Of a DNA stretch of 64,000 nucleotides, positions 1-64,000 are shown one piece after another. The stretch is from contig NZ_JABXIN010000020.1 of NCBI RefSeq assembly GCF_013373065.1, forward strand, positions 16,223 through 80,222, in the 5' to 3' direction. Each line of letters opens with the position of its first letter. The first letter of the stretch is position 1. Both the position numbers and the translations under genes were made by a program. The notes beneath the pieces are model-generated. The model did no database searches. It was not told the origin of the DNA and was given only the letters and a program-made list of their open reading frames with translations. This stretch comes from Algoriphagus sp. GTDB lineage: Bacteria; Bacteroidota; Bacteroidia; Cytophagales; Cyclobacteriaceae.

Positions 1-227
1 TTGGTCATTTCCGACCAGATTTTCGAACAGGTATCCAAGTTTTTATGGGTTTCACCTGCCGGGACCGTAAAATGATGGAATCCTTTTGGAAGGGCCTGCC
101 CGATCAATGGAAAGCACTTTTCCTGGGTGTTTTCATCCGTCAGGACAAAAAGTGACGAAAAGGAAAGGCTTTCTAATTGCTGCTGGAGCGTTTCAACGAG
201 CTGGTCAGTATGGATAACCGGATTCAC
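1..227 (-). CDS. aroB: 3-dehydroquinate synthase, N-terminal part (runs off the left edge)
   Basis: Reverse-strand translation ...NSVNPVIHTDQLVETLQQQLESLSFSSLFVLTDENTQEKCFPLIGQALPKGFHHFTVPAGETHKNLDTCSKIWSEMT; 'AGE.HKNL.T...IW..MT' is AroB-like. GTG start at 227 assumed; a TTG at 263 is possible but lies in the terminator T-tract. Confidence 0.8.
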   Translation of the reverse strand, partial: MNPVIHTDQLVETLQQQLESLSFSSLFVLTDENTQEKCFPLIGQALPKGFHHFTVPAGETHKNLDTCSKIWSEMT

Positions 228-262
228 AGAATTTATTTTTTGATCAAAGGTAAAAGAAATCA

Positions 263-290
263 AAAAAGGGAGGAAGAGTCCTCCCTTTTT
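263..290 (-). terminator. Rho-independent terminator after the DAHP synthase gene
   Basis: AAAAAGGGAGGA-agag-TCCTCCCTTTTT perfect hairpin with T/A tracts. Confidence 0.75.
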
Positions 291-312
291 GAATTTGATT
301 CAGCTGAATTAA

Positions 313-1413
313 TTAGGCTTTTTTGATCGCATCTGCTTCCCGCAATTGCTTTTCTTGACGCTTGACGGATTCTTCGTGAATGGAATAAAGCAGTTCTTTC
401 ATGAACTTCTCACTTAGATTTTTTGCCATTCCTTTTTGAGTACGACTTTCCATTACATCTTTCCAACGATCAGATTGAAATACAGTCAAGTGATGCTCCC
501 GCTTGTGTTCCCCGATTTGGTCGATTACTGCAAAACGCTCTTGCAAAATATCCAACAATTGATCATCCAAATGATCGACTGCTCTGCGAAGATCTTGCAA
601 TCGCTCATCAGGCCTCATATTTTCCAAAGGCTCCTTGAAGTCGATTGCATTGAGGATTTCCCGTAATGCTTTTGGGGTCACTTGCTGCTTGGCATCGGAC
701 CAGGCATTATCCGGATCATGGTGTGTTTCAATCATCAAGCCGTCCAAACCAAAGTTGATGGCACGTTGAGATACTTCTAAAATTCCATCGCGGCGACCTA
801 CGATATGAGATGGGTCATTGATTACTTCCATTCCGGTCCAAACACGCTTTAGGTGAATAGGCATGGACCAGTTAGGTTTGTTACGGAATCGCTTATCATA
901 CGCATCCGAGAAGCCTCGGTGAATGGCAGCCAATTTGTCTAAGCCGACAGCATGCATCCGTTCCAAAGCCCCAATCCAAAGATCTAAATCGGGATTCATT
1001 GGGTTTTTTACCATCACAGGTACATCCGAACCTCTCAGCGCTTCGGCGATTTCCTGAACAGCAAATGGATTCACGGTTGTTCGAGCCCCAACCCAAATCA
1101 CATCCACACCATGTTTAAGGGCTAATTCTGCATGCGCAGCATTTCCTACTTCAACCGTAATGGGAATATTTAAATGATGGCGGACGATTTCCATCCATTT
1201 CAAGCCATCTTCTCCAATTCCTTCAAAAGACCCAGGTCTTGTCCGTGGTTTCCAGATACCTGCTCGGAAAATTTGAGGAACGGCATTCGCTTCCTTCATA
1301 TCCAAACAGATTTTCTCAATTTGCTCTGGACTTTCTGCTGAGCAAGGACCTGCAATGATCAAAGGGGTAGTCAAGTTTAATCCCCAATCTTTGATTTGTT
1401 TGTGTGTTTTCAT
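313..1413 (-). CDS. bifunctional 3-deoxy-7-phosphoheptulonate synthase / chorismate mutase type II (copy 1)
   Basis: 366 aa; IIAGPCSAESPEQ, FRAGIWKPRTRPGSFEGIG, WVGARTTVNPFAVQEIAEAL, VMVKNPMNPD, plus C-terminal AroQ-type chorismate mutase helix region LRRAVDHLDDQLLDILQERFAVIDQIGEHK. Confidence 0.95.
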   Translation of the reverse strand: MKTHKQIKDWGLNLTTPLIIAGPCSAESPEQIEKICLDMKEANAVPQIFRAGIWKPRTRPGSFEGIGEDGLKWMEIVRHHLNIPITVEVGNAAHAELALKHGVDVIWVGARTTVNPFAVQEIAEALRGSDVPVMVKNPMNPDLDLWIGALERMHAVGLDKLAAIHRGFSDAYDKRFRNKPNWSMPIHLKRVWTGMEVINDPSHIVGRRDGILEVSQRAINFGLDGLMIETHHDPDNAWSDAKQQVTPKALREILNAIDFKEPLENMRPDERLQDLRRAVDHLDDQLLDILQERFAVIDQIGEHKREHHLTVFQSDRWKDVMESRTQKGMAKNLSEKFMKELLYSIHEESVKRQEKQLREADAIKKA

Positions 1414-1431
1414 ACGGCTGAGCGTTTAAAT

Positions 1432-1462
1432 AAAAAAGCCCGACTCTTTCGAATCGGGCTTT
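1432..1462 (-). terminator. attenuator terminator hairpin about 20 nt upstream of the DAHP synthase start codon
   Basis: Transcript AAAGCCCGATTC-gaaa-GAGTCGGGCTTTTTT; U-tract; located between leader ORF stop (1481) and ATG (1413). Confidence 0.8.
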
Positions 1463-1480
1463 GGTGTTGTTTATGTTCTT

Positions 1481-1576
1481 TTAATTTTTGACTGGACAAT
1501 ACACTGCTCCGATTCGATGTTGGCTTCGAAAGTAAAAGTAAAAGAAGGTAAAATAAATCGCGGCTGTGATTAACAT
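1481..1576 (-). CDS. aromatic-rich leader peptide MLITAAIYFTFFYFYFRSQHRIGAVYCPVKN (31 aa), putative attenuator leader
   Basis: Minus-strand ORF ATG at 1576, TAA at 1481-1483; 8 of 9 residues at positions 8-16 are Phe/Tyr; followed by terminator and complementary antiterminator segments. Confidence 0.75.
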   Translation of the reverse strand: MLITAAIYFTFFYFYFRSQHRIGAVYCPVKN

Positions 1577-1607
1577 GCTGTAAATGTAAGTGCATGTTTT
1601 TTAAATG

Positions 1608-1615
1608 CAAAATTA
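1608..1615 (-). promoter_or_regulatory. putative -7 element of a Bacteroidota promoter for the leader/DAHP synthase transcript
   Basis: TAATTTTG on minus strand matches TAnnTTTG; predicted TSS would lie shortly before the leader ATG. A correctly spaced -33 TTG is not clear. Confidence 0.35.
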
Positions 1616-1844
1616 TTTTTTTTACAAAAGATTGAGAAATTGACAAAAAAGGACTGGTTTCTTTTTAAAAATTTTAAAATCAAAAAAATCAAATAGAGAA
1701 AACAGACTTATATTTCGTTAATTTATTATTAGTCAAAATTTTATTCTAAAATATTTTTTTTCAAAAAATGAAAGAAAGGAGAATAGCTTCTTGAATCCTG
1801 AATCATTCAATTAATAATTGTATTCAAAACCGATTGATTGAAAG

Positions 1845-1870
1845 ACAGGTATGCATGCATGCATACCTGT
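1845..1870. repeat. perfect 26-bp palindrome ACAGGTATGCATGCATGCATACCTGT
   Basis: 13+13 bp exact inverted repeat directly abutting the stop codon of the 1872..2939 gene. Confidence 0.9.
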
Positions 1871-1871
1871 T

Positions 1872-2939
1872 CTAATCTCTATCCAGAATTTCCGTTTGTT
1901 TTCGTATGGATTCCTGATGAAGCAAGCTGAAGATTTCAACGATGACTTCTTTATTAATTCCCAATTGCTGGGCCCATTCAGGTCGGGTTTGGAGAATCTC
2001 TTGCCATCGTTCTAATTGGAGGACAGCTACATTGTTCAGCTTTTTGTATTCTCCGATTTTGTCTACCAGTTCCATTCGACGGTGAATTGCCTCTAATAAA
2101 TCATGGTCTGCTTGATCGATTTGTTGTCGAATGTCGTCCAGTTGATTTAAGGCTTCAGACCCTTCAAAGTGAACTTTCCTTGTTTTCAAATGCTGAAGAA
2201 GGATTCCCAAATCTTGTGGTGTTAGTTGTTGGGCTGCATCCGTCCAAGCCTGTTCTGGGTGGATATGGGACTCGATCATCAAACCATCAAAATTCAAGTC
2301 CAATGCTTTTTGAGCGATGATAGGAACCAAATTTCGCTTTCCGGAGATATGGCTGGGGTCATTGATCATCATCAAATCCGGAAAATGCGTCCGAAATTCA
2401 ATGGGGATTTGCCACAAGGGAGAATTGCGGTGAAGCGTATCACGGAAATTGCTGAATCCACGGTGAACGACTGCCAAATCAGTAATCCCAGCTTTCAGGA
2501 ATCGTTCTACAGCTCCAATCCAAAGGCTTAGATCAGGATTTACAGGGTTTTTTACCATCAACGGAATGTCTACTCCTTTGAGGCTTTCTGCAATTTCCTG
2601 TACAGTAAAAGGGTTTACTGTGGATCGAGCGCCTACCCAGAAAATGTCAATTCCGGCATTTAAGGCTTCTTCAACATGTTGGGCGGAAGCTACTTCAACG
2701 GCGAATTGAATCGGGTATTTCTCCTTTAGTTCCTGAATCCAAGGTAGGGCAATGGCTCCTAAGCCTTCAAAGCTTCCTGGCCTGGTTCGCGGTTTCCATA
2801 CCCCGCCTCGAATAATGAAGATTCCTTCTTCGACTAATTTCCCCACCGTTTCTTCTAATTGAGAGGGAGTTTCTATACTGCAAGGGCCTGCAATAATCAG
2901 GGGTTTCTGATGGGAGTTTTTATTGAAAATCGCTTTCAA
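1872..2939 (-). CDS. bifunctional 3-deoxy-7-phosphoheptulonate synthase / chorismate mutase (copy 2)
   Basis: 355 aa; same motifs as copy 1 (IIAGPCSIETPSQ, IRGGVWKPRTRPGSFEG, WVGARSTVNPF, VKNPVNPD) and C-terminal chorismate mutase region. TTG start in ORF call. Confidence 0.93.
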   Translation of the reverse strand: MKAIFNKNSHQKPLIIAGPCSIETPSQLEETVGKLVEEGIFIIRGGVWKPRTRPGSFEGLGAIALPWIQELKEKYPIQFAVEVASAQHVEEALNAGIDIFWVGARSTVNPFTVQEIAESLKGVDIPLMVKNPVNPDLSLWIGAVERFLKAGITDLAVVHRGFSNFRDTLHRNSPLWQIPIEFRTHFPDLMMINDPSHISGKRNLVPIIAQKALDLNFDGLMIESHIHPEQAWTDAAQQLTPQDLGILLQHLKTRKVHFEGSEALNQLDDIRQQIDQADHDLLEAIHRRMELVDKIGEYKKLNNVAVLQLERWQEILQTRPEWAQQLGINKEVIVEIFSLLHQESIRKQTEILDRD

Positions 2940-3097
2940 ATCGATTTGGGTTTATGAGGTTTTAAACCTTGGAAAAGAACCTTTGTTTTCTTTTCAAATT
3001 TGGGACAAAGGTAAAGCAATTTGTGCTTTCCATTATTCCCAACAAAATAGAAGTAGAACCTGTTTTTTTGATATCTTTGCGACTTAATTTGCGCTTG

Positions 3098-4276
3098 ATG
3101 GCCGTGAAACCCAAAATATCTTTTGAAAATCTTGAGGTAGCCTTTGCTTCCAAATCGGATGCAGAGCTTCGAAAAATGTATTTGATTTTCGCCACCTTGA
3201 ACAACAATCTGATCTCTGACTTGGGGATAGGCTTGGCGAATTTGGCATTCAAACTCAAACTCCCAATCAATGGGATCATGAAAAAGACCATGTTTGGTCA
3301 TTTTTGTGGTGGAGAGACGATTGAGGAATCCATTCATGCTTGTCATGAATTGGCGAAATATGGTGTTCAATCCATTTTGGACCTTTCAGTGGAAGGAAAG
3401 GGTACAGAGGAGAGTTTTGATCAGACCACTGAAGAAATCTACCAAACCATGGTTCATTCCGCAGAAAAGGATTATATGCCTTTTGGAGTGTTCAAGACCA
3501 CAGGTTTGGGGGATTTTCATATTATGGAAAAAATCCAAGCGGGCGAGAAATTGAATTCTGAAGAGCAAGCGGCTTTTGAGAGAATAAAGGCTCGGGTGGA
3601 TCGTTTGTGTAAGACTGCCCATGACTTAGGCTTGAAAATTTTGGTGGATGCTGAAGAGTCTTGGTTTCAGGATGTCATCGATAATTTGGCATATGAGGCC
3701 ATGGAAAAATACAATAGGGAGCGTTGTGTGGTGTACAATACTTACCAAATGTATCGTCATGATTCCCTAGGAAGATTAAAGCGGGATTTCGAAAACGCAA
3801 AGCAAAAGGGGTATCTCTTGGGCGCCAAACCGGTACGAGGAGCCTATATGGAAAAGGAGCGGGAGCGAGCTGAAGAAATGGGCTACCAAGATCCGATTCA
3901 GCCGAATAAGGAGGCAACAGACAGGGATTATGACGCAGCTATTCGCTTTTGCGTTGAGAATGGCATTCATTTGGTTTGCGCCTCTCACAATGAAAAAAGT
4001 AATCTGGAACTCACCGAATTGATGGAAGAGTTTGGTTTAGAGCCAAAAGACGAGCGTGTTTTCTTCTCTCAGTTATACGGTATGAGTGACAACATTTCTT
4101 TCAATTTGGCAAAAGCAGGTTACCAAGTTGTAAAGTATGTTCCCTATGGGCCTGTGGAGAAGGTGATGCCTTATTTAACTCGACGTGCTGCTGAAAACAC
4201 TTCCATTGCCGGACAAAGCAGCCGAGAGTTTGAACTGGTGAAACGGGAAATGCAGCGAAGAAAGAATTTGAAGTAA
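3098..4276 (+). CDS. proline dehydrogenase
   Basis: MAVKPKISFENLEVAFASKS...; C-terminal RGAYMEKERERAEEMGYQDPIQPNKEATDRDYDAA and YVPYGPVEKVMPYLTRRAAENTSI are ProDH/PutA-like; ATG at 3098 preferred over upstream 2969 extension. Confidence 0.92.
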   Translation: MAVKPKISFENLEVAFASKSDAELRKMYLIFATLNNNLISDLGIGLANLAFKLKLPINGIMKKTMFGHFCGGETIEESIHACHELAKYGVQSILDLSVEGKGTEESFDQTTEEIYQTMVHSAEKDYMPFGVFKTTGLGDFHIMEKIQAGEKLNSEEQAAFERIKARVDRLCKTAHDLGLKILVDAEESWFQDVIDNLAYEAMEKYNRERCVVYNTYQMYRHDSLGRLKRDFENAKQKGYLLGAKPVRGAYMEKERERAEEMGYQDPIQPNKEATDRDYDAAIRFCVENGIHLVCASHNEKSNLELTELMEEFGLEPKDERVFFSQLYGMSDNISFNLAKAGYQVVKYVPYGPVEKVMPYLTRRAAENTSIAGQSSREFELVKREMQRRKNLK

Positions 4277-4343
4277 TCAGTTTGCTTTAGGTAGTAAATT
4301 AAAAAAATTAAGTTATTGATTAGTAAATAATTAGATAGATAAA

Positions 4344-6050
4344 ATGCAAGTATTGAGCGAACAAGAACTTGAACGCAGAAAAGACCGGGAAGAGTTGATG
4401 CGATTGGGAGTAAATCCCTATCCGGCAGCCTCTTTTCCCATCAATGTGACTGCAAAGGATATTCATCAGAATTATGAAAATCGTAAAAACGATTACAAGA
4501 ATATTTCCATAGCGGGTCGCTTGATGAGTCGTCGAATCATGGGTTCAGCTTCATTTGCGGAAATTCAGGATTCTACCGGAAGACTTCAAATCTATGTTCG
4601 CCGTGATGATATCTGTCCCGGAGAGGACAAGACGCTTTACAATGCTGTTTTCAAAAAACTTTTGGGGATAGGCGATTTCATCGGCGTCAAGGGATACATT
4701 TTTACGACCCAAACGGGAGAGATTTCCCTTCATGTGACCGAATTAAAGGTTCTATCTAAGGCAGTAAAACCTTTACCTGTTGTGAAGCGAGATGAAGAAG
4801 GGAATGTTTACGATGGATTTACAGATCCTGAATTGCGCTACCGTCAGCGTTATGTGGACTTGACAGTGAATCCCGAGGTAAAAAAGACCTTTATCACGAG
4901 ATCCAACATTATTTCTTCCATGAGACGCTATTTTGATGATCATGGATGGTTGGAAGTAGAAACTCCGATTCTTCAGGCAGTTCATGGCGGTGCGGCGGCC
5001 CGTCCGTTTCAGACGCATCACAATACCTTGGATATGCCGCTTTTCCTTCGAATTGCCAATGAATTGTATCTAAAGCGTTTGATTGTAGGTGGGTTTGATG
5101 GAGTATATGAGTTTGGGAAAATGTTCCGAAACGAAGGAATGGACCGCACCCACAATCCGGAATTCACCTCTATGGAAATCTACGTAGCATACAAAGACTA
5201 CATCTGGATGATGGAAATGGTGGAGGAATTGTTGGAGAAGGTAACGGAACGCATTCATGGAACTACCCAAGTAAAAGTGGGTGAACATGTGATTGATTTC
5301 GCTGGTCCATATCGCCGTCTCACCATGTATGATTCCATCAAGGAATATGCAGGAGTGGATGTGAGCCAACTAGATGAAGCTGGACTTCGAGAGGTCTGCA
5401 AAAAATTGGCTATTGAAGTGGATGATTCCATGGGTAAGGGCAAATTGATTGATGAGATTTTTGGAGCCAAAGTAGAAGCTCATTTGATCCAGCCGACCTA
5501 TATTATTGATTATCCTATTGAAATGACGCCTTTGGCCAAAAAGCACCGCACGGAAGAAGGGTTGGTTGAGCGATTTGAGCTTTTCGTCAATGGAAAGGAA
5601 ATTGCAAATGCTTACTCCGAGTTGAATGATCCAATTGATCAGCGGGAACGTTTTGAGGACCAACTTAAATTGGCAGCAAGAGGGGATGATGAGGCCATGG
5701 CGATGGATGAGGATTTCTTAAGAGCTTTGGAATATGGTATGCCTCCTACATCTGGTTTGGGAATCGGAATTGACCGATTGACTATGCTATTGACCAATAA
5801 CTCGACCATCCAGGAAGTTCTATTCTTCCCGCAAATGCGCCCAGAGAAAAAAGCGGTTGAATTGACCGAGGAAGAGAAGCTTGTATTTGATTTGATCAGT
5901 AAAAATCACCCGGCCAATTTGCTGGACATTAAAAATGAGGCAGGTTTAAGTAATAAAAAGTGGGATGTTTCGATCAAAGGATTGACCAAAAAAGGAGTGG
6001 CTAAGGTTACCAAAGAAGGTGAAACCTTGACCATTGATCTTTTGGATTAA
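4344..6050 (+). CDS. lysS: lysine--tRNA ligase (class II) with C-terminal extension
   Basis: 568 aa; class II motifs [51 protein letters not shown], plus about 65-aa C-terminal extension. Confidence 0.96.
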
Positions 6051-6080
6051 TTCAATCCTTGTCGTACGAATAAAATCAAA

Positions 6081-6120
6081 GATGGAAAACCGTTTCTTTA
6101 TGGTTTTCCATCTTTTTTTT
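6081..6120. terminator. bidirectional terminator between lysS and NYN gene
   Basis: GATGGAAAACC-gtttcttta-t-GGTTTTCCATC followed by T8. Confidence 0.8.
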
Positions 6121-6895
6121 ATTTCAATTTAACCAATGGGTAATTCAATCCATTCACCTCATTTCGAACCACCACATACTTATCCAAGCTTTTGAAAAGT
6201 TCTGTCAAATTCCGAAAGCCATAAGAGCGAGGGTCAAAACTGGGGTCTATCTTTCTCAAAGATGATCCGATCTTAGCAATGTGGATTTCTTCTTCCTCTT
6301 CGGAAGAAATTTCAAAAGCTTTGTCAATTAAATGCAGATCCAACTTTGGATATTTTTTCTTCCGTTTTGAACCTTCATGGGGGGAGGAATGGGAGCGGCT
6401 AGAACTGGACTTATCTTGTTTCGTAGCAACTGATTTATCTTCTTCCTCTTCCAGTTCTTCTCCCAAGTTTTCGGCAAAGGTGAAAATTTCACAAGATTGG
6501 ACGAAGGCCTTTGGGGTAACTCTTCGACCAATTCCCATCACGAATAATCCTTCTTCACGAATTCGTTTGGCTAATCCGGTGTAATCGGAGTCGGAGGAAA
6601 CGATGCAAAAACCATCTACTGATCCACTGTGAAGAATATCCATCGCGTCTATAATCAGGGAACTGTCTGTTGAGTTTTTTCCTGTTGTGTAGGAAAATTT
6701 CTGCATAGGATTAAAGGAATGAAGGTTGATAGGATCCTTCCATCCATTCATTTGGGGAGTGGTCCAATCTCCATAAATCCTCCGGATCGTTGCCTTTCCA
6801 TATTTGGAGACCTCTTCTAGAATTTCCTGAAGTAATTTAGGTTGTGCATTATCCCCGTCGATGAGGACAGCAATGTTGAATTTGTTTTCAAGCAT
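6119..6895 (-). CDS. NYN domain (LabA/limkain-like) protein with C-terminal OST-HTH/LOTUS-like domain
   Basis: IAVLIDGDNAQPKLLQEIL, DSSLIIDAMDILHSGSVDGFCIVSSDSDYTGLAKRIREEG; C-term IDPSFDPRSYGFRNLTELFKSLDKYVVVR is OST-HTH-like. Confidence 0.88.
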   Translation of the reverse strand: MLENKFNIAVLIDGDNAQPKLLQEILEEVSKYGKATIRRIYGDWTTPQMNGWKDPINLHSFNPMQKFSYTTGKNSTDSSLIIDAMDILHSGSVDGFCIVSSDSDYTGLAKRIREEGLFVMGIGRRVTPKAFVQSCEIFTFAENLGEELEEEEDKSVATKQDKSSSSRSHSSPHEGSKRKKKYPKLDLHLIDKAFEISSEEEEEIHIAKIGSSLRKIDPSFDPRSYGFRNLTELFKSLDKYVVVRNEVNGLNYPLVKLK

Positions 6896-6917
6896 AATGT
6901 GTAATTAACTAAAAATA

Positions 6918-6937
6918 AAGAGGGCAGGAGCCCTCTT
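6918..6937 (-). terminator. Rho-independent terminator of the dienelactone hydrolase gene
   Basis: AAGAGGGC-agga-GCCCTCTT, T-rich on minus strand. Confidence 0.6.
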
Positions 6938-6951
6938 GTGGTATTTGGGTT

Positions 6952-7839
6952 TTATTTCAATTTCTCTTTGAAAAAAGCAATGGTCCGTTCCCATGCCAGA
7001 TTTGCTGCTTTTTCGTCGTAGCGAGGAGTAGTATTGTTATGGAATCCATGATTGACCCCTTCATACATATGCATGACATATTCCACGTTATTGGCCTTTA
7101 GGGCTTCTTCATACGCAGGCCATCCGGCATTCACCCGTTCATCCAAACTTGCATATTGGATCATCAATGGAGCCTTGATTTGAGCAGCTTCTTCTGCTGT
7201 AGGCTGACCTCCATAGAAAGGAACTGAGGCTCCTAAATCAGGGATTCGAACAGCCATCATGTTGGAGATCCATCCTCCAAAACAAAAACCAACGACACCC
7301 ACATGTCCGTTGCAATCAGGATGGTTTTTTAGGTAATTATAGGCGGCAATAAAGTCTTCTAACATTTCATCCCGGCTTCGCTTTCGTTGCATTTCCCGCC
7401 CTTCATCATCATTTCCGGGATATCCTCCCAATGGCCATAAGGCATCCGGGGCAATGGAAATAAAGCCCGCTACGGCACATCTTCGTCCTACATCTTCAAT
7501 GTATGGATTCAATCCGCGGTTTTCGTGTACCACTACAATTCCAGGGAATTTTCCACTTCCTGAAGGTTTTGAGAGGAGTCCTCTGATTTCACCCCCTCCA
7601 TTTGGAGAATTGTAGAATACATAATCTGAACTTTGCATTCGATCATCATCCGGTTGAACGGTCGCTGTACTTATGTAGTCCGGCATCATGGTACTCATCA
7701 GCGTCGTTAGTGTAATTCCTCCCACCGCATAGGCAGAAAGCTTTTCCATAAAGGTGCGACGATCTAATTGATTATGGGCGTAATAATCATAAAGATCAAA
7801 TACCTCCTGTGGGATGTCTTCTTTGTTCAGTTTTTTCAT
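6952..7839 (-). CDS. dienelactone hydrolase family protein
   Basis: 295 aa; VVVHENRGLNPYIEDVGRRCAVAGF, GHVGVVGFCFGGWISNMMA, MYEGVNHGFHNNTTPRYDEKAA. Confidence 0.92.
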   Translation of the reverse strand: MKKLNKEDIPQEVFDLYDYYAHNQLDRRTFMEKLSAYAVGGITLTTLMSTMMPDYISTATVQPDDDRMQSSDYVFYNSPNGGGEIRGLLSKPSGSGKFPGIVVVHENRGLNPYIEDVGRRCAVAGFISIAPDALWPLGGYPGNDDEGREMQRKRSRDEMLEDFIAAYNYLKNHPDCNGHVGVVGFCFGGWISNMMAVRIPDLGASVPFYGGQPTAEEAAQIKAPLMIQYASLDERVNAGWPAYEEALKANNVEYVMHMYEGVNHGFHNNTTPRYDEKAANLAWERTIAFFKEKLK

Positions 7840-8021
7840 ATCACAAAATTTTTTGTAGAAAATAGGATTATTTCAGGAGAATTGATAGCTCCTAATGCTA
7901 TAAGGAGAATTTTTGATTTTAAAGGTTTTTATTTTCTATCCACTATCAAAAAAAGAGATTATGGAATAATTGTTTTTGCCTGCCTGATTTTTCTTATTTT
8001 CAGGAGACAAAGCCACTCTCC

Positions 8022-8591
8022 ATGGAAGAGAAAAATATTACAACCAAGCTCAAGGATAAAACCAGCCGGGAAAGACAGACATTTTTTCGGGTAACTTTTA
8101 ATAATAATTCCCAGCTATTGAAGATTGCAGATAACAAAGCAAATATCATTATCAGCATCAATGCGTTGGTAATTTCTTCTATGGTGGCCTTGGTGGGTTA
8201 CGGTTCAGTTTCTCGCCAGTTGGATATGCAGGATTTTACAATGTTGGTCCCGATTATCCTTTTTGTTTTGATGTGCTTGATTTCCACTGTTTTGGCGGTT
8301 CAGGCTGCCAAGCCGAAGATTGTAGGCAAGTCAGATAACCAATCTAATGAAAACCGTTCTTTGATATTTTTTGGTTCTGTGACCCATTTTACCAAGGATG
8401 ACTACATTCAAAGCATCAAAAATGCGATGGACTCCAAAGATGAAATTTTGGAGCAAATGTCTACTTCCCTCTACTACCAAAGCATGGTGTTGAATCAAAA
8501 ATATCGCCTGCTAAGCTATGCCTATATTGTATTTATGGCGGGCTTGAGTGTTGGGGTGATTGCCTTTTTGGTACAGCTTATATATGGATAA
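8022..8591 (+). CDS. Pycsar effector-like (PycTM/DUF5706-like) two-TM membrane protein
   Basis: 189 aa; NNNSQLLKIADNKANIIISINALVISSMVALVGYG signature, TM segments LVPIILFVLMCLISTVLAVQA and YAYIVFMAGLSVGVIAFLVQ. Confidence 0.75.
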   Translation: MEEKNITTKLKDKTSRERQTFFRVTFNNNSQLLKIADNKANIIISINALVISSMVALVGYGSVSRQLDMQDFTMLVPIILFVLMCLISTVLAVQAAKPKIVGKSDNQSNENRSLIFFGSVTHFTKDDYIQSIKNAMDSKDEILEQMSTSLYYQSMVLNQKYRLLSYAYIVFMAGLSVGVIAFLVQLIYG

Positions 8592-8601
8592 AAGATAGCT
8601 T

Positions 8602-9018
8602 TTATTCTCCTTTAAAATCCATACTTACTGAATTGATACAATATCGGATTCCTCCCTGGTCCTTTGGACCGTCAGGGAATCGATGGCCCAAATGAGAACC
8701 GCATTTACCACATAAAATCTCCTCCCGGATCATGAAGTGGGAATAATCCATCTGAACATCTATAGCTTCCGGCCGAATGGGTTCAGTAAAGCTAGGCCAA
8801 CCACAACCACTGTCGTATTTTTTTGAGGAGTGGAAAATTTCATTACCACAAACTTTGCACTCGTAAATACCGGTATCATGATTTAAATAATATTCTCCCG
8901 TGAAAGGGCGCTCGGTGCCTTTTTCAATCAAGACATGGTAAGAAGCTGAGTCCAATTTATTTCTCAATTCCTCTTCAGAAAATTGAACTGGATATACTTT
9001 TTTTTCTTTCTTTTTCAT
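8602..9018 (-). CDS. msrB: peptide-methionine (R)-S-oxide reductase
   Basis: 138 aa; CKVCGNEIFHSSKKYDSGCGWPSFTEPI, CGKCGSHLGHRFPDGP, GIRYCINSVSMDF. Confidence 0.96.
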   Translation of the reverse strand: MKKKEKKVYPVQFSEEELRNKLDSASYHVLIEKGTERPFTGEYYLNHDTGIYECKVCGNEIFHSSKKYDSGCGWPSFTEPIRPEAIDVQMDYSHFMIREEILCGKCGSHLGHRFPDGPKDQGGIRYCINSVSMDFKGE

Positions 9019-9054
9019 TTTTCTATTTGAATAACCGAAACTGGATTAAGAAGT

Positions 9055-11430
9055 TTATCGAGGCTTCAAAATCAAAGGCTCGTCAGAACTTTCTAGAATT
9101 TCATTCTTATCCATGAGTTGGTAGCGGTATTTTCCAGTTGCGTAAAGTGAAGCTTGATCGCTATAATGTTTGCTAAAGCGGTTTCCACTTTGACCGGTAG
9201 GGAGCACAGAAAGAGAACGGCTTACGTCCATAAAGTCAATAAGGATTCTCATAGCAGGACCAGAAGTTACTTTGTAAATCCCCTCACCGTTGAGCTTAAA
9301 TGCCAATTTGTTGATGGACTCATCATTGGCAGGAATAGGATCCGTTTTAACATTGAAGATTTTGTCCAAAGGTTTCTGACTACCCAATGGATGAGGATGT
9401 TCTGCCACTACCACTCTTTCCCAATCCCAGGAATTGATGTTTTCTCCAAGTTGAGCCTCAAGTTCCTCAAGGGTAATTTTTAGACTTTCAGAGAAAATAT
9501 CAGCAAAACTCTCTTTTTCAGGGGTGTTGATATTGTCCCACCAGGGATTTTCCAAATTTCTAACAAAAGTTAAGTTAGATCGGATCATCATGAAAGTGCC
9601 CAAGTAATTTTCAAAAGCATCCTTTCCCAGCTCATCCTCCATCGCAAGTCGGAGGGTATGATAAAGCCATTTGTAATAAATGGTAGGGGTGGAGGAGTAC
9701 AGGTCGTGATTCCCATCCCAGTTTTCCAGTAAGGTTTTTACTTGTTCCTTCCCTTCAAAATCAAAATCTGGGATTTGCTCCAACATGATTTTCGCTATTT
9801 GGGGATGATCTGAATTGACCACTTCCAATTGCACAGACTTCATTTCTTGAATGGTCCAGTCATTTCTTGAGTTGATGGCATCTGCTATCCGCTGCCAACG
9901 TTCTCCAGGATAATAGTAACCGGGGAAGAATATCCCATTTCGAAGCGTATCGGGCTGATTATTTGCCGAGGCAACGAATCCCGATGGAGGGTTGATGCTC
10001 ATGGGATTGGTACTGAAAGGATACCAACCTTGAGGAAGCGTTTCAGGGTCCGAACCATTTGCAAACTCTTTGGAATGAACCTTTTCAGACCGTATTGGCA
10101 ACTTGGCAGCAGCCCACCAGGCAATATTCCCTAAGCTATCACCATACATAATGTTCAATCCCGGTGCATGAATTAAAGCAGCTGCATCCGCCACATCCTG
10201 AATGGTCTGTGCATGATTTATCTTATACATTGCTTCTAGGGCTTTGGTGGGTTCTAGGGTATATACCCACCAACTGCTCACTGGATTGGAACTTAGAGAA
10301 GCAATTTCCGGAACAACTGGATTCATGACTGGCCCATGGATGGTTTCTCGGATCTCAAATTCCACTGGAGGCTGACCTTTTACGGCTATTTGCTCATTTC
10401 TTACAGTAAAGCGTAGAAATTCCTCACCAAACCGGTACTCCTCAGGATTATTGGGATTCAATTGCACTTCAAAAAAGTCCTGATCATCATTTTCAAACAT
10501 GGTGAGGCCTACACTGTGATGTTTGCTATGTCCAACTAGGGCAAAAGGAACTCCAGCAAGGTGATTTCCATAAAAACTATATCCCGGATATTCTAAGTGC
10601 GCCTCATACCAAACAGAGGGGGATGAGAAACCTATATGTGTATCATTGGCGAAAATGACTTTCCCGCTTTTGGTTTTACTTCCCGAAATCACCCATCCAT
10701 TGGATCCTTCCAATAAAGGGATTGGTAATTTTTCCAAAAGACTTACCAAACTTCCATTTGATAGCGTATCCGGATAAAAATTCGGGATAAAATGATGTTC
10801 GGGTAAGGTTTGAATGGATAACGCTTCCAGGTATTCAGGCTCTAATTTTCGCTGCATCAGTGTCACCAAAGGATCTGTTTTTAGAGCCATGGCAAATGTG
10901 AAGGACATATAGCCCGTAATGGCATGAATGTCATTGATGGTGAATTCCCTAGGCTTTTCTCCCAAAAGGGTGTATTCCATGGGTAGCTTGCCTTCACGGA
11001 TAAACTCATTGACGCCATCGATGTAGGCTTCGGTAGCACTTTTCCAAGGGGAGTCAGGTTGTGCATTCCAATAGTCCGTTGAGGTCATCGCATGTTCTGG
11101 AATCCCTAAGGTTCTAAAAAATTGATCAATTTCGAGTACGTCCGGACCTAGAAATTCCGCCAAAGTTCCAGACCCCACTCTTCGCATCATTTCCAACTGG
11201 AAGATTCTGTCTTGCGCATGTAGGTAACCTAAGGCTCGATAAGCATCGGCTTTATTTGCTGCATAAATATGGGGAACCCCGTACTCGTCAAAATATACAG
11301 TGGTTTCTTCGGAAAGACCACTGATTGAAATGTCTCCCTTGTATTGGGGAGAATGAACAAGCACAAAAGTCAAAATTCCCAGGACTAGCAGAAAAATCAG
11401 CAGACCCACAAAGACACCAAGTTTTTTCAT
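9055..11430 (-). CDS. penicillin acylase family protein (Ntn hydrolase)
   Basis: 791 aa; N-terminal membrane anchor, YDEYGVPHIYA-type start, GSNGWVISGSKTKSGKVIFANDTHIGFSSPSVWYEAHL catalytic Ser region, GNIAWWAAAKLPIR. Confidence 0.93.
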   Translation of the reverse strand: MKKLGVFVGLLIFLLVLGILTFVLVHSPQYKGDISISGLSEETTVYFDEYGVPHIYAANKADAYRALGYLHAQDRIFQLEMMRRVGSGTLAEFLGPDVLEIDQFFRTLGIPEHAMTSTDYWNAQPDSPWKSATEAYIDGVNEFIREGKLPMEYTLLGEKPREFTINDIHAITGYMSFTFAMALKTDPLVTLMQRKLEPEYLEALSIQTLPEHHFIPNFYPDTLSNGSLVSLLEKLPIPLLEGSNGWVISGSKTKSGKVIFANDTHIGFSSPSVWYEAHLEYPGYSFYGNHLAGVPFALVGHSKHHSVGLTMFENDDQDFFEVQLNPNNPEEYRFGEEFLRFTVRNEQIAVKGQPPVEFEIRETIHGPVMNPVVPEIASLSSNPVSSWWVYTLEPTKALEAMYKINHAQTIQDVADAAALIHAPGLNIMYGDSLGNIAWWAAAKLPIRSEKVHSKEFANGSDPETLPQGWYPFSTNPMSINPPSGFVASANNQPDTLRNGIFFPGYYYPGERWQRIADAINSRNDWTIQEMKSVQLEVVNSDHPQIAKIMLEQIPDFDFEGKEQVKTLLENWDGNHDLYSSTPTIYYKWLYHTLRLAMEDELGKDAFENYLGTFMMIRSNLTFVRNLENPWWDNINTPEKESFADIFSESLKITLEELEAQLGENINSWDWERVVVAEHPHPLGSQKPLDKIFNVKTDPIPANDESINKLAFKLNGEGIYKVTSGPAMRILIDFMDVSRSLSVLPTGQSGNRFSKHYSDQASLYATGKYRYQLMDKNEILESSDEPLILKPR

Positions 11431-11537
11431 AGAATTTTAGGTATTAAATAAAGTCTAGTTTACAAAAAATGATGATTATTCAGCTATTATTTTTTTGCTT
11501 TTAGTGGGTTATGAAATTGCCCTCATTAGGTGAAGGC

Positions 11538-12722
11538 TTAGCTGCAGTCTTCTATAGCTTTAAAAATAAGCTTACAAGCTGTGCGGATTTCATCCTTAGA
11601 AATAATTAAGGGTGGAGCAATTCGCATGGAATCATCACAGAAAAGGAACCAATCTGTTATGACTCCCAATTCAATCGCTCGGTCAATAATCGGCTTTAGA
11701 ATATCAAAAGATTCAAATTCCACAGCCATCATTAACCCTTTGTTTCGGATGGCTTTGATTTTGGGATGAACCAAAAGCTCTCGAAAGAGATTTGCTTTTT
11801 CCTCAACTTGATCAATAAGTTTCTCCTCCTGTAGAATTTGAATGGTTGCCAATGAGGCAGCTGCACTCACAGGATGACCTCCAAAGGTGGTGATATGACC
11901 CAATAGGGGATTGTTTTTGAAAACACCCATCAACTCCTTATTGGCAATAAAAGCTCCAATGGGCATTCCGCCTCCCATTCCTTTGGCACAAACCACCACA
12001 TCCGGAATAATTTCAAAATGCTCAAAAGCCCAAAATTTACCGGTTCTTCCAAATCCAGCTTGGATCTCATCCAAGATTAAAATTGTCCCTGTTTCATCGC
12101 ACTTTTTACGCAAAGCTTGAAAATATTCCTTGCAAGCTACCCGAATTCCAGCTTCTCCCTGAATGGTTTCGATGACTACTGCGGCAGTCTTTTCATTGAT
12201 TTTTTCCAAATCTGAAAAAGACCCATAGACAATATGACTGACTCCCGGGACCAAAGGACGATAAGCGCGTTTGAAAATTTCATTTCCTCCTATACTCAAG
12301 GCTCCCTGTGAGCTTCCATGATAGGCATTGACGCAGGAAATGATTTCAGCCCTTCCAGTGTATCTCTTGGCAAGTTTCAATGCGCCTTCAATGGCTTCGG
12401 ATCCACTATTCACCAAATAGACATTGTCCAATTTTTCAGGTAGCGTATCGCATAAGGCTTTAGCGAGACGGGTTTGGGGGCTTTGAACGTATTCCCCATA
12501 AACCATCAGGTGTAGGTAATGATCCAGTTGATTATGAATTGCTTCCAAAACTTTCGGATGCCGATGGCCAACATTGCTGACCCCGATTCCGGAAATCAAA
12601 TCCATATATTTTTCTCCATTTGGGCCATAGAGATAGATTCCCTCTGCTTTTTCCACTTCAATCAAAAGTGGAAAATCAGTGGTTTGAGCCAAATGTGAAA
12701 GGAAAAGTTGTCGGTTGTTCAT
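11538..12722 (-). CDS. class III aminotransferase (acetylornithine-aminotransferase-like)
   Basis: 394 aa; NSGSEAIEGALKLAKRYTGR, LILDEIQAGFGRTGKFWAFEHF, GHITTFGGHPVSAAA. Confidence 0.9.
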   Translation of the reverse strand: MNNRQLFLSHLAQTTDFPLLIEVEKAEGIYLYGPNGEKYMDLISGIGVSNVGHRHPKVLEAIHNQLDHYLHLMVYGEYVQSPQTRLAKALCDTLPEKLDNVYLVNSGSEAIEGALKLAKRYTGRAEIISCVNAYHGSSQGALSIGGNEIFKRAYRPLVPGVSHIVYGSFSDLEKINEKTAAVVIETIQGEAGIRVACKEYFQALRKKCDETGTILILDEIQAGFGRTGKFWAFEHFEIIPDVVVCAKGMGGGMPIGAFIANKELMGVFKNNPLLGHITTFGGHPVSAAASLATIQILQEEKLIDQVEEKANLFRELLVHPKIKAIRNKGLMMAVEFESFDILKPIIDRAIELGVITDWFLFCDDSMRIAPPLIISKDEIRTACKLIFKAIEDCS

Positions 12723-12725
12723 GCT

Positions 12726-13643
12726 TTAAAAACTCCGAAAGCGGTAAAAGATTCCCAAAGGAAGTTTTTTATGAAAAGAATCCTCTAAGTACAACTCCCC
12801 ATGCTCGGCATGTTGAATGTTCTTGAAATTCGATTGAATTAAATTGACTGCGATTAAAGAAGAAAAGCTCAGGGAATACATATTTAATAAAAGAAAATGT
12901 GCTTTGGGATCCAGAATTTCTGCACAGACTTTCAAAAGCTCATTGATCTGCTCTTCCAAAACCCACTTTTCTCCGTCAGGACCTCGCCCATAAGCTGGAG
13001 GATCCAATATGATTCCCTGATAGGTGTTTCCTCTGCGGGCTTCACGTTTGATGAATTTCATAGCATCATCTACGATCCACCGGATACCGTCTAAGCCGGA
13101 GGCCTCCATATTATGCCTGGACCAAGTCACGACTTGTTTCACAGAATCCAAGTGCGTGACGTCTGCTCCGGCAGCTCGTGCTGCCACAGAAGCTGCTCCT
13201 GTGTAGGCAAAAAGATTTAAAACTTTTGGGTTGGAATGAGGGAATGCTCGAATGGTCTGGTAGATGTAATCCCAGTTAACAGCCTGCTCAGGGAATAAAC
13301 CGATGTGTTTGAAAGAGGTTTGGGCAAGATTCAGATTAAGGTGTAGCCCTTCTGTATTCTTATAAGTAATCTGCCAATTATGGGGCATTTTTTTGAGTTG
13401 CTCCCAACGACCCTTTTCAGGATTGTTCTTTTCTTTCGCAAAATGAGCATGGGCTTTTTTTCTCCATTCCGATTCAGGAAGGGATTTGTCCCAGATTGCC
13501 TGAGGTTCGGGTCTACTGATTATGAAATCACCGAATCGCTCTAGTTTTTCAAAACCTCCCGTGTCAATTAATTCATAATCCTTCCACGGGCCCGGAGCCA
13601 AAGACAAAATGCTTTCTTTCATTTTCAATTTTTCTAAGCCCAA
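12726..13643 (-). CDS. class I SAM-dependent rRNA methyltransferase (RlmI/RlmK-like)
   Basis: 305 aa; VLNLFAYTGAASVAARAAGADVTHLDSVKQVVTWSRHNMEASGL, GIILDPPAYGRGPDGEKWVLEE. Confidence 0.88.
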   Translation of the reverse strand: MGLEKLKMKESILSLAPGPWKDYELIDTGGFEKLERFGDFIISRPEPQAIWDKSLPESEWRKKAHAHFAKEKNNPEKGRWEQLKKMPHNWQITYKNTEGLHLNLNLAQTSFKHIGLFPEQAVNWDYIYQTIRAFPHSNPKVLNLFAYTGAASVAARAAGADVTHLDSVKQVVTWSRHNMEASGLDGIRWIVDDAMKFIKREARRGNTYQGIILDPPAYGRGPDGEKWVLEEQINELLKVCAEILDPKAHFLLLNMYSLSFSSLIAVNLIQSNFKNIQHAEHGELYLEDSFHKKLPLGIFYRFRSF

Positions 13644-13884
13644 AAATAAGGGATTTAGGGGAGTTGGAGTCGAAAATGGTGGAAATCCCCTTTTCCGAGT
13701 TTAGAAATGGGTTCCCTTTCATCCAAACTGGAAAGAAATGTAAAAAATATGGCTTTGGTTTTCAGTAAGATGAATCAGAAAACAGGGATTATTCTGTTTT
13801 GTATGCAGGGATTTTGATACAGAAATTGTATTTTTCCACTTCATGTTTTTCAAGAATCCATGCTTATACGCTTCAATTTGATCC

Positions 13885-14706
13885 ATGTCTAAAAAACTGA
13901 TTGATGTAGAAAAAGCAATTCATTCCAAGAATCCAAAGTTGTTGAAATGGATGCCCGGTTTTGTGCTGTCTTACATCAAAAATGTAACGCATGAATCTTG
14001 GATGAATTCCATCATGGAGCGGATTGGACATTTGAAGGGTTTGGACTTTGTGGATGCTTTGGTTCATGAATTTGAGTTAGATGTCCAGTTGGTCGGTGCT
14101 GAAAAAATCCCGGAAAAAGGAGGGGTAATTATCGCAGCGAATCATCCTTTGGGTGGAATGGACGGGATTGCCTTGATGCATGCCATTGGAAAAATCAGGC
14201 CAGATATTCGTTTTTTGGTCAATGATCTCCTGATGACCTTCGATAATTTTGATCCGCTTTTTGTTCCGGTGAACAAACATGGACGCAATTCCATGGAAAC
14301 TATTCAAAAAATTGAAGAAGCGTATTCAGGGGATTATGTAGTCATTATTTTTCCAGCAGGATTAGTCTCCAGAAAATCCAATCTAGGTATTCGAGATTTG
14401 ACTTGGAGAAAAAGTTTTATTACCAAAGCCAAGAAATATAAAAAGGATATCATCCTTTGTTTCATAGGGGGAAGAAATTCAAATTTCTTTTACAATTTGG
14501 CCAATTGGCGTAAAAAACTGGGGATAAAGGCTAATTTAGAGATGTTTTATTTGGCCGATGAGATGTATAAGCAGCGTGGCCAACAGGTTAAAATCCAATT
14601 GGGCGAAGTAATCAATCCGTCCCAGTTGACCCCAGAGAAGTCAGAGCTCAAATGGGCAGAATATTTGAAAGGTAAGGTGTATGAAATCGGATCTAAAAAT
14701 GGATAA
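13885..14706 (+). CDS. lysophospholipid/amino-lipid O-acyltransferase (GlsA/OlsA-like)
   Basis: 273 aa; KGGVIIAANHPLGGMDGIAL (HX4D-like), VVIIFPAGLVSRK; overlaps downstream GNAT-type acyltransferase. Confidence 0.82.
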   Translation: MSKKLIDVEKAIHSKNPKLLKWMPGFVLSYIKNVTHESWMNSIMERIGHLKGLDFVDALVHEFELDVQLVGAEKIPEKGGVIIAANHPLGGMDGIALMHAIGKIRPDIRFLVNDLLMTFDNFDPLFVPVNKHGRNSMETIQKIEEAYSGDYVVIIFPAGLVSRKSNLGIRDLTWRKSFITKAKKYKKDIILCFIGGRNSNFFYNLANWRKKLGIKANLEMFYLADEMYKQRGQQVKIQLGEVINPSQLTPEKSELKWAEYLKGKVYEIGSKNG

Positions 14707-15664
14707 GGAAGAAGCGATTATACCCACGGTAGATCGGGAACTTTTAAAGTCTGAATTGACGCCTGAACGTTTTCTTCGCTATACAAACAACGGGAACAAC
14801 CTCGTGTACCTGGTTAATTATCATAATTCTCCGAACGTGGTCCGAGAAGTGGGAAGATTACGGGAATTGACTTTTCGGGCTGCAGGAGGGGGAACCGGTT
14901 TGAGTATGGATTTGGATGAAAATGATACTAGTCCAAATTGCTATGAGCAGTTGATAACCTGGAATCCTGAAGATGAAGAGATCGTAGCGGGATATCGCTT
15001 AATTCACTGCAAAAACGCCATTGACGTGGAAGGGGAGATAAATCTTTCGACCGTTCATCTTTTTGAATTTTCACCTGAGTTTGTTCAGAACTTTTTACCA
15101 AAAACCATTGAATTAGGAAGGTCTTTTGTCCAGCCAAAATACCAGCCCAGTTTCGACAATCGAAAAGGGATTTTCAGTTTGGATAATTTATGGGATGGCT
15201 TGGGTGCTGTTGTCTTATTAAATCCCGATGTGAAATATCTGTTTGGGAAAGTAACCATGTATCCACATTATCACCGGGAAGCTCGGGATTTGTTATTGGT
15301 TTTTATGAATCATTATTTTCCGGATCGACGGAACCTGGTACAGCCTAAAGCTGAACTCAATTTGACCTATGAAACAGCCGTTGGAAACGGTCCCAATCCT
15401 TTTGAAAAATTAGATTATAAAGAAGGATATAAGTTGCTGAATTCCAGAATCAGAGCTTATGGAGAAAACATACCTCCTTTGATCAATACCTACATGAATC
15501 TTTCGCCAACCATGATGACTTTTGGTACGGCCTTGAATGATGAATTTGGAGAAGTAGAAGAAACTGGGATTTTGATCACCTTGGATGATATCTACGAGTC
15601 AAAAAAGCATCGGCATATGGATACCTTTGATCGGGACCGTGTTTTTGGATCAAGAGATGTCTGA
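14699..15664 (+). CDS. N-acyltransferase, GNAT/OlsB-GlsB-like (ornithine/glycine lipid synthesis)
   Basis: MDKEEAIIPTVDRELLKSELTPERFL...; RELTFRAAGGGTGLSMDLDENDTSPNCYEQLITWNPEDEEIVAGYRL, ELGRSFVQPKYQP. ATG at 14699 preferred over 14681. Confidence 0.82.
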   Translation: MDKEEAIIPTVDRELLKSELTPERFLRYTNNGNNLVYLVNYHNSPNVVREVGRLRELTFRAAGGGTGLSMDLDENDTSPNCYEQLITWNPEDEEIVAGYRLIHCKNAIDVEGEINLSTVHLFEFSPEFVQNFLPKTIELGRSFVQPKYQPSFDNRKGIFSLDNLWDGLGAVVLLNPDVKYLFGKVTMYPHYHREARDLLLVFMNHYFPDRRNLVQPKAELNLTYETAVGNGPNPFEKLDYKEGYKLLNSRIRAYGENIPPLINTYMNLSPTMMTFGTALNDEFGEVEETGILITLDDIYESKKHRHMDTFDRDRVFGSRDV

Positions 15665-16031
15665 AAAACATTTGACACTGATTGTAGGCGCAACTACAAA
15701 TCCTTCCCGCTATGCTTATTTGGCGGCTCGAATGTTTGAGGAGCGCCAAATTCCTTTCATACCCATTGGGATCAAAAAAGGAGAGGTATTTGGAAAAGAA
15801 ATTTTGGATCTTCGAACTCGACCAAAATTAGAAGAGATTCATACCATCACCTTGTACATTGGTCCACAACATCAGGAAGAGTGGATCGAATACCTGCTCA
15901 GTCTTCATCCAAAGCGAATTATTTTTAATCCTGGAACGGAAAATATGGATTTTGCGAACCGTGCAAAAAAAGAGGGAATAGAAGTTCTTTTTGCTTGTAA
16001 TTTGGTGATGTTGAGTACAGGTCAATATTAA
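15657..16031 (+). CDS. CoA-binding domain protein (YccU-like)
   Basis: MSEKHLTLIVGATTNPSRYAYLAARMFEERQIPFIPIGIKKGEVFG...IIFNPGTENMDFANRAKKEGIEVLFACNLVMLSTGQY; start corrected from 15585. Confidence 0.85.
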   Translation: MSEKHLTLIVGATTNPSRYAYLAARMFEERQIPFIPIGIKKGEVFGKEILDLRTRPKLEEIHTITLYIGPQHQEEWIEYLLSLHPKRIIFNPGTENMDFANRAKKEGIEVLFACNLVMLSTGQY

Positions 16032-16220
16032 GAGAAGTATAGTCTACTTAGAATAGATTCAGGTCCTAAAATCAAGAAGGACAAGAATTGATTTTTTTTG
16101 AATTAAAAAAACATTAAAAAAAGCTGAAAACCCCGCTTTTAGCTTTCTGTTTTCCGCGGTCAACTCACATTTTTTGCTTATCTTGCCCAATCATTTGAAA
16201 ATTTAAAAAACACCGACTGA

Positions 16221-18209
<1,989 letters not shown>

Positions 18210-18211
18210 GG

Positions 18212-18243
18212 AATCAAAAAGGGCTTTTAAGCCCTTTTTTTAA
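18212..18243 (+). terminator. gyrB terminator
   Basis: AAAAAGGGCTT-tta-AGCCCTTTTTTT. Confidence 0.75.
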
Positions 18244-18306
18244 TCAAAAAAATCTAACCGTAAAGTTTTCTTAAAAAGGCTATTTTTAGCAAATAGAATT
18301 TAGGCT

Positions 18307-20436
18307 ATGAAACAAGGAGTAAGAGAACGATTTGAATCAGTCATTCAGCAAAGTGACCTGATAAGCCGTGATTTGAGTTGGTTGAAATTTAATGAGCGGG
18401 TTTTGGATCAATCAAAAAAAGAGCATCGCTCGCTTTTTGAAAAGCTCAAGTTTCTGGCGATCACCGCATCCAACTTGGATGAGTTTTTTATGATTCGGGT
18501 AGGCTCTTTGTATAATTACCTGGATTACGAAAAGGAGCGAGTAGATTATTCTGGTCTTCGTGAGGAGCCTTTCAAATCCACCTTGATGGAAGAGTGTCAG
18601 AAATTCCACGAGGCGCAGCATACGCACTTTACAGACAATATTTTACCGAAGCTTCCAGAAGAGGGAATTACCCTTTGTAATATTTCCAAACTGACCGAAG
18701 CTGAGCAGAAAAAGGTAAAGGAATATTTCGAAAGAGCTATTTACCCTATGCTGACTCCGATGGTCTATGATGGCTATCGAACTTTCCCGATTTTGATGAA
18801 TAAGCTGCTCATTTTTGGAGTGGTTACTACGAGTCCGGGTGAGCGAAAAGATATGCGAAAGCTTTCTTTTGTACAGATTCCAGCCAATATACCTCGGTTT
18901 TTTGAAGTTGAGCGATCCAACTCTCTGATGTTGGTGCCCATAGAAGAGGTTATTCGAGAGCATATCGTTTCCCTTTTCAGAAATGTGGATATACAATCAA
19001 TCAGTCTTTTCCGAATAACACGTAATGGGGATTTTACCTTGGAAGAGACTGAAGATATGGACGCAAATTTCCTGGAAGAAGTGAAGCGAAAGCTCATGGA
19101 GCGTAAAACAGGGCGTGTGGTTCGAATTGAGATAGAGGAGGGTTACAGCAAGTGGATGCTTAATTCCCTACTTGAACGATGGAAATTGAAATCCGATTCT
19201 GTATTCCATGTTCAACGAAAAAGCATGATCGATTTTACGGGGCTTTGGCAAATTGTAGGAAATAAGCGTTTTCGAGATCGACTTCCTCAAATGCCGGATC
19301 CAGTGAAACCGCTTTCCTACCAAGATGAAGGTCGAGTGGAAATTTTTGATGTGTTGAAGGAAAAAGATATCCTGTTGCATCATCCATATAATAACATTGA
19401 TTCGATTTTGGATTTGATAGAACATGCAGCAGAAGATCCCGGCGTCATGGCTATCAAAATGACCATTTATCGATTGGCGAAGGAAAGCCGAATCACCAAG
19501 GCCTTATTGAAAGCCGCAGAAAATGGAAAACACGTTTCTGTACTTTTTGAGGTAAAGGCTCGGTTTGACGAAGAGAATAATATCCGAGAGGCCAAAAAGC
19601 TTCAAAAGGCAGGTTGCTTTGTGATTTATGGAATAACTCACTTGAAGACCCATACAAAGCTATTGTTGATCGTGAAGAAAGACGGAAGCGAAATCACACG
19701 CTATGTTCATTTGGGTTCAGGAAATTACAATGAAGACACGGCCCGTCTTTATACAGATATTGGTTTATTAACGACCAATGAAATTTTGGCAAACGATGTG
19801 TCCGAATTTTTCAATGTAATTACTGGGCATTCCATGCCGACAACCTATCAGAATTTGATTACAGCTCCACGGGATATGCGTAATCAGCTGATTGAATATA
19901 TCGAACAAGAAGCGGAAAATGCCAGAAATGGACTTCCTGCAGGTATTTTTATTAAAGTAAACTCTCTGGAGGATTCAGAGACGATCTACGCTCTTTATCG
20001 TGCATCCCAGTCGGGAGTGACCATCAAATTGATTATTCGTGGTATTTGCTGCTTACGACCGGGACGAAAAGGTCTCAGTGAAAATATTGAAGTGATTTCC
20101 ATAGTCGGAGATTTCTTGGAGCATTCTAGGATTTACCATTTCCACAATAATGGGGATACTCGAACTTATGCCGGTAGTGCGGATATGATGGTTCGTAGTT
20201 TTGATAAGCGTTTGGAAAGTTTGTTTAAAGTGGAAGCGCCTCTTTTGGAAAAGCAATTGATGAATATTCTTTCCTATAATTTAAAAGATAACTTCAACTC
20301 CTATGTGATGCAGGAGGACGGCACCTATCTCGCTAAACATCCGGTAGGGGATGAACCTGTATTCAATGTTCACAAGGAGTTTTTCAATTTAGACCCTGAA
20401 AAAGTAATGGAGGTCCAATTGATTCCAAGCGCTTGA
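18307..20436 (+). CDS. ppk1: polyphosphate kinase 1
   Basis: 709 aa; SRDLSWLKFNERVLDQSKKE, LLHHPYNNIDSILDLIEHAAEDPGVMAIKMTIYRLAKES, HLKTHTKLLLIVKKDG, YHFHNNGDTRTYAGSADMMVRSFDKR. Confidence 0.97.
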   Translation: MKQGVRERFESVIQQSDLISRDLSWLKFNERVLDQSKKEHRSLFEKLKFLAITASNLDEFFMIRVGSLYNYLDYEKERVDYSGLREEPFKSTLMEECQKFHEAQHTHFTDNILPKLPEEGITLCNISKLTEAEQKKVKEYFERAIYPMLTPMVYDGYRTFPILMNKLLIFGVVTTSPGERKDMRKLSFVQIPANIPRFFEVERSNSLMLVPIEEVIREHIVSLFRNVDIQSISLFRITRNGDFTLEETEDMDANFLEEVKRKLMERKTGRVVRIEIEEGYSKWMLNSLLERWKLKSDSVFHVQRKSMIDFTGLWQIVGNKRFRDRLPQMPDPVKPLSYQDEGRVEIFDVLKEKDILLHHPYNNIDSILDLIEHAAEDPGVMAIKMTIYRLAKESRITKALLKAAENGKHVSVLFEVKARFDEENNIREAKKLQKAGCFVIYGITHLKTHTKLLLIVKKDGSEITRYVHLGSGNYNEDTARLYTDIGLLTTNEILANDVSEFFNVITGHSMPTTYQNLITAPRDMRNQLIEYIEQEAENARNGLPAGIFIKVNSLEDSETIYALYRASQSGVTIKLIIRGICCLRPGRKGLSENIEVISIVGDFLEHSRIYHFHNNGDTRTYAGSADMMVRSFDKRLESLFKVEAPLLEKQLMNILSYNLKDNFNSYVMQEDGTYLAKHPVGDEPVFNVHKEFFNLDPEKVMEVQLIPSA

Positions 20437-20460
20437 AATCCCAACGATAGCGAATAAATA

Positions 20461-20488
20461 AGCCACACTTTCAAGGTGTGGCTTTTGT
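20461..20488. terminator. terminator between ppk1 and DUF202-like gene
   Basis: AAGCCACAC-tttcaa-G-GTGTGGCTTTTGTTTT. Confidence 0.7.
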
Positions 20489-20489
20489 T

Positions 20490-20765
20490 TTACATTTTGG
20501 TATAATGCCCTTTTTGAAGACGTTTTTTGACTTTAAAGAAATTGATGATTCCCACCACTAAAAAGATTATACTCAGGACAAAGGCGAGGTATCCAAAATT
20601 TCGGATTTGATCTAATCCTTTTACCTGAAATAGGGCAGTTCCACTGACCAAGAAATAAAGAGAAGTCCGAATATAAGAAAGCAAGGTGCGGTCATTGGCA
20701 AGGGTTGTACGTTGTCTTGCCAAAAAATCCCTAACAATTAGCTCATTTTCAGTATCCTTTTCCAT
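20490..20765 (-). CDS. DUF202/YidH-like small membrane protein
   Basis: 91 aa; RDFLARQRTTLANDRTLLSYIRTSLYFLVSGTALFQV with TM segments. Confidence 0.85.
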   Translation of the reverse strand: MEKDTENELIVRDFLARQRTTLANDRTLLSYIRTSLYFLVSGTALFQVKGLDQIRNFGYLAFVLSIIFLVVGIINFFKVKKRLQKGHYTKM

Positions 20766-20797
20766 ATTTTTATCGCATCAATTAATTTTCTTTTAGA

Positions 20798-21688
20798 ATG
20801 TATTTTATGAAAAGATTTACAGCAATTTTAATTTCCTGCTTGGTTTCAGGTCTTAGCTTTTCTCAGGAGGCAGAGAAAGATACAACATTTTGGTTGAAGG
20901 AAATTGGAGGTGGATTGAATTTCAACCAGGGATCATTTAGTAGCAACTGGACCGGAGGGGGTGTGAATTCGATCGCTCTTGGTATGTATTTGAATGGTCG
21001 GGCTAATTATGCCAAAGACAAGTGGACCTGGGATAATACCTTAGATATGATCTATGGTGTAGTGAAGAATCAAGATGAAGATGCTCGAAAGTCCAATGAT
21101 CGAATCTTCCTCGATTCAAAAGTTGGGTATAATATTGGCAAACATTGGAATGTTTTTACTTCCCTGAACTTTTTGTCACAATTTGCTCCGGGTTATGATT
21201 TTTCTGATGGGAATCGAACCTTGATTTCTAAGTTTGCAAACCCAGCATATTTGACATCAGCATGGGGGTTGGAATACAAACCCAACGATGAGTTTATGTT
21301 GCGACTTTCGCCATTTTCTCCACGTTTCACCTTTGTAACCGATACAGAACTTTACCTTACAGTTCCGGAAAACTATGGAGTTCCAATTGGGGATAAGGTG
21401 CGGTCTGAGTGGTTGGCCTTCAGTTCACTTTTGGAGTGGAATAAAAAACTCTCCGAAAATGTTAGCTTACTGATTCGACATCAGTTGTTTGCCAATTATG
21501 AAACCTTCTCTTTTAAAACTATTGATCATCGTCTGGATGTGGCTTTGACTGCGAAGGTTTCAGACCTGATTCAGGTTTCTTTGACAAGTTTGAGTATCTA
21601 TGATATTGATCAGGACGAAAAAATCCAATTTAGTCAAGGCCTTGCTTTGGGAATTGCATTCAAGCGCAGTACGTTTCCTAAGGATTAA
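20798..21688 (+). CDS. DUF3078-like outer-membrane/secreted protein
   Basis: 296 aa; signal peptide; WLKEIGGGLNFNQGSFSSNWTGGGVNSIALG...RANYAKDKWTWDNTLDMIYGVVKNQDEDARKSNDR is DUF3078-like. Confidence 0.85.
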   Translation: MYFMKRFTAILISCLVSGLSFSQEAEKDTTFWLKEIGGGLNFNQGSFSSNWTGGGVNSIALGMYLNGRANYAKDKWTWDNTLDMIYGVVKNQDEDARKSNDRIFLDSKVGYNIGKHWNVFTSLNFLSQFAPGYDFSDGNRTLISKFANPAYLTSAWGLEYKPNDEFMLRLSPFSPRFTFVTDTELYLTVPENYGVPIGDKVRSEWLAFSSLLEWNKKLSENVSLLIRHQLFANYETFSFKTIDHRLDVALTAKVSDLIQVSLTSLSIYDIDQDEKIQFSQGLALGIAFKRSTFPKD

Positions 21689-21718
21689 ATAAATCTTAAC
21701 AAATTTTTATTTTGTATT

Positions 21719-21747
21719 TTGATTTGAAAAGAATTGTATTATTTTTG
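21719..21747 (+). promoter_or_regulatory. putative Bacteroidota promoter TTG-N18-TATTTTTG
   Basis: TTG at 21719-21721 and TATTTTTG at 21740-21747 (consensus TAnnTTTG), spacer 18 nt. Confidence 0.5.
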
Positions 21748-21753
21748 AAATCA

Positions 21754-21822
21754 TTGTGGTAGTTAAATAATAGTTGGTTTAGTTTTCAAATAAAGGGCAG
21801 GAGATTTTCTCCTGCTTTTTTA
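21754..21822 (+). ncRNA. candidate small RNA (or DUF3078 mRNA 3' UTR) ending in an intrinsic terminator
   Basis: Promoter motif just upstream; terminator GCAGGAGA-ttt-TCTCCTGC-TTTTTT at 21797-21821. Confidence 0.4.
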
Positions 21823-21977
21823 TTGTCCATATTCGAATAGTGCTATTTTTTGAGTTTTCAAGTTCAATTATCCAGTTCTATCCTTCCTTTTTGAATTAAG
21901 TTGATTTGGATTTTATCAAGGAAAGATCCTTGTCTTAAAATTGAAATCGTTAATAGCTTGTTCTAGCTTTAAAATAA

Positions 21978-22003
21978 AAAAGCCCAGACTTTCGTCTGAG
22001 CTT
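21978..22003 (-). terminator. terminator downstream of tRNA-Arg
   Basis: Minus strand AAAGCTCAGAC-gaaa-GTCTGGGCTTTTTT. Confidence 0.75.
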
Positions 22004-22080
22004 TGGTACAGGCGGAAGGATTCGAACCCTCAACCCTCGGAGCCGAAATCCGATATTCTATCCAGTTGAACTACGCCTGC
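22004..22080 (-). tRNA. tRNA-Arg (anticodon TCG), CCA encoded
   Basis: GCAGGCGTAGTTCAACTGGATAGAATATCGGATTTCGGCTCCGAGGGTTGAGGGTTCGAATCCTTCCGCCTGTACCA; anticodon stem TCGGA/TCCGA, loop TTTCGGC, T-loop TTCGAAT. Confidence 0.93.
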
Positions 22081-22088
22081 ATTTATTT

Positions 22089-23303
22089 TTAGCCTTTAAG
22101 TACAGCTTGTACTTTTTCGGCGGCTTCTTTCAAAGTAATCGCGGAGAAAACTTTCAATCCTGATTCGTCAATTATTTTTGCTCCTTCTTCCGCGTTGGTT
22201 CCTTGCAATCTTACGATAATTGGAACGCGAATATCGCCAATAGATTTGTAAGCTTCAACAACTCCGCTTGCAATTCTATCACATCTTACGATCCCACCAA
22301 ATACGTTAATCAAAATGGCTTTTACGTTTGGATCTTGAAGGATGATACGGAATCCAGCTTCAACAGTAGTGGCATTAGCTCCTCCACCTACGTCCAAGAA
22401 GTTCGCTGGTTCACCGCCTGACAATTTGATCATATCCATGGTAGCCATGGCCAATCCTGCTCCGTTCACCATGCAACCTACGTTTCCGTCTAGTTTTACA
22501 TAGTTCAAACCAGATTTGCCAGCTTCCACTTCCAATGGATCTTCTTCAGTAATGTCTCTTAGCTCAGCCAAGTCTTTGTGTCTGTACAAGGCATTGTCGT
22601 CCAAGTTTACTTTGGCATCAACAGCCAAAATTTTGTCATCAGAAGTTTTTAGAACAGGGTTGATTTCAAATTGAGAAGAATCGGTGGCTTCATATGCTTT
22701 GTATAGAGCAGCGATGAATTTCACCATCTCCTTGAAAGCGTTTCCAGTCAATCCTAGTTTGAAAGCAACCTTACGCACCTGAAATCCTTGCAAACCCACT
22801 TTAGGGTCAATCCATTCCTTGATGATTTTTTCAGGACTTTTCTCGGCTACTTCTTCAATATCCATTCCTCCTTCAGTAGATGCCATAATTACATTGCATC
22901 CTTTAGCTCTATCTAGAAGAATAGATAAATAATATTCTTTTGGTTCGGAATCACCAGGATAGTAAACATCCTCAGCGATCAAAACCTTGTTTACTTTTTT
23001 CCCTTCAGGGCCAGTTTGGTGCGTTACAAGCGTGCCACCCAAAATATTGCGGGCCTTCTCACTTACTTCATCCAATTTTTTGGCTAAAACCACACCATTG
23101 GATCCAGTTTCCTGAATTTTACCTTTTCCTCGTCCACCTGCATGGATTTGAGCTTTCACGACATACCAAGAAGTACCGGTTTCCGCATTCAACTTAACAG
23201 CTGCTTCATGTGCTGCTTCTGGTGTGTCGGCCACGATTCCTTGTTGAACCCGTACACCATAACCTTTCAATACTTCTTTTGCCTGATACTCGTGTATGTT
23301 CAT
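22089..23303 (-). CDS. sucC: succinate--CoA ligase (ADP-forming) subunit beta
   Basis: 404 aa; [77 protein letters not shown]. Confidence 0.97.
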
Positions 23304-23443
23304 TGCTCAAAATTTTTGGCGAAGTTAAGCCCTTCCTTTTTATAAATCAAACCTACAAAAAGCCTTTTTTATGAAAAAAAAGCCCTTTATTTCGATTTTC
23401 CAGTTAAAATTGGAAAGTCAAATTCATTTGATCCTATTCTAGT

Positions 23444-24094
23444 ATGCTGACAGCCAGAGAGATTCATAAGTCTTACGGAAGCCTTCATGTTTTGAAAGGT
23501 GTAAATCTGAATATCTCCCAATCCGAGATCGTTTCCATCGTTGGATCCTCTGGAGCAGGAAAAAGTACCTTATTACATATCTTGGGTACTTTAGATCAGC
23601 CGGATGCAGGGGAGGTTTTAGTGGATGGGGTCAACTTGTTTGAGATGAAGCGGGATAAGTTGGCCGAATTCAGAAACCAACAAATTGGATTCATTTTTCA
23701 ATTTCACAATTTACTTCCTGAATTTACCGCCTTAGAAAACATTCAAATCCCAGGCTTCATCCAAGGAGTTTCATCCCAACAATTGAAAAAACGTGCTTTA
23801 GATCTATCGGAATTACTAGGAATTTCCCATCGATTGGAACATAAACCCTCCAGCTTGTCAGGTGGTGAACAACAACGTGTGGCAGTAGCCCGGGCTTTGA
23901 TCAATGATCCGAAAATTGTCTTCGCGGATGAACCGAGCGGAAATTTGGACACCAAAAATGCCCATCAGTTGCATGATTTATTTTTCAAACTCCGGAATGA
24001 ATTAGGCCAAGCTTTTGTGATTGTAACCCACAATGAAGAATTGGCTCAAATGGCTGATCGAAAGCTTGAAATGAAAGATGGGGTTATGCTTTAG
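23444..24094 (+). CDS. ABC transporter ATP-binding protein (LolD-like)
   Basis: 216 aa; Walker A GSSGAGKST, signature LSGGEQQRVAVARAL, Walker B IVFADEPSGNLD. Confidence 0.93.
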   Translation: MLTAREIHKSYGSLHVLKGVNLNISQSEIVSIVGSSGAGKSTLLHILGTLDQPDAGEVLVDGVNLFEMKRDKLAEFRNQQIGFIFQFHNLLPEFTALENIQIPGFIQGVSSQQLKKRALDLSELLGISHRLEHKPSSLSGGEQQRVAVARALINDPKIVFADEPSGNLDTKNAHQLHDLFFKLRNELGQAFVIVTHNEELAQMADRKLEMKDGVML

Positions 24095-24097
24095 AAA

Positions 24098-24547
24098 TTA
24101 GCCATTGAGCTTTTTCAGCATATTTTCGATATGCTTTTTAGATTCAAACATATCTTGAAAAACACCTGCTATTTTAAATTCGGAATCGATTAGATAGGTT
24201 ATACGCTTGGGCATTTTGACAAGGGGAATTAAAGCGTCATATGCCTTACAGACTTTTCCACTTTCATCGGCTAGTAATTCAAAAGGTAGGCGATGCGCTT
24301 TTTTGAATTTCTCGTGCGTATCCAAATTGTCACGACTGATGCCGAACACAGGTACGTCCAAGTTTCGGAATGCTTCAAACTGATCTCTGAACTCACAAGC
24401 TTCTGCTGTACATCCAGGGGTGAAATCTTTGGGGTAAAAATATAAGATGAAGGTTTTGCCCGCTAAGTCCTTTTTCAAATTCAATTCCAATCCCGATGTT
24501 CCTTTTAAAGAAAAATCAGGTGCTTCTTTTCCAATTTTTAATGCCAT
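24098..24547 (-). CDS. bcp: peroxiredoxin (Bcp/PrxQ-like)
   Basis: 149 aa; LYFYPKDFTPGCTAEACEFRDQF, PVFGISRDN. Confidence 0.93.
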   Translation of the reverse strand: MALKIGKEAPDFSLKGTSGLELNLKKDLAGKTFILYFYPKDFTPGCTAEACEFRDQFEAFRNLDVPVFGISRDNLDTHEKFKKAHRLPFELLADESGKVCKAYDALIPLVKMPKRITYLIDSEFKIAGVFQDMFESKKHIENMLKKLNG

Positions 24548-24659
24548 GTATTCGAAACAAAGATTGATGGTAAAAGTTAGACAAAATCAAAATTTAAGGA
24601 AAGTCCAAACTTTCCCCGAACTTTGCGGCGATGATGTTTCACCCTAACTTTCCAATCGA

Positions 24660-25487
24660 TTGAAATTATCAGGAGTTCAGTCCATGCTTTTGGCGGGAAT
24701 ATTTTTTGCCCTGATGAATGTATCGGTAAAGTTTATTCCGCATATCCCTGCCATTGAAATCATTTTATTTCGATCGCTTTTTAGTTTGGTTTTCAGCTAT
24801 TTAATTCTTCGAAAGCAACACATCCCAATTTTTGGGAATAATAAATTACTGTTGATTATTCGGGGAATCGTCGGATCCATTGGTTTAATCTCTTTTTTCT
24901 ATACCCTTCAAAAAATCCCACTTGCCAGTGCGGTAACGATTCAATACCTGTCGCCGATTTTTACGACGATATTGGGAATATTTATTGTGAAAGAACGGGT
25001 CAAGCCCATTCAGTTTTTGTATTTCGGTCTTTCGTTTATTGGCGTTTTGGTGATTCAAGGGTTTGATCCCCGAGTAAATTTACTCTATGCATCCATTGGT
25101 GTGATTTCTGCCTTATTCTCTGGGATGGCTTATAATGTCATCCGGAAACTGAAAACCTCTGAGCATCCGGTCGTCATTATCTTTTATTTTCCGTTGGTGA
25201 CCCTGCCCATTGCAATTGTATTTAGTTATTTTACTTGGGTTCAGCCGGTGGGAATCGATTGGATTTTATTACTCTGGATCGGAATCTGCACACAGGCAGC
25301 CCAATATTTTATGACGATAGCCTATCAAAAATCAAATGTGTCCAAAGTTTCCAGCTTGAGTTATTTGGGGATTGTCTATGCGCTTGTTTTTGGTTTTATC
25401 TTATTTGGGGAAACTTTCGAATTGGCTTCGTACCTTGGAATGGGATTAGTGCTGTTGGGAATTTTATTGAATTTGAGAGAAAAGTAA
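24660..25487 (+). CDS. DMT-family transporter (EamA)
   Basis: 275 aa; ten hydrophobic segments, two EamA-like repeats; TTG start or ATG about 24684. Confidence 0.88.
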   Translation: MKLSGVQSMLLAGIFFALMNVSVKFIPHIPAIEIILFRSLFSLVFSYLILRKQHIPIFGNNKLLLIIRGIVGSIGLISFFYTLQKIPLASAVTIQYLSPIFTTILGIFIVKERVKPIQFLYFGLSFIGVLVIQGFDPRVNLLYASIGVISALFSGMAYNVIRKLKTSEHPVVIIFYFPLVTLPIAIVFSYFTWVQPVGIDWILLLWIGICTQAAQYFMTIAYQKSNVSKVSSLSYLGIVYALVFGFILFGETFELASYLGMGLVLLGILLNLREK

Positions 25488-25542
25488 GAATAGGAGGTTA
25501 CATTATTTGCTTTTGTTTCGACTTAGTAAAAAGTAGGATCTC

Positions 25543-26427
25543 ATGAATTTTAAAAGTGTAAGGTTTTTTTCTTTTTGTATTGCATGCCTTGTAATGATGA
25601 TTGGCTGTAAAGAAGACATAGAGGGTCCTTCAAATTCTAATGGTTCGAACTCCTTTAACTGTGATCAATTAAGTTATTCTGATACGATTTTTTACATCAG
25701 CGCAACGGAAAATATTTTGGTAAATCCTCAGGTAAATCTTCAGGGGCAGGGCACCTTCGATGCAATTCCGAATGGCTTGGCAATTGATTCGAATACTGGT
25801 GTAATCGATGTTAATGCCAGCGAAACAGGATTGAAATACAAGGTAACTTTTACACCAACAGGTTCGAGTCAGATTTGCGAAACCTTTGTTACGATTGGAG
25901 GAGTAAACTACTCAGATGGAGTATATGTACTGGATCAAAATCAGATTTTAGCAGGACCTATTTACAATGGGGTGCCTGGCTTACCCTTACCTTGTCCAGA
26001 TGATGACGATGATGATTCAGGGAGTAGCGATGATAGTTGTGATTTTGACGTTGAGAATCCAACAGGTCAATTATTAGAGGATTTGGGATTTGAAATATCC
26101 AGTAAAGGTGTTTTTGATTTGTTGGAAACCGTAGAGAATGGAACCTTTGGGAATATTCCAACAAATGGTGAAGTGTTGGATGTAGAGTTGTTCTATACTT
26201 TGCCTGACCTGAGTGCGAATGCACTTAATTCTATCCCATTGCGGTTTTTTTATTATGAGACTGTAGCGGATATTCCTCAAAGTTTACTGGATGACATAGA
26301 GGAAAAAAGTGAGCTAATTAATGAACTTAGGTCGGGAAATTGGCTTAATTTCAGGGTAATGAATGAAACTAGGCCCGCAAGAGCTCCAAGGCCTCCATTT
26401 ATAGTAATCGTAGCGAGGTTGGAGTAG
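25543..26427 (+). CDS. predicted lipoprotein, Ig-like N-terminal region, Asp-rich linker
   Basis: 294 aa; MNFKSVRFFSFCIACLVMMIGCKED lipobox; CPDDDDDDSGSSDDSC; 21 bp upstream of the CHAT gene on the same strand. Confidence 0.8.
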   Translation: MNFKSVRFFSFCIACLVMMIGCKEDIEGPSNSNGSNSFNCDQLSYSDTIFYISATENILVNPQVNLQGQGTFDAIPNGLAIDSNTGVIDVNASETGLKYKVTFTPTGSSQICETFVTIGGVNYSDGVYVLDQNQILAGPIYNGVPGLPLPCPDDDDDDSGSSDDSCDFDVENPTGQLLEDLGFEISSKGVFDLLETVENGTFGNIPTNGEVLDVELFYTLPDLSANALNSIPLRFFYYETVADIPQSLLDDIEEKSELINELRSGNWLNFRVMNETRPARAPRPPFIVIVARLE

Positions 26428-26448
26428 GGCTTTAAATAATCCCGATTT

Positions 26449-29184
26449 GTGTCAAAACTTTCTGCCTTTTATTTTTTCCTCTTCTTTTTTCTTGTTTCAC
26501 AGGCTTCTTTTGGTCAGACGGTTGAAGAGTTTTTAAAAAAAGCGGACTCATTATATTTTCTTCCTTACCCAAAGGAAGAGGATGATCTACTTGCTATTGA
26601 ATTTTATCAAAAAGTTATCAATCAGGTTCCTGGGAATGATCAGGTTGAAAAATTCATTCGTGCAGCTGAAAACTTAGGGAATTTATTTCTTGTCTACAAC
26701 GAACAACAAGCTGCTGCCAATTCTTATCGAAAAGCACTCCTTTATGCTAAATCCTTTCAAAAGCCTGATACCTTAGTCTATACCACTCATTTGTATTTGG
26801 GAGAAGTGTTGTTTCGCATGAGCCGCTTAGATTCCGCTATTCTACATTTGAAAGAGGCTGAACAAATTCAGGGATACTTACATGGTTCTGCCGTTCCGGA
26901 ACGCCTTTACAATGCACTAGGAGTCTATTATTTTGAAACAGGAAATTACGTTCAAAGTATTGTCTATTTTTCCCAGGCGGAGTCTTATTTGGAAGGGTTA
27001 GAAGACAGTTATGCTCGATTTGCGAGATATAGCTTTTTGAGTAATAAGGCTTCTGCGCTTTATCATTTGGAATTGTATGATAGTGCTCGAACCATTTATA
27101 GACAGCTTTTAGGATGGGAAATAAATCAGGATCAGATCCGCATTAATTTAGCCAATACCTTTCTGAAGGAAGAAAAAGGGCAGGAAGCTCTGGAGGTTTT
27201 GGAAGAAATCAGAGATCCCAACTCAAGCAATTTGATTCCATTTTTAAATCTAAAAAGTAAAGCATATCTCCAACTTCAGGAACTACCCAAAGCAGCTAGT
27301 ATTTTAAGCAGAGTTGAATTTGTGCTGGATAGTCTTCAAGTGCCTGCAAAAAATTATCAGCGAGGAACGTATTATAGAAATCAGGGTGATTTTTACAGGC
27401 AAAAAGGTGAATGGGAAAAGTCCTTGAGTTTTTATCATCTGGCCATAGTGGAATTACATCCTGAATTTGAGTCAAATGATTATTTCTCTAATCCAGAGGT
27501 TTCAACGCTTGGAATGTCAGCAATTTCTCTTTTTGAGAATTTAGTGTCAAAGGCGGAACTAGCCTGGCGCATTTACAGTGAAAAAAATGACCCTGAATAT
27601 TTTCAATTAGGAAAGGAAACCTTTGATTTAGCTTTTTCTTATGCAGAATATATTTCAACCAATTTTGATAACGATGAAGGACGGATTTTTCTTGGTGATC
27701 AAGTGATTGATGCTTATCGTAAAGGGATCACTAGTTTATTTGATTTTTATTCAAAAGGGGGAGAAGAAGGGCTAAAAGAATTAGCATTTTTATGGGCAGA
27801 GCAAAGTAAGTCTGGAGCACTCCGTTTGGGTATTTTAGAGACAAGGAAAAAAGAAACTGCTGGAGTTCCTAAATCATTGTTAGCTGAGGAAAAGGATCTC
27901 CAAGTTCGATTGGCTATCAATTATCGGAATCAGTACGAAATTGAAGATACGGCCAGATTACGAGAGCTGAAGCAGGAATATATAGGCCTGCAGGTTGAGC
28001 TTTCCAGAATTAAAGAACGAATTAAAGACTATTTTCCAGAATACAGCGGAGGGATTTCTCTGGATTTAGAGCGTATTCGTTCCAAATTACCAGCAAAAGG
28101 ATTGGTTTTTTCATTATTTGAAGGTGAAGAGGAACTTCATTTATTTTATTTAGATAAAGGCACTTTAAGTTGGAAAGTAACTCCTTGGACTGAAGAGAAT
28201 CGGGAGCTAATCTTTGAATGGAAGCTTCAATTACGAAATTGGAGAGGAGGGATGAGTTACCAACAACCCGAATTTATTGCAGCTTTGAGCGAGCAATTTT
28301 TCACAGATGATCTTGAATTGGATGATAAAGAAGTTTTGATGATTATCCTTCATGGGATTTTTTCTGGGGTTTCCTTCGATGAATTTTTTGTATCTGATGG
28401 ATTTTTGATTGAAAAGATTCCCATTCTGTATCAGTTTAGCGCCCTTCGGCTTGAATTATTAGATCCCTCTTTCCTGCAAAGTGGTCAAATGTCTAGTTTT
28501 GCGCCTTTTTCGGATAGCAAAACAATCAATGGAGAGTTGAGGGGATTACCAGGATCTCTTAAGGAAATTGAATCCTTACCAGGTGAAAAATACATTGGTT
28601 CTGAAGCTAGTAAAACAAAGTTTCTAGAAGTAGCTAATCAATCCCAATTTCTACACCTTGCAACCCACGCTATTGCAATTCTAGATCCCACAAAAGAATC
28701 CTTTATAGCCTTTTATCCGGAAGGAGATTTTAGGCTTTTTGATTCGGAGTTGGGTTTTCAATCTTTTAATCAAACAGAGTTGGTTTTTCTAAGTGCTTGT
28801 GAAACAGCAGCAGGAAGACTGAGCGAATCTGAGGGTTTGGTTAGCTTGGCGCGAAGTTTTGCAATGGCTGGAGTTGAATACCTTGTTTCTACTCTATGGC
28901 TGACAGAGGATCAAGTAGCCACCTATATTTCGAGGGAATTTTATAATCAAGTAGCGAATGGAGAAGGGTATGCTCAGGCCCTACGTTTAGCTAAATTAAA
29001 ATTGTTGAATGATCCAGAAATGGCTCAATTTTCTGAATCCCCATATTGGAGTAACTTCATTTTAATCGGTCAACCTCAAAAAAAATCTGGTTTCCCCAAC
29101 TGGATTATAATTTTGATTATAGCTTTTGTAGTTGGTGGTTTCGTTGGATTTTGGATATTGAATGGAAGATCCAGAGAGCACTAA
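26449..29184 (+). CDS. TPR-repeat CHAT domain (caspase-like) protein with signal peptide and C-terminal TM helix
   Basis: 911 aa (GTG start); TPRs in N-half; CHAT motifs FLHLATHAIA (His at 28666-28668) and ELVFLSACETAAGRLSESEGLVSLARSFAMAGVEYLVSTLW (Cys at 28798-28800); tail WIIILIIAFVVGGFVGFWILNGRSREH. Confidence 0.92.
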   Translation: MSKLSAFYFFLFFFLVSQASFGQTVEEFLKKADSLYFLPYPKEEDDLLAIEFYQKVINQVPGNDQVEKFIRAAENLGNLFLVYNEQQAAANSYRKALLYAKSFQKPDTLVYTTHLYLGEVLFRMSRLDSAILHLKEAEQIQGYLHGSAVPERLYNALGVYYFETGNYVQSIVYFSQAESYLEGLEDSYARFARYSFLSNKASALYHLELYDSARTIYRQLLGWEINQDQIRINLANTFLKEEKGQEALEVLEEIRDPNSSNLIPFLNLKSKAYLQLQELPKAASILSRVEFVLDSLQVPAKNYQRGTYYRNQGDFYRQKGEWEKSLSFYHLAIVELHPEFESNDYFSNPEVSTLGMSAISLFENLVSKAELAWRIYSEKNDPEYFQLGKETFDLAFSYAEYISTNFDNDEGRIFLGDQVIDAYRKGITSLFDFYSKGGEEGLKELAFLWAEQSKSGALRLGILETRKKETAGVPKSLLAEEKDLQVRLAINYRNQYEIEDTARLRELKQEYIGLQVELSRIKERIKDYFPEYSGGISLDLERIRSKLPAKGLVFSLFEGEEELHLFYLDKGTLSWKVTPWTEENRELIFEWKLQLRNWRGGMSYQQPEFIAALSEQFFTDDLELDDKEVLMIILHGIFSGVSFDEFFVSDGFLIEKIPILYQFSALRLELLDPSFLQSGQMSSFAPFSDSKTINGELRGLPGSLKEIESLPGEKYIGSEASKTKFLEVANQSQFLHLATHAIAILDPTKESFIAFYPEGDFRLFDSELGFQSFNQTELVFLSACETAAGRLSESEGLVSLARSFAMAGVEYLVSTLWLTEDQVATYISREFYNQVANGEGYAQALRLAKLKLLNDPEMAQFSESPYWSNFILIGQPQKKSGFPNWIIILIIAFVVGGFVGFWILNGRSREH

Positions 29185-29205
29185 GATCAATTTTTGTTCA
29201 TAAAA

Positions 29206-29230
29206 AAATCCGGCTGAAGCGGCCGGATTT
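29206..29230. terminator. bidirectional terminator between convergent CHAT and lipoprotein genes
   Basis: AAATCCGGC-tgaagcg-GCCGGATTT. Confidence 0.7.
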
Positions 29231-29256
29231 AATTGTATCTTTTTTATTGGGATCTT

Positions 29257-29982
29257 TTACTTTAATTCTAATTCAATTTCACTAGAGGCTTCGATTTTTT
29301 CCAAAATACGCTCATAGATATCAGAATTTTTATCTCTTGAAATTACCAAGACACCATCTGTTAGCTCGGCATTCTCTAACTCTGATTGAGAAATAGTTGA
29401 AAACCAACTCTCAGCATTGATTTCCATTAATGCGAGTGGATTGTTTATTTCATCAATGAAAAAGAGTCGATCATCTTCTGATTCCAATTCCAATTCAAAA
29501 TCCAAATCATCATCGTCGTCTCCATAAACTTCTAAACGGAGGGGAATTGTACTTCCGTCACTTTTCCCAAAAGTTCCTTCCAGGTAAATACTTGGCTCGT
29601 TCTTATGGTCGATTAGATCGATTTCAAATTCGATTTCTTCATAATTACCGGATTCAATGTTGATGAAAAAATCTACATCCGAGGAAAATTCATCAAAAGA
29701 AATTTTCTTGATTTCAGGAAATTTATAGGTTACTTCTCGCTCAAACTCTCCATTGTCATCTCTACCTTCTACTTCTAGCTCGACTTCTTTTACTTGTAAA
29801 TAACCATTGGTAATACTAACTCCTTGTTCTAATATCCGGCCATTTGGATTAGTGCTATTGGTCAGCTTCACACCGACACCCAATTGGATATCTCCATTTC
29901 CGATAGCAACAGGATCATTTTCTTCTGTACAAGAAAAAAAAGTGACAAGTGAGGCAATTGCGATTAATTGATAATTTTTCAT
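29257..29982 (-). CDS. predicted lipoprotein with acidic beta-rich region
   Basis: 241 aa; MKNYQLIAIASLVTFFSCTEEND lipobox; YGDDDDDLDFELELESEDD; same strand downstream of the sigma/anti-sigma pair. Confidence 0.75.
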   Translation of the reverse strand: MKNYQLIAIASLVTFFSCTEENDPVAIGNGDIQLGVGVKLTNSTNPNGRILEQGVSITNGYLQVKEVELEVEGRDDNGEFEREVTYKFPEIKKISFDEFSSDVDFFINIESGNYEEIEFEIDLIDHKNEPSIYLEGTFGKSDGSTIPLRLEVYGDDDDDLDFELELESEDDRLFFIDEINNPLALMEINAESWFSTISQSELENAELTDGVLVISRDKNSDIYERILEKIEASSEIELELK

Positions 29983-30086
29983 GGTTCAGTTTATTTGTTT
30001 TTACTAAGTCGAAGCGGTGTTAGAATTTGTAACCAGTTTTTTTAATTTTTTTTAAAAAACGTGTGCCGGCTGAAAATAGTGTAGGA

Positions 30087-30848
30087 TCAATATTTTAATT
30101 CCAACAACTGAATCCTAACGATATCCCATCTGTCGAAGCTCCTACGATACTTATGTCGGGGATTTGATTTGATCTTTTCAAGCTGAATTTTAGCTTTTGA
30201 AAAATCTCCTTGAACGATATAAGCTTTGATGAGGTAATAATCGATTTCTTCTTGAAACCATGACTGCCCATCTTCGATATTCTCTTCCTGAAGTTCTAAT
30301 AGAATGGGGGAGGCTTCATTTCCTTGATTCAATTCTAGATAACTCATTGCTAGGATAAATTTAGACTCTCTATCTATGAACGCTTCCTCTTCTGCGAGTT
30401 GAATGGCCTTTTGAAACTCCTTATTTTGATAGTATTCTTTCATTTTGTTTTCCAGATTGGAATTTCCTCGCATAACAGGGACTTGATAAGAAATGAATTC
30501 TTTTTGGAGAGCTTCTGGACTCGTATTTACATATAAAAAAGAGGCAAGCCCAATTAATAAAATTGAAATTGATGCTGCAATTCTTAGGTACCAGGGGTTC
30601 TTTCCTAGGTATTTGTCCGGATAGATCTTTTGCGTGGTTCTGGTAGATAAATAGTTTGACTGGGTTTCTTCAATGAGCTTTTTCCAACCTGCTAGTTGAA
30701 TAGATTCCCTATTTAATTTTAGGATTTCCAGTTCCTTCCTTAGATCTGAGTCTTGAATCAAAGCTGTTTCAACTTCTTTTTGCTTTTCGGAGCTGAGCTT
30801 CTGATCTAAATAATCCTCTAGAATTGATATGTCAATATTAGTCTTCAT
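30087..30848 (-). CDS. single-pass membrane anti-sigma-like protein with C-terminal TPR-like region
   Basis: 253 aa; soluble N-term (DISILEDYLDQKLSSEKQKEVETAL), TM LRIAASISILLIGLASFLYVN, C-term helical repeats; overlaps the ECF sigma gene by 11 nt. Confidence 0.75.
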   Translation of the reverse strand: MKTNIDISILEDYLDQKLSSEKQKEVETALIQDSDLRKELEILKLNRESIQLAGWKKLIEETQSNYLSTRTTQKIYPDKYLGKNPWYLRIAASISILLIGLASFLYVNTSPEALQKEFISYQVPVMRGNSNLENKMKEYYQNKEFQKAIQLAEEEAFIDRESKFILAMSYLELNQGNEASPILLELQEENIEDGQSWFQEEIDYYLIKAYIVQGDFSKAKIQLEKIKSNPRHKYRRSFDRWDIVRIQLLELKY

Positions 30849-31461
30849 TTCTTAAGATTTTTTGAAGGGTAGATTGGATGGTTGGGGAAGCTTTCACAGA
30901 CTCGTTTAGGGATTTTAGACACTTATATTTTTTGTTTCGGAGTACTTGTTCAGAACTAAATTCCAATCGTTTACAGATCTCGGCCATTGAATAATCCTCG
31001 AAGTAAAACAGGAGTAGTATTTTTCGGCAGGTTTCTCCAAGTTGGTCAAAGAGCTTGATGATGTAATTCAAATCTTCTTGCTTGGCGATAGCTTCAGTAA
31101 TGTCAGGTGTACTTTGTTCGGCATCGGTGTGGAATTTTTCATTTCGAATTTGGCTGCTTGATTTCTTTCTTATTTCCGTAATCCACTTGTTTTTAGCAAT
31201 ACTATACAGGATAGATTTGATTGAGGATTCACCTCGAAACTTATCTTTAATGATCATTTGGACCAAAACAAGCATTGATTCTTGGATCATATCGGCTGCG
31301 TCATCATGGGATCCGGAGTTTTGTAAAATCATTTGCTCCAACATCCCATAGTGTTGTTCGTAAAGTTGATTGATCGCTTGACTTTGCATCGTTTTCCCAC
31401 GGATCATTTGAATTAACTCCTCATCACTAAATAACCGGTTTAGCTTCATGTGCTTATTCAT
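30838..31461 (-). CDS. RNA polymerase sigma-70 family (ECF) factor
   Basis: 207 aa; HDDAADMIQESMLVLVQMI (region 2), LGETCRKILLLFYFEDYSMAEICKRLEFSSEQVLRNKKYKCLKSL (region 4). Confidence 0.9.
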   Translation of the reverse strand: MNKHMKLNRLFSDEELIQMIRGKTMQSQAINQLYEQHYGMLEQMILQNSGSHDDAADMIQESMLVLVQMIIKDKFRGESSIKSILYSIAKNKWITEIRKKSSSQIRNEKFHTDAEQSTPDITEAIAKQEDLNYIIKLFDQLGETCRKILLLFYFEDYSMAEICKRLEFSSEQVLRNKKYKCLKSLNESVKASPTIQSTLQKILRNED

Positions 31462-31606
31462 AGTTTGGTCGTATCTGCCCGAAAAAATGTAATCGCAATA
31501 TTAATTTTTTTGTGGATTTAGGATATTAAACGGGTTTTAAGATAAAAATCAGTAAAAATTTTAGGACTACTAGATACTGGAGTAACTTTGAACGAAATCA
31601 TTGTCT

Positions 31607-33094
31607 ATGAAAATCACCAAAGACCTGTATCAAGGAAGTCTCGCTTTGCTGACGGATTTTTACCAGTTGACCATGGCCTATGCCTACTGGAAAGCCGGAA
31701 AAGGGGAGCAAGAGGCCGTTTTTAATCTTTTTTTTAGAAAGCATCCTTTTCAAGGTGGGTTTACCGTAGCTGCTGGTTTGGAATATGTGGTTGACTATTG
31801 CCGAAATTTTCATTTTGAAAAAAAGGATATTGAATACCTCGCTGGCATGAAGTCACCTGACGGATCTCCTCAGTTTGAGAAAGGGTTTTTAGATTATCTG
31901 GAAAACCTCCATTTCTCCTGTGATATTGATGCAGTGGAAGAGGGAACCCTTGTATTTCCAAATGCACCGATTTTGAGGGTAAAAGGTCCTTTGATTCAAT
32001 GTCAACTGTTAGAGACTCCGCTATTGAACATTCTGAACTTTCAAACCCTCATTGCCACCAAAGCCGCTCGGATTACCCTTGCAGCCAAAGGAGAGCCTGT
32101 GTTGGAATTTGGTTTGCGAAGGGCGCAAGGAATCGATGGTGCATTAGCTGCTAGTCGAGCTGCCTACATTGGTGGTTGTACCTCTACCAGTAATGTGATG
32201 GCAGGGAAATTATTTGGAATTCCGGTCTCGGGAACGCATGCCCACAGCTGGATCATGTCTTTTGAAAGTGAATTGGAAGCTTTTGAGGCCTATGCTGAAG
32301 CCTTCCCCGATCAGTGTGTGTTTTTGGTGGATACTTATGATACTATTCAAGGGATTAAAAATGCCATCAAAGTAGGGGAGATTTTGCGAAGCAAGGGAAA
32401 AGAAATGATAGGGATCCGAATCGATAGTGGTGATCTGGCTTATTTCTCGAATCAAGCGAGGGAAATGCTGGATGCTGCGGGATTTCCGGATGCAAAAATC
32501 GTGGCTTCCAATGATTTGGATGAGTACATCATTGCTTCCTTAAAATCCCAGGAAGCTTCTATCAATGTATGGGGAGTTGGAACCAAATTGGTGACAGCAT
32601 TTGATCAGCCAGCTTTGGGCGCTGTCTATAAATTGGCTGCCGTAAAAGATGAGAAAGGCTTTTGGCAACCAAAGATCAAGGTTTCTCAGCAATCGCTAAA
32701 AATCAACATTCCAGGAATCCATAATGTCAAACGATATTATTCCCAAGGAAAAGCAGTAGCAGATATGATTTTTTTGGAAGATCAAGAGATCAATCCAAGA
32801 GGGACGGTGATTATTGATCCTTTGGATCCAACTCGGAGAAAGCGGATCATGCCAGCTTTTTATCAAGGAGAAGATTTGTTGAAACCTATATTCTCTAAAG
32901 GAAAGGTCATTTATTCTTGCCCTCCCATCCAACAAATTAGGCAGCGAACCAAGGATCAGTTGGCAGCTTTTGATAAAACCCATAAGCGTTTGGTGAATCC
33001 ACACATTTATCCGGTAGGCTTAGAAGAAAATCTGCACCATTTGCGAATGGATTTGGTTTTGAAAGCAAAACGATTTGAAGATGAAAAAGAGTAA
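31607..33094 (+). CDS. pncB: nicotinate phosphoribosyltransferase
   Basis: ALLTDFYQLTMAYAYWKAGK, FGLRRAQGIDGALAASRAAYIGGCTSTSNVMAGKLFGIPVSGTHAHSWIMSF, IRIDSGDLAYFS. ATG at 31607. Confidence 0.95.
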   Translation: MKITKDLYQGSLALLTDFYQLTMAYAYWKAGKGEQEAVFNLFFRKHPFQGGFTVAAGLEYVVDYCRNFHFEKKDIEYLAGMKSPDGSPQFEKGFLDYLENLHFSCDIDAVEEGTLVFPNAPILRVKGPLIQCQLLETPLLNILNFQTLIATKAARITLAAKGEPVLEFGLRRAQGIDGALAASRAAYIGGCTSTSNVMAGKLFGIPVSGTHAHSWIMSFESELEAFEAYAEAFPDQCVFLVDTYDTIQGIKNAIKVGEILRSKGKEMIGIRIDSGDLAYFSNQAREMLDAAGFPDAKIVASNDLDEYIIASLKSQEASINVWGVGTKLVTAFDQPALGAVYKLAAVKDEKGFWQPKIKVSQQSLKINIPGIHNVKRYYSQGKAVADMIFLEDQEINPRGTVIIDPLDPTRRKRIMPAFYQGEDLLKPIFSKGKVIYSCPPIQQIRQRTKDQLAAFDKTHKRLVNPHIYPVGLEENLHHLRMDLVLKAKRFEDEKE

Positions 33095-33713
33095 TAAAGA
33101 GGCGTTGATTATCGTCGATGTCCAATATGACTTTTTACCAGGTGGTGCATTGGCAGTTTCTGAAGGGGATCAAATTATTCCCGTCATCAATCAAATTCAG
33201 CCTCATTTCGAATTTATTGTAGCTACCCAAGATTGGCATCCCAAAGAACATTTGAGTTTTGCAGCCAATCATTCCGAAAAAAATCCAGGAGAGCTCATTG
33301 ACTTGGATGGAATCTCCCAAGTGCTTTGGCCTGTACACTGTGTGCAGGGAACTGAAGGGGCTACATTTCATGAGGGGCTTGATCGATCAAATTGGAAACG
33401 AATTTTTCAGAAAGGAACCAATCCAAGAGTTGATTCATATTCTGGCTTTTTTGATAATGCTAGACGGGGAGATACAGGCTTGGCTGCTTTTTTACAAGAT
33501 CATGGTATCCAAAGAATCTTTGTCTGTGGTTTGGCTTTGGACTATTGTGTGAAATTTACAGCCTTGGATGGACTCTCTCTCGGGTTTGATACCTATTTGA
33601 TTCAGGATGCTACCAAAGCTGTGAATTTGGATGCTAAGGATGGAGAAAAAGCTCTGGATGAAATGAGCAGTCAAGGCATTCAGTTGATCGATTCAAGTTA
33701 TTTTCAATCGTAA
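33081..33713 (+). CDS. pncA: bifunctional nicotinamidase/pyrazinamidase
   Basis: ALIIVDVQYDFLPGGALAV, VATQDWHPKEHLSFAANH, LWPVHCVQGTEGA, FVCGLALDYCVKFTALD; overlaps pncB by 14 nt. Confidence 0.95.
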   Translation: MKKSNKEALIIVDVQYDFLPGGALAVSEGDQIIPVINQIQPHFEFIVATQDWHPKEHLSFAANHSEKNPGELIDLDGISQVLWPVHCVQGTEGATFHEGLDRSNWKRIFQKGTNPRVDSYSGFFDNARRGDTGLAAFLQDHGIQRIFVCGLALDYCVKFTALDGLSLGFDTYLIQDATKAVNLDAKDGEKALDEMSSQGIQLIDSSYFQS

Positions 33714-33716
33714 ATT

Positions 33717-34232
33717 ATGTTTGAGTTTAATCCAGAAAAACATTACCCCAAAGAAACGGAAAGCCGTGTCGTTATTCGATTTCAGGATTGCGATCCTTTG
33801 CAGCATTTAAACAATGCCAAATATTTCGACTATTTCTTCAATGCCCGAGAGGACCAGGTTCCAAAGCTTTATGGAATGGAAGTCATTGATCTGATTCGAA
33901 AATATAAGGCAGCTTGGGTAGTATACAATCATAACATCAGTTATGTGAAGCCGGCTATGGTGGGAGAGTGGGTCCGAATCATGAGTCGGATTATTTGGTA
34001 TAATCACAATACCATTTTGGTGGAGTATTACATGACGGATGATAGCAAAACACAGTTGAAGACAGTCCTGTGGTCCACCATGCGCTATGTGACTTTGGCT
34101 GAAGGGAAATCCACCGATCACCAAGGTGTGGTCGAAGATTACTTAAGAGCTACCTCTTTGATGCTTGATGTTTCAGGAATTTCCATTAAAGACCGGGTAA
34201 AACAACTCAGTCAAGAGTTGAAAAAACTTTGA
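33717..34232 (+). CDS. acyl-CoA thioesterase (4HBT hotdog fold)
   Basis: 171 aa; VVIRFQDCDPLQHLNNAKYFDYFFNAREDQ. Confidence 0.88.
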   Translation: MFEFNPEKHYPKETESRVVIRFQDCDPLQHLNNAKYFDYFFNAREDQVPKLYGMEVIDLIRKYKAAWVVYNHNISYVKPAMVGEWVRIMSRIIWYNHNTILVEYYMTDDSKTQLKTVLWSTMRYVTLAEGKSTDHQGVVEDYLRATSLMLDVSGISIKDRVKQLSQELKKL

Positions 34233-34265
34233 TTTAAATCAAATTACTGTTTGAGGACGGACAGA

Positions 34266-34292
34266 AGCTGTACACTTGCGTACAGCTTTTTT
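34266..34292 (+). terminator. terminator after pncB-pncA-thioesterase operon
   Basis: AAGCTGTAC-acttgc-GTACAGCTTTTTTG. Confidence 0.7.
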
Positions 34293-34605
34293 GATTTGTA
34301 ATCAGGGAGTTAGCTGAAGGGAAATTTTTTCAAAATTAATTTTCCTTAATCTCTATACTAAAATGCAACCCCGGATTTTTACTTTTTTGTGAGAAAGTGT
34401 TCGGTTTTAGTGCATTCATCTTCCTAATAGTTCAGAATTAAAACAGGTTTTGAGCTTAATCATGGAAGCTTTCCAAATTTTATTTTGCCCATTTCTTAAT
34501 TTTTACAAATTCTAGCTTACAAAATCTGGATAGAATTTTTTCTCAGTTTGGCATTGGTACGGGCTTGGCAACAGGAAAAGCACAACACTAAACCAACTAC
34601 ACATT

Positions 34606-35193
34606 ATGAAAACGCTATTCACATTCGCACTTGCTGGACTTTTAGCTACAAGCACTCTAGCAGCCAATTCAAACGAGGATTTGTTAGATAATACAGACGC
34701 TCGGGCAAAATTTAAGAAGGTCAATGTCCTTTTAAAAGAAGGTATCGGAAAAACAAAAGTGGCCATCCTCAATGAAGATGGAAAAATCTTACACCAGCGG
34801 AAGGTTAAAGTAGGAGATGAAAAAGTATTAATCCCTTACGATTTGAATAATATGCCTTGTGGTGAATACCAAGTCAAAATTTCCACCGAAGAAGATGAGG
34901 TTATATACACTGTGGAGACATTTGATAAGCGACTAGAAATGGATGAATATCCTTTGATGGCCTATGGAAAAATTGTCGATGATGAGACAGTTAATATTGC
35001 AGTGATCGGTTTGTCAGAGCCAGGAGTGGATATAAAAGTTCGCTATGCGGATTCAAACAAATTGATCCATGCAGAGACGATCAATCATCCTGATGGATTC
35101 CGTAAAGATTTCAAATTAAAAGGCGTAAGTCCAGATGAAGTATATTTTGAAATCACCGATAATTTGGGAAGAACCAAAAACCTGTATTTCTAA
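34606..35193 (+). CDS. secreted protein of unknown function
   Basis: 195 aa; signal peptide MKTLFTFALAGLLATSTLAANS, then beta-rich sequence. Confidence 0.7.
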   Translation: MKTLFTFALAGLLATSTLAANSNEDLLDNTDARAKFKKVNVLLKEGIGKTKVAILNEDGKILHQRKVKVGDEKVLIPYDLNNMPCGEYQVKISTEEDEVIYTVETFDKRLEMDEYPLMAYGKIVDDETVNIAVIGLSEPGVDIKVRYADSNKLIHAETINHPDGFRKDFKLKGVSPDEVYFEITDNLGRTKNLYF

Positions 35194-35208
35194 AATCCAT
35201 TGAAAGCA

Positions 35209-35243
35209 AAAAAGCCCCAATTCATTAGAATTTGGGGCTTTTT
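35209..35243. terminator. bidirectional terminator
   Basis: AAAAAAGCCCCAATTC-atta-GAATTTGGGGCTTTTTT. Confidence 0.8.
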
Positions 35244-36475
35244 TATTTTCCTGAGAGATGATTGCTTAAACTCCTACTGGTCTCTAGGAGATCAATTCCC
35301 AATAATTTTTTGTTTACAATCATCACTTGCTGCTTTTCTTTTTCAGGTAAAGCTTCGAATCCATAATAAGCTCCTAGAATTGCCCCCGCCAATGCTGCTG
35401 TTGTATCATTATCCCGACCATAATTGGTGAGAAATATCAGGGTATTCATAAAATCGAAGTCGGTATAAAGCATCGCAGTGAGGGTTTGAAGAAAAATTTC
35501 ACCTGCATGAAAGGGCATGTCCTGAATTCGAGCGTCTAATTGCGAGTAGGCAAATTTCAAGGCTGGACTTTCAGGATCCATTTGATTCCCTAGAGAATCC
35601 AAACTTTTTGCCTCGTTAGCGATGGATTGGGCTTCCCAGATAATTCGGTTTGCTGTTCTTCCCACTAATCGACTTTCAACATATTGCTTCGGATCGACCT
35701 TCAAGGAGGCAAGCAAACTATCCGCATTTGCACCCTTTTCCATCCCTGCCGCTGTCATTGCAGCACTTAGGGCAGTCAAATCTTTGGCATAGCCCAAATC
35801 GTAAAGAGACAATTTATAGGTTTCTTCATAGGCATTTTTTGGGTTTCCCGGGAAATAGGATCCTAAAGCCGCTCCGTAGAGGAGTCCTGCACAAACCATT
35901 TCCCCACCATAAAATTTTCCAAGAGAATCTGCATACCCATTGAGGTTATTTGTGATATAGGGTTGGCTTACTTTTGCCCATTCCTGTAGCCATTCAACTT
36001 TAAGCAAGGCTTTTCCTTTCAGAAGGCTGTCATTTGGATCAATCTTGGAATATTCTTCGAAATAGAATGAATGTTGATCCACAATAAGTTGGGCAAAGGC
36101 TTTCGGTTCAAGCTGTTCTGGCCCTTGAGTTTGTAAAAATTCAGCGGTAAGAACTTTCCATCTTGTATCATCCGTCGTTCCACCTGCTGGTAAATTGGGG
36201 AGCCAAGTACCTTCTGGTGAGGCTTTTCGAGTCATCGAATCCAGTTTCTGGACAAAGCCATATTTGGATTGTATCATCTCTCGAGGCCACATTTCAGTAG
36301 GTGCACCCATTGCATCGCCTATTGCGCTTCCAACCAGCATTCCTAAAATTTTGTCCTGAAGTTCCTCTTCTGATAATCCGCTTTCAATAAGTTTCTTTTC
36401 AAAAGAAGGGGTTGGGTTAGGTTTAGAACAGGCTACTATTCCTAAGAGTAGGAGAATGATAATCGAATATCTCAT
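35243..36475 (-). CDS. ADP-ribosylglycohydrolase family lipoprotein
   Basis: 410 aa; lipobox MRYSIIILLLLGIVACSKP; GMLVGSAIGDAMGAPTE, GGTTDDTRW, NYGRDNDTTAALAGAILGAYYG. Confidence 0.88.
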   Translation of the reverse strand: MRYSIIILLLLGIVACSKPNPTPSFEKKLIESGLSEEELQDKILGMLVGSAIGDAMGAPTEMWPREMIQSKYGFVQKLDSMTRKASPEGTWLPNLPAGGTTDDTRWKVLTAEFLQTQGPEQLEPKAFAQLIVDQHSFYFEEYSKIDPNDSLLKGKALLKVEWLQEWAKVSQPYITNNLNGYADSLGKFYGGEMVCAGLLYGAALGSYFPGNPKNAYEETYKLSLYDLGYAKDLTALSAAMTAAGMEKGANADSLLASLKVDPKQYVESRLVGRTANRIIWEAQSIANEAKSLDSLGNQMDPESPALKFAYSQLDARIQDMPFHAGEIFLQTLTAMLYTDFDFMNTLIFLTNYGRDNDTTAALAGAILGAYYGFEALPEKEKQQVMIVNKKLLGIDLLETSRSLSNHLSGK

Positions 36476-37438
36476 TTAGAGGATGTAGTTTTTTGCCTGA
36501 CTCAATAAAGATTGTTTTTGACTCAGGGTCAGATTTAAAGGAAGTTGAGCGATTCCAATCAGTCTGCGCATTATTTCAACCCCTCGGTAAGCTTGAGTCA
36601 AATCCCAATCAAATGAATTATTATAATTTGACTTCAAAGCGGATTCGACTTCCTTTCCTTGATTTCCAAAGTCAGCGTGTGCCAAAAATACGCCCAAATC
36701 AAATTCTGCATCTCCTAAAAAGGAGAATTCAGGATCGATGATTTTCACAGATTTTCTTGCATCCATCCAACTTCCAGGATAAAAATCTCCGTGGAGTAAA
36801 ACCTTTCCCTCTGCCAGGTAGCGACTTCCAAGTTTGGTAATGACTTCTTTTAGTTTTTCATCTCGTTTAAAGTCCAAGCTCAGCTCTTGAAGACCTTCTT
36901 GAATTGTATTCAAGTCAAATCCGTTTTCTTCTTCAAAAGGAAATTTGAAAATATGTTCATGGTTAAGGGTTCGCATGGCCAGATTTTCGGGAAAATCCTG
37001 AGGCTGAAGGCGATGAAGTTGATCAAGGTATTGGATGAGTTGATCGATTTGATTTTGCTGAATTTTTTTGTCCTGGCTATAAATCCCAGAGAAATCACCC
37101 AATTCACCTAGATCCTCGGTAATCAATAGGTAACTTTCTGGGTACCAAGCTAGGATTCGAGGACTGAATCCTGCTAGCTCAGAATCCTTTTGAATTTCCT
37201 CATAAAACCGTTTTTCGGTTTGAATTCGCTCAATAGGGGCAGGGATTTGAGGAAATTTCCTCACGAATGTTCTCGACTGTTTTGCAATGACACTTCGCTG
37301 ATTGGTGTGAATGCGAAGGACTTTGTTCATGTTGCTGTCATTCACCTCAGAAAATTCGGAAATGATTTCATTTGGGTTCCAGCAATCGAATGCTTGTAAT
37401 TGATCTTTTGGGCTGTTAATTTCCAGCGTAAACTTCAT
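36476..37438 (-). CDS. phosphotransferase family kinase (APH/methylthioribose-kinase-like fold)
   Basis: 320 aa; GKVLLHGDFYPGSWMDARKSVKIIDPEFSFLGDAEFDLGVFLAHADF. Confidence 0.82.
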   Translation of the reverse strand: MKFTLEINSPKDQLQAFDCWNPNEIISEFSEVNDSNMNKVLRIHTNQRSVIAKQSRTFVRKFPQIPAPIERIQTEKRFYEEIQKDSELAGFSPRILAWYPESYLLITEDLGELGDFSGIYSQDKKIQQNQIDQLIQYLDQLHRLQPQDFPENLAMRTLNHEHIFKFPFEEENGFDLNTIQEGLQELSLDFKRDEKLKEVITKLGSRYLAEGKVLLHGDFYPGSWMDARKSVKIIDPEFSFLGDAEFDLGVFLAHADFGNQGKEVESALKSNYNNSFDWDLTQAYRGVEIMRRLIGIAQLPLNLTLSQKQSLLSQAKNYIL

Positions 37439-37598
37439 TTTTTAGGAATCTTCAATTTAGTTTCAAACATATACGATCCTTTTCGAATTTCTATTTTCGA
37501 AGGAATACCTTTTTATCAACAAAGGTCCTTCATCAAAAAATCCATTCCTGTATAAGATTGAATTTATATTTTTACCCGAATTAAAATTATAAACCCAA

Positions 37599-38756
37599 AT
37601 GTTTGGACTACCACGAAAACTATTTACTGAAGAACATGAGCTTTTCCGACAAAGTGTCCGGGATTTTATTGCTAAAGAAGTAATCCCTCATAACGACGAA
37701 TGGGAAAAACAAAAGATGGTTTCCCGAGAATCCTGGAAAAAGTTCGGTGAGAATGGATTTTTAGGGATTCAGGCTCCAGAAGCACTTGGTGGCTTAAATA
37801 TTCAAGACTTTCGATACAATGCGATTTTAATAGAAGAATTAGGCTTGAGCGGATGCTCTGGTCCGGCCATCGGTTATCCGTTGCATTCGGATATCGTGAT
37901 GCCATATATTTTGCATTATGGTACCGAGGCTGCTCAGCAACGATACATTCCATCCATGATAAGTGGGGATTATATCGGGGCTGTGGCCATGACAGAACCA
38001 GGAGCTGGCTCTGATTTGCAAGGAATGCGATCCACTGCTGTAGATCACGGGGATTATTACTTGGTAAATGGTTCCAAGACTTTTATTACCAATGGATACC
38101 TTAGTGACGTAGTCGTTGTTGCAGTGAAAACCGATCCTTCCAAAGGTGCCAAAGGAATCAGCTTGGTACTGATCGATAGAGACATGGAGGGATTTTCAAA
38201 AGGAAAACCTTTTGAAAAGGTAGGTTTACATGCTCAGGATACCTGTGAACTTTTCTTTGAAGACGTTAAGGTTCCCAAAGAAAACTTGCTAGGAAAAGAA
38301 GGAGAGGGGTTCAAGTATTTGATGACCGAACTGGCCCAAGAGCGTTTAGTGGTTGCCTTGGCTGCAGTTGCTTTAGGTGAATTTATGCTAGATAGTACCA
38401 TCTCCTACGTCAAGGAGCGGAAAGCCTTTAACAAAAGCCTTTCTGAATTTCAAAATACGAGGTTTAAATTGGCGGAAATGACGGCTTCCCTTGAGCAGGG
38501 AAGGATCTATTGTGATTACCTTGTTGAGCTGCATAATGAGGGAAAACTTGATTCCGCCATGGCTTCTGCAGCGAAATACAATATGACTGAATTGCAGTGT
38601 AAAGTAGCTGATGAATGTGTTCAACTTCATGGAGGCTATGGCTACATGTGGGAATACGGAGTTGCTAGAGCGTATGCCGATGCACGTGTACAGCGTATTT
38701 ATGCAGGTACGAATGAGATTATGAAAGAACTTATCGCCCGAAAAATTTTAAAATAA
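37599..38756 (+). CDS. acyl-CoA dehydrogenase
   Basis: 385 aa; AVAMTEPGAGSDLQGMRSTA, GSKTFITNG, QLHGGYGYMWEYGVARAYADARVQRIYAGTNEIMKELIA. Confidence 0.96.
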   Translation: MFGLPRKLFTEEHELFRQSVRDFIAKEVIPHNDEWEKQKMVSRESWKKFGENGFLGIQAPEALGGLNIQDFRYNAILIEELGLSGCSGPAIGYPLHSDIVMPYILHYGTEAAQQRYIPSMISGDYIGAVAMTEPGAGSDLQGMRSTAVDHGDYYLVNGSKTFITNGYLSDVVVVAVKTDPSKGAKGISLVLIDRDMEGFSKGKPFEKVGLHAQDTCELFFEDVKVPKENLLGKEGEGFKYLMTELAQERLVVALAAVALGEFMLDSTISYVKERKAFNKSLSEFQNTRFKLAEMTASLEQGRIYCDYLVELHNEGKLDSAMASAAKYNMTELQCKVADECVQLHGGYGYMWEYGVARAYADARVQRIYAGTNEIMKELIARKILK

Positions 38757-38808
38757 ACTTATATTCAAGATCGAATTTAAATTAACAATTCACCCAAATT
38801 GAGCCCAT

Positions 38809-40491
38809 ATGAAAGATTTTCCATGGTTTAAGCATTATCCCAACTTGGTGGATAAAGAAGTTGATTGTCAAGCCTATTCCAGCATCAGTGATTTATTTGA
38901 TGAAAGTGTTCAAAAGTTTCAGGATGCAGTTGCTTATGAGTGTATGGGCAAGACCTTATCTTTTAAGGAAATCGATCGCTTAAGTGCTCAATTTGCGAAT
39001 TACCTTATTCACGATCTTAAGTTGCCCAAAGGCGCTCGTGTTGCCATCCAAATGCCAAATATCCTTCAATACCCGGTGGTAATGTTTGGTGTTCTTCGAG
39101 CAGGAATGGTGGTTGTCAATACTAATCCACTTTATACCCCAGCTGAAATGAAGCATCAGTTTAATGACTCAGGTGCTGATGTGGTGGTGATTGTTGCCAA
39201 TTTTGCTTACAATCTGGAAAAGATAAAAAATGATATCCAGGCAAAACATGTGATTGTAACTGAGTTGGGAGACTTGCTTGGGGGATTAAAAGGGACTATC
39301 GTTAACCTAGTTGTAAAGCACGTGAAAAAGATGGTTCCGGCCTATTCCATTCCCGGTGCTGTTTCCCTTAAATCTGCCTTGTCTAAAGGAGCGCGTCATT
39401 CCTTCCAAAAGGTAAAGTTGGGCTTGGAGGATACTGCATTCTTACAATATACGGGTGGAACAACAGGTGTTTCAAAAGGAGCTGAATTGACCCATGGAAA
39501 TATAGTAGCAAACATGCAGCAGATTTCAGCTTGGATGAAACCAAAGTTACGGGAGAAGGAAGAAATCGTAGTCACTGCGCTTCCCCTATACCATATTTTC
39601 GCACTGACTGTAAACTGTCTTGCAATGTTGAAAATTGGTGCTCATAACTTGCTGATTACGAATCCGAGAGACATGAAAGCCTTTATCAAGGATCTTTCCA
39701 AACATCAGTTTACTGTTTTCACAGGAGTGAATACCTTGTTTAATGGGTTGCTTAATCAAGATGATTTTAAATCATTGGATTTCAGTAAGTTGAAAATTGC
39801 AGTTGGTGGCGGTATGGCGGTTCAAAAAGTAACTGCAGAGAATTGGAAATCTGTCACCGGAGTGCCATTGGCTGAGGGTTATGGATTAACAGAAACCTCA
39901 CCGGTTGCGACCTGTAACCCTATTGATGGCACCGAACGAATTGGAACAATCGGCTTGCCTTTGCCAAATACAGAAGTGATGGTCGCAGATGACGAAGGGA
40001 ATCCGCTTCCAATCGGAGAGCGTGGGGAGATTTGTATCAAAGGACCACAAGTTATGCGAGGCTATTGGCAACGTCCCGAAGAGACAGCCAATGTTATGCA
40101 CGGAGATTGGTTTAAATCCGGTGATATCGGTGTGATGGATGAAGATGGGTTCTTCAAAATTGTAGATCGTAAAAAAGAGATGATTCTTGTCTCCGGCTTT
40201 AATGTGTATCCAAATGAAGTGGAGGATTGCATTGCAAGCTGTGCCGGCGTGCTCGAAGTTGGGGTAATTGGAATGCCTGATCCAAAATCAACCGAGAAAG
40301 TAGTAGCATATGTTGTTCCCAAGGATTCTTCTTTGACAGCTGACCAAGTCTTGAAACATTGTCACGAATCCTTGACTAATTACAAGGTTCCAAAGGAGAT
40401 TTATTTCACCGAAGAACTTCCAAAATCCAATGTGGGCAAGATTCTTAGACGAAAAATCAAAGAAGCCCATATAGAAAAAATTAATGATTAA
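38809..40491 (+). CDS. fadD: long-chain fatty acid--CoA ligase (AMP-binding)
   Basis: 560 aa; LQYTGGTTGVSKGAELTHGN, AEGYGLTETSPVATCNP, GDIGVMDEDGFFKIVDRKKEMILVSGFNVYPNEVE. Confidence 0.93.
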   Translation: MKDFPWFKHYPNLVDKEVDCQAYSSISDLFDESVQKFQDAVAYECMGKTLSFKEIDRLSAQFANYLIHDLKLPKGARVAIQMPNILQYPVVMFGVLRAGMVVVNTNPLYTPAEMKHQFNDSGADVVVIVANFAYNLEKIKNDIQAKHVIVTELGDLLGGLKGTIVNLVVKHVKKMVPAYSIPGAVSLKSALSKGARHSFQKVKLGLEDTAFLQYTGGTTGVSKGAELTHGNIVANMQQISAWMKPKLREKEEIVVTALPLYHIFALTVNCLAMLKIGAHNLLITNPRDMKAFIKDLSKHQFTVFTGVNTLFNGLLNQDDFKSLDFSKLKIAVGGGMAVQKVTAENWKSVTGVPLAEGYGLTETSPVATCNPIDGTERIGTIGLPLPNTEVMVADDEGNPLPIGERGEICIKGPQVMRGYWQRPEETANVMHGDWFKSGDIGVMDEDGFFKIVDRKKEMILVSGFNVYPNEVEDCIASCAGVLEVGVIGMPDPKSTEKVVAYVVPKDSSLTADQVLKHCHESLTNYKVPKEIYFTEELPKSNVGKILRRKIKEAHIEKIND

Positions 40492-40510
40492 AATCCTTTA
40501 AGTTTTATCA

Positions 40511-40543
40511 GAAACCCGCTTCGAAAGGCAAGCGGGTTTTTTT
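40511..40543 (+). terminator. fadD terminator
   Basis: AACCCGCTT-cgaaaggc-AAGCGGGTTTTTTT. Confidence 0.75.
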
Positions 40544-40621
40544 ATGATGTTTTATTAATTATTCCTTATTCATTTCCTTTTTCTGCAGAAAATCAATTAT
40601 TTTTTTGAAAACTTTTCAAAA

Positions 40622-41836
40622 ATGAATCTGAGAATTAATTCTGAATATGGTACGTTGCGGGCAGTTTTGATGCACCGACCGGGTAAAGAAATTGACCGAT
40701 TGACTCCTTACAATAAAGAGTTTTTACTTTTTGAGGATGTTCCATACTTGGAAGCTTTGCAACAGGAGCATGATGCATTTTCAAACTTGATCAAATCGGC
40801 TACTGGAGCCACTGTCTTCCAGCTTCGGGAATTGTTGATTCGTGTCCTTTATGACCAGGAACTTCTTTTGAAATTAATCAGTGATTCTTTAAAACGCTCG
40901 GGTTTGATTCATTTGGCTGAGGAGATTTTTGAACGTTATTCAACTGCGGAATGTGCTGGTATTTTGACAGCCGGATTAAAGGTTCATGAGTTTCGACGAA
41001 AGTACCCAAATTTGGATGCTGGGGAATTACTGGAATATGCTTTTTTGATTTCTCCTTGTCCAAATCTTTATTTTCAACGTGACCCGATGGCTTTGACACC
41101 TGGTGGAATCATTTTTTCTTCCATGAAAATGGAAGGCCGGCAGCGAGAGGCTGATTTGCTCCGTACGATTTTTGAAAATCACCCGGAATTTAAAGACCAT
41201 GTAAAACCCATTTATCCTTCAGTAGGAATGACAAACCCACCAAGTATTGAAGGTGGCGATGTCATCGTATTATCCCATGAGGCAGTTGCAATTGGAAACT
41301 CTGAGCGAACAGATGAAAAAGCGATTTACCATGCAGCGAAAGGACTTTTGGCGGAAGGAACTGTCAAACGAGTTTATGAAGTGCATTTGCCTTCACGTAG
41401 AAATTATATGCATTTGGACACGGTCTTCACAATCTTGGATGAAAATTTAGTTTTAACCTATCCGGATGCGATGAATGCAGTTTTGAAAACCTCTTGCTAT
41501 ACCTTGAAAGAGGTGGATGGAGATAAGGTTCATATTCGAAGAGAGGTATTGAAAGAGTCTTTGTTGACTGTTTTGGATCGGGAAATTCCGCATTTAGAGG
41601 TGTTGGCAACAGCAGATGGGAATCCTGATTATTCCATGCGAGAGCAGTGGTTTGATGGCGCCAATGTATTTGCCATTGGGCCTAGAAGGGTTATTTCCTA
41701 TAATCGAAATATTCACACAAATCGTGCGCTTCGAAATATGGGGGTAGAGGTTTTAGAAATTCCTTCTTCAGAACTAAGTCGAGGATTGGGCGGTCCTCGC
41801 TGTATGACGATGCCGATTAGTAGGGCACGCGTTTAA
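40622..41836 (+). CDS. arcA: arginine deiminase
   Basis: 404 aa; EYGTLRAVLMHRPGKEIDRLTP, NLYFQRDPMALTPGG, IEGGDVIVLSHEAVAIGNSERTD, MHLDTVFTILDE, C-term GLGGPRCMTMPISR. Confidence 0.93.
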   Translation: MNLRINSEYGTLRAVLMHRPGKEIDRLTPYNKEFLLFEDVPYLEALQQEHDAFSNLIKSATGATVFQLRELLIRVLYDQELLLKLISDSLKRSGLIHLAEEIFERYSTAECAGILTAGLKVHEFRRKYPNLDAGELLEYAFLISPCPNLYFQRDPMALTPGGIIFSSMKMEGRQREADLLRTIFENHPEFKDHVKPIYPSVGMTNPPSIEGGDVIVLSHEAVAIGNSERTDEKAIYHAAKGLLAEGTVKRVYEVHLPSRRNYMHLDTVFTILDENLVLTYPDAMNAVLKTSCYTLKEVDGDKVHIRREVLKESLLTVLDREIPHLEVLATADGNPDYSMREQWFDGANVFAIGPRRVISYNRNIHTNRALRNMGVEVLEIPSSELSRGLGGPRCMTMPISRARV

Positions 41837-41881
41837 TAAAAAAATACAGGATTCTTTCTTAAGTCTTTATCAGATTGAGCA

Positions 41882-41903
41882 CCTGCCTACCGGCAAAGGC
41901 AGG
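41882..41903. repeat. palindromic element CCTGCCTaccggcaaAGGCAGG
   Basis: 7-bp perfect inverted repeat with 8-nt spacer between convergent arcA and ilvE; GC-rich against AT-rich surroundings. Confidence 0.6.
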
Positions 41904-41965
41904 CAGAGACGCTCGGTCTGACATAAAAAGAGGTTTGGACAACCCTATTACTTTCAGCTGGGACC

Positions 41966-43033
41966 TTAGAACTTCATTATCCAGTGATGAGGATCTTCCT
42001 TGCTTCCGTATTTGATAGCATCCAGTTCTGCTAGTACGCGATGGGAGAATGCATCAGCAGGTTTTTCCGGAAGTCTATAATCCTGACCATCGATATGAAT
42101 CACTTGGATGTGAGCAATGGTAGCTGCCGTCCCTGTTCCAAATGCTTCTTCAATGGTTCCATTTTCCAAGGCATTTTTTAATTCCTGTACGCTAAGGAAG
42201 CGTTCTTCCAAAGGTTCATTCCAATCTTTTGCTAATTGGATTACAGAATCCCGAGTGATCCCTTTTAGAATAGTACCGGTATGGGTAGGAGCGGTAATCA
42301 AGGTTCCATTGATTTTGAACATCACGTTCATTGTGCCGCTTTCCTCGATATTGGAATGTGATTTTCCATCAGTCCAAAGCAATTGATCATACCCTGCCTT
42401 TTGAGCTTGTAAGGCTGGATAAAGTGAAGCTGCATAGTTTCCTGCAGTTTTTGCTGCTCCAGTTCCTCCCTCTGTAGCTCGAGTGAATTTGGTTTCGACT
42501 TTTACACTCACTGGTCTGGAATAATAATTTCCTACCGGACAGGTGAAAATGATGAATTTATAGGTGTCTGAAGGCTTAACTCCAATGTAATCGTCGGTGG
42601 CAAACATGTATGGACGAACGTACAAAGAGGATCCTTTCGCGGAAGGAACCCAATCTCTATCCAATTCGATCAATTGCTTCATCCCTTCCATGAAAATCTC
42701 CTCCGGGATAGAAGGCATACACATGCGCTCGGCAGACTCATTCATTCTTCGCCAGTTGGCATCAGGTCTAAAAATCAATACTTCTCCTGCATCATTTTTA
42801 TAAGCCTTTAACCCTTCAAAAATTGATTGTCCATAGTGCAAAGCTGCATTGGAAGGATTCAATTGAAGAGGACCGTAAGGAACAATTCGGAGATCTGTCC
42901 ATTCTCCATTCCGGTAATCTGCCACAAACATGTGGTCTGAAATAGTTTTTCCAAAAACTAAATTCGAAAAATCTGTTTCAGCTAGTTTGGAAGACTGTGT
43001 TTTTGTAACCGGGATGGCAAGTGAGGTTTTCAT
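41966..43033 (-). CDS. ilvE: branched-chain amino acid aminotransferase
   Basis: 355 aa; ALHYGQSIFEGLKAYKNDAGEVLIFRPDANWRRMNESAERMCMP, NIEESGTMNVMFKINGTL, EAFGTGTAATIAHI. Confidence 0.96.
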   Translation of the reverse strand: MKTSLAIPVTKTQSSKLAETDFSNLVFGKTISDHMFVADYRNGEWTDLRIVPYGPLQLNPSNAALHYGQSIFEGLKAYKNDAGEVLIFRPDANWRRMNESAERMCMPSIPEEIFMEGMKQLIELDRDWVPSAKGSSLYVRPYMFATDDYIGVKPSDTYKFIIFTCPVGNYYSRPVSVKVETKFTRATEGGTGAAKTAGNYAASLYPALQAQKAGYDQLLWTDGKSHSNIEESGTMNVMFKINGTLITAPTHTGTILKGITRDSVIQLAKDWNEPLEERFLSVQELKNALENGTIEEAFGTGTAATIAHIQVIHIDGQDYRLPEKPADAFSHRVLAELDAIKYGSKEDPHHWIMKF

Positions 43034-43080
43034 AATTGTTTAATACAAATTGGAATAGAAATTCCTTTACTGAATGAGGA

Positions 43081-43635
43081 TTATTTTTGAATTCTTGGAC
43101 TCCAAGTCACTTCTTCGACCTGAAGGTCTTGGGCCATTTTTCTTCCTAAAGTGAAGAAGTAGTCTGAGAGTCTGTTTAGATATTTGATGACTAAGGGGTT
43201 GACTTCTTCGTAGGAAGCAAGTTCAACGACAAGTCGTTCTGTTCTTCTGCAGACGGTCCGAGCCAAATGACAAAACGAAACAGATGGATGTCCGCCTGGT
43301 AAAATAAATGCGGTGAGAGGAGGTAAACTGGATTCCATTTCATCCATTTTTTCCTCCAAAAACTCTATATCTGTGTCGAATAAGTCGGGTTTTTTAACTT
43401 TATCCTTACCAGGACTGGTTGCAAGATCTGCACCTATTGTGAATAAGCGGTCTTGGATTTCCTTTAACTCCTCACTTCTGTTCAGGTTAATTTCTTGGTC
43501 ACGAAGCAATCCGACATAGGAATTAAGCTCGTCCACTGTTCCATAAGCGTCAATTCGTAAGTCTGATTTTGGTACTCGGATTCCGCCTAATAAAGAGGTG
43601 ATTCCTTCGTCTCCGGTTTTGGTGTAGATTTTCAT
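43081..43635 (-). CDS. cob(I)yrinic acid a,c-diamide adenosyltransferase (PduO-type)
   Basis: MKIYTKTGDEGITSLLGGIRVPKSDLRIDAYGTVDELNSYVGLLRD, VCRRTERLVVEL, YLNRLSDYFFTLGRKMA. Start corrected to ATG at 43635. Confidence 0.94.
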   Translation of the reverse strand: MKIYTKTGDEGITSLLGGIRVPKSDLRIDAYGTVDELNSYVGLLRDQEINLNRSEELKEIQDRLFTIGADLATSPGKDKVKKPDLFDTDIEFLEEKMDEMESSLPPLTAFILPGGHPSVSFCHLARTVCRRTERLVVELASYEEVNPLVIKYLNRLSDYFFTLGRKMAQDLQVEEVTWSPRIQK

Positions 43636-43693
43636 TCGGCTCCCTGCTTTGCTCGCACAAAAATAAGAATCTTCTTGGAAAAGGAGGCTTAAA

Positions 43694-44410
43694 TTAAACC
43701 TGAGCAGTGGCTGCCCGAGTAGGATTCGGATTGATGGTATCTGATTCAACCAAACCATCTCGAAGGCGTACAACCCGATGCGCATAGTGCGCAATATCAT
43801 CTTCGTGCGTTACCATGATGATTGTATTCCCCTTACTATGAAGCTCATGAAACAGTTCCATGATGTCATAAGAGGTTTTGGTATCCAAGTTTCCGGTAGG
43901 TTCATCAGCCAAAATAATACTAGGGTCGTTTACCAAAGCTCTTGCGATGGCTACCCGCTGACGCTGACCTCCAGAAAGTTCATTGGGGCGGTGTTTTGTT
44001 CGATCACCTAAACCTACGTTGTCGAGTGCTTTGAATGCCATTTCCTCACGTTCTTCACGGCTGTATCCTGCATAAACAAGCGGAAGAGCCACATTTTCAA
44101 GACAGGTAGCTCGAGGTAGTAAGTTAAAAGTTTGGAAAACGAAGCCGATTTCTTTGTTTCGAATCTCAGCCAATTCATTTTCACTCATGGAACTGACATC
44201 TTTATTGTTGAGGATGTAAGTCCCTGAGGTAGGGGTATCCAAGCAGCCTATAATATTCATGAGTGTGGATTTTCCTGAACCGGAAGGCCCCATAAAAGCT
44301 ACGTATTCTCCTCGATCGACTGTAATTGAAACGGATTTGAGAGCTTGAATAATTTCAGCTCCCATTTTGTATGTTTTGTTGATTTCGTGAGTTTCGATGA
44401 CTCTACTCAT
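43694..44410 (-). CDS. ABC transporter ATP-binding protein (MacB/LolD-like)
   Basis: [90 protein letters not shown]. Start corrected to 44410. Confidence 0.94.
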
Positions 44411-44471
44411 GTGGTGTGGGTTTAGTTTGCTTAAAAATAGATTCAATATTCAGAAAAAGCGAAAATTGTCT

Positions 44472-47252
44472 TTAAAATTTGCGCATTTGAAGTTGATAAA
44501 GCGTCTCATCATCAATCCATTCGCTCATTTTGCCCAGAGCATCCGTAGCATAATTACTTAAGCCTAATTGACGAGCTACTTGAACTTTTTTCATCCAAAG
44601 AATTGGATCCCGGTTGAATTCAGTTGCTGTATTCAAAATTTCATATTGGATCAAAGGGTCAGATTGAATCAATTGGGCAGACCAAATAAGAGGGGATAGG
44701 TATGGGTTTCCAGTTAGTTCATCTCCCTTTCCCAGCCAGTTTAAGAATGTTTGTACAGATTCCTGATTTTGTAAATCAGGGTTATTTGCAAACTGAGCCA
44801 ATTGGGCATTCGCCCCGCGCACTTTTTGAATGAAATCTGCAAGTGCTTGGATTGTTTTTTGGGTTAATCCATGTGATTTGTAGATCAATAATCTTTGAGC
44901 CAAATCTGCCTTTAAGAGCTCATTTTCAAGAGAATTCCAATCTTCAAAAAGATCTTCAGGTAAGCGCTCATGGAGATTTTCGATCAGTTCTAGGTAAATG
45001 CTTTTTTCCGAGTCGGGGTTTTGTATCCAATCAGGAAAGTCCAGGTTATAATTCAAGCGGATTTCTTCGGCTTCTTGTTCAAACCCACCCAAAATCAATA
45101 ATTCCCAATGGTAATTTTGAAAGGCCTGAAATCCTTGTTCTCTGGCAGCAAGCAATTCTTTTCCAGCTTTCTTGAAATCCATTTGTTGGGCAAGGATGTT
45201 ACTTGAAAGGTGGAGGAAATAGCCCGCATCTCCCGGATTTCGAAAAGCCAATCCATTGAGATTTTTGATCGCATCTCCAACTCTACCCGCAGATAGACCT
45301 CGGATTACTGCGGTTTCTTGCAAAGACATGATGTAGGGATTCATCTGCTCTTCTTGCCAAAGGGAATCCAATAAGCTCAAATCTGACTCAGGGTTGGGTT
45401 GACCCAAAACAGAAAATAAATTTCGAAGTCCTGCCTGAATCAAAAGGGGAGAATCGCTTTCATTTAGAGATCTTTGAGTAGAGGATATCAAATCGGGCTC
45501 TGGATAGTTTCCCAATGCATGCTGCTGGGCTAAGGCATTGATCAATCCCGGGAAATCATCTGTATTCGTGGCCTCAACTTCCGGATTTCCGGATTTAAGT
45601 TGTGTAGCTAGAAGGTTGGTTTGACTGATTTTTTGACCTTCAGGAGCTTCCTCCAAAAGATTGATAGCATCTTCAGGTCGATTTGATTTGGTATAAAGCA
45701 AAGCCAGATTGTTACGGATTGCCTCACTTTTGGGGAAAAAGGTCAACCCTTGCTCGAGGGTTGTGATTGCCTGAAATATTTTCTGCTCCTTATGAAATCG
45801 ATCCGCCAAAAGGATGATATTGTCCTCTTGGGGAGCCTCAGAAAAACTTTGTTCTAAATGACTCTTGGCTAAAGAAGGTTGTTTCATTTCCAATAGCAAA
45901 TGAGCCAATGCATTTTTTGCCTTTGGGTTATTTCTATATCGAAACCAGGAATTTTCGTAAAGAATACTTGCTTCTAATTTCTGATCAGTAGCATAATAGT
46001 AATCCCCCAAAACTTGATTGCTAAGGGCATTGACCTGAACACCAATAATGCCATCGGCGTAGGTAGTCAACACTAAAAGAGCGATGAGTCCTCCAAGGCG
46101 CAAATGATAATAAGGGAGCGAAAAAGGTTTGAATAAAACGCGTTCCACTTCTTTTCCACTATCCATGAGGTTGAGAAAGTTTGAAAAGACATAGATCATA
46201 AAAAAGGTGGAAAACCCTAATTGTGTGTAAGTGAAAAGGTGTTTGAGCAACTCTTCTGCAGGTTGGTTTCCTACCAGTTTAATCTTCCAGATAACCCACA
46301 AAGTAAGCCCAAAACCAAGAAGCTGAAGCGCTTCCAAGGAAGAAGGGTTGGCTACCAAGGTGACGTCATTTTTTGCTTTTACACGTAAGACTAGCCATCC
46401 TAAAAGACCTACTGGAAATACTAAAAGCAATGGATGAATTGTAGGAATCCAGGAAATCGGAAGACCTGTTAAATCCAAAAAGATGTTGAATAACAAGACC
46501 AAGTAAATGAGCCCTAGGAATAGGAACTGAATTGAAACCTTGAGACCTAGATTTTTATTCGCGCGAGTAAGAAGTATATATAATCCGGAAAGAACAGAGT
46601 GGCCATTCCAAAAGATCCAGGCAATGCTCAATCCAAGCAGAAGAATCAAAACATGCTCACCTAAGAAAACCCCTGCTTGAGGAACTGAACTGTAAGTGAT
46701 TAAAAGATAAACCGTTCCAGCTAGTAGAGCCAAATTCACAAAAAAGCGGAGGAAAAGGCTTCGTTGCTTTCCTTCTAAATGGAAGAAAACAGGCCCTGCC
46801 AGAGTTCCTACTATGGCGATGATGAGGGGGAAATTACTGTTCAGTCCTTCGATATTCAGTCCATTCAAGTTGCTAAGGACCAAGAGAACAATCCAGCCTG
46901 TAGATGCAATAAGAAAGCCCCATTTTCGAAAGGAAGATACTAAACTCAAAAAGAAGGCAATGAGAATGCACGATAGGATGGCAAAAAACTCATTTTCAAT
47001 AGAAGGAATTTGAGGGGCGAATGATTGAAATTCCTGAAAAACCAAGAAGTTGTCCACTACGATTGGAAAGGACAGCGGGCCTATTGCCGCCCAATCAAAA
47101 GCTATAGGGAGCCTATCCAGAAAATAGCCGGGAAGGAGATTCCTGTATGGGACTGTATTAAATAGTAAATAGTAGGATGAAAAAAGCCCTCCGACAAGAA
47201 TGAACAAGAGAGCAGGAATATAGCCCAGAAGGCGGGATTTGGGTTCTTGCAT
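44472..47252 (-). CDS. large polytopic membrane protein with C-terminal TPR repeats
   Basis: 926 aa; multiple hydrophobic helices in N-half, TPR-like repeats (GDYYYATDQKLEASILYENSWFRYRNNPKAKNALAHLLLEMKQPSLAKSHLEQSF). Confidence 0.8.
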   Translation of the reverse strand: MQEPKSRLLGYIPALLFILVGGLFSSYYLLFNTVPYRNLLPGYFLDRLPIAFDWAAIGPLSFPIVVDNFLVFQEFQSFAPQIPSIENEFFAILSCILIAFFLSLVSSFRKWGFLIASTGWIVLLVLSNLNGLNIEGLNSNFPLIIAIVGTLAGPVFFHLEGKQRSLFLRFFVNLALLAGTVYLLITYSSVPQAGVFLGEHVLILLLGLSIAWIFWNGHSVLSGLYILLTRANKNLGLKVSIQFLFLGLIYLVLLFNIFLDLTGLPISWIPTIHPLLLVFPVGLLGWLVLRVKAKNDVTLVANPSSLEALQLLGFGLTLWVIWKIKLVGNQPAEELLKHLFTYTQLGFSTFFMIYVFSNFLNLMDSGKEVERVLFKPFSLPYYHLRLGGLIALLVLTTYADGIIGVQVNALSNQVLGDYYYATDQKLEASILYENSWFRYRNNPKAKNALAHLLLEMKQPSLAKSHLEQSFSEAPQEDNIILLADRFHKEQKIFQAITTLEQGLTFFPKSEAIRNNLALLYTKSNRPEDAINLLEEAPEGQKISQTNLLATQLKSGNPEVEATNTDDFPGLINALAQQHALGNYPEPDLISSTQRSLNESDSPLLIQAGLRNLFSVLGQPNPESDLSLLDSLWQEEQMNPYIMSLQETAVIRGLSAGRVGDAIKNLNGLAFRNPGDAGYFLHLSSNILAQQMDFKKAGKELLAAREQGFQAFQNYHWELLILGGFEQEAEEIRLNYNLDFPDWIQNPDSEKSIYLELIENLHERLPEDLFEDWNSLENELLKADLAQRLLIYKSHGLTQKTIQALADFIQKVRGANAQLAQFANNPDLQNQESVQTFLNWLGKGDELTGNPYLSPLIWSAQLIQSDPLIQYEILNTATEFNRDPILWMKKVQVARQLGLSNYATDALGKMSEWIDDETLYQLQMRKF

Positions 47253-47539
47253 TATTCAATAACCTTTGGAACTCGGAAATAATCTGAATCACGCTTAGGT
47301 GCATTTTTCAGCCCTGCTTCATGATCTAAATGAATTCCTACCTGATCTTCCCGCATGTCATTAATCTCGGAAGACATGGTAGTCAAGGGTTCCACATTTT
47401 TTGTATCCAATTCTTTCAACTTTTCCACCCAATCTAAAATTTGACTCATATCCTGGGACATTTTTTCAGCACTCTTTTCATCAAACTCAAGTCGAGCCAA
47501 ATGCGCTATTTTTTTGATGGATTCTTTATCTATTTTCAT
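47252..47539 (-). CDS. gatC: Asp-tRNA(Asn)/Glu-tRNA(Gln) amidotransferase subunit C
   Basis: 95 aa; IAHLARLEFDEKSAEKMSQDMSQILDWVEKLKELDTKNVEPLTTM, LREDQ-like MREDQ, FRVPKVIE. Confidence 0.95.
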   Translation of the reverse strand: MKIDKESIKKIAHLARLEFDEKSAEKMSQDMSQILDWVEKLKELDTKNVEPLTTMSSEINDMREDQVGIHLDHEAGLKNAPKRDSDYFRVPKVIE

Positions 47540-47550
47540 AATTAAAATTC

Positions 47551-48282
47551 TTACTTGATACCATTATCAGTATTCAATTGCTTTTGAATAATCTCAAAGC
47601 ATTTTTCTTTCAAATCTTCCTCTGTCGTGTCTTTTTCAGGAATCAAAGCTTCGTGCAATACCATTTTAGCCGAATGGAAACCCAGCAAAAACCTGCCGTC
47701 TTCGGGTAAAATTAGATGATTAAACGATAATGTGACAGGAATAATGGGGATTTGTTTCTCAATAGCCAAGCGGAATGCGCCATATTTAAAATGAACCATT
47801 TTCGGTTGGTGCTGAGAATAAATTCCTCCTTCTGGGAATATGACAATGCTGCTTCCAGAGTCAAGTGCCAGGCCCGCTCTACGCATGGTTTCGGCACGGC
47901 TCTTTACTCTGGATCGGTCTACAGCGATGTGTAGTTTTTTGAAATAATAACCAAATAATGGTGCTTTTCGGATGGAGGCTTTCCCTATAAATTGAACATC
48001 TCCCGGAATGAAGCCCATCATGGGGATATCCAAATAAGAGAAATGGTTGGCAGCAAAAATATAGGGTTGATTTTTTTTCAATTTGCACCTCATATCCAGG
48101 TGAACGGGTTTGAAGATCAAGGTAAAATAAACCTTTGCCCAATATTGGTTTATTTTTCTTCCAAAGGCCTGCCAACCAGGAACCCAAATGCAAATGAGGA
48201 AAAATGGAAAAATAAGGATGAAGCTAATGACAAATAAAAGCCCTGCGTAGATCGAATATAATCCTCTAAAAAAATCACGCAT
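47551..48282 (-). CDS. plsC: 1-acyl-sn-glycerol-3-phosphate acyltransferase
   Basis: 243 aa; YIFAANHFSYLDIPMMGF (NHX4D), VIFPEGGIYS. Confidence 0.92.
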   Translation of the reverse strand: MRDFFRGLYSIYAGLLFVISFILIFPFFLICIWVPGWQAFGRKINQYWAKVYFTLIFKPVHLDMRCKLKKNQPYIFAANHFSYLDIPMMGFIPGDVQFIGKASIRKAPLFGYYFKKLHIAVDRSRVKSRAETMRRAGLALDSGSSIVIFPEGGIYSQHQPKMVHFKYGAFRLAIEKQIPIIPVTLSFNHLILPEDGRFLLGFHSAKMVLHEALIPEKDTTEEDLKEKCFEIIQKQLNTDNGIK

Positions 48283-48652
48283 GATTTACCATGTGATTTG
48301 CAACCTTGATAAAATATCCCATCATCATTTCCCTGACGCCCTGTTCCAATTCCACTTGATCCATAGCATCAAGCATGGTATTCATCCAATGGTTTCGAAG
48401 ATTGGAATCAATTTTCCATTGCATATGGCGAAGTCTAAGTCGTGGATGACCCCGTTCTTCTGAGTAGGTTTGAGGTCCACCAAAAACCTGAACCAAAAAT
48501 AAAAACAAGCGTCTTTCAGCAGGTCCTAAATCGGCCTCAGGGTAAAGCTTTCGTAGCTCTTCATTTTTACTTACTCCCTGATAGAAATGATGAACAAGCT
48601 CCTGGATTTTTTCTTCACCGATTGCTTCGTAAATGCTTTGAAAGGGATTCAT
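48275..48652 (-). CDS. truncated globin
   Basis: 125 aa; NPFQSIYEAIGEEKIQELVHHFYQGVSKNEELRKLYPEADLGPAERRLFLFLVQVFGGPQTYSEERGHPRLRLRHMQWKID. Confidence 0.92.
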   Translation of the reverse strand: MNPFQSIYEAIGEEKIQELVHHFYQGVSKNEELRKLYPEADLGPAERRLFLFLVQVFGGPQTYSEERGHPRLRLRHMQWKIDSNLRNHWMNTMLDAMDQVELEQGVREMMMGYFIKVANHMVNHA

Positions 48653-48679
48653 GTGGCAAACTTAGCAAAAAGCATACGT

Positions 48680-50050
48680 TTAGCCTTCGAGTTTTTTCAC
48701 TTTCAAAGAGGTGCCCTCAGTAGAGATGACCACTATTTTTTCTCCTTGTTCGATAAACTCGCCACGGGAATAGGCATCAAAAATTTCTCCTTCAATTTCA
48801 ATCCTTCCACTTGGCCTAAGCCTAGAATGAACCACTCCTGTTTTTCCTTTTAGACTTTCAGGATAAAAGGTGGATGTGTATCCTTCACCTCTATCCTGAG
48901 TAGTTGCCAGGGTTATGGTGTTAAATGCTTTCCAGGAATTCACTTTGGGAGTGAGCCAGAAAATTAAGCCGACAGCTGTTATTGCCGCTAGAATCACTGT
49001 CAATAAAGCAGTGAATAGCTGTTCTGCAGGGACGAATTGAAAATCAAAATTTTGGTTGGGAAGCATTCCAAGGACTAGCCCGGCAAAGATTCCAATGATT
49101 CCTAAAATTCCAAAAATGCCAAACCCAGGGACTACAAACAATTCTATGGCGAGTAAAATCACTCCTGCTACAAATACAATCACTTCCCAATTTTCTGCCA
49201 AACCATTGAGGTAATAGGGAATAAAATAAAGTATGGTCGCCACAATTGAAGCCGCCAAAGGAAACCCCACGCCTGGAGTTTGCAGCTCAAAATAAATTCC
49301 TCCTATGATAATCAGAATTAAAATTCCTGAGATAGCAGGATTGAGGAAGAAGGAAATAATCTGCTCGGTACCAGAGACACTGTAGGATATAATTTCAGCA
49401 TCCTCAATTCCCTGTGCTTCTAAGATAGCATCAATAGATCGGTATTCTCCTTCACAGAATCCATACTTGATTGCCTCGGAAACAGATAAAGTCAATACAG
49501 AACCTTTTTCACTTATCCCTTCGATTTCGATTTTTTCATCGACCATGGCTTCGGCGATTTTTGGATCTCTTCCCGTGGCTTCGGCAGTGCTACGCATCAT
49601 GGATCGCATGTACGATTGATATTTATCAGGAGCTGCACTTCCATCCGTACCGCTGACAACAGTGGCTGCTCCTATACTTGAACCCGGCGCCATATATATG
49701 CTGTCGCTTGCAATGGAAATAAGCGCCCCCGCAGATGCTGCATCCTTATTGATAAATGTGTATACAGGGACAGGAGCCTCCAATATCATGGTTCTGATAT
49801 CATCCGCATCATTCACAGCTCCTCCATAGGTATCCATTTCAATGATTATTAGGTCAGCTTCTTCCTTTGTAGCATTCTCCAAGGCTAATTTCACCCTTCG
49901 GTTCATCGCAGGATCGATATCCCGATCAATTTTGAAAAGATAAATTCGCTCAATTGGCGTTGTTTGAGCATGAATTTGCTGGGAGAGAGACCCAAGCAAC
50001 AATAGGATACAAATTAGAAATCGACTCATATAGCAAGATACCTTTTTCAA
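48680..50050 (-). CDS. NfeD-family membrane-bound serine protease (ClpP-like) protein
   Basis: 456 aa; DLIIIEMDTYGGAVNDADDIRTMILEAPVPVYTFINKDAASAGALISIASDSIYMAPGSSIGAATVV, TM cluster, C-terminal OB-like NfeD domain. Confidence 0.93.
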   Translation of the reverse strand: MKKVSCYMSRFLICILLLLGSLSQQIHAQTTPIERIYLFKIDRDIDPAMNRRVKLALENATKEEADLIIIEMDTYGGAVNDADDIRTMILEAPVPVYTFINKDAASAGALISIASDSIYMAPGSSIGAATVVSGTDGSAAPDKYQSYMRSMMRSTAEATGRDPKIAEAMVDEKIEIEGISEKGSVLTLSVSEAIKYGFCEGEYRSIDAILEAQGIEDAEIISYSVSGTEQIISFFLNPAISGILILIIIGGIYFELQTPGVGFPLAASIVATILYFIPYYLNGLAENWEVIVFVAGVILLAIELFVVPGFGIFGILGIIGIFAGLVLGMLPNQNFDFQFVPAEQLFTALLTVILAAITAVGLIFWLTPKVNSWKAFNTITLATTQDRGEGYTSTFYPESLKGKTGVVHSRLRPSGRIEIEGEIFDAYSRGEFIEQGEKIVVISTEGTSLKVKKLEG

Positions 50051-50206
50051 TGAATTTTCACGTTGATTGGGTAGTAAAAGATCATTGGATTTGACTTTTT
50101 AACTAGCTATCCTGGGATTTGAGGGGCTTCGCTGCTGTTTAGCATAATTCTTGATACTTTCTTACTAAATCGATTTTCACCTTAGATTTTAACTTTATAC
50201 AGGATT

Positions 50207-51367
50207 ATGCAAATGCCCAAATACTTGACATTAACCACTTTCATTGTTTTGGCTTCTTGGGGGACCTTATCTGCAACAGGTTTGGATTCTCTTCGAACAG
50301 AAAAGATCGGGGGACAAAGTTTTGTCATTCATGAAGTGGAGGCTAAAGAAACGTTGTTTGCAATTTCTCGCCGCTATGGAACTCCTGTGGGAGATATTGT
50401 CAAGGCAAATGAAACCTTAAAAAGTGGTCTAAAAATCGGTCAACAAATTCGGATTCCTTTTATCAGTGAAGCCGCTATTCCTGAAGGTTCGGATTTACAT
50501 AAGGTTGCCTCTGGTGAAACCTTATTTGCCATTTCCAAAAAGTACGGTGTCAGTGTAGAAGAATTAAAAGCTTGGAACAAGCTCAAAGGAAATGATTTAA
50601 GTGTTGGACAGGCTTTGATAATTCGTCAAACAGAACCTGCTCCAAGTCCTGTATCCGAAGTTAAACCTACACCTACACCAGCGCCAGTAGTAGAAGAAAC
50701 TCCAAAGACAGAAGTAAAACAAATAGCGGAAAAGAAAGTAGACGCTCCTAAAGAGGAAATTAAAAAGGCTGAAAAAGCAGTAAAGAAAACGAGTGAAACA
50801 CCTGCTTCTACAGTTGTTACTGCTTCTTCCAATTCAACGCCAATAGTCCCGGGAGATTGGATTTCCCATGAGGTACGGTCTGGTGAGACTTTATTTTCGG
50901 TTGCAAAACAATACAATGCTCAACTAGAAGATTTGATCACTTGGAATGCCCTGAGCTCCAATAATTTGAAAGTTGGTCAAGTGCTGAAAGTAGGTAGGGC
51001 AGAGCCTGGACCTTCTAAGGTGCCCATCGTAGGAGACCCCAAAGTAGCTTCTTCCATTGAGGAAATGCATGCTGTTCCAGATGGTGCTAGTACAGGTGGC
51101 TTTAAAAATATTTCAGAGCTGGGCCAAGCAGAGGTAATTCCCGGAACCGATAGTCATAAAAAATATTTGGTTCTTCATCGAACCGCCCCAGTAGGAACCA
51201 TCATGCGAGTGAGAAATGAAGAGAATGACATTACCATTTTTGCAAGGGTGGTAGGAGTTTTGCCTGAAACAGGAGACAACTCTAGATTACTGATCAAATT
51301 ATCCCAAGCTGCTTATGAGCAGTTGAAAGCGGTTAATTCCCGATTCCCGGTGGAGGTCACCTACTAA
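50207..51367 (+). CDS. LysM peptidoglycan-binding protein
   Basis: 386 aa; three LysM repeats (HEVEAKETLFAISRRYGTPVGDIVKANETLKSGLKIGQQIRIP; HKVASGETLFAISKKYGVSVEELKAWNKLKGNDLSVGQALII; HEVRSGETLFSVAKQYNAQLEDLITWNALSSNNLKVGQVLKV). Confidence 0.92.
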   Translation: MQMPKYLTLTTFIVLASWGTLSATGLDSLRTEKIGGQSFVIHEVEAKETLFAISRRYGTPVGDIVKANETLKSGLKIGQQIRIPFISEAAIPEGSDLHKVASGETLFAISKKYGVSVEELKAWNKLKGNDLSVGQALIIRQTEPAPSPVSEVKPTPTPAPVVEETPKTEVKQIAEKKVDAPKEEIKKAEKAVKKTSETPASTVVTASSNSTPIVPGDWISHEVRSGETLFSVAKQYNAQLEDLITWNALSSNNLKVGQVLKVGRAEPGPSKVPIVGDPKVASSIEEMHAVPDGASTGGFKNISELGQAEVIPGTDSHKKYLVLHRTAPVGTIMRVRNEENDITIFARVVGVLPETGDNSRLLIKLSQAAYEQLKAVNSRFPVEVTY

Positions 51368-51381
51368 AATTGAATTCAAAC

Positions 51382-51411
51382 AGCCCGGTTTTTTAAATCG
51401 GGCTTTTTTTT
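51382..51411 (+). terminator. terminator after LysM gene
   Basis: AGCCCGgtTTTTTAAAtCGGGCTTTTTTTT. Confidence 0.65.
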
Positions 51412-51443
51412 GAACTATATCCAATCTTCCAAGTTCTGCTTCT

Positions 51444-52046
51444 ATGAATCAAAAACAGGTATTCTTCTTTCTAATAATTGTTTTTTCATTTTGTCTTTCC
51501 ACAGAAATTTTTGCTCAAACTTCTGAGGAGTTATCAGGATTCAATGAGATGCGCCTGGATTATAACCGTAAAGGCATGTTGATTCTCGGAACTTGGGCAA
51601 TAGGAAATATGATTTGGGGAGGAATAGCGGCTGGACAGACCACGGGAGAGGTCAAAGCTTTTCATCAAATGAATCTGTATTGGAATTCGGTCAATCTTTT
51701 GATTGCAGGATTTGGGTACTGGCAAGCCACTCAGAATCCAGATAATCTAGGATTATTAGAGACAATCAATGCTCAAAATTCTATTGAAAAAATCCTTTTG
51801 TTCAATGCTGCATTGGATGTAGCTTATGTCTCCAGTGGTTTCTATTTGAAGGAGCGAGGACTTCGAAAATCCAATTTAAAGCTTCAGGGTTTTGGAAAAG
51901 CCTTGATGCTTCAGGGAGCGTTTTTATTTGTCTTTGATGGAGTGATGTATGCCTTTCACCAGCAGCATGGGCAAGAAATACCTGCCATTTTTGAGCAACT
52001 GACCTTAGGTCTTACGGGTTTTTCCTTAAATATTCCTCTGAATTGA
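51444..52046 (+). CDS. membrane protein of unknown function
   Basis: 200 aa; signal peptide MNQKQVFFFLIIVFSFCLSTEIFAQT and several hydrophobic segments. Confidence 0.75.
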   Translation: MNQKQVFFFLIIVFSFCLSTEIFAQTSEELSGFNEMRLDYNRKGMLILGTWAIGNMIWGGIAAGQTTGEVKAFHQMNLYWNSVNLLIAGFGYWQATQNPDNLGLLETINAQNSIEKILLFNAALDVAYVSSGFYLKERGLRKSNLKLQGFGKALMLQGAFLFVFDGVMYAFHQQHGQEIPAIFEQLTLGLTGFSLNIPLN

Positions 52047-52107
52047 GAAATTGACAGGTTTGTCATTGTAGGCTATCCAAGGTACCTTTGTGTTCTAGTA
52101 CAAGTAC

Positions 52108-52662
52108 ATGAATAAAATCCAGCTCTTCTTCCACCATCTGTTCCGCTTTATCTGGAACTTGATTTTTGTGATCTCTTATCCCATTCTGGCTAGTTTTGGC
52201 CTGTTGTTTATTGGATTGACATGGCTTTTTTCACAATTATCCAAGCTACTGACACGCATAAAGCCTGAAGGAAGAAAGGTGGTATTGAAGGAAAGCGAAT
52301 GGGAACTCATGCCCCATACTCAAGAGCTTTTGGAAGCTAAATTGGTTAAAAACATCATGTTTGGCCCGTCAGGATTTCGCTTACGACGAATGGATGGTGT
52401 TCCTTCTGTGCTCTCCGATTTTGTTTTTGGAAATAAGGTTCGCATAATTGAAGAGGGGCTGATTTTGGAAAAATGGAATAGTACTGACCCAAAGCACCTT
52501 CCAGATTTTGATATTTGCTTGTATAATCCCGATGAGGATAGTTTGCGGCCGCTGACTACGATCAAATGCTTTGATTGGCATGTCTCAGAACGTGTTGAAA
52601 ACCAGCTCTTTTTCAAATGGTTTGATGGGACGCAGGGAGGAGAAGTAGAAGTTGCACTCTAA
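52108..52662 (+). CDS. hypothetical protein with N-terminal TM
   Basis: 184 aa ORF, collinear with neighbours, hydrophobic N-term FIWNLIFVISYPILASFGLLFIGLTWLF. Confidence 0.7.
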   Translation: MNKIQLFFHHLFRFIWNLIFVISYPILASFGLLFIGLTWLFSQLSKLLTRIKPEGRKVVLKESEWELMPHTQELLEAKLVKNIMFGPSGFRLRRMDGVPSVLSDFVFGNKVRIIEEGLILEKWNSTDPKHLPDFDICLYNPDEDSLRPLTTIKCFDWHVSERVENQLFFKWFDGTQGGEVEVAL

Positions 52663-52667
52663 GTTCC

Positions 52668-53435
52668 ATGCAGGATTTAAAGGGGTTTTTAGACGAAAAA
52701 GTCGAAGAGTATAATCAGCCGGGATTTATCCCTAATGACCCTATTTCCATTCCCCATTTATTTCGAAAAAAAGAGGATATAGAGATCGCTGGATTTTTTG
52801 CAGCCATCTTGGCTTGGGGTCAGCGAAAAACGATCATTTCAAAATGCCTGGATCTTTTTAAAAGAATGGAGAATTCACCTCATGATTTTATAATCAATCA
52901 TCAGGAACCTGATTTGAAAGCTTTTTTGAATTTCAAGCATCGCACCTTCAATGAAGTGGATACCCTATACTTTATTCACTTTTTATCCTGGTTTTATCGA
53001 AATCACTCCTCTTTGGAGGAAGCTTTTCTTACTCACAATGGGAAGGAAGGAGAGCCTATGGAAGGAATGCTCATCCATTTTCATGAGCTGTTTTTTTCCA
53101 TGCCAGAGTCCCCAAGTCGAACCCGAAAGCATATTGCTACTCCGGCTAGAAAGTCTGCTTGTAAGCGAATGAATATGTTTTTGCGATGGATGGTTCGTTC
53201 CGATGAAAAGGGGGTGGATTTTGGAATATGGAAGCGTATTCAGCCCAGTCAACTGATCTGTCCCTGTGATTTGCATGTGGATCGAGTAGCTCGAAAGTTG
53301 GGGCTGATTACAAGGAAACAAACCGATTGGCAGACGGCACTTGAACTTACCGAACGCTTACGGGAATTTGACCCCAAGGATCCAATCAAATATGATTTTG
53401 CACTCTTTGGTTTAGGGGTTGAAGAAAAGTTCTAA
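52668..53435 (+). CDS. TIGR02757-like conserved protein
   Basis: 255 aa; DEKVEEYNQPGFIPNDPISIPHLFRKKEDIEIAGFFAAILAWGQRKTIISKC, CKRMNMFLRWMVRSD, LICPCDLHVDRVARKLGL, DPIKYDFALFGLGV. Confidence 0.88.
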   Translation: MQDLKGFLDEKVEEYNQPGFIPNDPISIPHLFRKKEDIEIAGFFAAILAWGQRKTIISKCLDLFKRMENSPHDFIINHQEPDLKAFLNFKHRTFNEVDTLYFIHFLSWFYRNHSSLEEAFLTHNGKEGEPMEGMLIHFHELFFSMPESPSRTRKHIATPARKSACKRMNMFLRWMVRSDEKGVDFGIWKRIQPSQLICPCDLHVDRVARKLGLITRKQTDWQTALELTERLREFDPKDPIKYDFALFGLGVEEKF

Positions 53436-53451
53436 AATCCAGTTTGATTCC

Positions 53452-54669
53452 TTAGTGAAACTTTTTGACTTCTGGAGCTGCAGCAGTGGTTGAAAAATCC
53501 CGAGCCAAACGATCCGCATACTCATCCAATAACTTACTAACACGATCTCTACTTTTGGACCGAAGGACCAAACCTGCATGGTAATCCAAAGGTACTCGAA
53601 AATATACTTCAGGATCATCAAATCCACTCAAATCCGGTTTTTCATATTTGGATAGTGTAAGAACAATCCCTGCATACTGCTTGGAGGCTTTAGGAAGTTT
53701 ATATTCTTTTCCTTTGACCAAGGCATCTTCAATTTTGGCCCATTCCGCCCAAAGATTTATATCAGTTGCAGCTTCAACCATTTCAGCCAAATGCGCGCCA
53801 CCTACTCGGGATGATGTCTCTAAAAAGTAGATTTTTCCATCTTCATGACATTTGATAAACTCCGTATGGCTCGCACCGGATTGTAGCCCAAAGGCCTTCA
53901 TAATGGCTTTATTGGATTTTTTAATGGCTTGTTCATCCTCTGAGCCGTATTCTAAATTTGCCGATCGGAAAATTCCTCCACCTTGGGAAATTTCCATGGG
54001 AGTTGCAAGGTATTTAGAGACGGTAAGGAAAAGGCTTTTTCCATTAAACATCAGCCCATCAGCATGGTATACATCTCCAGGCTTAAATTGCTCCACCAAG
54101 TAATGGAGTCTATTATCTCCCAATTCATGGATATGCTTCCAAAGCTCCTCTTTATCATGAACCTTGATAATCCCATGAGCCGAAGCTTCTGAGCGAGGCT
54201 TTAGGACCCAGGGGGCTTTCACATGGTCTGCATATTGATTGATATCTTCATCATTGAACAAAGGCGAGAAAGGCGGGACATTGATTCCTGCATCCTGTGC
54301 CTTAATTCGCATGGCTAATTTGTCGCGGAAGTATCTTCCGGTGGTTTGGCCCATTCCAGGGATTCGGAGGTTTTCACGAAGGAAAGTTGCCTTTTCAACA
54401 TCATAATCATCTAAGGCTACAATCGCATCAATTTTGTTTTCCTTCATCAGGCCGCCAACCCCTTTCAATAAAAGTTCTAAATCCCAGTCCAAATCCTGCC
54501 CTGGCATATAAAAAACCTCGTCAATGTATTCGTAGGCCCAAGCTGAATCTTTCAATTTTTCAGAGGTAACCAAAAAGACCCGATTTCCTTGTTTTTTAAG
54601 CGAAATCAAAAAAGCATTTCCTTTAAAGTAGTTGGAAATACATAGAAAAGTGTTGCCTGAAGTTTCCAT
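53452..54669 (-). CDS. ATP-grasp domain carboxylate-amine ligase-like protein
   Basis: 405 aa; APWVLKPRSEASAHGIIKV, HYLVEQFKPGDVYHADGLMFNGK, IYFLETSSRVGGAHLAEMVEAATDINLW. Confidence 0.88.
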   Translation of the reverse strand: METSGNTFLCISNYFKGNAFLISLKKQGNRVFLVTSEKLKDSAWAYEYIDEVFYMPGQDLDWDLELLLKGVGGLMKENKIDAIVALDDYDVEKATFLRENLRIPGMGQTTGRYFRDKLAMRIKAQDAGINVPPFSPLFNDEDINQYADHVKAPWVLKPRSEASAHGIIKVHDKEELWKHIHELGDNRLHYLVEQFKPGDVYHADGLMFNGKSLFLTVSKYLATPMEISQGGGIFRSANLEYGSEDEQAIKKSNKAIMKAFGLQSGASHTEFIKCHEDGKIYFLETSSRVGGAHLAEMVEAATDINLWAEWAKIEDALVKGKEYKLPKASKQYAGIVLTLSKYEKPDLSGFDDPEVYFRVPLDYHAGLVLRSKSRDRVSKLLDEYADRLARDFSTTAAAPEVKKFH

Positions 54670-54670
54670 A

Positions 54671-56092
54671 TTAAAGATGATTTTCTATCAAATTAAGCAA
54701 TAAACCTACACCGAATGCGGTTCCTGTTTTGCTTTTTGAAAATTCACTGTCCGAAAAAGCCACTCCTGCAATATCTAAATGAGCCCAAGAAGGATGTTCG
54801 TGGGTAAAAGCTTGCAAAAAGGTAGCTGCTGTGATTGCGCCTGCAATTGGTTTTCCGTGATAATTGCGGATGTCTGCAATTTCACTATCCATTTCTTGAG
54901 CATATTCCTTCCAAATAGGTAAGGGCCAAGATTTTTCCCCTACGGCTTTTCCAGCTTCTTGAATGAGTAGACTTAATTGCTCATCATTTGAAAATAAAGC
55001 GGCGCATTCATATCCAAAAGTCCCTACAACTGAGCCAGTTAAGGTTGCTAAATCAATTATATGATCAGGTTGATATTCTTTTACGAGATAGGACAAGCCG
55101 TCTGCTAAAATCAAGCGTCCTTCAGCGTCAGTATCTACGATTTCAATGGATTTTCCGGAATGGCTTTGAATTACTTCCGAGGGGAGGTAGGCATGTTGAT
55201 CAACCGCATTTTCAACTGCAGGTACAATGGTTGTCAGATTAATGGGGATGGATAAGGAAGCAATGAGTTGTGTGGCTGCCAGAACCGCAGCAGCTCCTCC
55301 CATATCGGACTTCATGTAATGCATTCCCTGAGTTTTGACATTGAGTCCCCCCGTGTCAAAGGTGACGCCTTTACCGACTAATCCAATGTGTTTCTTGGCC
55401 TTTTGATGTCTGTATTCCAGAATAATAAATCTAGGTTCTTTTACGGAACCTCTAGCTACAGCAAGAAATGCTTCCAAGCCTATTTTTTTGGCTTTTTTTG
55501 CATCAAAAATATGCACATCTAATTTCTGATCCTGAGCCAAATTTTTAGACCAGTCAGCGAGATATTCCGGGGTCAACACGTTCGGAGGTAAATCCACCAT
55601 CCGGAATGCCTCAGTCTTGGCGTGTAGGATTTTCTCAGCTCGATCCACGATATTTTTAAAGGATTTATCGGGATGTAAAATTCCGACTTTGAGCTTTTTG
55701 AAATTTTCTTTCCGTTTTTCTTTAAAAAAATCAGCTGAATAGGCCCCAAGCCCAAAACCTACAAGTGCTGCCTCTAAAAGGATGGCTGAAAAGGAGTCTA
55801 GAAATTCTAAAATCACTTCACTTTTTACCAAATCACTTTTTTTGGAAAGGATTCTTCGGAAAGCATTTTCTACTTCCTTATAGTTGGGATTTGAGCCCAG
55901 ACCGATCAGTAAATAGAGGTTTCCATTTGCAGTAAATGCATAGTGGCTATCTTTTTTACCTGAAAATAGAGATTCAGAAATTCCAGATTCCGGAAATCTA
56001 TTTTGAAGGAATTGTTCGGTTTCTTTCTCAACTAAAGGAAGTACATGGAGAACTCCCTCATTTATATTTTTGGGATGGAATTGAAATTTCAT
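54671..56092 (-). CDS. leucyl aminopeptidase family (M17) protein
   Basis: 473 aa; VGKGVTFDTGGLNVKTQGMHYMKSDMGGAAAVLAA, VDTDAEGRLILADGLSYL. Confidence 0.93.
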   Translation of the reverse strand: MKFQFHPKNINEGVLHVLPLVEKETEQFLQNRFPESGISESLFSGKKDSHYAFTANGNLYLLIGLGSNPNYKEVENAFRRILSKKSDLVKSEVILEFLDSFSAILLEAALVGFGLGAYSADFFKEKRKENFKKLKVGILHPDKSFKNIVDRAEKILHAKTEAFRMVDLPPNVLTPEYLADWSKNLAQDQKLDVHIFDAKKAKKIGLEAFLAVARGSVKEPRFIILEYRHQKAKKHIGLVGKGVTFDTGGLNVKTQGMHYMKSDMGGAAAVLAATQLIASLSIPINLTTIVPAVENAVDQHAYLPSEVIQSHSGKSIEIVDTDAEGRLILADGLSYLVKEYQPDHIIDLATLTGSVVGTFGYECAALFSNDEQLSLLIQEAGKAVGEKSWPLPIWKEYAQEMDSEIADIRNYHGKPIAGAITAATFLQAFTHEHPSWAHLDIAGVAFSDSEFSKSKTGTAFGVGLLLNLIENHL

Positions 56093-56094
56093 GA

Positions 56095-57216
56095 TTAGTC
56101 AGGTTTATCGCTGAAAAATAGCCACTCGATGGCTTTTGGGAACTCGTCGCTCCAATAGGTTTCATTGTGTTTGCCCTCCATATTGATGGATAGGCGAATT
56201 TTCATTTTTCCTTGCAGGCTTTCCCGCTTGAGAAGCCTTTTTCTGAATTTGGTAACATGGTCAACCATGGTCTCACTTTCATCGCCTCCAGCATAGAGAT
56301 AAAGGCGGGTTTCCTGAGGTTCAAAAAAGTCCAAAAACCCTAATTTAATTTTGGGGATTACCCAAAGGGAGGGAGAAAAGACCATCAGTTTTCCGAAAAC
56401 CTCAGGATAGATTAAGCCTGAAAAAATACTGACTAAACCTCCCATCGAACTCCCTCCAATACCTGTAAATTCTCGTTCTGGCTTAGTTCGGAAGGTTTTG
56501 TCTACAAAAGGCTTGAGTGTATCTGTGATAAAACGAATGTATTTTTTTCCATGTCCCACTCCAAGGAGGGTTCTGCCAACATTGTATTCCTGAATCCGGT
56601 CTGATTCGGCATGTTCAATGGCGATGATGATGATTTTTCCGATACCGTAGTCGGACATTACGGCCAGCTTTTTATCAATCTGCCAATTGAAATCAGATTT
56701 CTCATTAAAGAGGTTTTGGGCATCTTGGAGGTAAAGCACGGGATAATGCTCATCACTTGTTTCGTAGTCATGGGGAAGCAATGCCCAGATTTTCCGTCTC
56801 TTATTCAATTGAGGGATCTCAAATTCTTCCGAAATCAAGTGGATTTTTGGTAATTGACTAGGGCGGTAGGGGAGCCAGTTATGACGCCATTTGGCCACTT
56901 TTTCAGTTCGGACCCATTCGGAATTGTTCCAAGTTCGGTTAGGAGTTTTGTTCCCATACCGGTCAATTTCTACTTCGGACCAATCCCCTTTGGTGAATTT
57001 ATAAATCAGCTCTCCTTCAAATTCTTTTCCTTCGGGAAAGGTGAATTCATAACGGCCTTCCTTGATTTTTTCCATTCGGAATTTGTAATCCTGTGTGGCC
57101 CAGTTATTAAAATTTCCCGCGATATATACAGGTCTATCATCATCATTCGGAGTGAGAAGGATGATTTTTTTGGTTTTGGTGACCGTACTAAAATCGGGTA
57201 ATTCTGTTGGGTTCAT
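56095..57216 (-). CDS. alpha/beta-hydrolase esterase with N-terminal CBM48/E-set-like domain
   Basis: 373 aa; N-term RPVYIAGNFNNWATQDYKFRMEKIKEGRYEFTFPEGKEFEGELIYKFTKGDW; esterase TGIGGSSMGGLVSIFSGLIYPEVFGKLMVFSPSLW. Confidence 0.88.
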   Translation of the reverse strand: MNPTELPDFSTVTKTKKIILLTPNDDDRPVYIAGNFNNWATQDYKFRMEKIKEGRYEFTFPEGKEFEGELIYKFTKGDWSEVEIDRYGNKTPNRTWNNSEWVRTEKVAKWRHNWLPYRPSQLPKIHLISEEFEIPQLNKRRKIWALLPHDYETSDEHYPVLYLQDAQNLFNEKSDFNWQIDKKLAVMSDYGIGKIIIIAIEHAESDRIQEYNVGRTLLGVGHGKKYIRFITDTLKPFVDKTFRTKPEREFTGIGGSSMGGLVSIFSGLIYPEVFGKLMVFSPSLWVIPKIKLGFLDFFEPQETRLYLYAGGDESETMVDHVTKFRKRLLKRESLQGKMKIRLSINMEGKHNETYWSDEFPKAIEWLFFSDKPD

Positions 57217-57282
57217 GGATAGGCTTTGAGATCAATCCAAAGGTGATATACAAAAATAGTCGTTGAGGCTAGGAAAATGAAA

Positions 57283-59007
57283 TTAAACTTTTTCCAGAGG
57301 CCGGAATCTGATTTCATCCGGATAGGGGAAAGCATGAAGCAATTCGCCATTTCTGATTTTCGTTTGAATTTTTTGCCATTGAGCTGGATCAAAAAGTTTG
57401 TGATGGTAATCTAGAAAATGATCCTTTAAATCCGGTCTTCCAATCATCCAACGCTTAAAATCCTCAGGGAAAACGTCGTTTTTGGCAATATCATACCAAG
57501 GTTCTGAAGCATAAATTTGTTCGTATGTTTCAGGTTTGGGTTTGATACGAAAATTCATGTCCGTCAAGAATTCAATTTCATCATAGTCATAAAAAATAAC
57601 CCGATTTTGACGGGTGAGTCCAAAGTTTTTGGTCATCATATCCCCCGGGAAAATATTTGCCTGTGCCAATTGCATGATGGCCCTTCCATAGTCTTCTACC
57701 ACAGCCCAGCCTTTTTCTTTACTGCAACCTTCTAAATACAAATTGAGGGGGCGCATTTTCCGTTCTGTGTAAAGATGCTTGATCACGAGTTGATTGTTCT
57801 CGATTTTTAAAAGTGAGTTGGCGGTGTTTCGCAGCTCTCTCATTAATTCCTCACTTATCCGTTCTAAAGGAATATGAAAGTATTCAAATTCATGCGTATC
57901 CGCCATTCGTCCAACGCGATCGTGAAGGGAGACTAGTTTGTATTTTTCCCGCACTTCCTGCCGGGTCATGTTTTTTGGCGGTTCGAAATGATCCTTGATT
58001 ATTTTGAAAACTACGTCAAAAGAGGGGAGTGTAAATACGGTCATCACCATTCCTTTCACTCCGGGAGCAACTACAAATTGATCAGTAGAAGATTGTAAAT
58101 GGTATAAATAGTCTCTGTAGAACAAGGTCTTGCCGTGCTTATTGAATCCAATCGCATTGTATAATTCATGGGTCTTCTTATGGGAAATTACCGAGCTCAA
58201 AAAGCCGACAATTTGAGAAGGGACTTCGATATCCACCATAAAATAGGATCGGGTGAAACTGAACAAATGGCTCATGATATTCCGGTCAAAAATCAAGGTG
58301 TCCACAAAAACACCCTTCTCGCCATGGAGCATGGGAATAATAAATGGCATCCATTTGTGCCCCAAATAGGTTCTGCCGATAAGGTAAGCTGCTTTGTTCC
58401 GGTAAAAAACGGATTTTAGAATTTCGGTTCTGGTTTCAGGGCCAGGGTTATATCGGGTGAGAATGACCTCCTTGACACTTTGGATCAAGAACTGAACATC
58501 TTCCTCCTTATTCAGAAAGGGGACTCCTGGATCAAAATCATTCAATATTTTTCGAATAATGGCTTCCAAACCCATTTGGCTGGGATAGCTATGGACTAGG
58601 TGACTATTCTCATGCCATTCGCAGATTTGATATCCCTCCATGACGTACATCAGCTCCTCATCAATCGACATTCCCGGGAAAGCTTTTCGAATGACTGAAT
58701 TAAAAAATGTCTCTGCAAGCTCCACATCTGGTCGGTCAGCGATCATAGCCTGATACTCTTGCCGAATTAAAAGCCAGATTTGACGATTATCGGCATCCTC
58801 TCCGAGCATGTCGTTGAATTCGATAACAAGTTGAAAAAGTAAATCCTTGTACAATCGAAGGCGCTGTTTGTGATTGAGCTGCATTGCTGCCCAGTTCCGT
58901 TCACGAAAATATTGGGGGGCAAGCCTGGTGTAGGTTTGAAAGCTACGGATGTAACTTTCAAATCCTGAAAAAATCTTTTTTGCTAATGGAAGTGCGCGTC
59001 TTGGCAT
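57283..59007 (-). CDS. aceK: bifunctional isocitrate dehydrogenase kinase/phosphatase
   Basis: 574 aa; HMDVL-like YFMVDIEVPSQIVGFLSSVISHKKTHELYNAIGFNKHGKTLFYRDYLYHL, APGVKGMVMTVFTLPSFDVVFKIIKDHFEPPK, YGRAIMQLAQANIFPGDMMTKNFGLTRQNRVIFYDYDEIEFL. Confidence 0.95.
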   Translation of the reverse strand: MPRRALPLAKKIFSGFESYIRSFQTYTRLAPQYFRERNWAAMQLNHKQRLRLYKDLLFQLVIEFNDMLGEDADNRQIWLLIRQEYQAMIADRPDVELAETFFNSVIRKAFPGMSIDEELMYVMEGYQICEWHENSHLVHSYPSQMGLEAIIRKILNDFDPGVPFLNKEEDVQFLIQSVKEVILTRYNPGPETRTEILKSVFYRNKAAYLIGRTYLGHKWMPFIIPMLHGEKGVFVDTLIFDRNIMSHLFSFTRSYFMVDIEVPSQIVGFLSSVISHKKTHELYNAIGFNKHGKTLFYRDYLYHLQSSTDQFVVAPGVKGMVMTVFTLPSFDVVFKIIKDHFEPPKNMTRQEVREKYKLVSLHDRVGRMADTHEFEYFHIPLERISEELMRELRNTANSLLKIENNQLVIKHLYTERKMRPLNLYLEGCSKEKGWAVVEDYGRAIMQLAQANIFPGDMMTKNFGLTRQNRVIFYDYDEIEFLTDMNFRIKPKPETYEQIYASEPWYDIAKNDVFPEDFKRWMIGRPDLKDHFLDYHHKLFDPAQWQKIQTKIRNGELLHAFPYPDEIRFRPLEKV

Positions 59008-59251
59008 TCTGCAAGAAGCTGAATTTTAAGAAAAATTGAAAAGGAATGGAGCAAAAGAAGAAGGGAATGATTTAGCCGTTTTGAATTGCGAAAATAATGC
59101 ACACGATTGCATAAAAAATGGAGATCAAAATTCAGGTGAAAGACTTTAAAATTTTTAAAATTAATTTCTGCCATTTAAGCTTGATTTTAAACGATTTAGC
59201 GGGTTTTTGGATTGGAGAATAAAATTTTGAAAATCTTTCGCAATCGATTGT

Positions 59252-59282
59252 TTGGAGTAATAGAAAACATTTTCTACTTTTC
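59252..59282 (+). promoter_or_regulatory. putative promoter TTG-N20-TACTTTTC (one mismatch from TAnnTTTG)
   Basis: Elements read directly in intergenic DNA upstream of an orphan terminator. Confidence 0.3.
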
Positions 59283-59288
59283 GCAGGT

Positions 59289-59366
59289 ATTCATAATCGA
59301 ATATCTACAATAGGTTTAATAGGTTTGAGAGCAGGAAAAGGCCGGGTGATAACCCGGCCTTTTTTA
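59289..59366 (+). ncRNA. candidate small RNA ending in a strong terminator
   Basis: No + strand CDS upstream (flanking genes are on the minus strand), yet AAAAGGCCGGGT-gata-ACCCGGCCTTTTTT at 59336-59365 is a strong + oriented terminator. Confidence 0.4.
59336..59366 (+). terminator. orphan intrinsic terminator
   Basis: AAAAGGCCGGGT-gata-ACCCGGCCTTTTTT. Confidence 0.8.
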
Positions 59367-59468
59367 TTGCTTTTTTTGAAAATCTATGCTTATTATTCTT
59401 GTTGGTCTTAGTAGTTTAAATGGGAAAATATCTTTTAGAAAAAAGCAAATCATGCCTTTACTGATATC

Positions 59469-59903
59469 CTAAAGAACGGGTCCTATGCTTAGATCCACAG
59501 TAGACATATAAACTATGAATCCTATCAAAAGTGCAGCAGGAATTCCAATAGAAATTAAATAATTGGTACGTAATACTTTTAAAGTTACTAGTTGATCCAA
59601 TGGAACCTCAAAAGGAGTTTTAGTAGTATTTTCCTTTTTTTCGGAGGCTGTTTGGATCCGGTTGGTGTAAACAATATCTCTTGAATGAGACAAATACTCT
59701 AATTCATATTCTTTACCATTTTGTAATAGGACTTTAATTTTCTCATGTTCATTTACTTGGTCTAGCTGCAATTCCAATTTCTTTTGCTGGCTTAATGTTT
59801 CCTGAGTTTGGATTGTTTTATTTTCCAAAGGTTGATAAGTCTTACAGGCTTGGAAATATCCGATGATCATTAATCCAAAGACGATTTTTAAGAAAGTTTT
59901 CAT
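59469..59903 (-). CDS. small predicted lipoprotein/membrane protein
   Basis: 144 aa; MKTFLKIVFGLMIIGYFQACKTYQ lipobox; C-terminal TM LISIGIPAALLIGFIVYMSTV. Confidence 0.7.
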   Translation of the reverse strand: MKTFLKIVFGLMIIGYFQACKTYQPLENKTIQTQETLSQQKKLELQLDQVNEHEKIKVLLQNGKEYELEYLSHSRDIVYTNRIQTASEKKENTTKTPFEVPLDQLVTLKVLRTNYLISIGIPAALLIGFIVYMSTVDLSIGPVL

Positions 59904-60110
59904 GGCATCGATGGTTATGTTTGAAGTTTAATTTTTAAAAATTTCGGGTATTTATGTCTGATTTGGGATAGGGCTCAAAATGATATTGATCAGGGTTTTT
60001 ATCTCATATAATTTTTTTTAAAAGCGGATAGATATCAATTAAAGCTTTGAAAAGTTTGGATGTTTTTGGATGTGAAACTTAATTGAGAGATTATTCGATT
60101 TTCCTCCTCA

Positions 60111-60743
60111 ATGACCCACGCTGAGATCGTTCATTTTCTAAAAAATAGACTGGAGAAAGATCTTCCTGGTCAAGCGGCTCATTTAGAAATGGCTCCTCAG
60201 CCGGTGGATATGCGACGCTTTCAACCCAAAGTTCCCAGTAATCATCGAAAAGGTGCGGTCTTACTGTTGCTATATCCTTCGAATGAAGGGGTTCTTTTTC
60301 CTTTAATCAAACGTCCTGTCTATCAAGGTGTCCATAGTGGGCAAATTGCCTTACCCGGAGGGAAAATGGATAAAACTGATCCTGATTTATTCTATACAGC
60401 TTTACGCGAAGCGGAAGAAGAGGTGGCAGTGCAAAGCAGGAAGGTGGAAATACTCGGAAAGCTGAGTGAATTATATATTCCAACTTCCAACTTTTTGGTT
60501 ACGCCTGTGATTGGAAGCATTTTGGAGATTCCTGAATTCGTTCCTGAAGAACGGGAAGTAGAGCAAGTACTCCCAACTGGTTTAGATTTGGTATTGGAAC
60601 CGAGCAGAAAAAAACGAACGATTCTACAATTGGCTGAACGCTTGGAGTTGGATACTCCCTATTTTGATTTGCATGGGGAAATTGTCTGGGGTGCCACCGC
60701 TATGATTTTAAGTGAATTGGAGCATTTGCTGCGTGAAGGTTGA
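60111..60743 (+). CDS. NUDIX hydrolase (CoA pyrophosphatase-like)
   Basis: 210 aa; HSGQIALPGGKMDKTDPDLFYTALREAEEEVAVQSRKVEILGKLSELYIPTSNFLVTPVIG. Confidence 0.93.
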   Translation: MTHAEIVHFLKNRLEKDLPGQAAHLEMAPQPVDMRRFQPKVPSNHRKGAVLLLLYPSNEGVLFPLIKRPVYQGVHSGQIALPGGKMDKTDPDLFYTALREAEEEVAVQSRKVEILGKLSELYIPTSNFLVTPVIGSILEIPEFVPEEREVEQVLPTGLDLVLEPSRKKRTILQLAERLELDTPYFDLHGEIVWGATAMILSELEHLLREG

Positions 60744-60804
60744 ATTTTTGAGTTGGGCTTTTGGCCAATTGTTGGTATTGTTGTAAGAAGATCAAGGAGC
60801 AACT

Positions 60805-62058
60805 ATGGAATCAACCACCCCACTAATTACCAATGATGCAATTGTATTCGGTCTTTTAGTAGCCATCTTGGCACTTGTTTTTAGTACGGCTTCCAGTCAA
60901 AATAAATTTTTCCAAAAGTTTTATAGAGTCGTTCCCACTGTTCTTCTCTGTTATTTTATTCCAGCCGTCTTCAACTCTCTGGGCATAATTTCTGGAGAAA
61001 GTTCTCGCTTGTATTTCGTGGCCAGTCGGTATTTACTGCCGGCTTCCTTGGTTTTATTTACCCTAAGTATCGACCTAAAAGGGATTTTAAAATTGGGTCC
61101 AAAAGCATTGACCATGTTTTTAGCAGGAACGCTTGGTATTATGCTTGGTGGTCCGATGGCTTTATTCACAGTAGGATTGGTACAGCCTGAGATTTTGGGA
61201 GGTAGTGGTCCAATGGAAGTATGGAGAGGCTTGGCTACCATTGCTGGATCTTGGATAGGAGGAGGGGCGAATCAAACAGCCATGTTGGAAGTGTTTGGTG
61301 CAGATGCGGACTTATTCGCACAAATGATTGCCGTGGATGTATTAGTGGCTAATTTATGGATGGCATTTCTGCTGTATTGGGCTGCTAAACCCGAAAAATT
61401 GGACCGCCTTTTTAAGGCGGATACCACAGCTATTTATGAGCTTCGGGATAAAATAGCCGATTTCAGATCCAAAATCATGCGAATTCCTTCGCTTTCCGAC
61501 TCTATGATTATTCTAGGAGTTGCCTTTGGTATTACGGGGTTGTCTCACTGGATTGCTGATACGGTGGCTCCATTTATTGGTGAGAACTATCCTCAATTGA
61601 AAGACTACTCATTAGATTCTGCCTTTTTCTGGATAGTGGTTGTAGCTACCACAGCTGGTTTAGGACTATCATTTACCAAAGCACGAAACTTAGAAGGAGC
61701 AGGAGCATCCCGTTTTGGCTCTGTCTTTTTGTACATCTTGGTAGCGACGATCGGAATGCAAATGGACTTAGGAGCAGTCTTAGATAACCCGATTCTTTTT
61801 GTTATTGGAATCTTATGGATGTTCTTCCACATCCTGATTATGCTTTTGGTGGCTTGGATTATAAAAGCTCCTTTCTTCTACGTAGCTGTTGGTTCTCAAG
61901 CGAATGTGGGTGGGGCTGCATCAGCCCCTATTGTAGCAGGAGCTTTTGATGCCTCTTTAGCTCCGGTAGGAGTTTTGTTAGCTGTGCTTGGCTATGCCGT
62001 AGGAACCTATGGCGCCTATCTCTGTGGCTTAATGATGCAAGCAGTTTCCAGTATGTAA
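60805..62058 (+). CDS. DUF819-family integral membrane protein
   Basis: 417 aa; GLATIAGSWIGGGANQTAMLEVF, SQANVGGAASAPIVAGAFDASLAPVGVLLAVLGYAVGTYGAYL. Confidence 0.92.
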   Translation: MESTTPLITNDAIVFGLLVAILALVFSTASSQNKFFQKFYRVVPTVLLCYFIPAVFNSLGIISGESSRLYFVASRYLLPASLVLFTLSIDLKGILKLGPKALTMFLAGTLGIMLGGPMALFTVGLVQPEILGGSGPMEVWRGLATIAGSWIGGGANQTAMLEVFGADADLFAQMIAVDVLVANLWMAFLLYWAAKPEKLDRLFKADTTAIYELRDKIADFRSKIMRIPSLSDSMIILGVAFGITGLSHWIADTVAPFIGENYPQLKDYSLDSAFFWIVVVATTAGLGLSFTKARNLEGAGASRFGSVFLYILVATIGMQMDLGAVLDNPILFVIGILWMFFHILIMLLVAWIIKAPFFYVAVGSQANVGGAASAPIVAGAFDASLAPVGVLLAVLGYAVGTYGAYLCGLMMQAVSSM

Positions 62059-62072
62059 TCTGTTGGGATAGG

Positions 62073-62321
62073 ATGAGACATAAACGGGAATTAGTATTTG
62101 TTTGCACAGGCTCTGATTGCAAAAAAGCAGGAGCGAAGGGGATGAAGAAAAAACTCAAGGAAGACTTTAAATCTGGCCCCCTAAAAGGAAAATGCAAACT
62201 CATCCAAACCAAATGCATGGATATGTGTAAGTCGGCTCCTGTTGTAATCGTTGGAGATCATTTTTGTAAAAAGACTGATGCAGACCGGGTATTTGCCCAG
62301 ATCAAAAAAAGACTGGATTAA
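62073..62321 (+). CDS. thioredoxin-like [2Fe-2S] ferredoxin domain protein
   Basis: 82 aa; VCTGSDCKKAGAKGMKKKL, IQTKCMDMCKSAPVVIVGD; four Cys in 2Fe-2S spacing. Confidence 0.88.
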   Translation: MRHKRELVFVCTGSDCKKAGAKGMKKKLKEDFKSGPLKGKCKLIQTKCMDMCKSAPVVIVGDHFCKKTDADRVFAQIKKRLD

Positions 62322-62530
62322 GACTCTCTTTATTTTTTTATTTACCCGTTTAGGGGCGGCTACTTCAAAATTATTCTGCTTGCAATAAAAGAATTGAGTT
62401 AACTGATTTTTGTCATTCTTACTAAAAAATCCCCCTAAATCAAGTCAAAGAAAGATTGAATTTCGTTTAGGTAAGAGGGAGATTCTATTCTCAATATTCT
62501 TGATTTTCAAACTTTTAAAATCCAATCGCT

Positions 62531-63283
62531 ATGAAAACTCTCGAAAATAAAGTAGCAATCATTACAGGTGCGGCTTCTGGAATCGGAAAGGCTGCTGCGT
62601 TTTTATTCTCCAAAGAAGGAGCAAAAGTGGTGGTGTCTGATATCGATGAAAAGCTAGGCGAAGAAGTCGTTGAAGAACTCATTAAACAGGGTGGTGATTC
62701 CTTTTTCTTTAAGGCAGACACCTCAAAACCTGAAGATAATGAAGCCTTGGTTGCAGCTACTGTGAAGAAGTATGGGAAATTAGATATTGCCGTTAACAAT
62801 GCAGGAATCGGAGGGCCATTAGCCGAAACAGAGGATTATCCATTGGAAGGCTGGCAAAAGGTAATCGGAGTAAACCTGTCCGGAGTCTTTTATGGAATGC
62901 ATTATCAACTCCCTGCTATGGAAAAAAATGGGGGTGGTGTGATTGTCAATATCGCTTCGATCTTAGGAATGGTGGGTACCCGGATGGCGCCGGCATATGT
63001 TGCTGCAAAACATGGAGTAGTAGGCTTAACCAAAACAACAGCTTTGGAATATGGAACTAAAAATATTCGGGTCAATTCCGTAGGACCTGGATATATTCTT
63101 ACGCCTTTGCTCACCAAAAATCTTGATGAGGAGTCCATAAAAGCGGTTGAGTCATTGCATCCCATCGGTAGACTCGGAAAAGCCGAAGAAGTCGCAGAAT
63201 TGATTTTGTGGTTAAGTTCTCCAAAATCTTCCTTTGTGACAGGCTCTTATTATGCGATCGATGGAGGGTATTTGGCTCAATAA
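62531..63283 (+). CDS. SDR family oxidoreductase
   Basis: 250 aa; VAIITGAASGIGKAAA, DIAVNNAGIGG, YVAAKHGVVGLTKTTALEYG. Confidence 0.95.
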   Translation: MKTLENKVAIITGAASGIGKAAAFLFSKEGAKVVVSDIDEKLGEEVVEELIKQGGDSFFFKADTSKPEDNEALVAATVKKYGKLDIAVNNAGIGGPLAETEDYPLEGWQKVIGVNLSGVFYGMHYQLPAMEKNGGGVIVNIASILGMVGTRMAPAYVAAKHGVVGLTKTTALEYGTKNIRVNSVGPGYILTPLLTKNLDEESIKAVESLHPIGRLGKAEEVAELILWLSSPKSSFVTGSYYAIDGGYLAQ

Positions 63284-63365
63284 CCCAGAGCACTGGAAAG
63301 GTTGAGGCATAAAAAAAGGTGGAATAGAAATTCCACCTTTGATTTTTTATGAAAAGGAGCGGAGA

Positions 63366-63560
63366 TTATCCTACTACCTTCACATTAACTGCGTTGATTC
63401 CTTTTTTACCCTGAACGGTGTCATATGTTACTTTGTCGTTTTGACGGATTTCATCGACAAGACCTGTGATGTGAACAAACACATCTTCTGTGTTGTCTGC
63501 TGGAGTAATAAATCCAAATCCTTTGGACTCATTAAAGAATTTTACTGTTCCTTCGTTCAT
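63366..63560 (-). CDS. cold-shock protein
   Basis: 64 aa MNEGTVKFFNESKGFGFITPADNTEDVFVHITGLVDEIRQNDKVTYDTVQGKKGINAVNVKVVG; start trimmed from 63596. Confidence 0.95.
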   Translation of the reverse strand: MNEGTVKFFNESKGFGFITPADNTEDVFVHITGLVDEIRQNDKVTYDTVQGKKGINAVNVKVVG

Positions 63561-63611
63561 AATATTTTGAATTGATGGGCTGTGAAGCCCGGCCAAATCA
63601 AGTAATAGGGA

Positions 63612-63806
63612 TTAACCGATTACTTTTACATTGACTGCGTTGATTCCTTTTTTACCCTGAACCGTGTCATACGTTACTTTGTCATTTTGACGGATTTCGT
63701 CGACAAGACCTGTGATGTGAACGAATATATCTTCGCTGTTGTCAGATGGGGTAATGAATCCAAATCCTTTGGAGTCATTAAAGAATTTTACTGTTCCTTC
63801 ATTCAT
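63612..63806 (-). CDS. cold-shock protein
   Basis: 64 aa, nearly identical to the 63366..63560 paralog. Confidence 0.95.
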   Translation of the reverse strand: MNEGTVKFFNDSKGFGFITPSDNSEDIFVHITGLVDEIRQNDKVTYDTVQGKKGINAVNVKVIG

Positions 63807-63861
63807 GATTTTTTGATTTTGAAGCTTTTAACTTTGAGTTGATAAGTATAGGAAGACAGGA

Positions 63862-64000
63862 TTACCCAACCACCTTCACATTTACTGCGTTGATTCCTTT
63901 TTTACCTTGAACCAAATTATAGGTAACCTTGTCATTTTGACGAATTTCATCTACTAAACCGCTGAAATGTACGAATACATCTTCGCTGTTGTCAGATGGG
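63862..64000 (-). CDS. cold-shock protein, C-terminal part (runs off right edge)
   Basis: Translation PSDNSEDVFVHFSGLVDEIRQNDKVTYNLVQGKKGINAVNVKVVG* on minus strand. Confidence 0.93.
   Translation of the reverse strand, partial: PSDNSEDVFVHFSGLVDEIRQNDKVTYNLVQGKKGINAVNVKVVG

Follow-up and report, generated by a model that had tools for sequence, protein, structure and literature searches.

A predicted phenylalanine/tyrosine attenuator, conserved in the family Cyclobacteriaceae, precedes a DAHP synthase-chorismate mutase gene in Algoriphagus

What does a conserved, unannotated open reading frame (ORF) of 31 codons, rich in phenylalanine and tyrosine, do upstream of a gene for aromatic amino acid synthesis? 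The ORF lies in a 64,000-nucleotide stretch of Algoriphagus sp. DNA (contig NZ_JABXIN010000020.1, positions 16,223 to 80,222), here called the window, and precedes a gene for a bifunctional DAHP synthase-chorismate mutase (DAHPS-CM). A preliminary description of the sequence interpreted the region as a leader-peptide attenuator. That interpretation accounts for the conserved ORF and is right in substance; the element is real and well supported. We consider it very likely that the element attenuates transcription of the DAHPS-CM gene by way of a translating ribosome, with the supply of charged tRNA-Phe and tRNA-Tyr as the signal. The leader and its terminator very probably let DAHPS-CM be made only when Phe or Tyr runs short.

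The minus-strand ORF, located by a sequence check of the window, encodes MLITAAIYFTFFYFYFRSQHRIGAVYCPVKN. Eight of the nine residues at leader codons 8 to 16 are Phe or Tyr, exactly as first described, and the ORF contains no Trp codon. It is the only ORF in the whole 64 kb with at least seven aromatic residues in nine; dinucleotide-preserving shuffles of the window (n = 40) gave 0.125 ORFs at 7/9 aromatic residues and none at 8/9. The 191-nt leader folds 3.65 standard deviations better than its shuffles, and the leader site is present in a single copy in the 3.6-Mb genome. The protein encoded downstream has DAHP_synth_1 and CM_2 domains and is thus a DAHP synthase fused to a type II chorismate mutase; its gene belongs to the Phe/Tyr pathway and encodes the first enzyme of aromatic amino acid synthesis.

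The terminator consists of a 12-bp stem (1462 to 1435) with a 4-nt loop and a U-tract and lies some 18 nt ahead of the DAHPS start codon (ATG at 1413). Within the ORF, TCGAATCGG is exactly complementary to CCGATTCGA, which is part of the terminator 5' arm and loop. Both the hairpin and this 9-nt complementarity had been proposed in the preliminary description, and both are borne out. In an alignment of 82 distinct sequences (A2, from which a variant with a two-codon loss, L033, identical to L108, was left out), the terminator (pairing 3:4) is 99.2% paired, against at most 60% in slid controls, and the antiterminator (pairing 2:3) is 98.2% paired, against at most 66%. Compensatory changes, which the preliminary description had suggested seeking among relatives, were found in the terminator, where three pairs have changed on both sides. 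The antiterminator is almost invariant and therefore has no covariation of its own, although one segment 3 position alternates between A and G, both of which pair with a U in segment 2. Median free energies are about −19.3 kcal/mol for the terminator, −10.0 for 2:3, and −2.4 for 1:2. Formation of the antiterminator excludes the terminator, and according to the pairing and the folding model a ribosome stalled on the aromatic run would leave the antiterminator arm free.

We found the leader before the DAHPS-CM orthologue in all 37 Algoriphagus genomes examined. A pattern scan of 85,462 species genomes returned at least 80 loci, and among the matches listed, 72 of 80 have the leader. These 72 represent at least 14 named genera, mostly Cyclobacteriaceae (Algoriphagus, Belliella, Cecembia, Echinicola, Mariniradius, Lunatimonas, Pararhodonellum, Cyclobacterium, Aquiflexum, Cognataquiflexum, Rhodonellum, Mongoliibacter, Pleomorphovibrio, and Litoribacter), together with genomes that carry broader or doubtful labels. 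The other eight loci (L069, L071, L072, L076, L080, L087, L091, and L117) have neither a leader start nor a DAHPS gene behind them and were taken as chance matches. Wherever the sequence extends far enough, a DAHPS-CM orthologue follows the leader; in 15 non-Algoriphagus loci it is 79.6 to 83.8% identical to the window protein. In a sample of other families of the order, the best DAHPS-CM homologues are mostly about 45 to 50% identical, and no such leader was seen in their 600-nt upstream regions.

Selection on the leader is visible at the codon level. The spacing from the ATG to the aromatic run is fixed across the 82 sequences, and the Phe and Tyr codons vary synonymously, changes of their meaning being very rare. 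At codons 11 to 13 and 15, synonymous change is common (pS 0.39 to 0.68) and replacement is rare (pN ≤0.053). This excess indicates that the amino acids are kept and not the RNA alone, which argues for translation of the leader. The preliminary description would have counted it against its reading if close relatives lacked the aromatic run or the complementary segments; both are kept in the 82 sequences from 14 named genera. Chance, or a quirk of Algoriphagus only, is ruled out by these sequences and their synonymous substitutions. The tail YCLxK (codons 25 to 31; 1502-1481, minus strand), which lies beyond the antiterminator arm, is also conserved family-wide at the amino acid level. At its Cys27 and Leu28, synonymous change exceeds replacement, for which RNA structure gives no reason.

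The promoter suggests an unusual start for this transcript. The distance from the first base of a −7 octamer to the leader ATG is 12 nt in 79 of the 82 sequences and 13 nt in the other 3; the octamer scores at least 5 of 6 in all of them. According to PMC6847099 and PMC9723704, the TAnnTTTG octamer of Bacteroidota lies at −12 to −5 from the start of transcription, so transcription is predicted to start on the leader ATG itself. Judging from the promoter, the leader mRNA is probably leaderless. Leaderless mRNAs are a minority class in Bacteroidota, making up about 4 to 6% of mRNAs in two species. In the leaders of other families that are linked to pheA (see below), the octamer is mostly farther from the ATG.

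Table 1. Features of the leader region and the controlled gene (window coordinates)
Feature	Position	Strand	Basis
Promoter element −33, TTTTG	1608..1612	-	TTTG at −38..−29 of leader ATG in 79/82; consensus from PMC6847099
Promoter element −7, TACATTTA (consensus TAnnTTTG)	1581..1588	-	First base 12 nt before leader ATG
Leader peptide ORF, 31 codons, probably leaderless	1481..1576	-	ORF call; codon-level purifying selection in 82 sequences
Candidate protector arm 1', codons 3-5	1563..1568	-	Outer stem with 1507..1502
Regulatory codons 8-16, YFTFFYFYF	1529..1555	-	Codons 9, 14, 15, 16 = F, F, Y, F in 82/82
Segment 1, TTCGA, proposed 1:2 partner	1526..1530	-	−2.4 kcal/mol
Segment 2, antiterminator arm TCGAATCGG, codons 20-23	1509..1517	-	GAATCGG invariant in 82/82
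Candidate protector arm 2', codons 24-25	1502..1507	-	Partner of 1568..1563
Segment 3, CCGATTCGA, common to antiterminator and terminator 5' arm + loop	1449..1457	-	Conserved pairings
Intrinsic terminator (segments 3:4) with U-tract	1430..1462	-	12 bp, −19.3 kcal/mol
Bifunctional DAHP synthase/chorismate mutase, controlled gene	313..1413	-	Pfam PF00793 + PF01817
Intrinsic terminator between DAHPS-CM gene and aroB	263..290	-	Terminator prediction

We propose that transcription would start at or beside the leader ATG and that a ribosome would trail RNA polymerase through the 31-codon leader. With Phe and Tyr plentiful, the ribosome would clear the aromatic codons and cover codons 20 to 23 as the terminator 5' arm emerges; the terminator would then form, and transcription would end before DAHPS-CM. 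With Phe- or Tyr-tRNA scarce, it would stall at codons 8 to 16, covering the upstream protector segments and leaving codons 20 to 23 free to pair with the terminator 5' arm, which would allow readthrough. In a model of the nascent RNA, folded up to the terminator loop with the ribosome footprint blocked, the mean probability of 2:3 was at least 0.88 with the A site at codons 8 to 16 and about zero at codons 20 to 26, so a stalled ribosome would permit antitermination and an advancing one would prevent it. When the complete RNA is folded at equilibrium, the terminator prevails in nearly every ribosome state, which implies that the decision would have to be kinetic. The nascent model still forms 2:3 with no ribosome (0.94) or with a ribosome at the stop codon (0.92), unlike the trp attenuator. 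In these models, formation of 2:3 in these two states is the weakest step of the proposed switch and its main departure from the trp model, and either an outer stem or timing would have to delay it.

Classical attenuation, which the preliminary description claimed with a 1:2, 2:3, 3:4 architecture, is accepted with two amendments. Its aromatic run, antiterminator, and terminator are supported; its 1:2 hairpin is weak, and the promoter makes a leaderless leader mRNA probable. The proposed TTCGA/TCGAA pairing is present, with 5 bp, four of them almost invariant. The fifth pair is lost in 26 sequences; many of these have acquired C-G pairs deeper inside the hairpin, and in one locus (L025) the hairpin is replaced by CTTTCT/AGAAAG. 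At about −2.4 kcal/mol it was ruled too weak in the folding models to compete with 2:3 as the sole 1:2 protector. A second candidate is an outer stem that pairs codons 4 and 5 with codons 24 and 25, a probable structure, which forms first in the nascent fold (median probability 0.84). It has one A-A mismatch in the window itself. Over the 82 sequences it is 89% paired, with A-U replaced by G-C in 13; in other sequences the pairing register is shifted by one codon, and GCGC pairs with GCGC in L027 and L028. When arms are exchanged between divergent leaders, the native outer-stem pairing has a mean advantage of 1.9 kcal/mol and is the stronger in 89%; complementarity is just slightly above that of synonymous shuffles or recoding. 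In these models, the outer stem, or plain masking by the ribosome, is a likelier protector than the TTCGA/TCGAA hairpin.

Masking could even be the whole of the mechanism. There would then be no working 1:2, termination would need a ribosome on about codons 18 to 27, and an untranslated leader would give readthrough, the opposite of trp superattenuation. The disparity between 1:2 and 2:3 (about −2.4 versus −10.0 kcal/mol) and the 2:3 probability of 0.94 without a ribosome fit such a scheme, but the early formation and partial covariation of the outer stem speak against it, as does the strengthening of the inner hairpin to −4.5 to −7.9 kcal/mol in several lineages. We give this version a minority chance. 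It is likewise possible, if doubtful, that Bacteroidota carry a widespread, unnamed set of Phe/Tyr attenuators whose Cyclobacteriaceae branch is leaderless and works by masking only; lost leader translation in that branch would then mean readthrough, not superattenuation.

Two other explanations dispense with attenuation of DAHPS-CM, and we rate both as highly improbable. The ORF might encode a functional microprotein, with a hydrophobic N-terminal segment and a conserved RIGAxYCLxK tail, whose terminator ends its own transcript and for which control of DAHPS is incidental. Conservation of the whole peptide, its mostly fixed length, and the mostly synonymous changes at C27 and L28 are what one would expect of such a protein. 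However, the aromatic run is common to the leaders of other families, whose tails differ, RIG coincides with the antiterminator arm, an aromatic gene accompanies the element in every case, and the invariance of segment 3 is explained only by the antiterminator. Alternatively, the hairpin or a short RNA might act in trans or control DAHPS translation rather than termination. The terminated leader RNA of Sinorhizobium (rnTrpL, PMC7298713) does act in trans, but the hairpin here has a U-tract and is a canonical intrinsic terminator, and it pairs with the leader, not with the DAHPS start region.

In the window's genome, the cluster runs leader-DAHPS-CM, terminator, aroB-aroA-pheA-aminotransferase-tyrA; the leader thus heads the aromatic cluster, and pheA has no leader of its own. 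No leader was found before pheA in Algoriphagus, where aroA directly precedes it. The strong terminator between DAHPS-CM and aroB (minus strand) separates the controlled gene from the rest of the cluster. Directly upstream of the leader is a second DAHPS-CM paralogue (1872-2939, minus strand; 44% identical), which is present in only some Algoriphagus genomes and also in Cecembia, Belliella, Rhodonellum, Mariniradius, and Mongoliibacter. No aromatic leader precedes this paralogue in seven genomes (L056-L062).

Elsewhere in Bacteroidota, DAHPS-CM often lies inside a pheA-aminotransferase-tyrA-DAHPS operon. By eye, 25 of 30 other Bacteroidota genomes have a short Phe/Tyr-rich ORF followed by a terminator ahead of an operon that starts with pheA; five loci (L235, L237, L238, L245, and L252) have no obvious leader there. 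A strict automated scan was positive for 18 of the 30, where about 0.01 would be expected per scanned window; several leaders that are clear by eye escaped it. Examples of the peptides are MNNLFTYFNNFFFYFWYKMRDCYCVNLS, MLQNTWQGFYFYFYFFYKS, and MKRFNTYFWFYYYFFKALPGFERVAVCC, and no Rfam family covers the pheA-linked leaders that were tested. An automated search for 2:3 complementarity was significant in just 10 of 27 pheA leaders, which leaves the individual antiterminators of these leaders as candidates. The pheA-linked leaders and terminators span many Bacteroidota families (L193, L194, L204-L215, and L232-L251). Two loci have tandem Phe/Tyr leader ORFs, each with a terminator-like hairpin, before a single pheA operon (L209 in G095, 1039-1263; L215 in G048, 1008-1233). 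In one genome, a Flavo-1 RNA (RF01705, 78.6 bits; L213, 2346-2423, plus strand) is found upstream of the pheA leader, in antisense orientation to it. Together, the DAHPS-CM and pheA leaders suggest that Phe/Tyr attenuation commonly governs aromatic synthesis in Bacteroidota, and that in one family it acts on the first pathway enzyme rather than on pheA.

No family reached threshold in Rfam scans of the window. Trp_leader (RF00513) scored 16.9 bits against a gathering threshold of 41, and PyrG_leader was far below threshold. The Bacteroid-trp motif (RF01692) is linked to trp attenuation. It had no match to the window in the Rfam scans; PMC2864571 includes it among the candidate cis-regulatory RNAs of Bacteroidetes. 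Naville and Gautheret (2010) stated that, before their Firmicutes cases, no leader-peptide systems were known outside Proteobacteria and Actinobacteria (PMC2965389). For Bacteroidota, a 2021 transcriptome study of F. psychrophilum (PMC9723704) reports strong signs that leader peptides attenuate amino acid operons; in front of pheA it describes a structured 5' element that is conserved and has no Rfam match. By that description, the Flavobacteriaceae element shares the phylum and pathway of the present one, which differs in standing before DAHPS-CM and not pheA; our analysis also found Phe/Tyr leaders before pheA in flavobacteria-like genomes. The preliminary description knew of no described example for this gene family in this lineage. 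In the open-access literature we found none for a DAHPS-CM leader or for Cyclobacteriaceae, but according to PMC9723704, the kind has been reported in flavobacteria.

Among more distant systems, the uORFC-13-1 motif of Acholeplasma aroF (PMC8632094) likewise places a Phe-codon upstream ORF and a terminator before a DAHP synthase gene; it differs in phylum, sequence, and enzyme type, and at least one Phe codon is reported there, against the run of eight aromatic residues here. The leaderless trpL of Sinorhizobium (PMC7298713) is an attenuator RNA that begins with the leader ATG, as the promoter predicts here; it has Trp codons and serves an alphaproteobacterial trp operon. The proteobacterial pheA attenuator (RF01859, Phe_leader) is similar in having a Phe-rich leader ORF, an antiterminator, and a terminator before an aromatic biosynthesis gene. 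It aligns to the leader over its full length but below threshold (26.5 bits, E = 0.11, against a gathering score of 55), and membership was rejected. Unlike RF01859, the present element mixes Phe and Tyr codons, controls DAHPS-CM, probably has a leaderless start, extends its ORF about 26 nt beyond the antiterminator arm, and has a weak 1:2. The probable leaderless start and the candidate protector structures are its special features. The switch is otherwise of a textbook type, conserved family-wide and more widespread than expected, with counterparts across much of Bacteroidota, where it has hardly been described. It lends itself to sharp tests of how amino acid attenuation works in a phylum with no Shine-Dalgarno sequences, a divergent promoter, and almost no catalogued attenuators.
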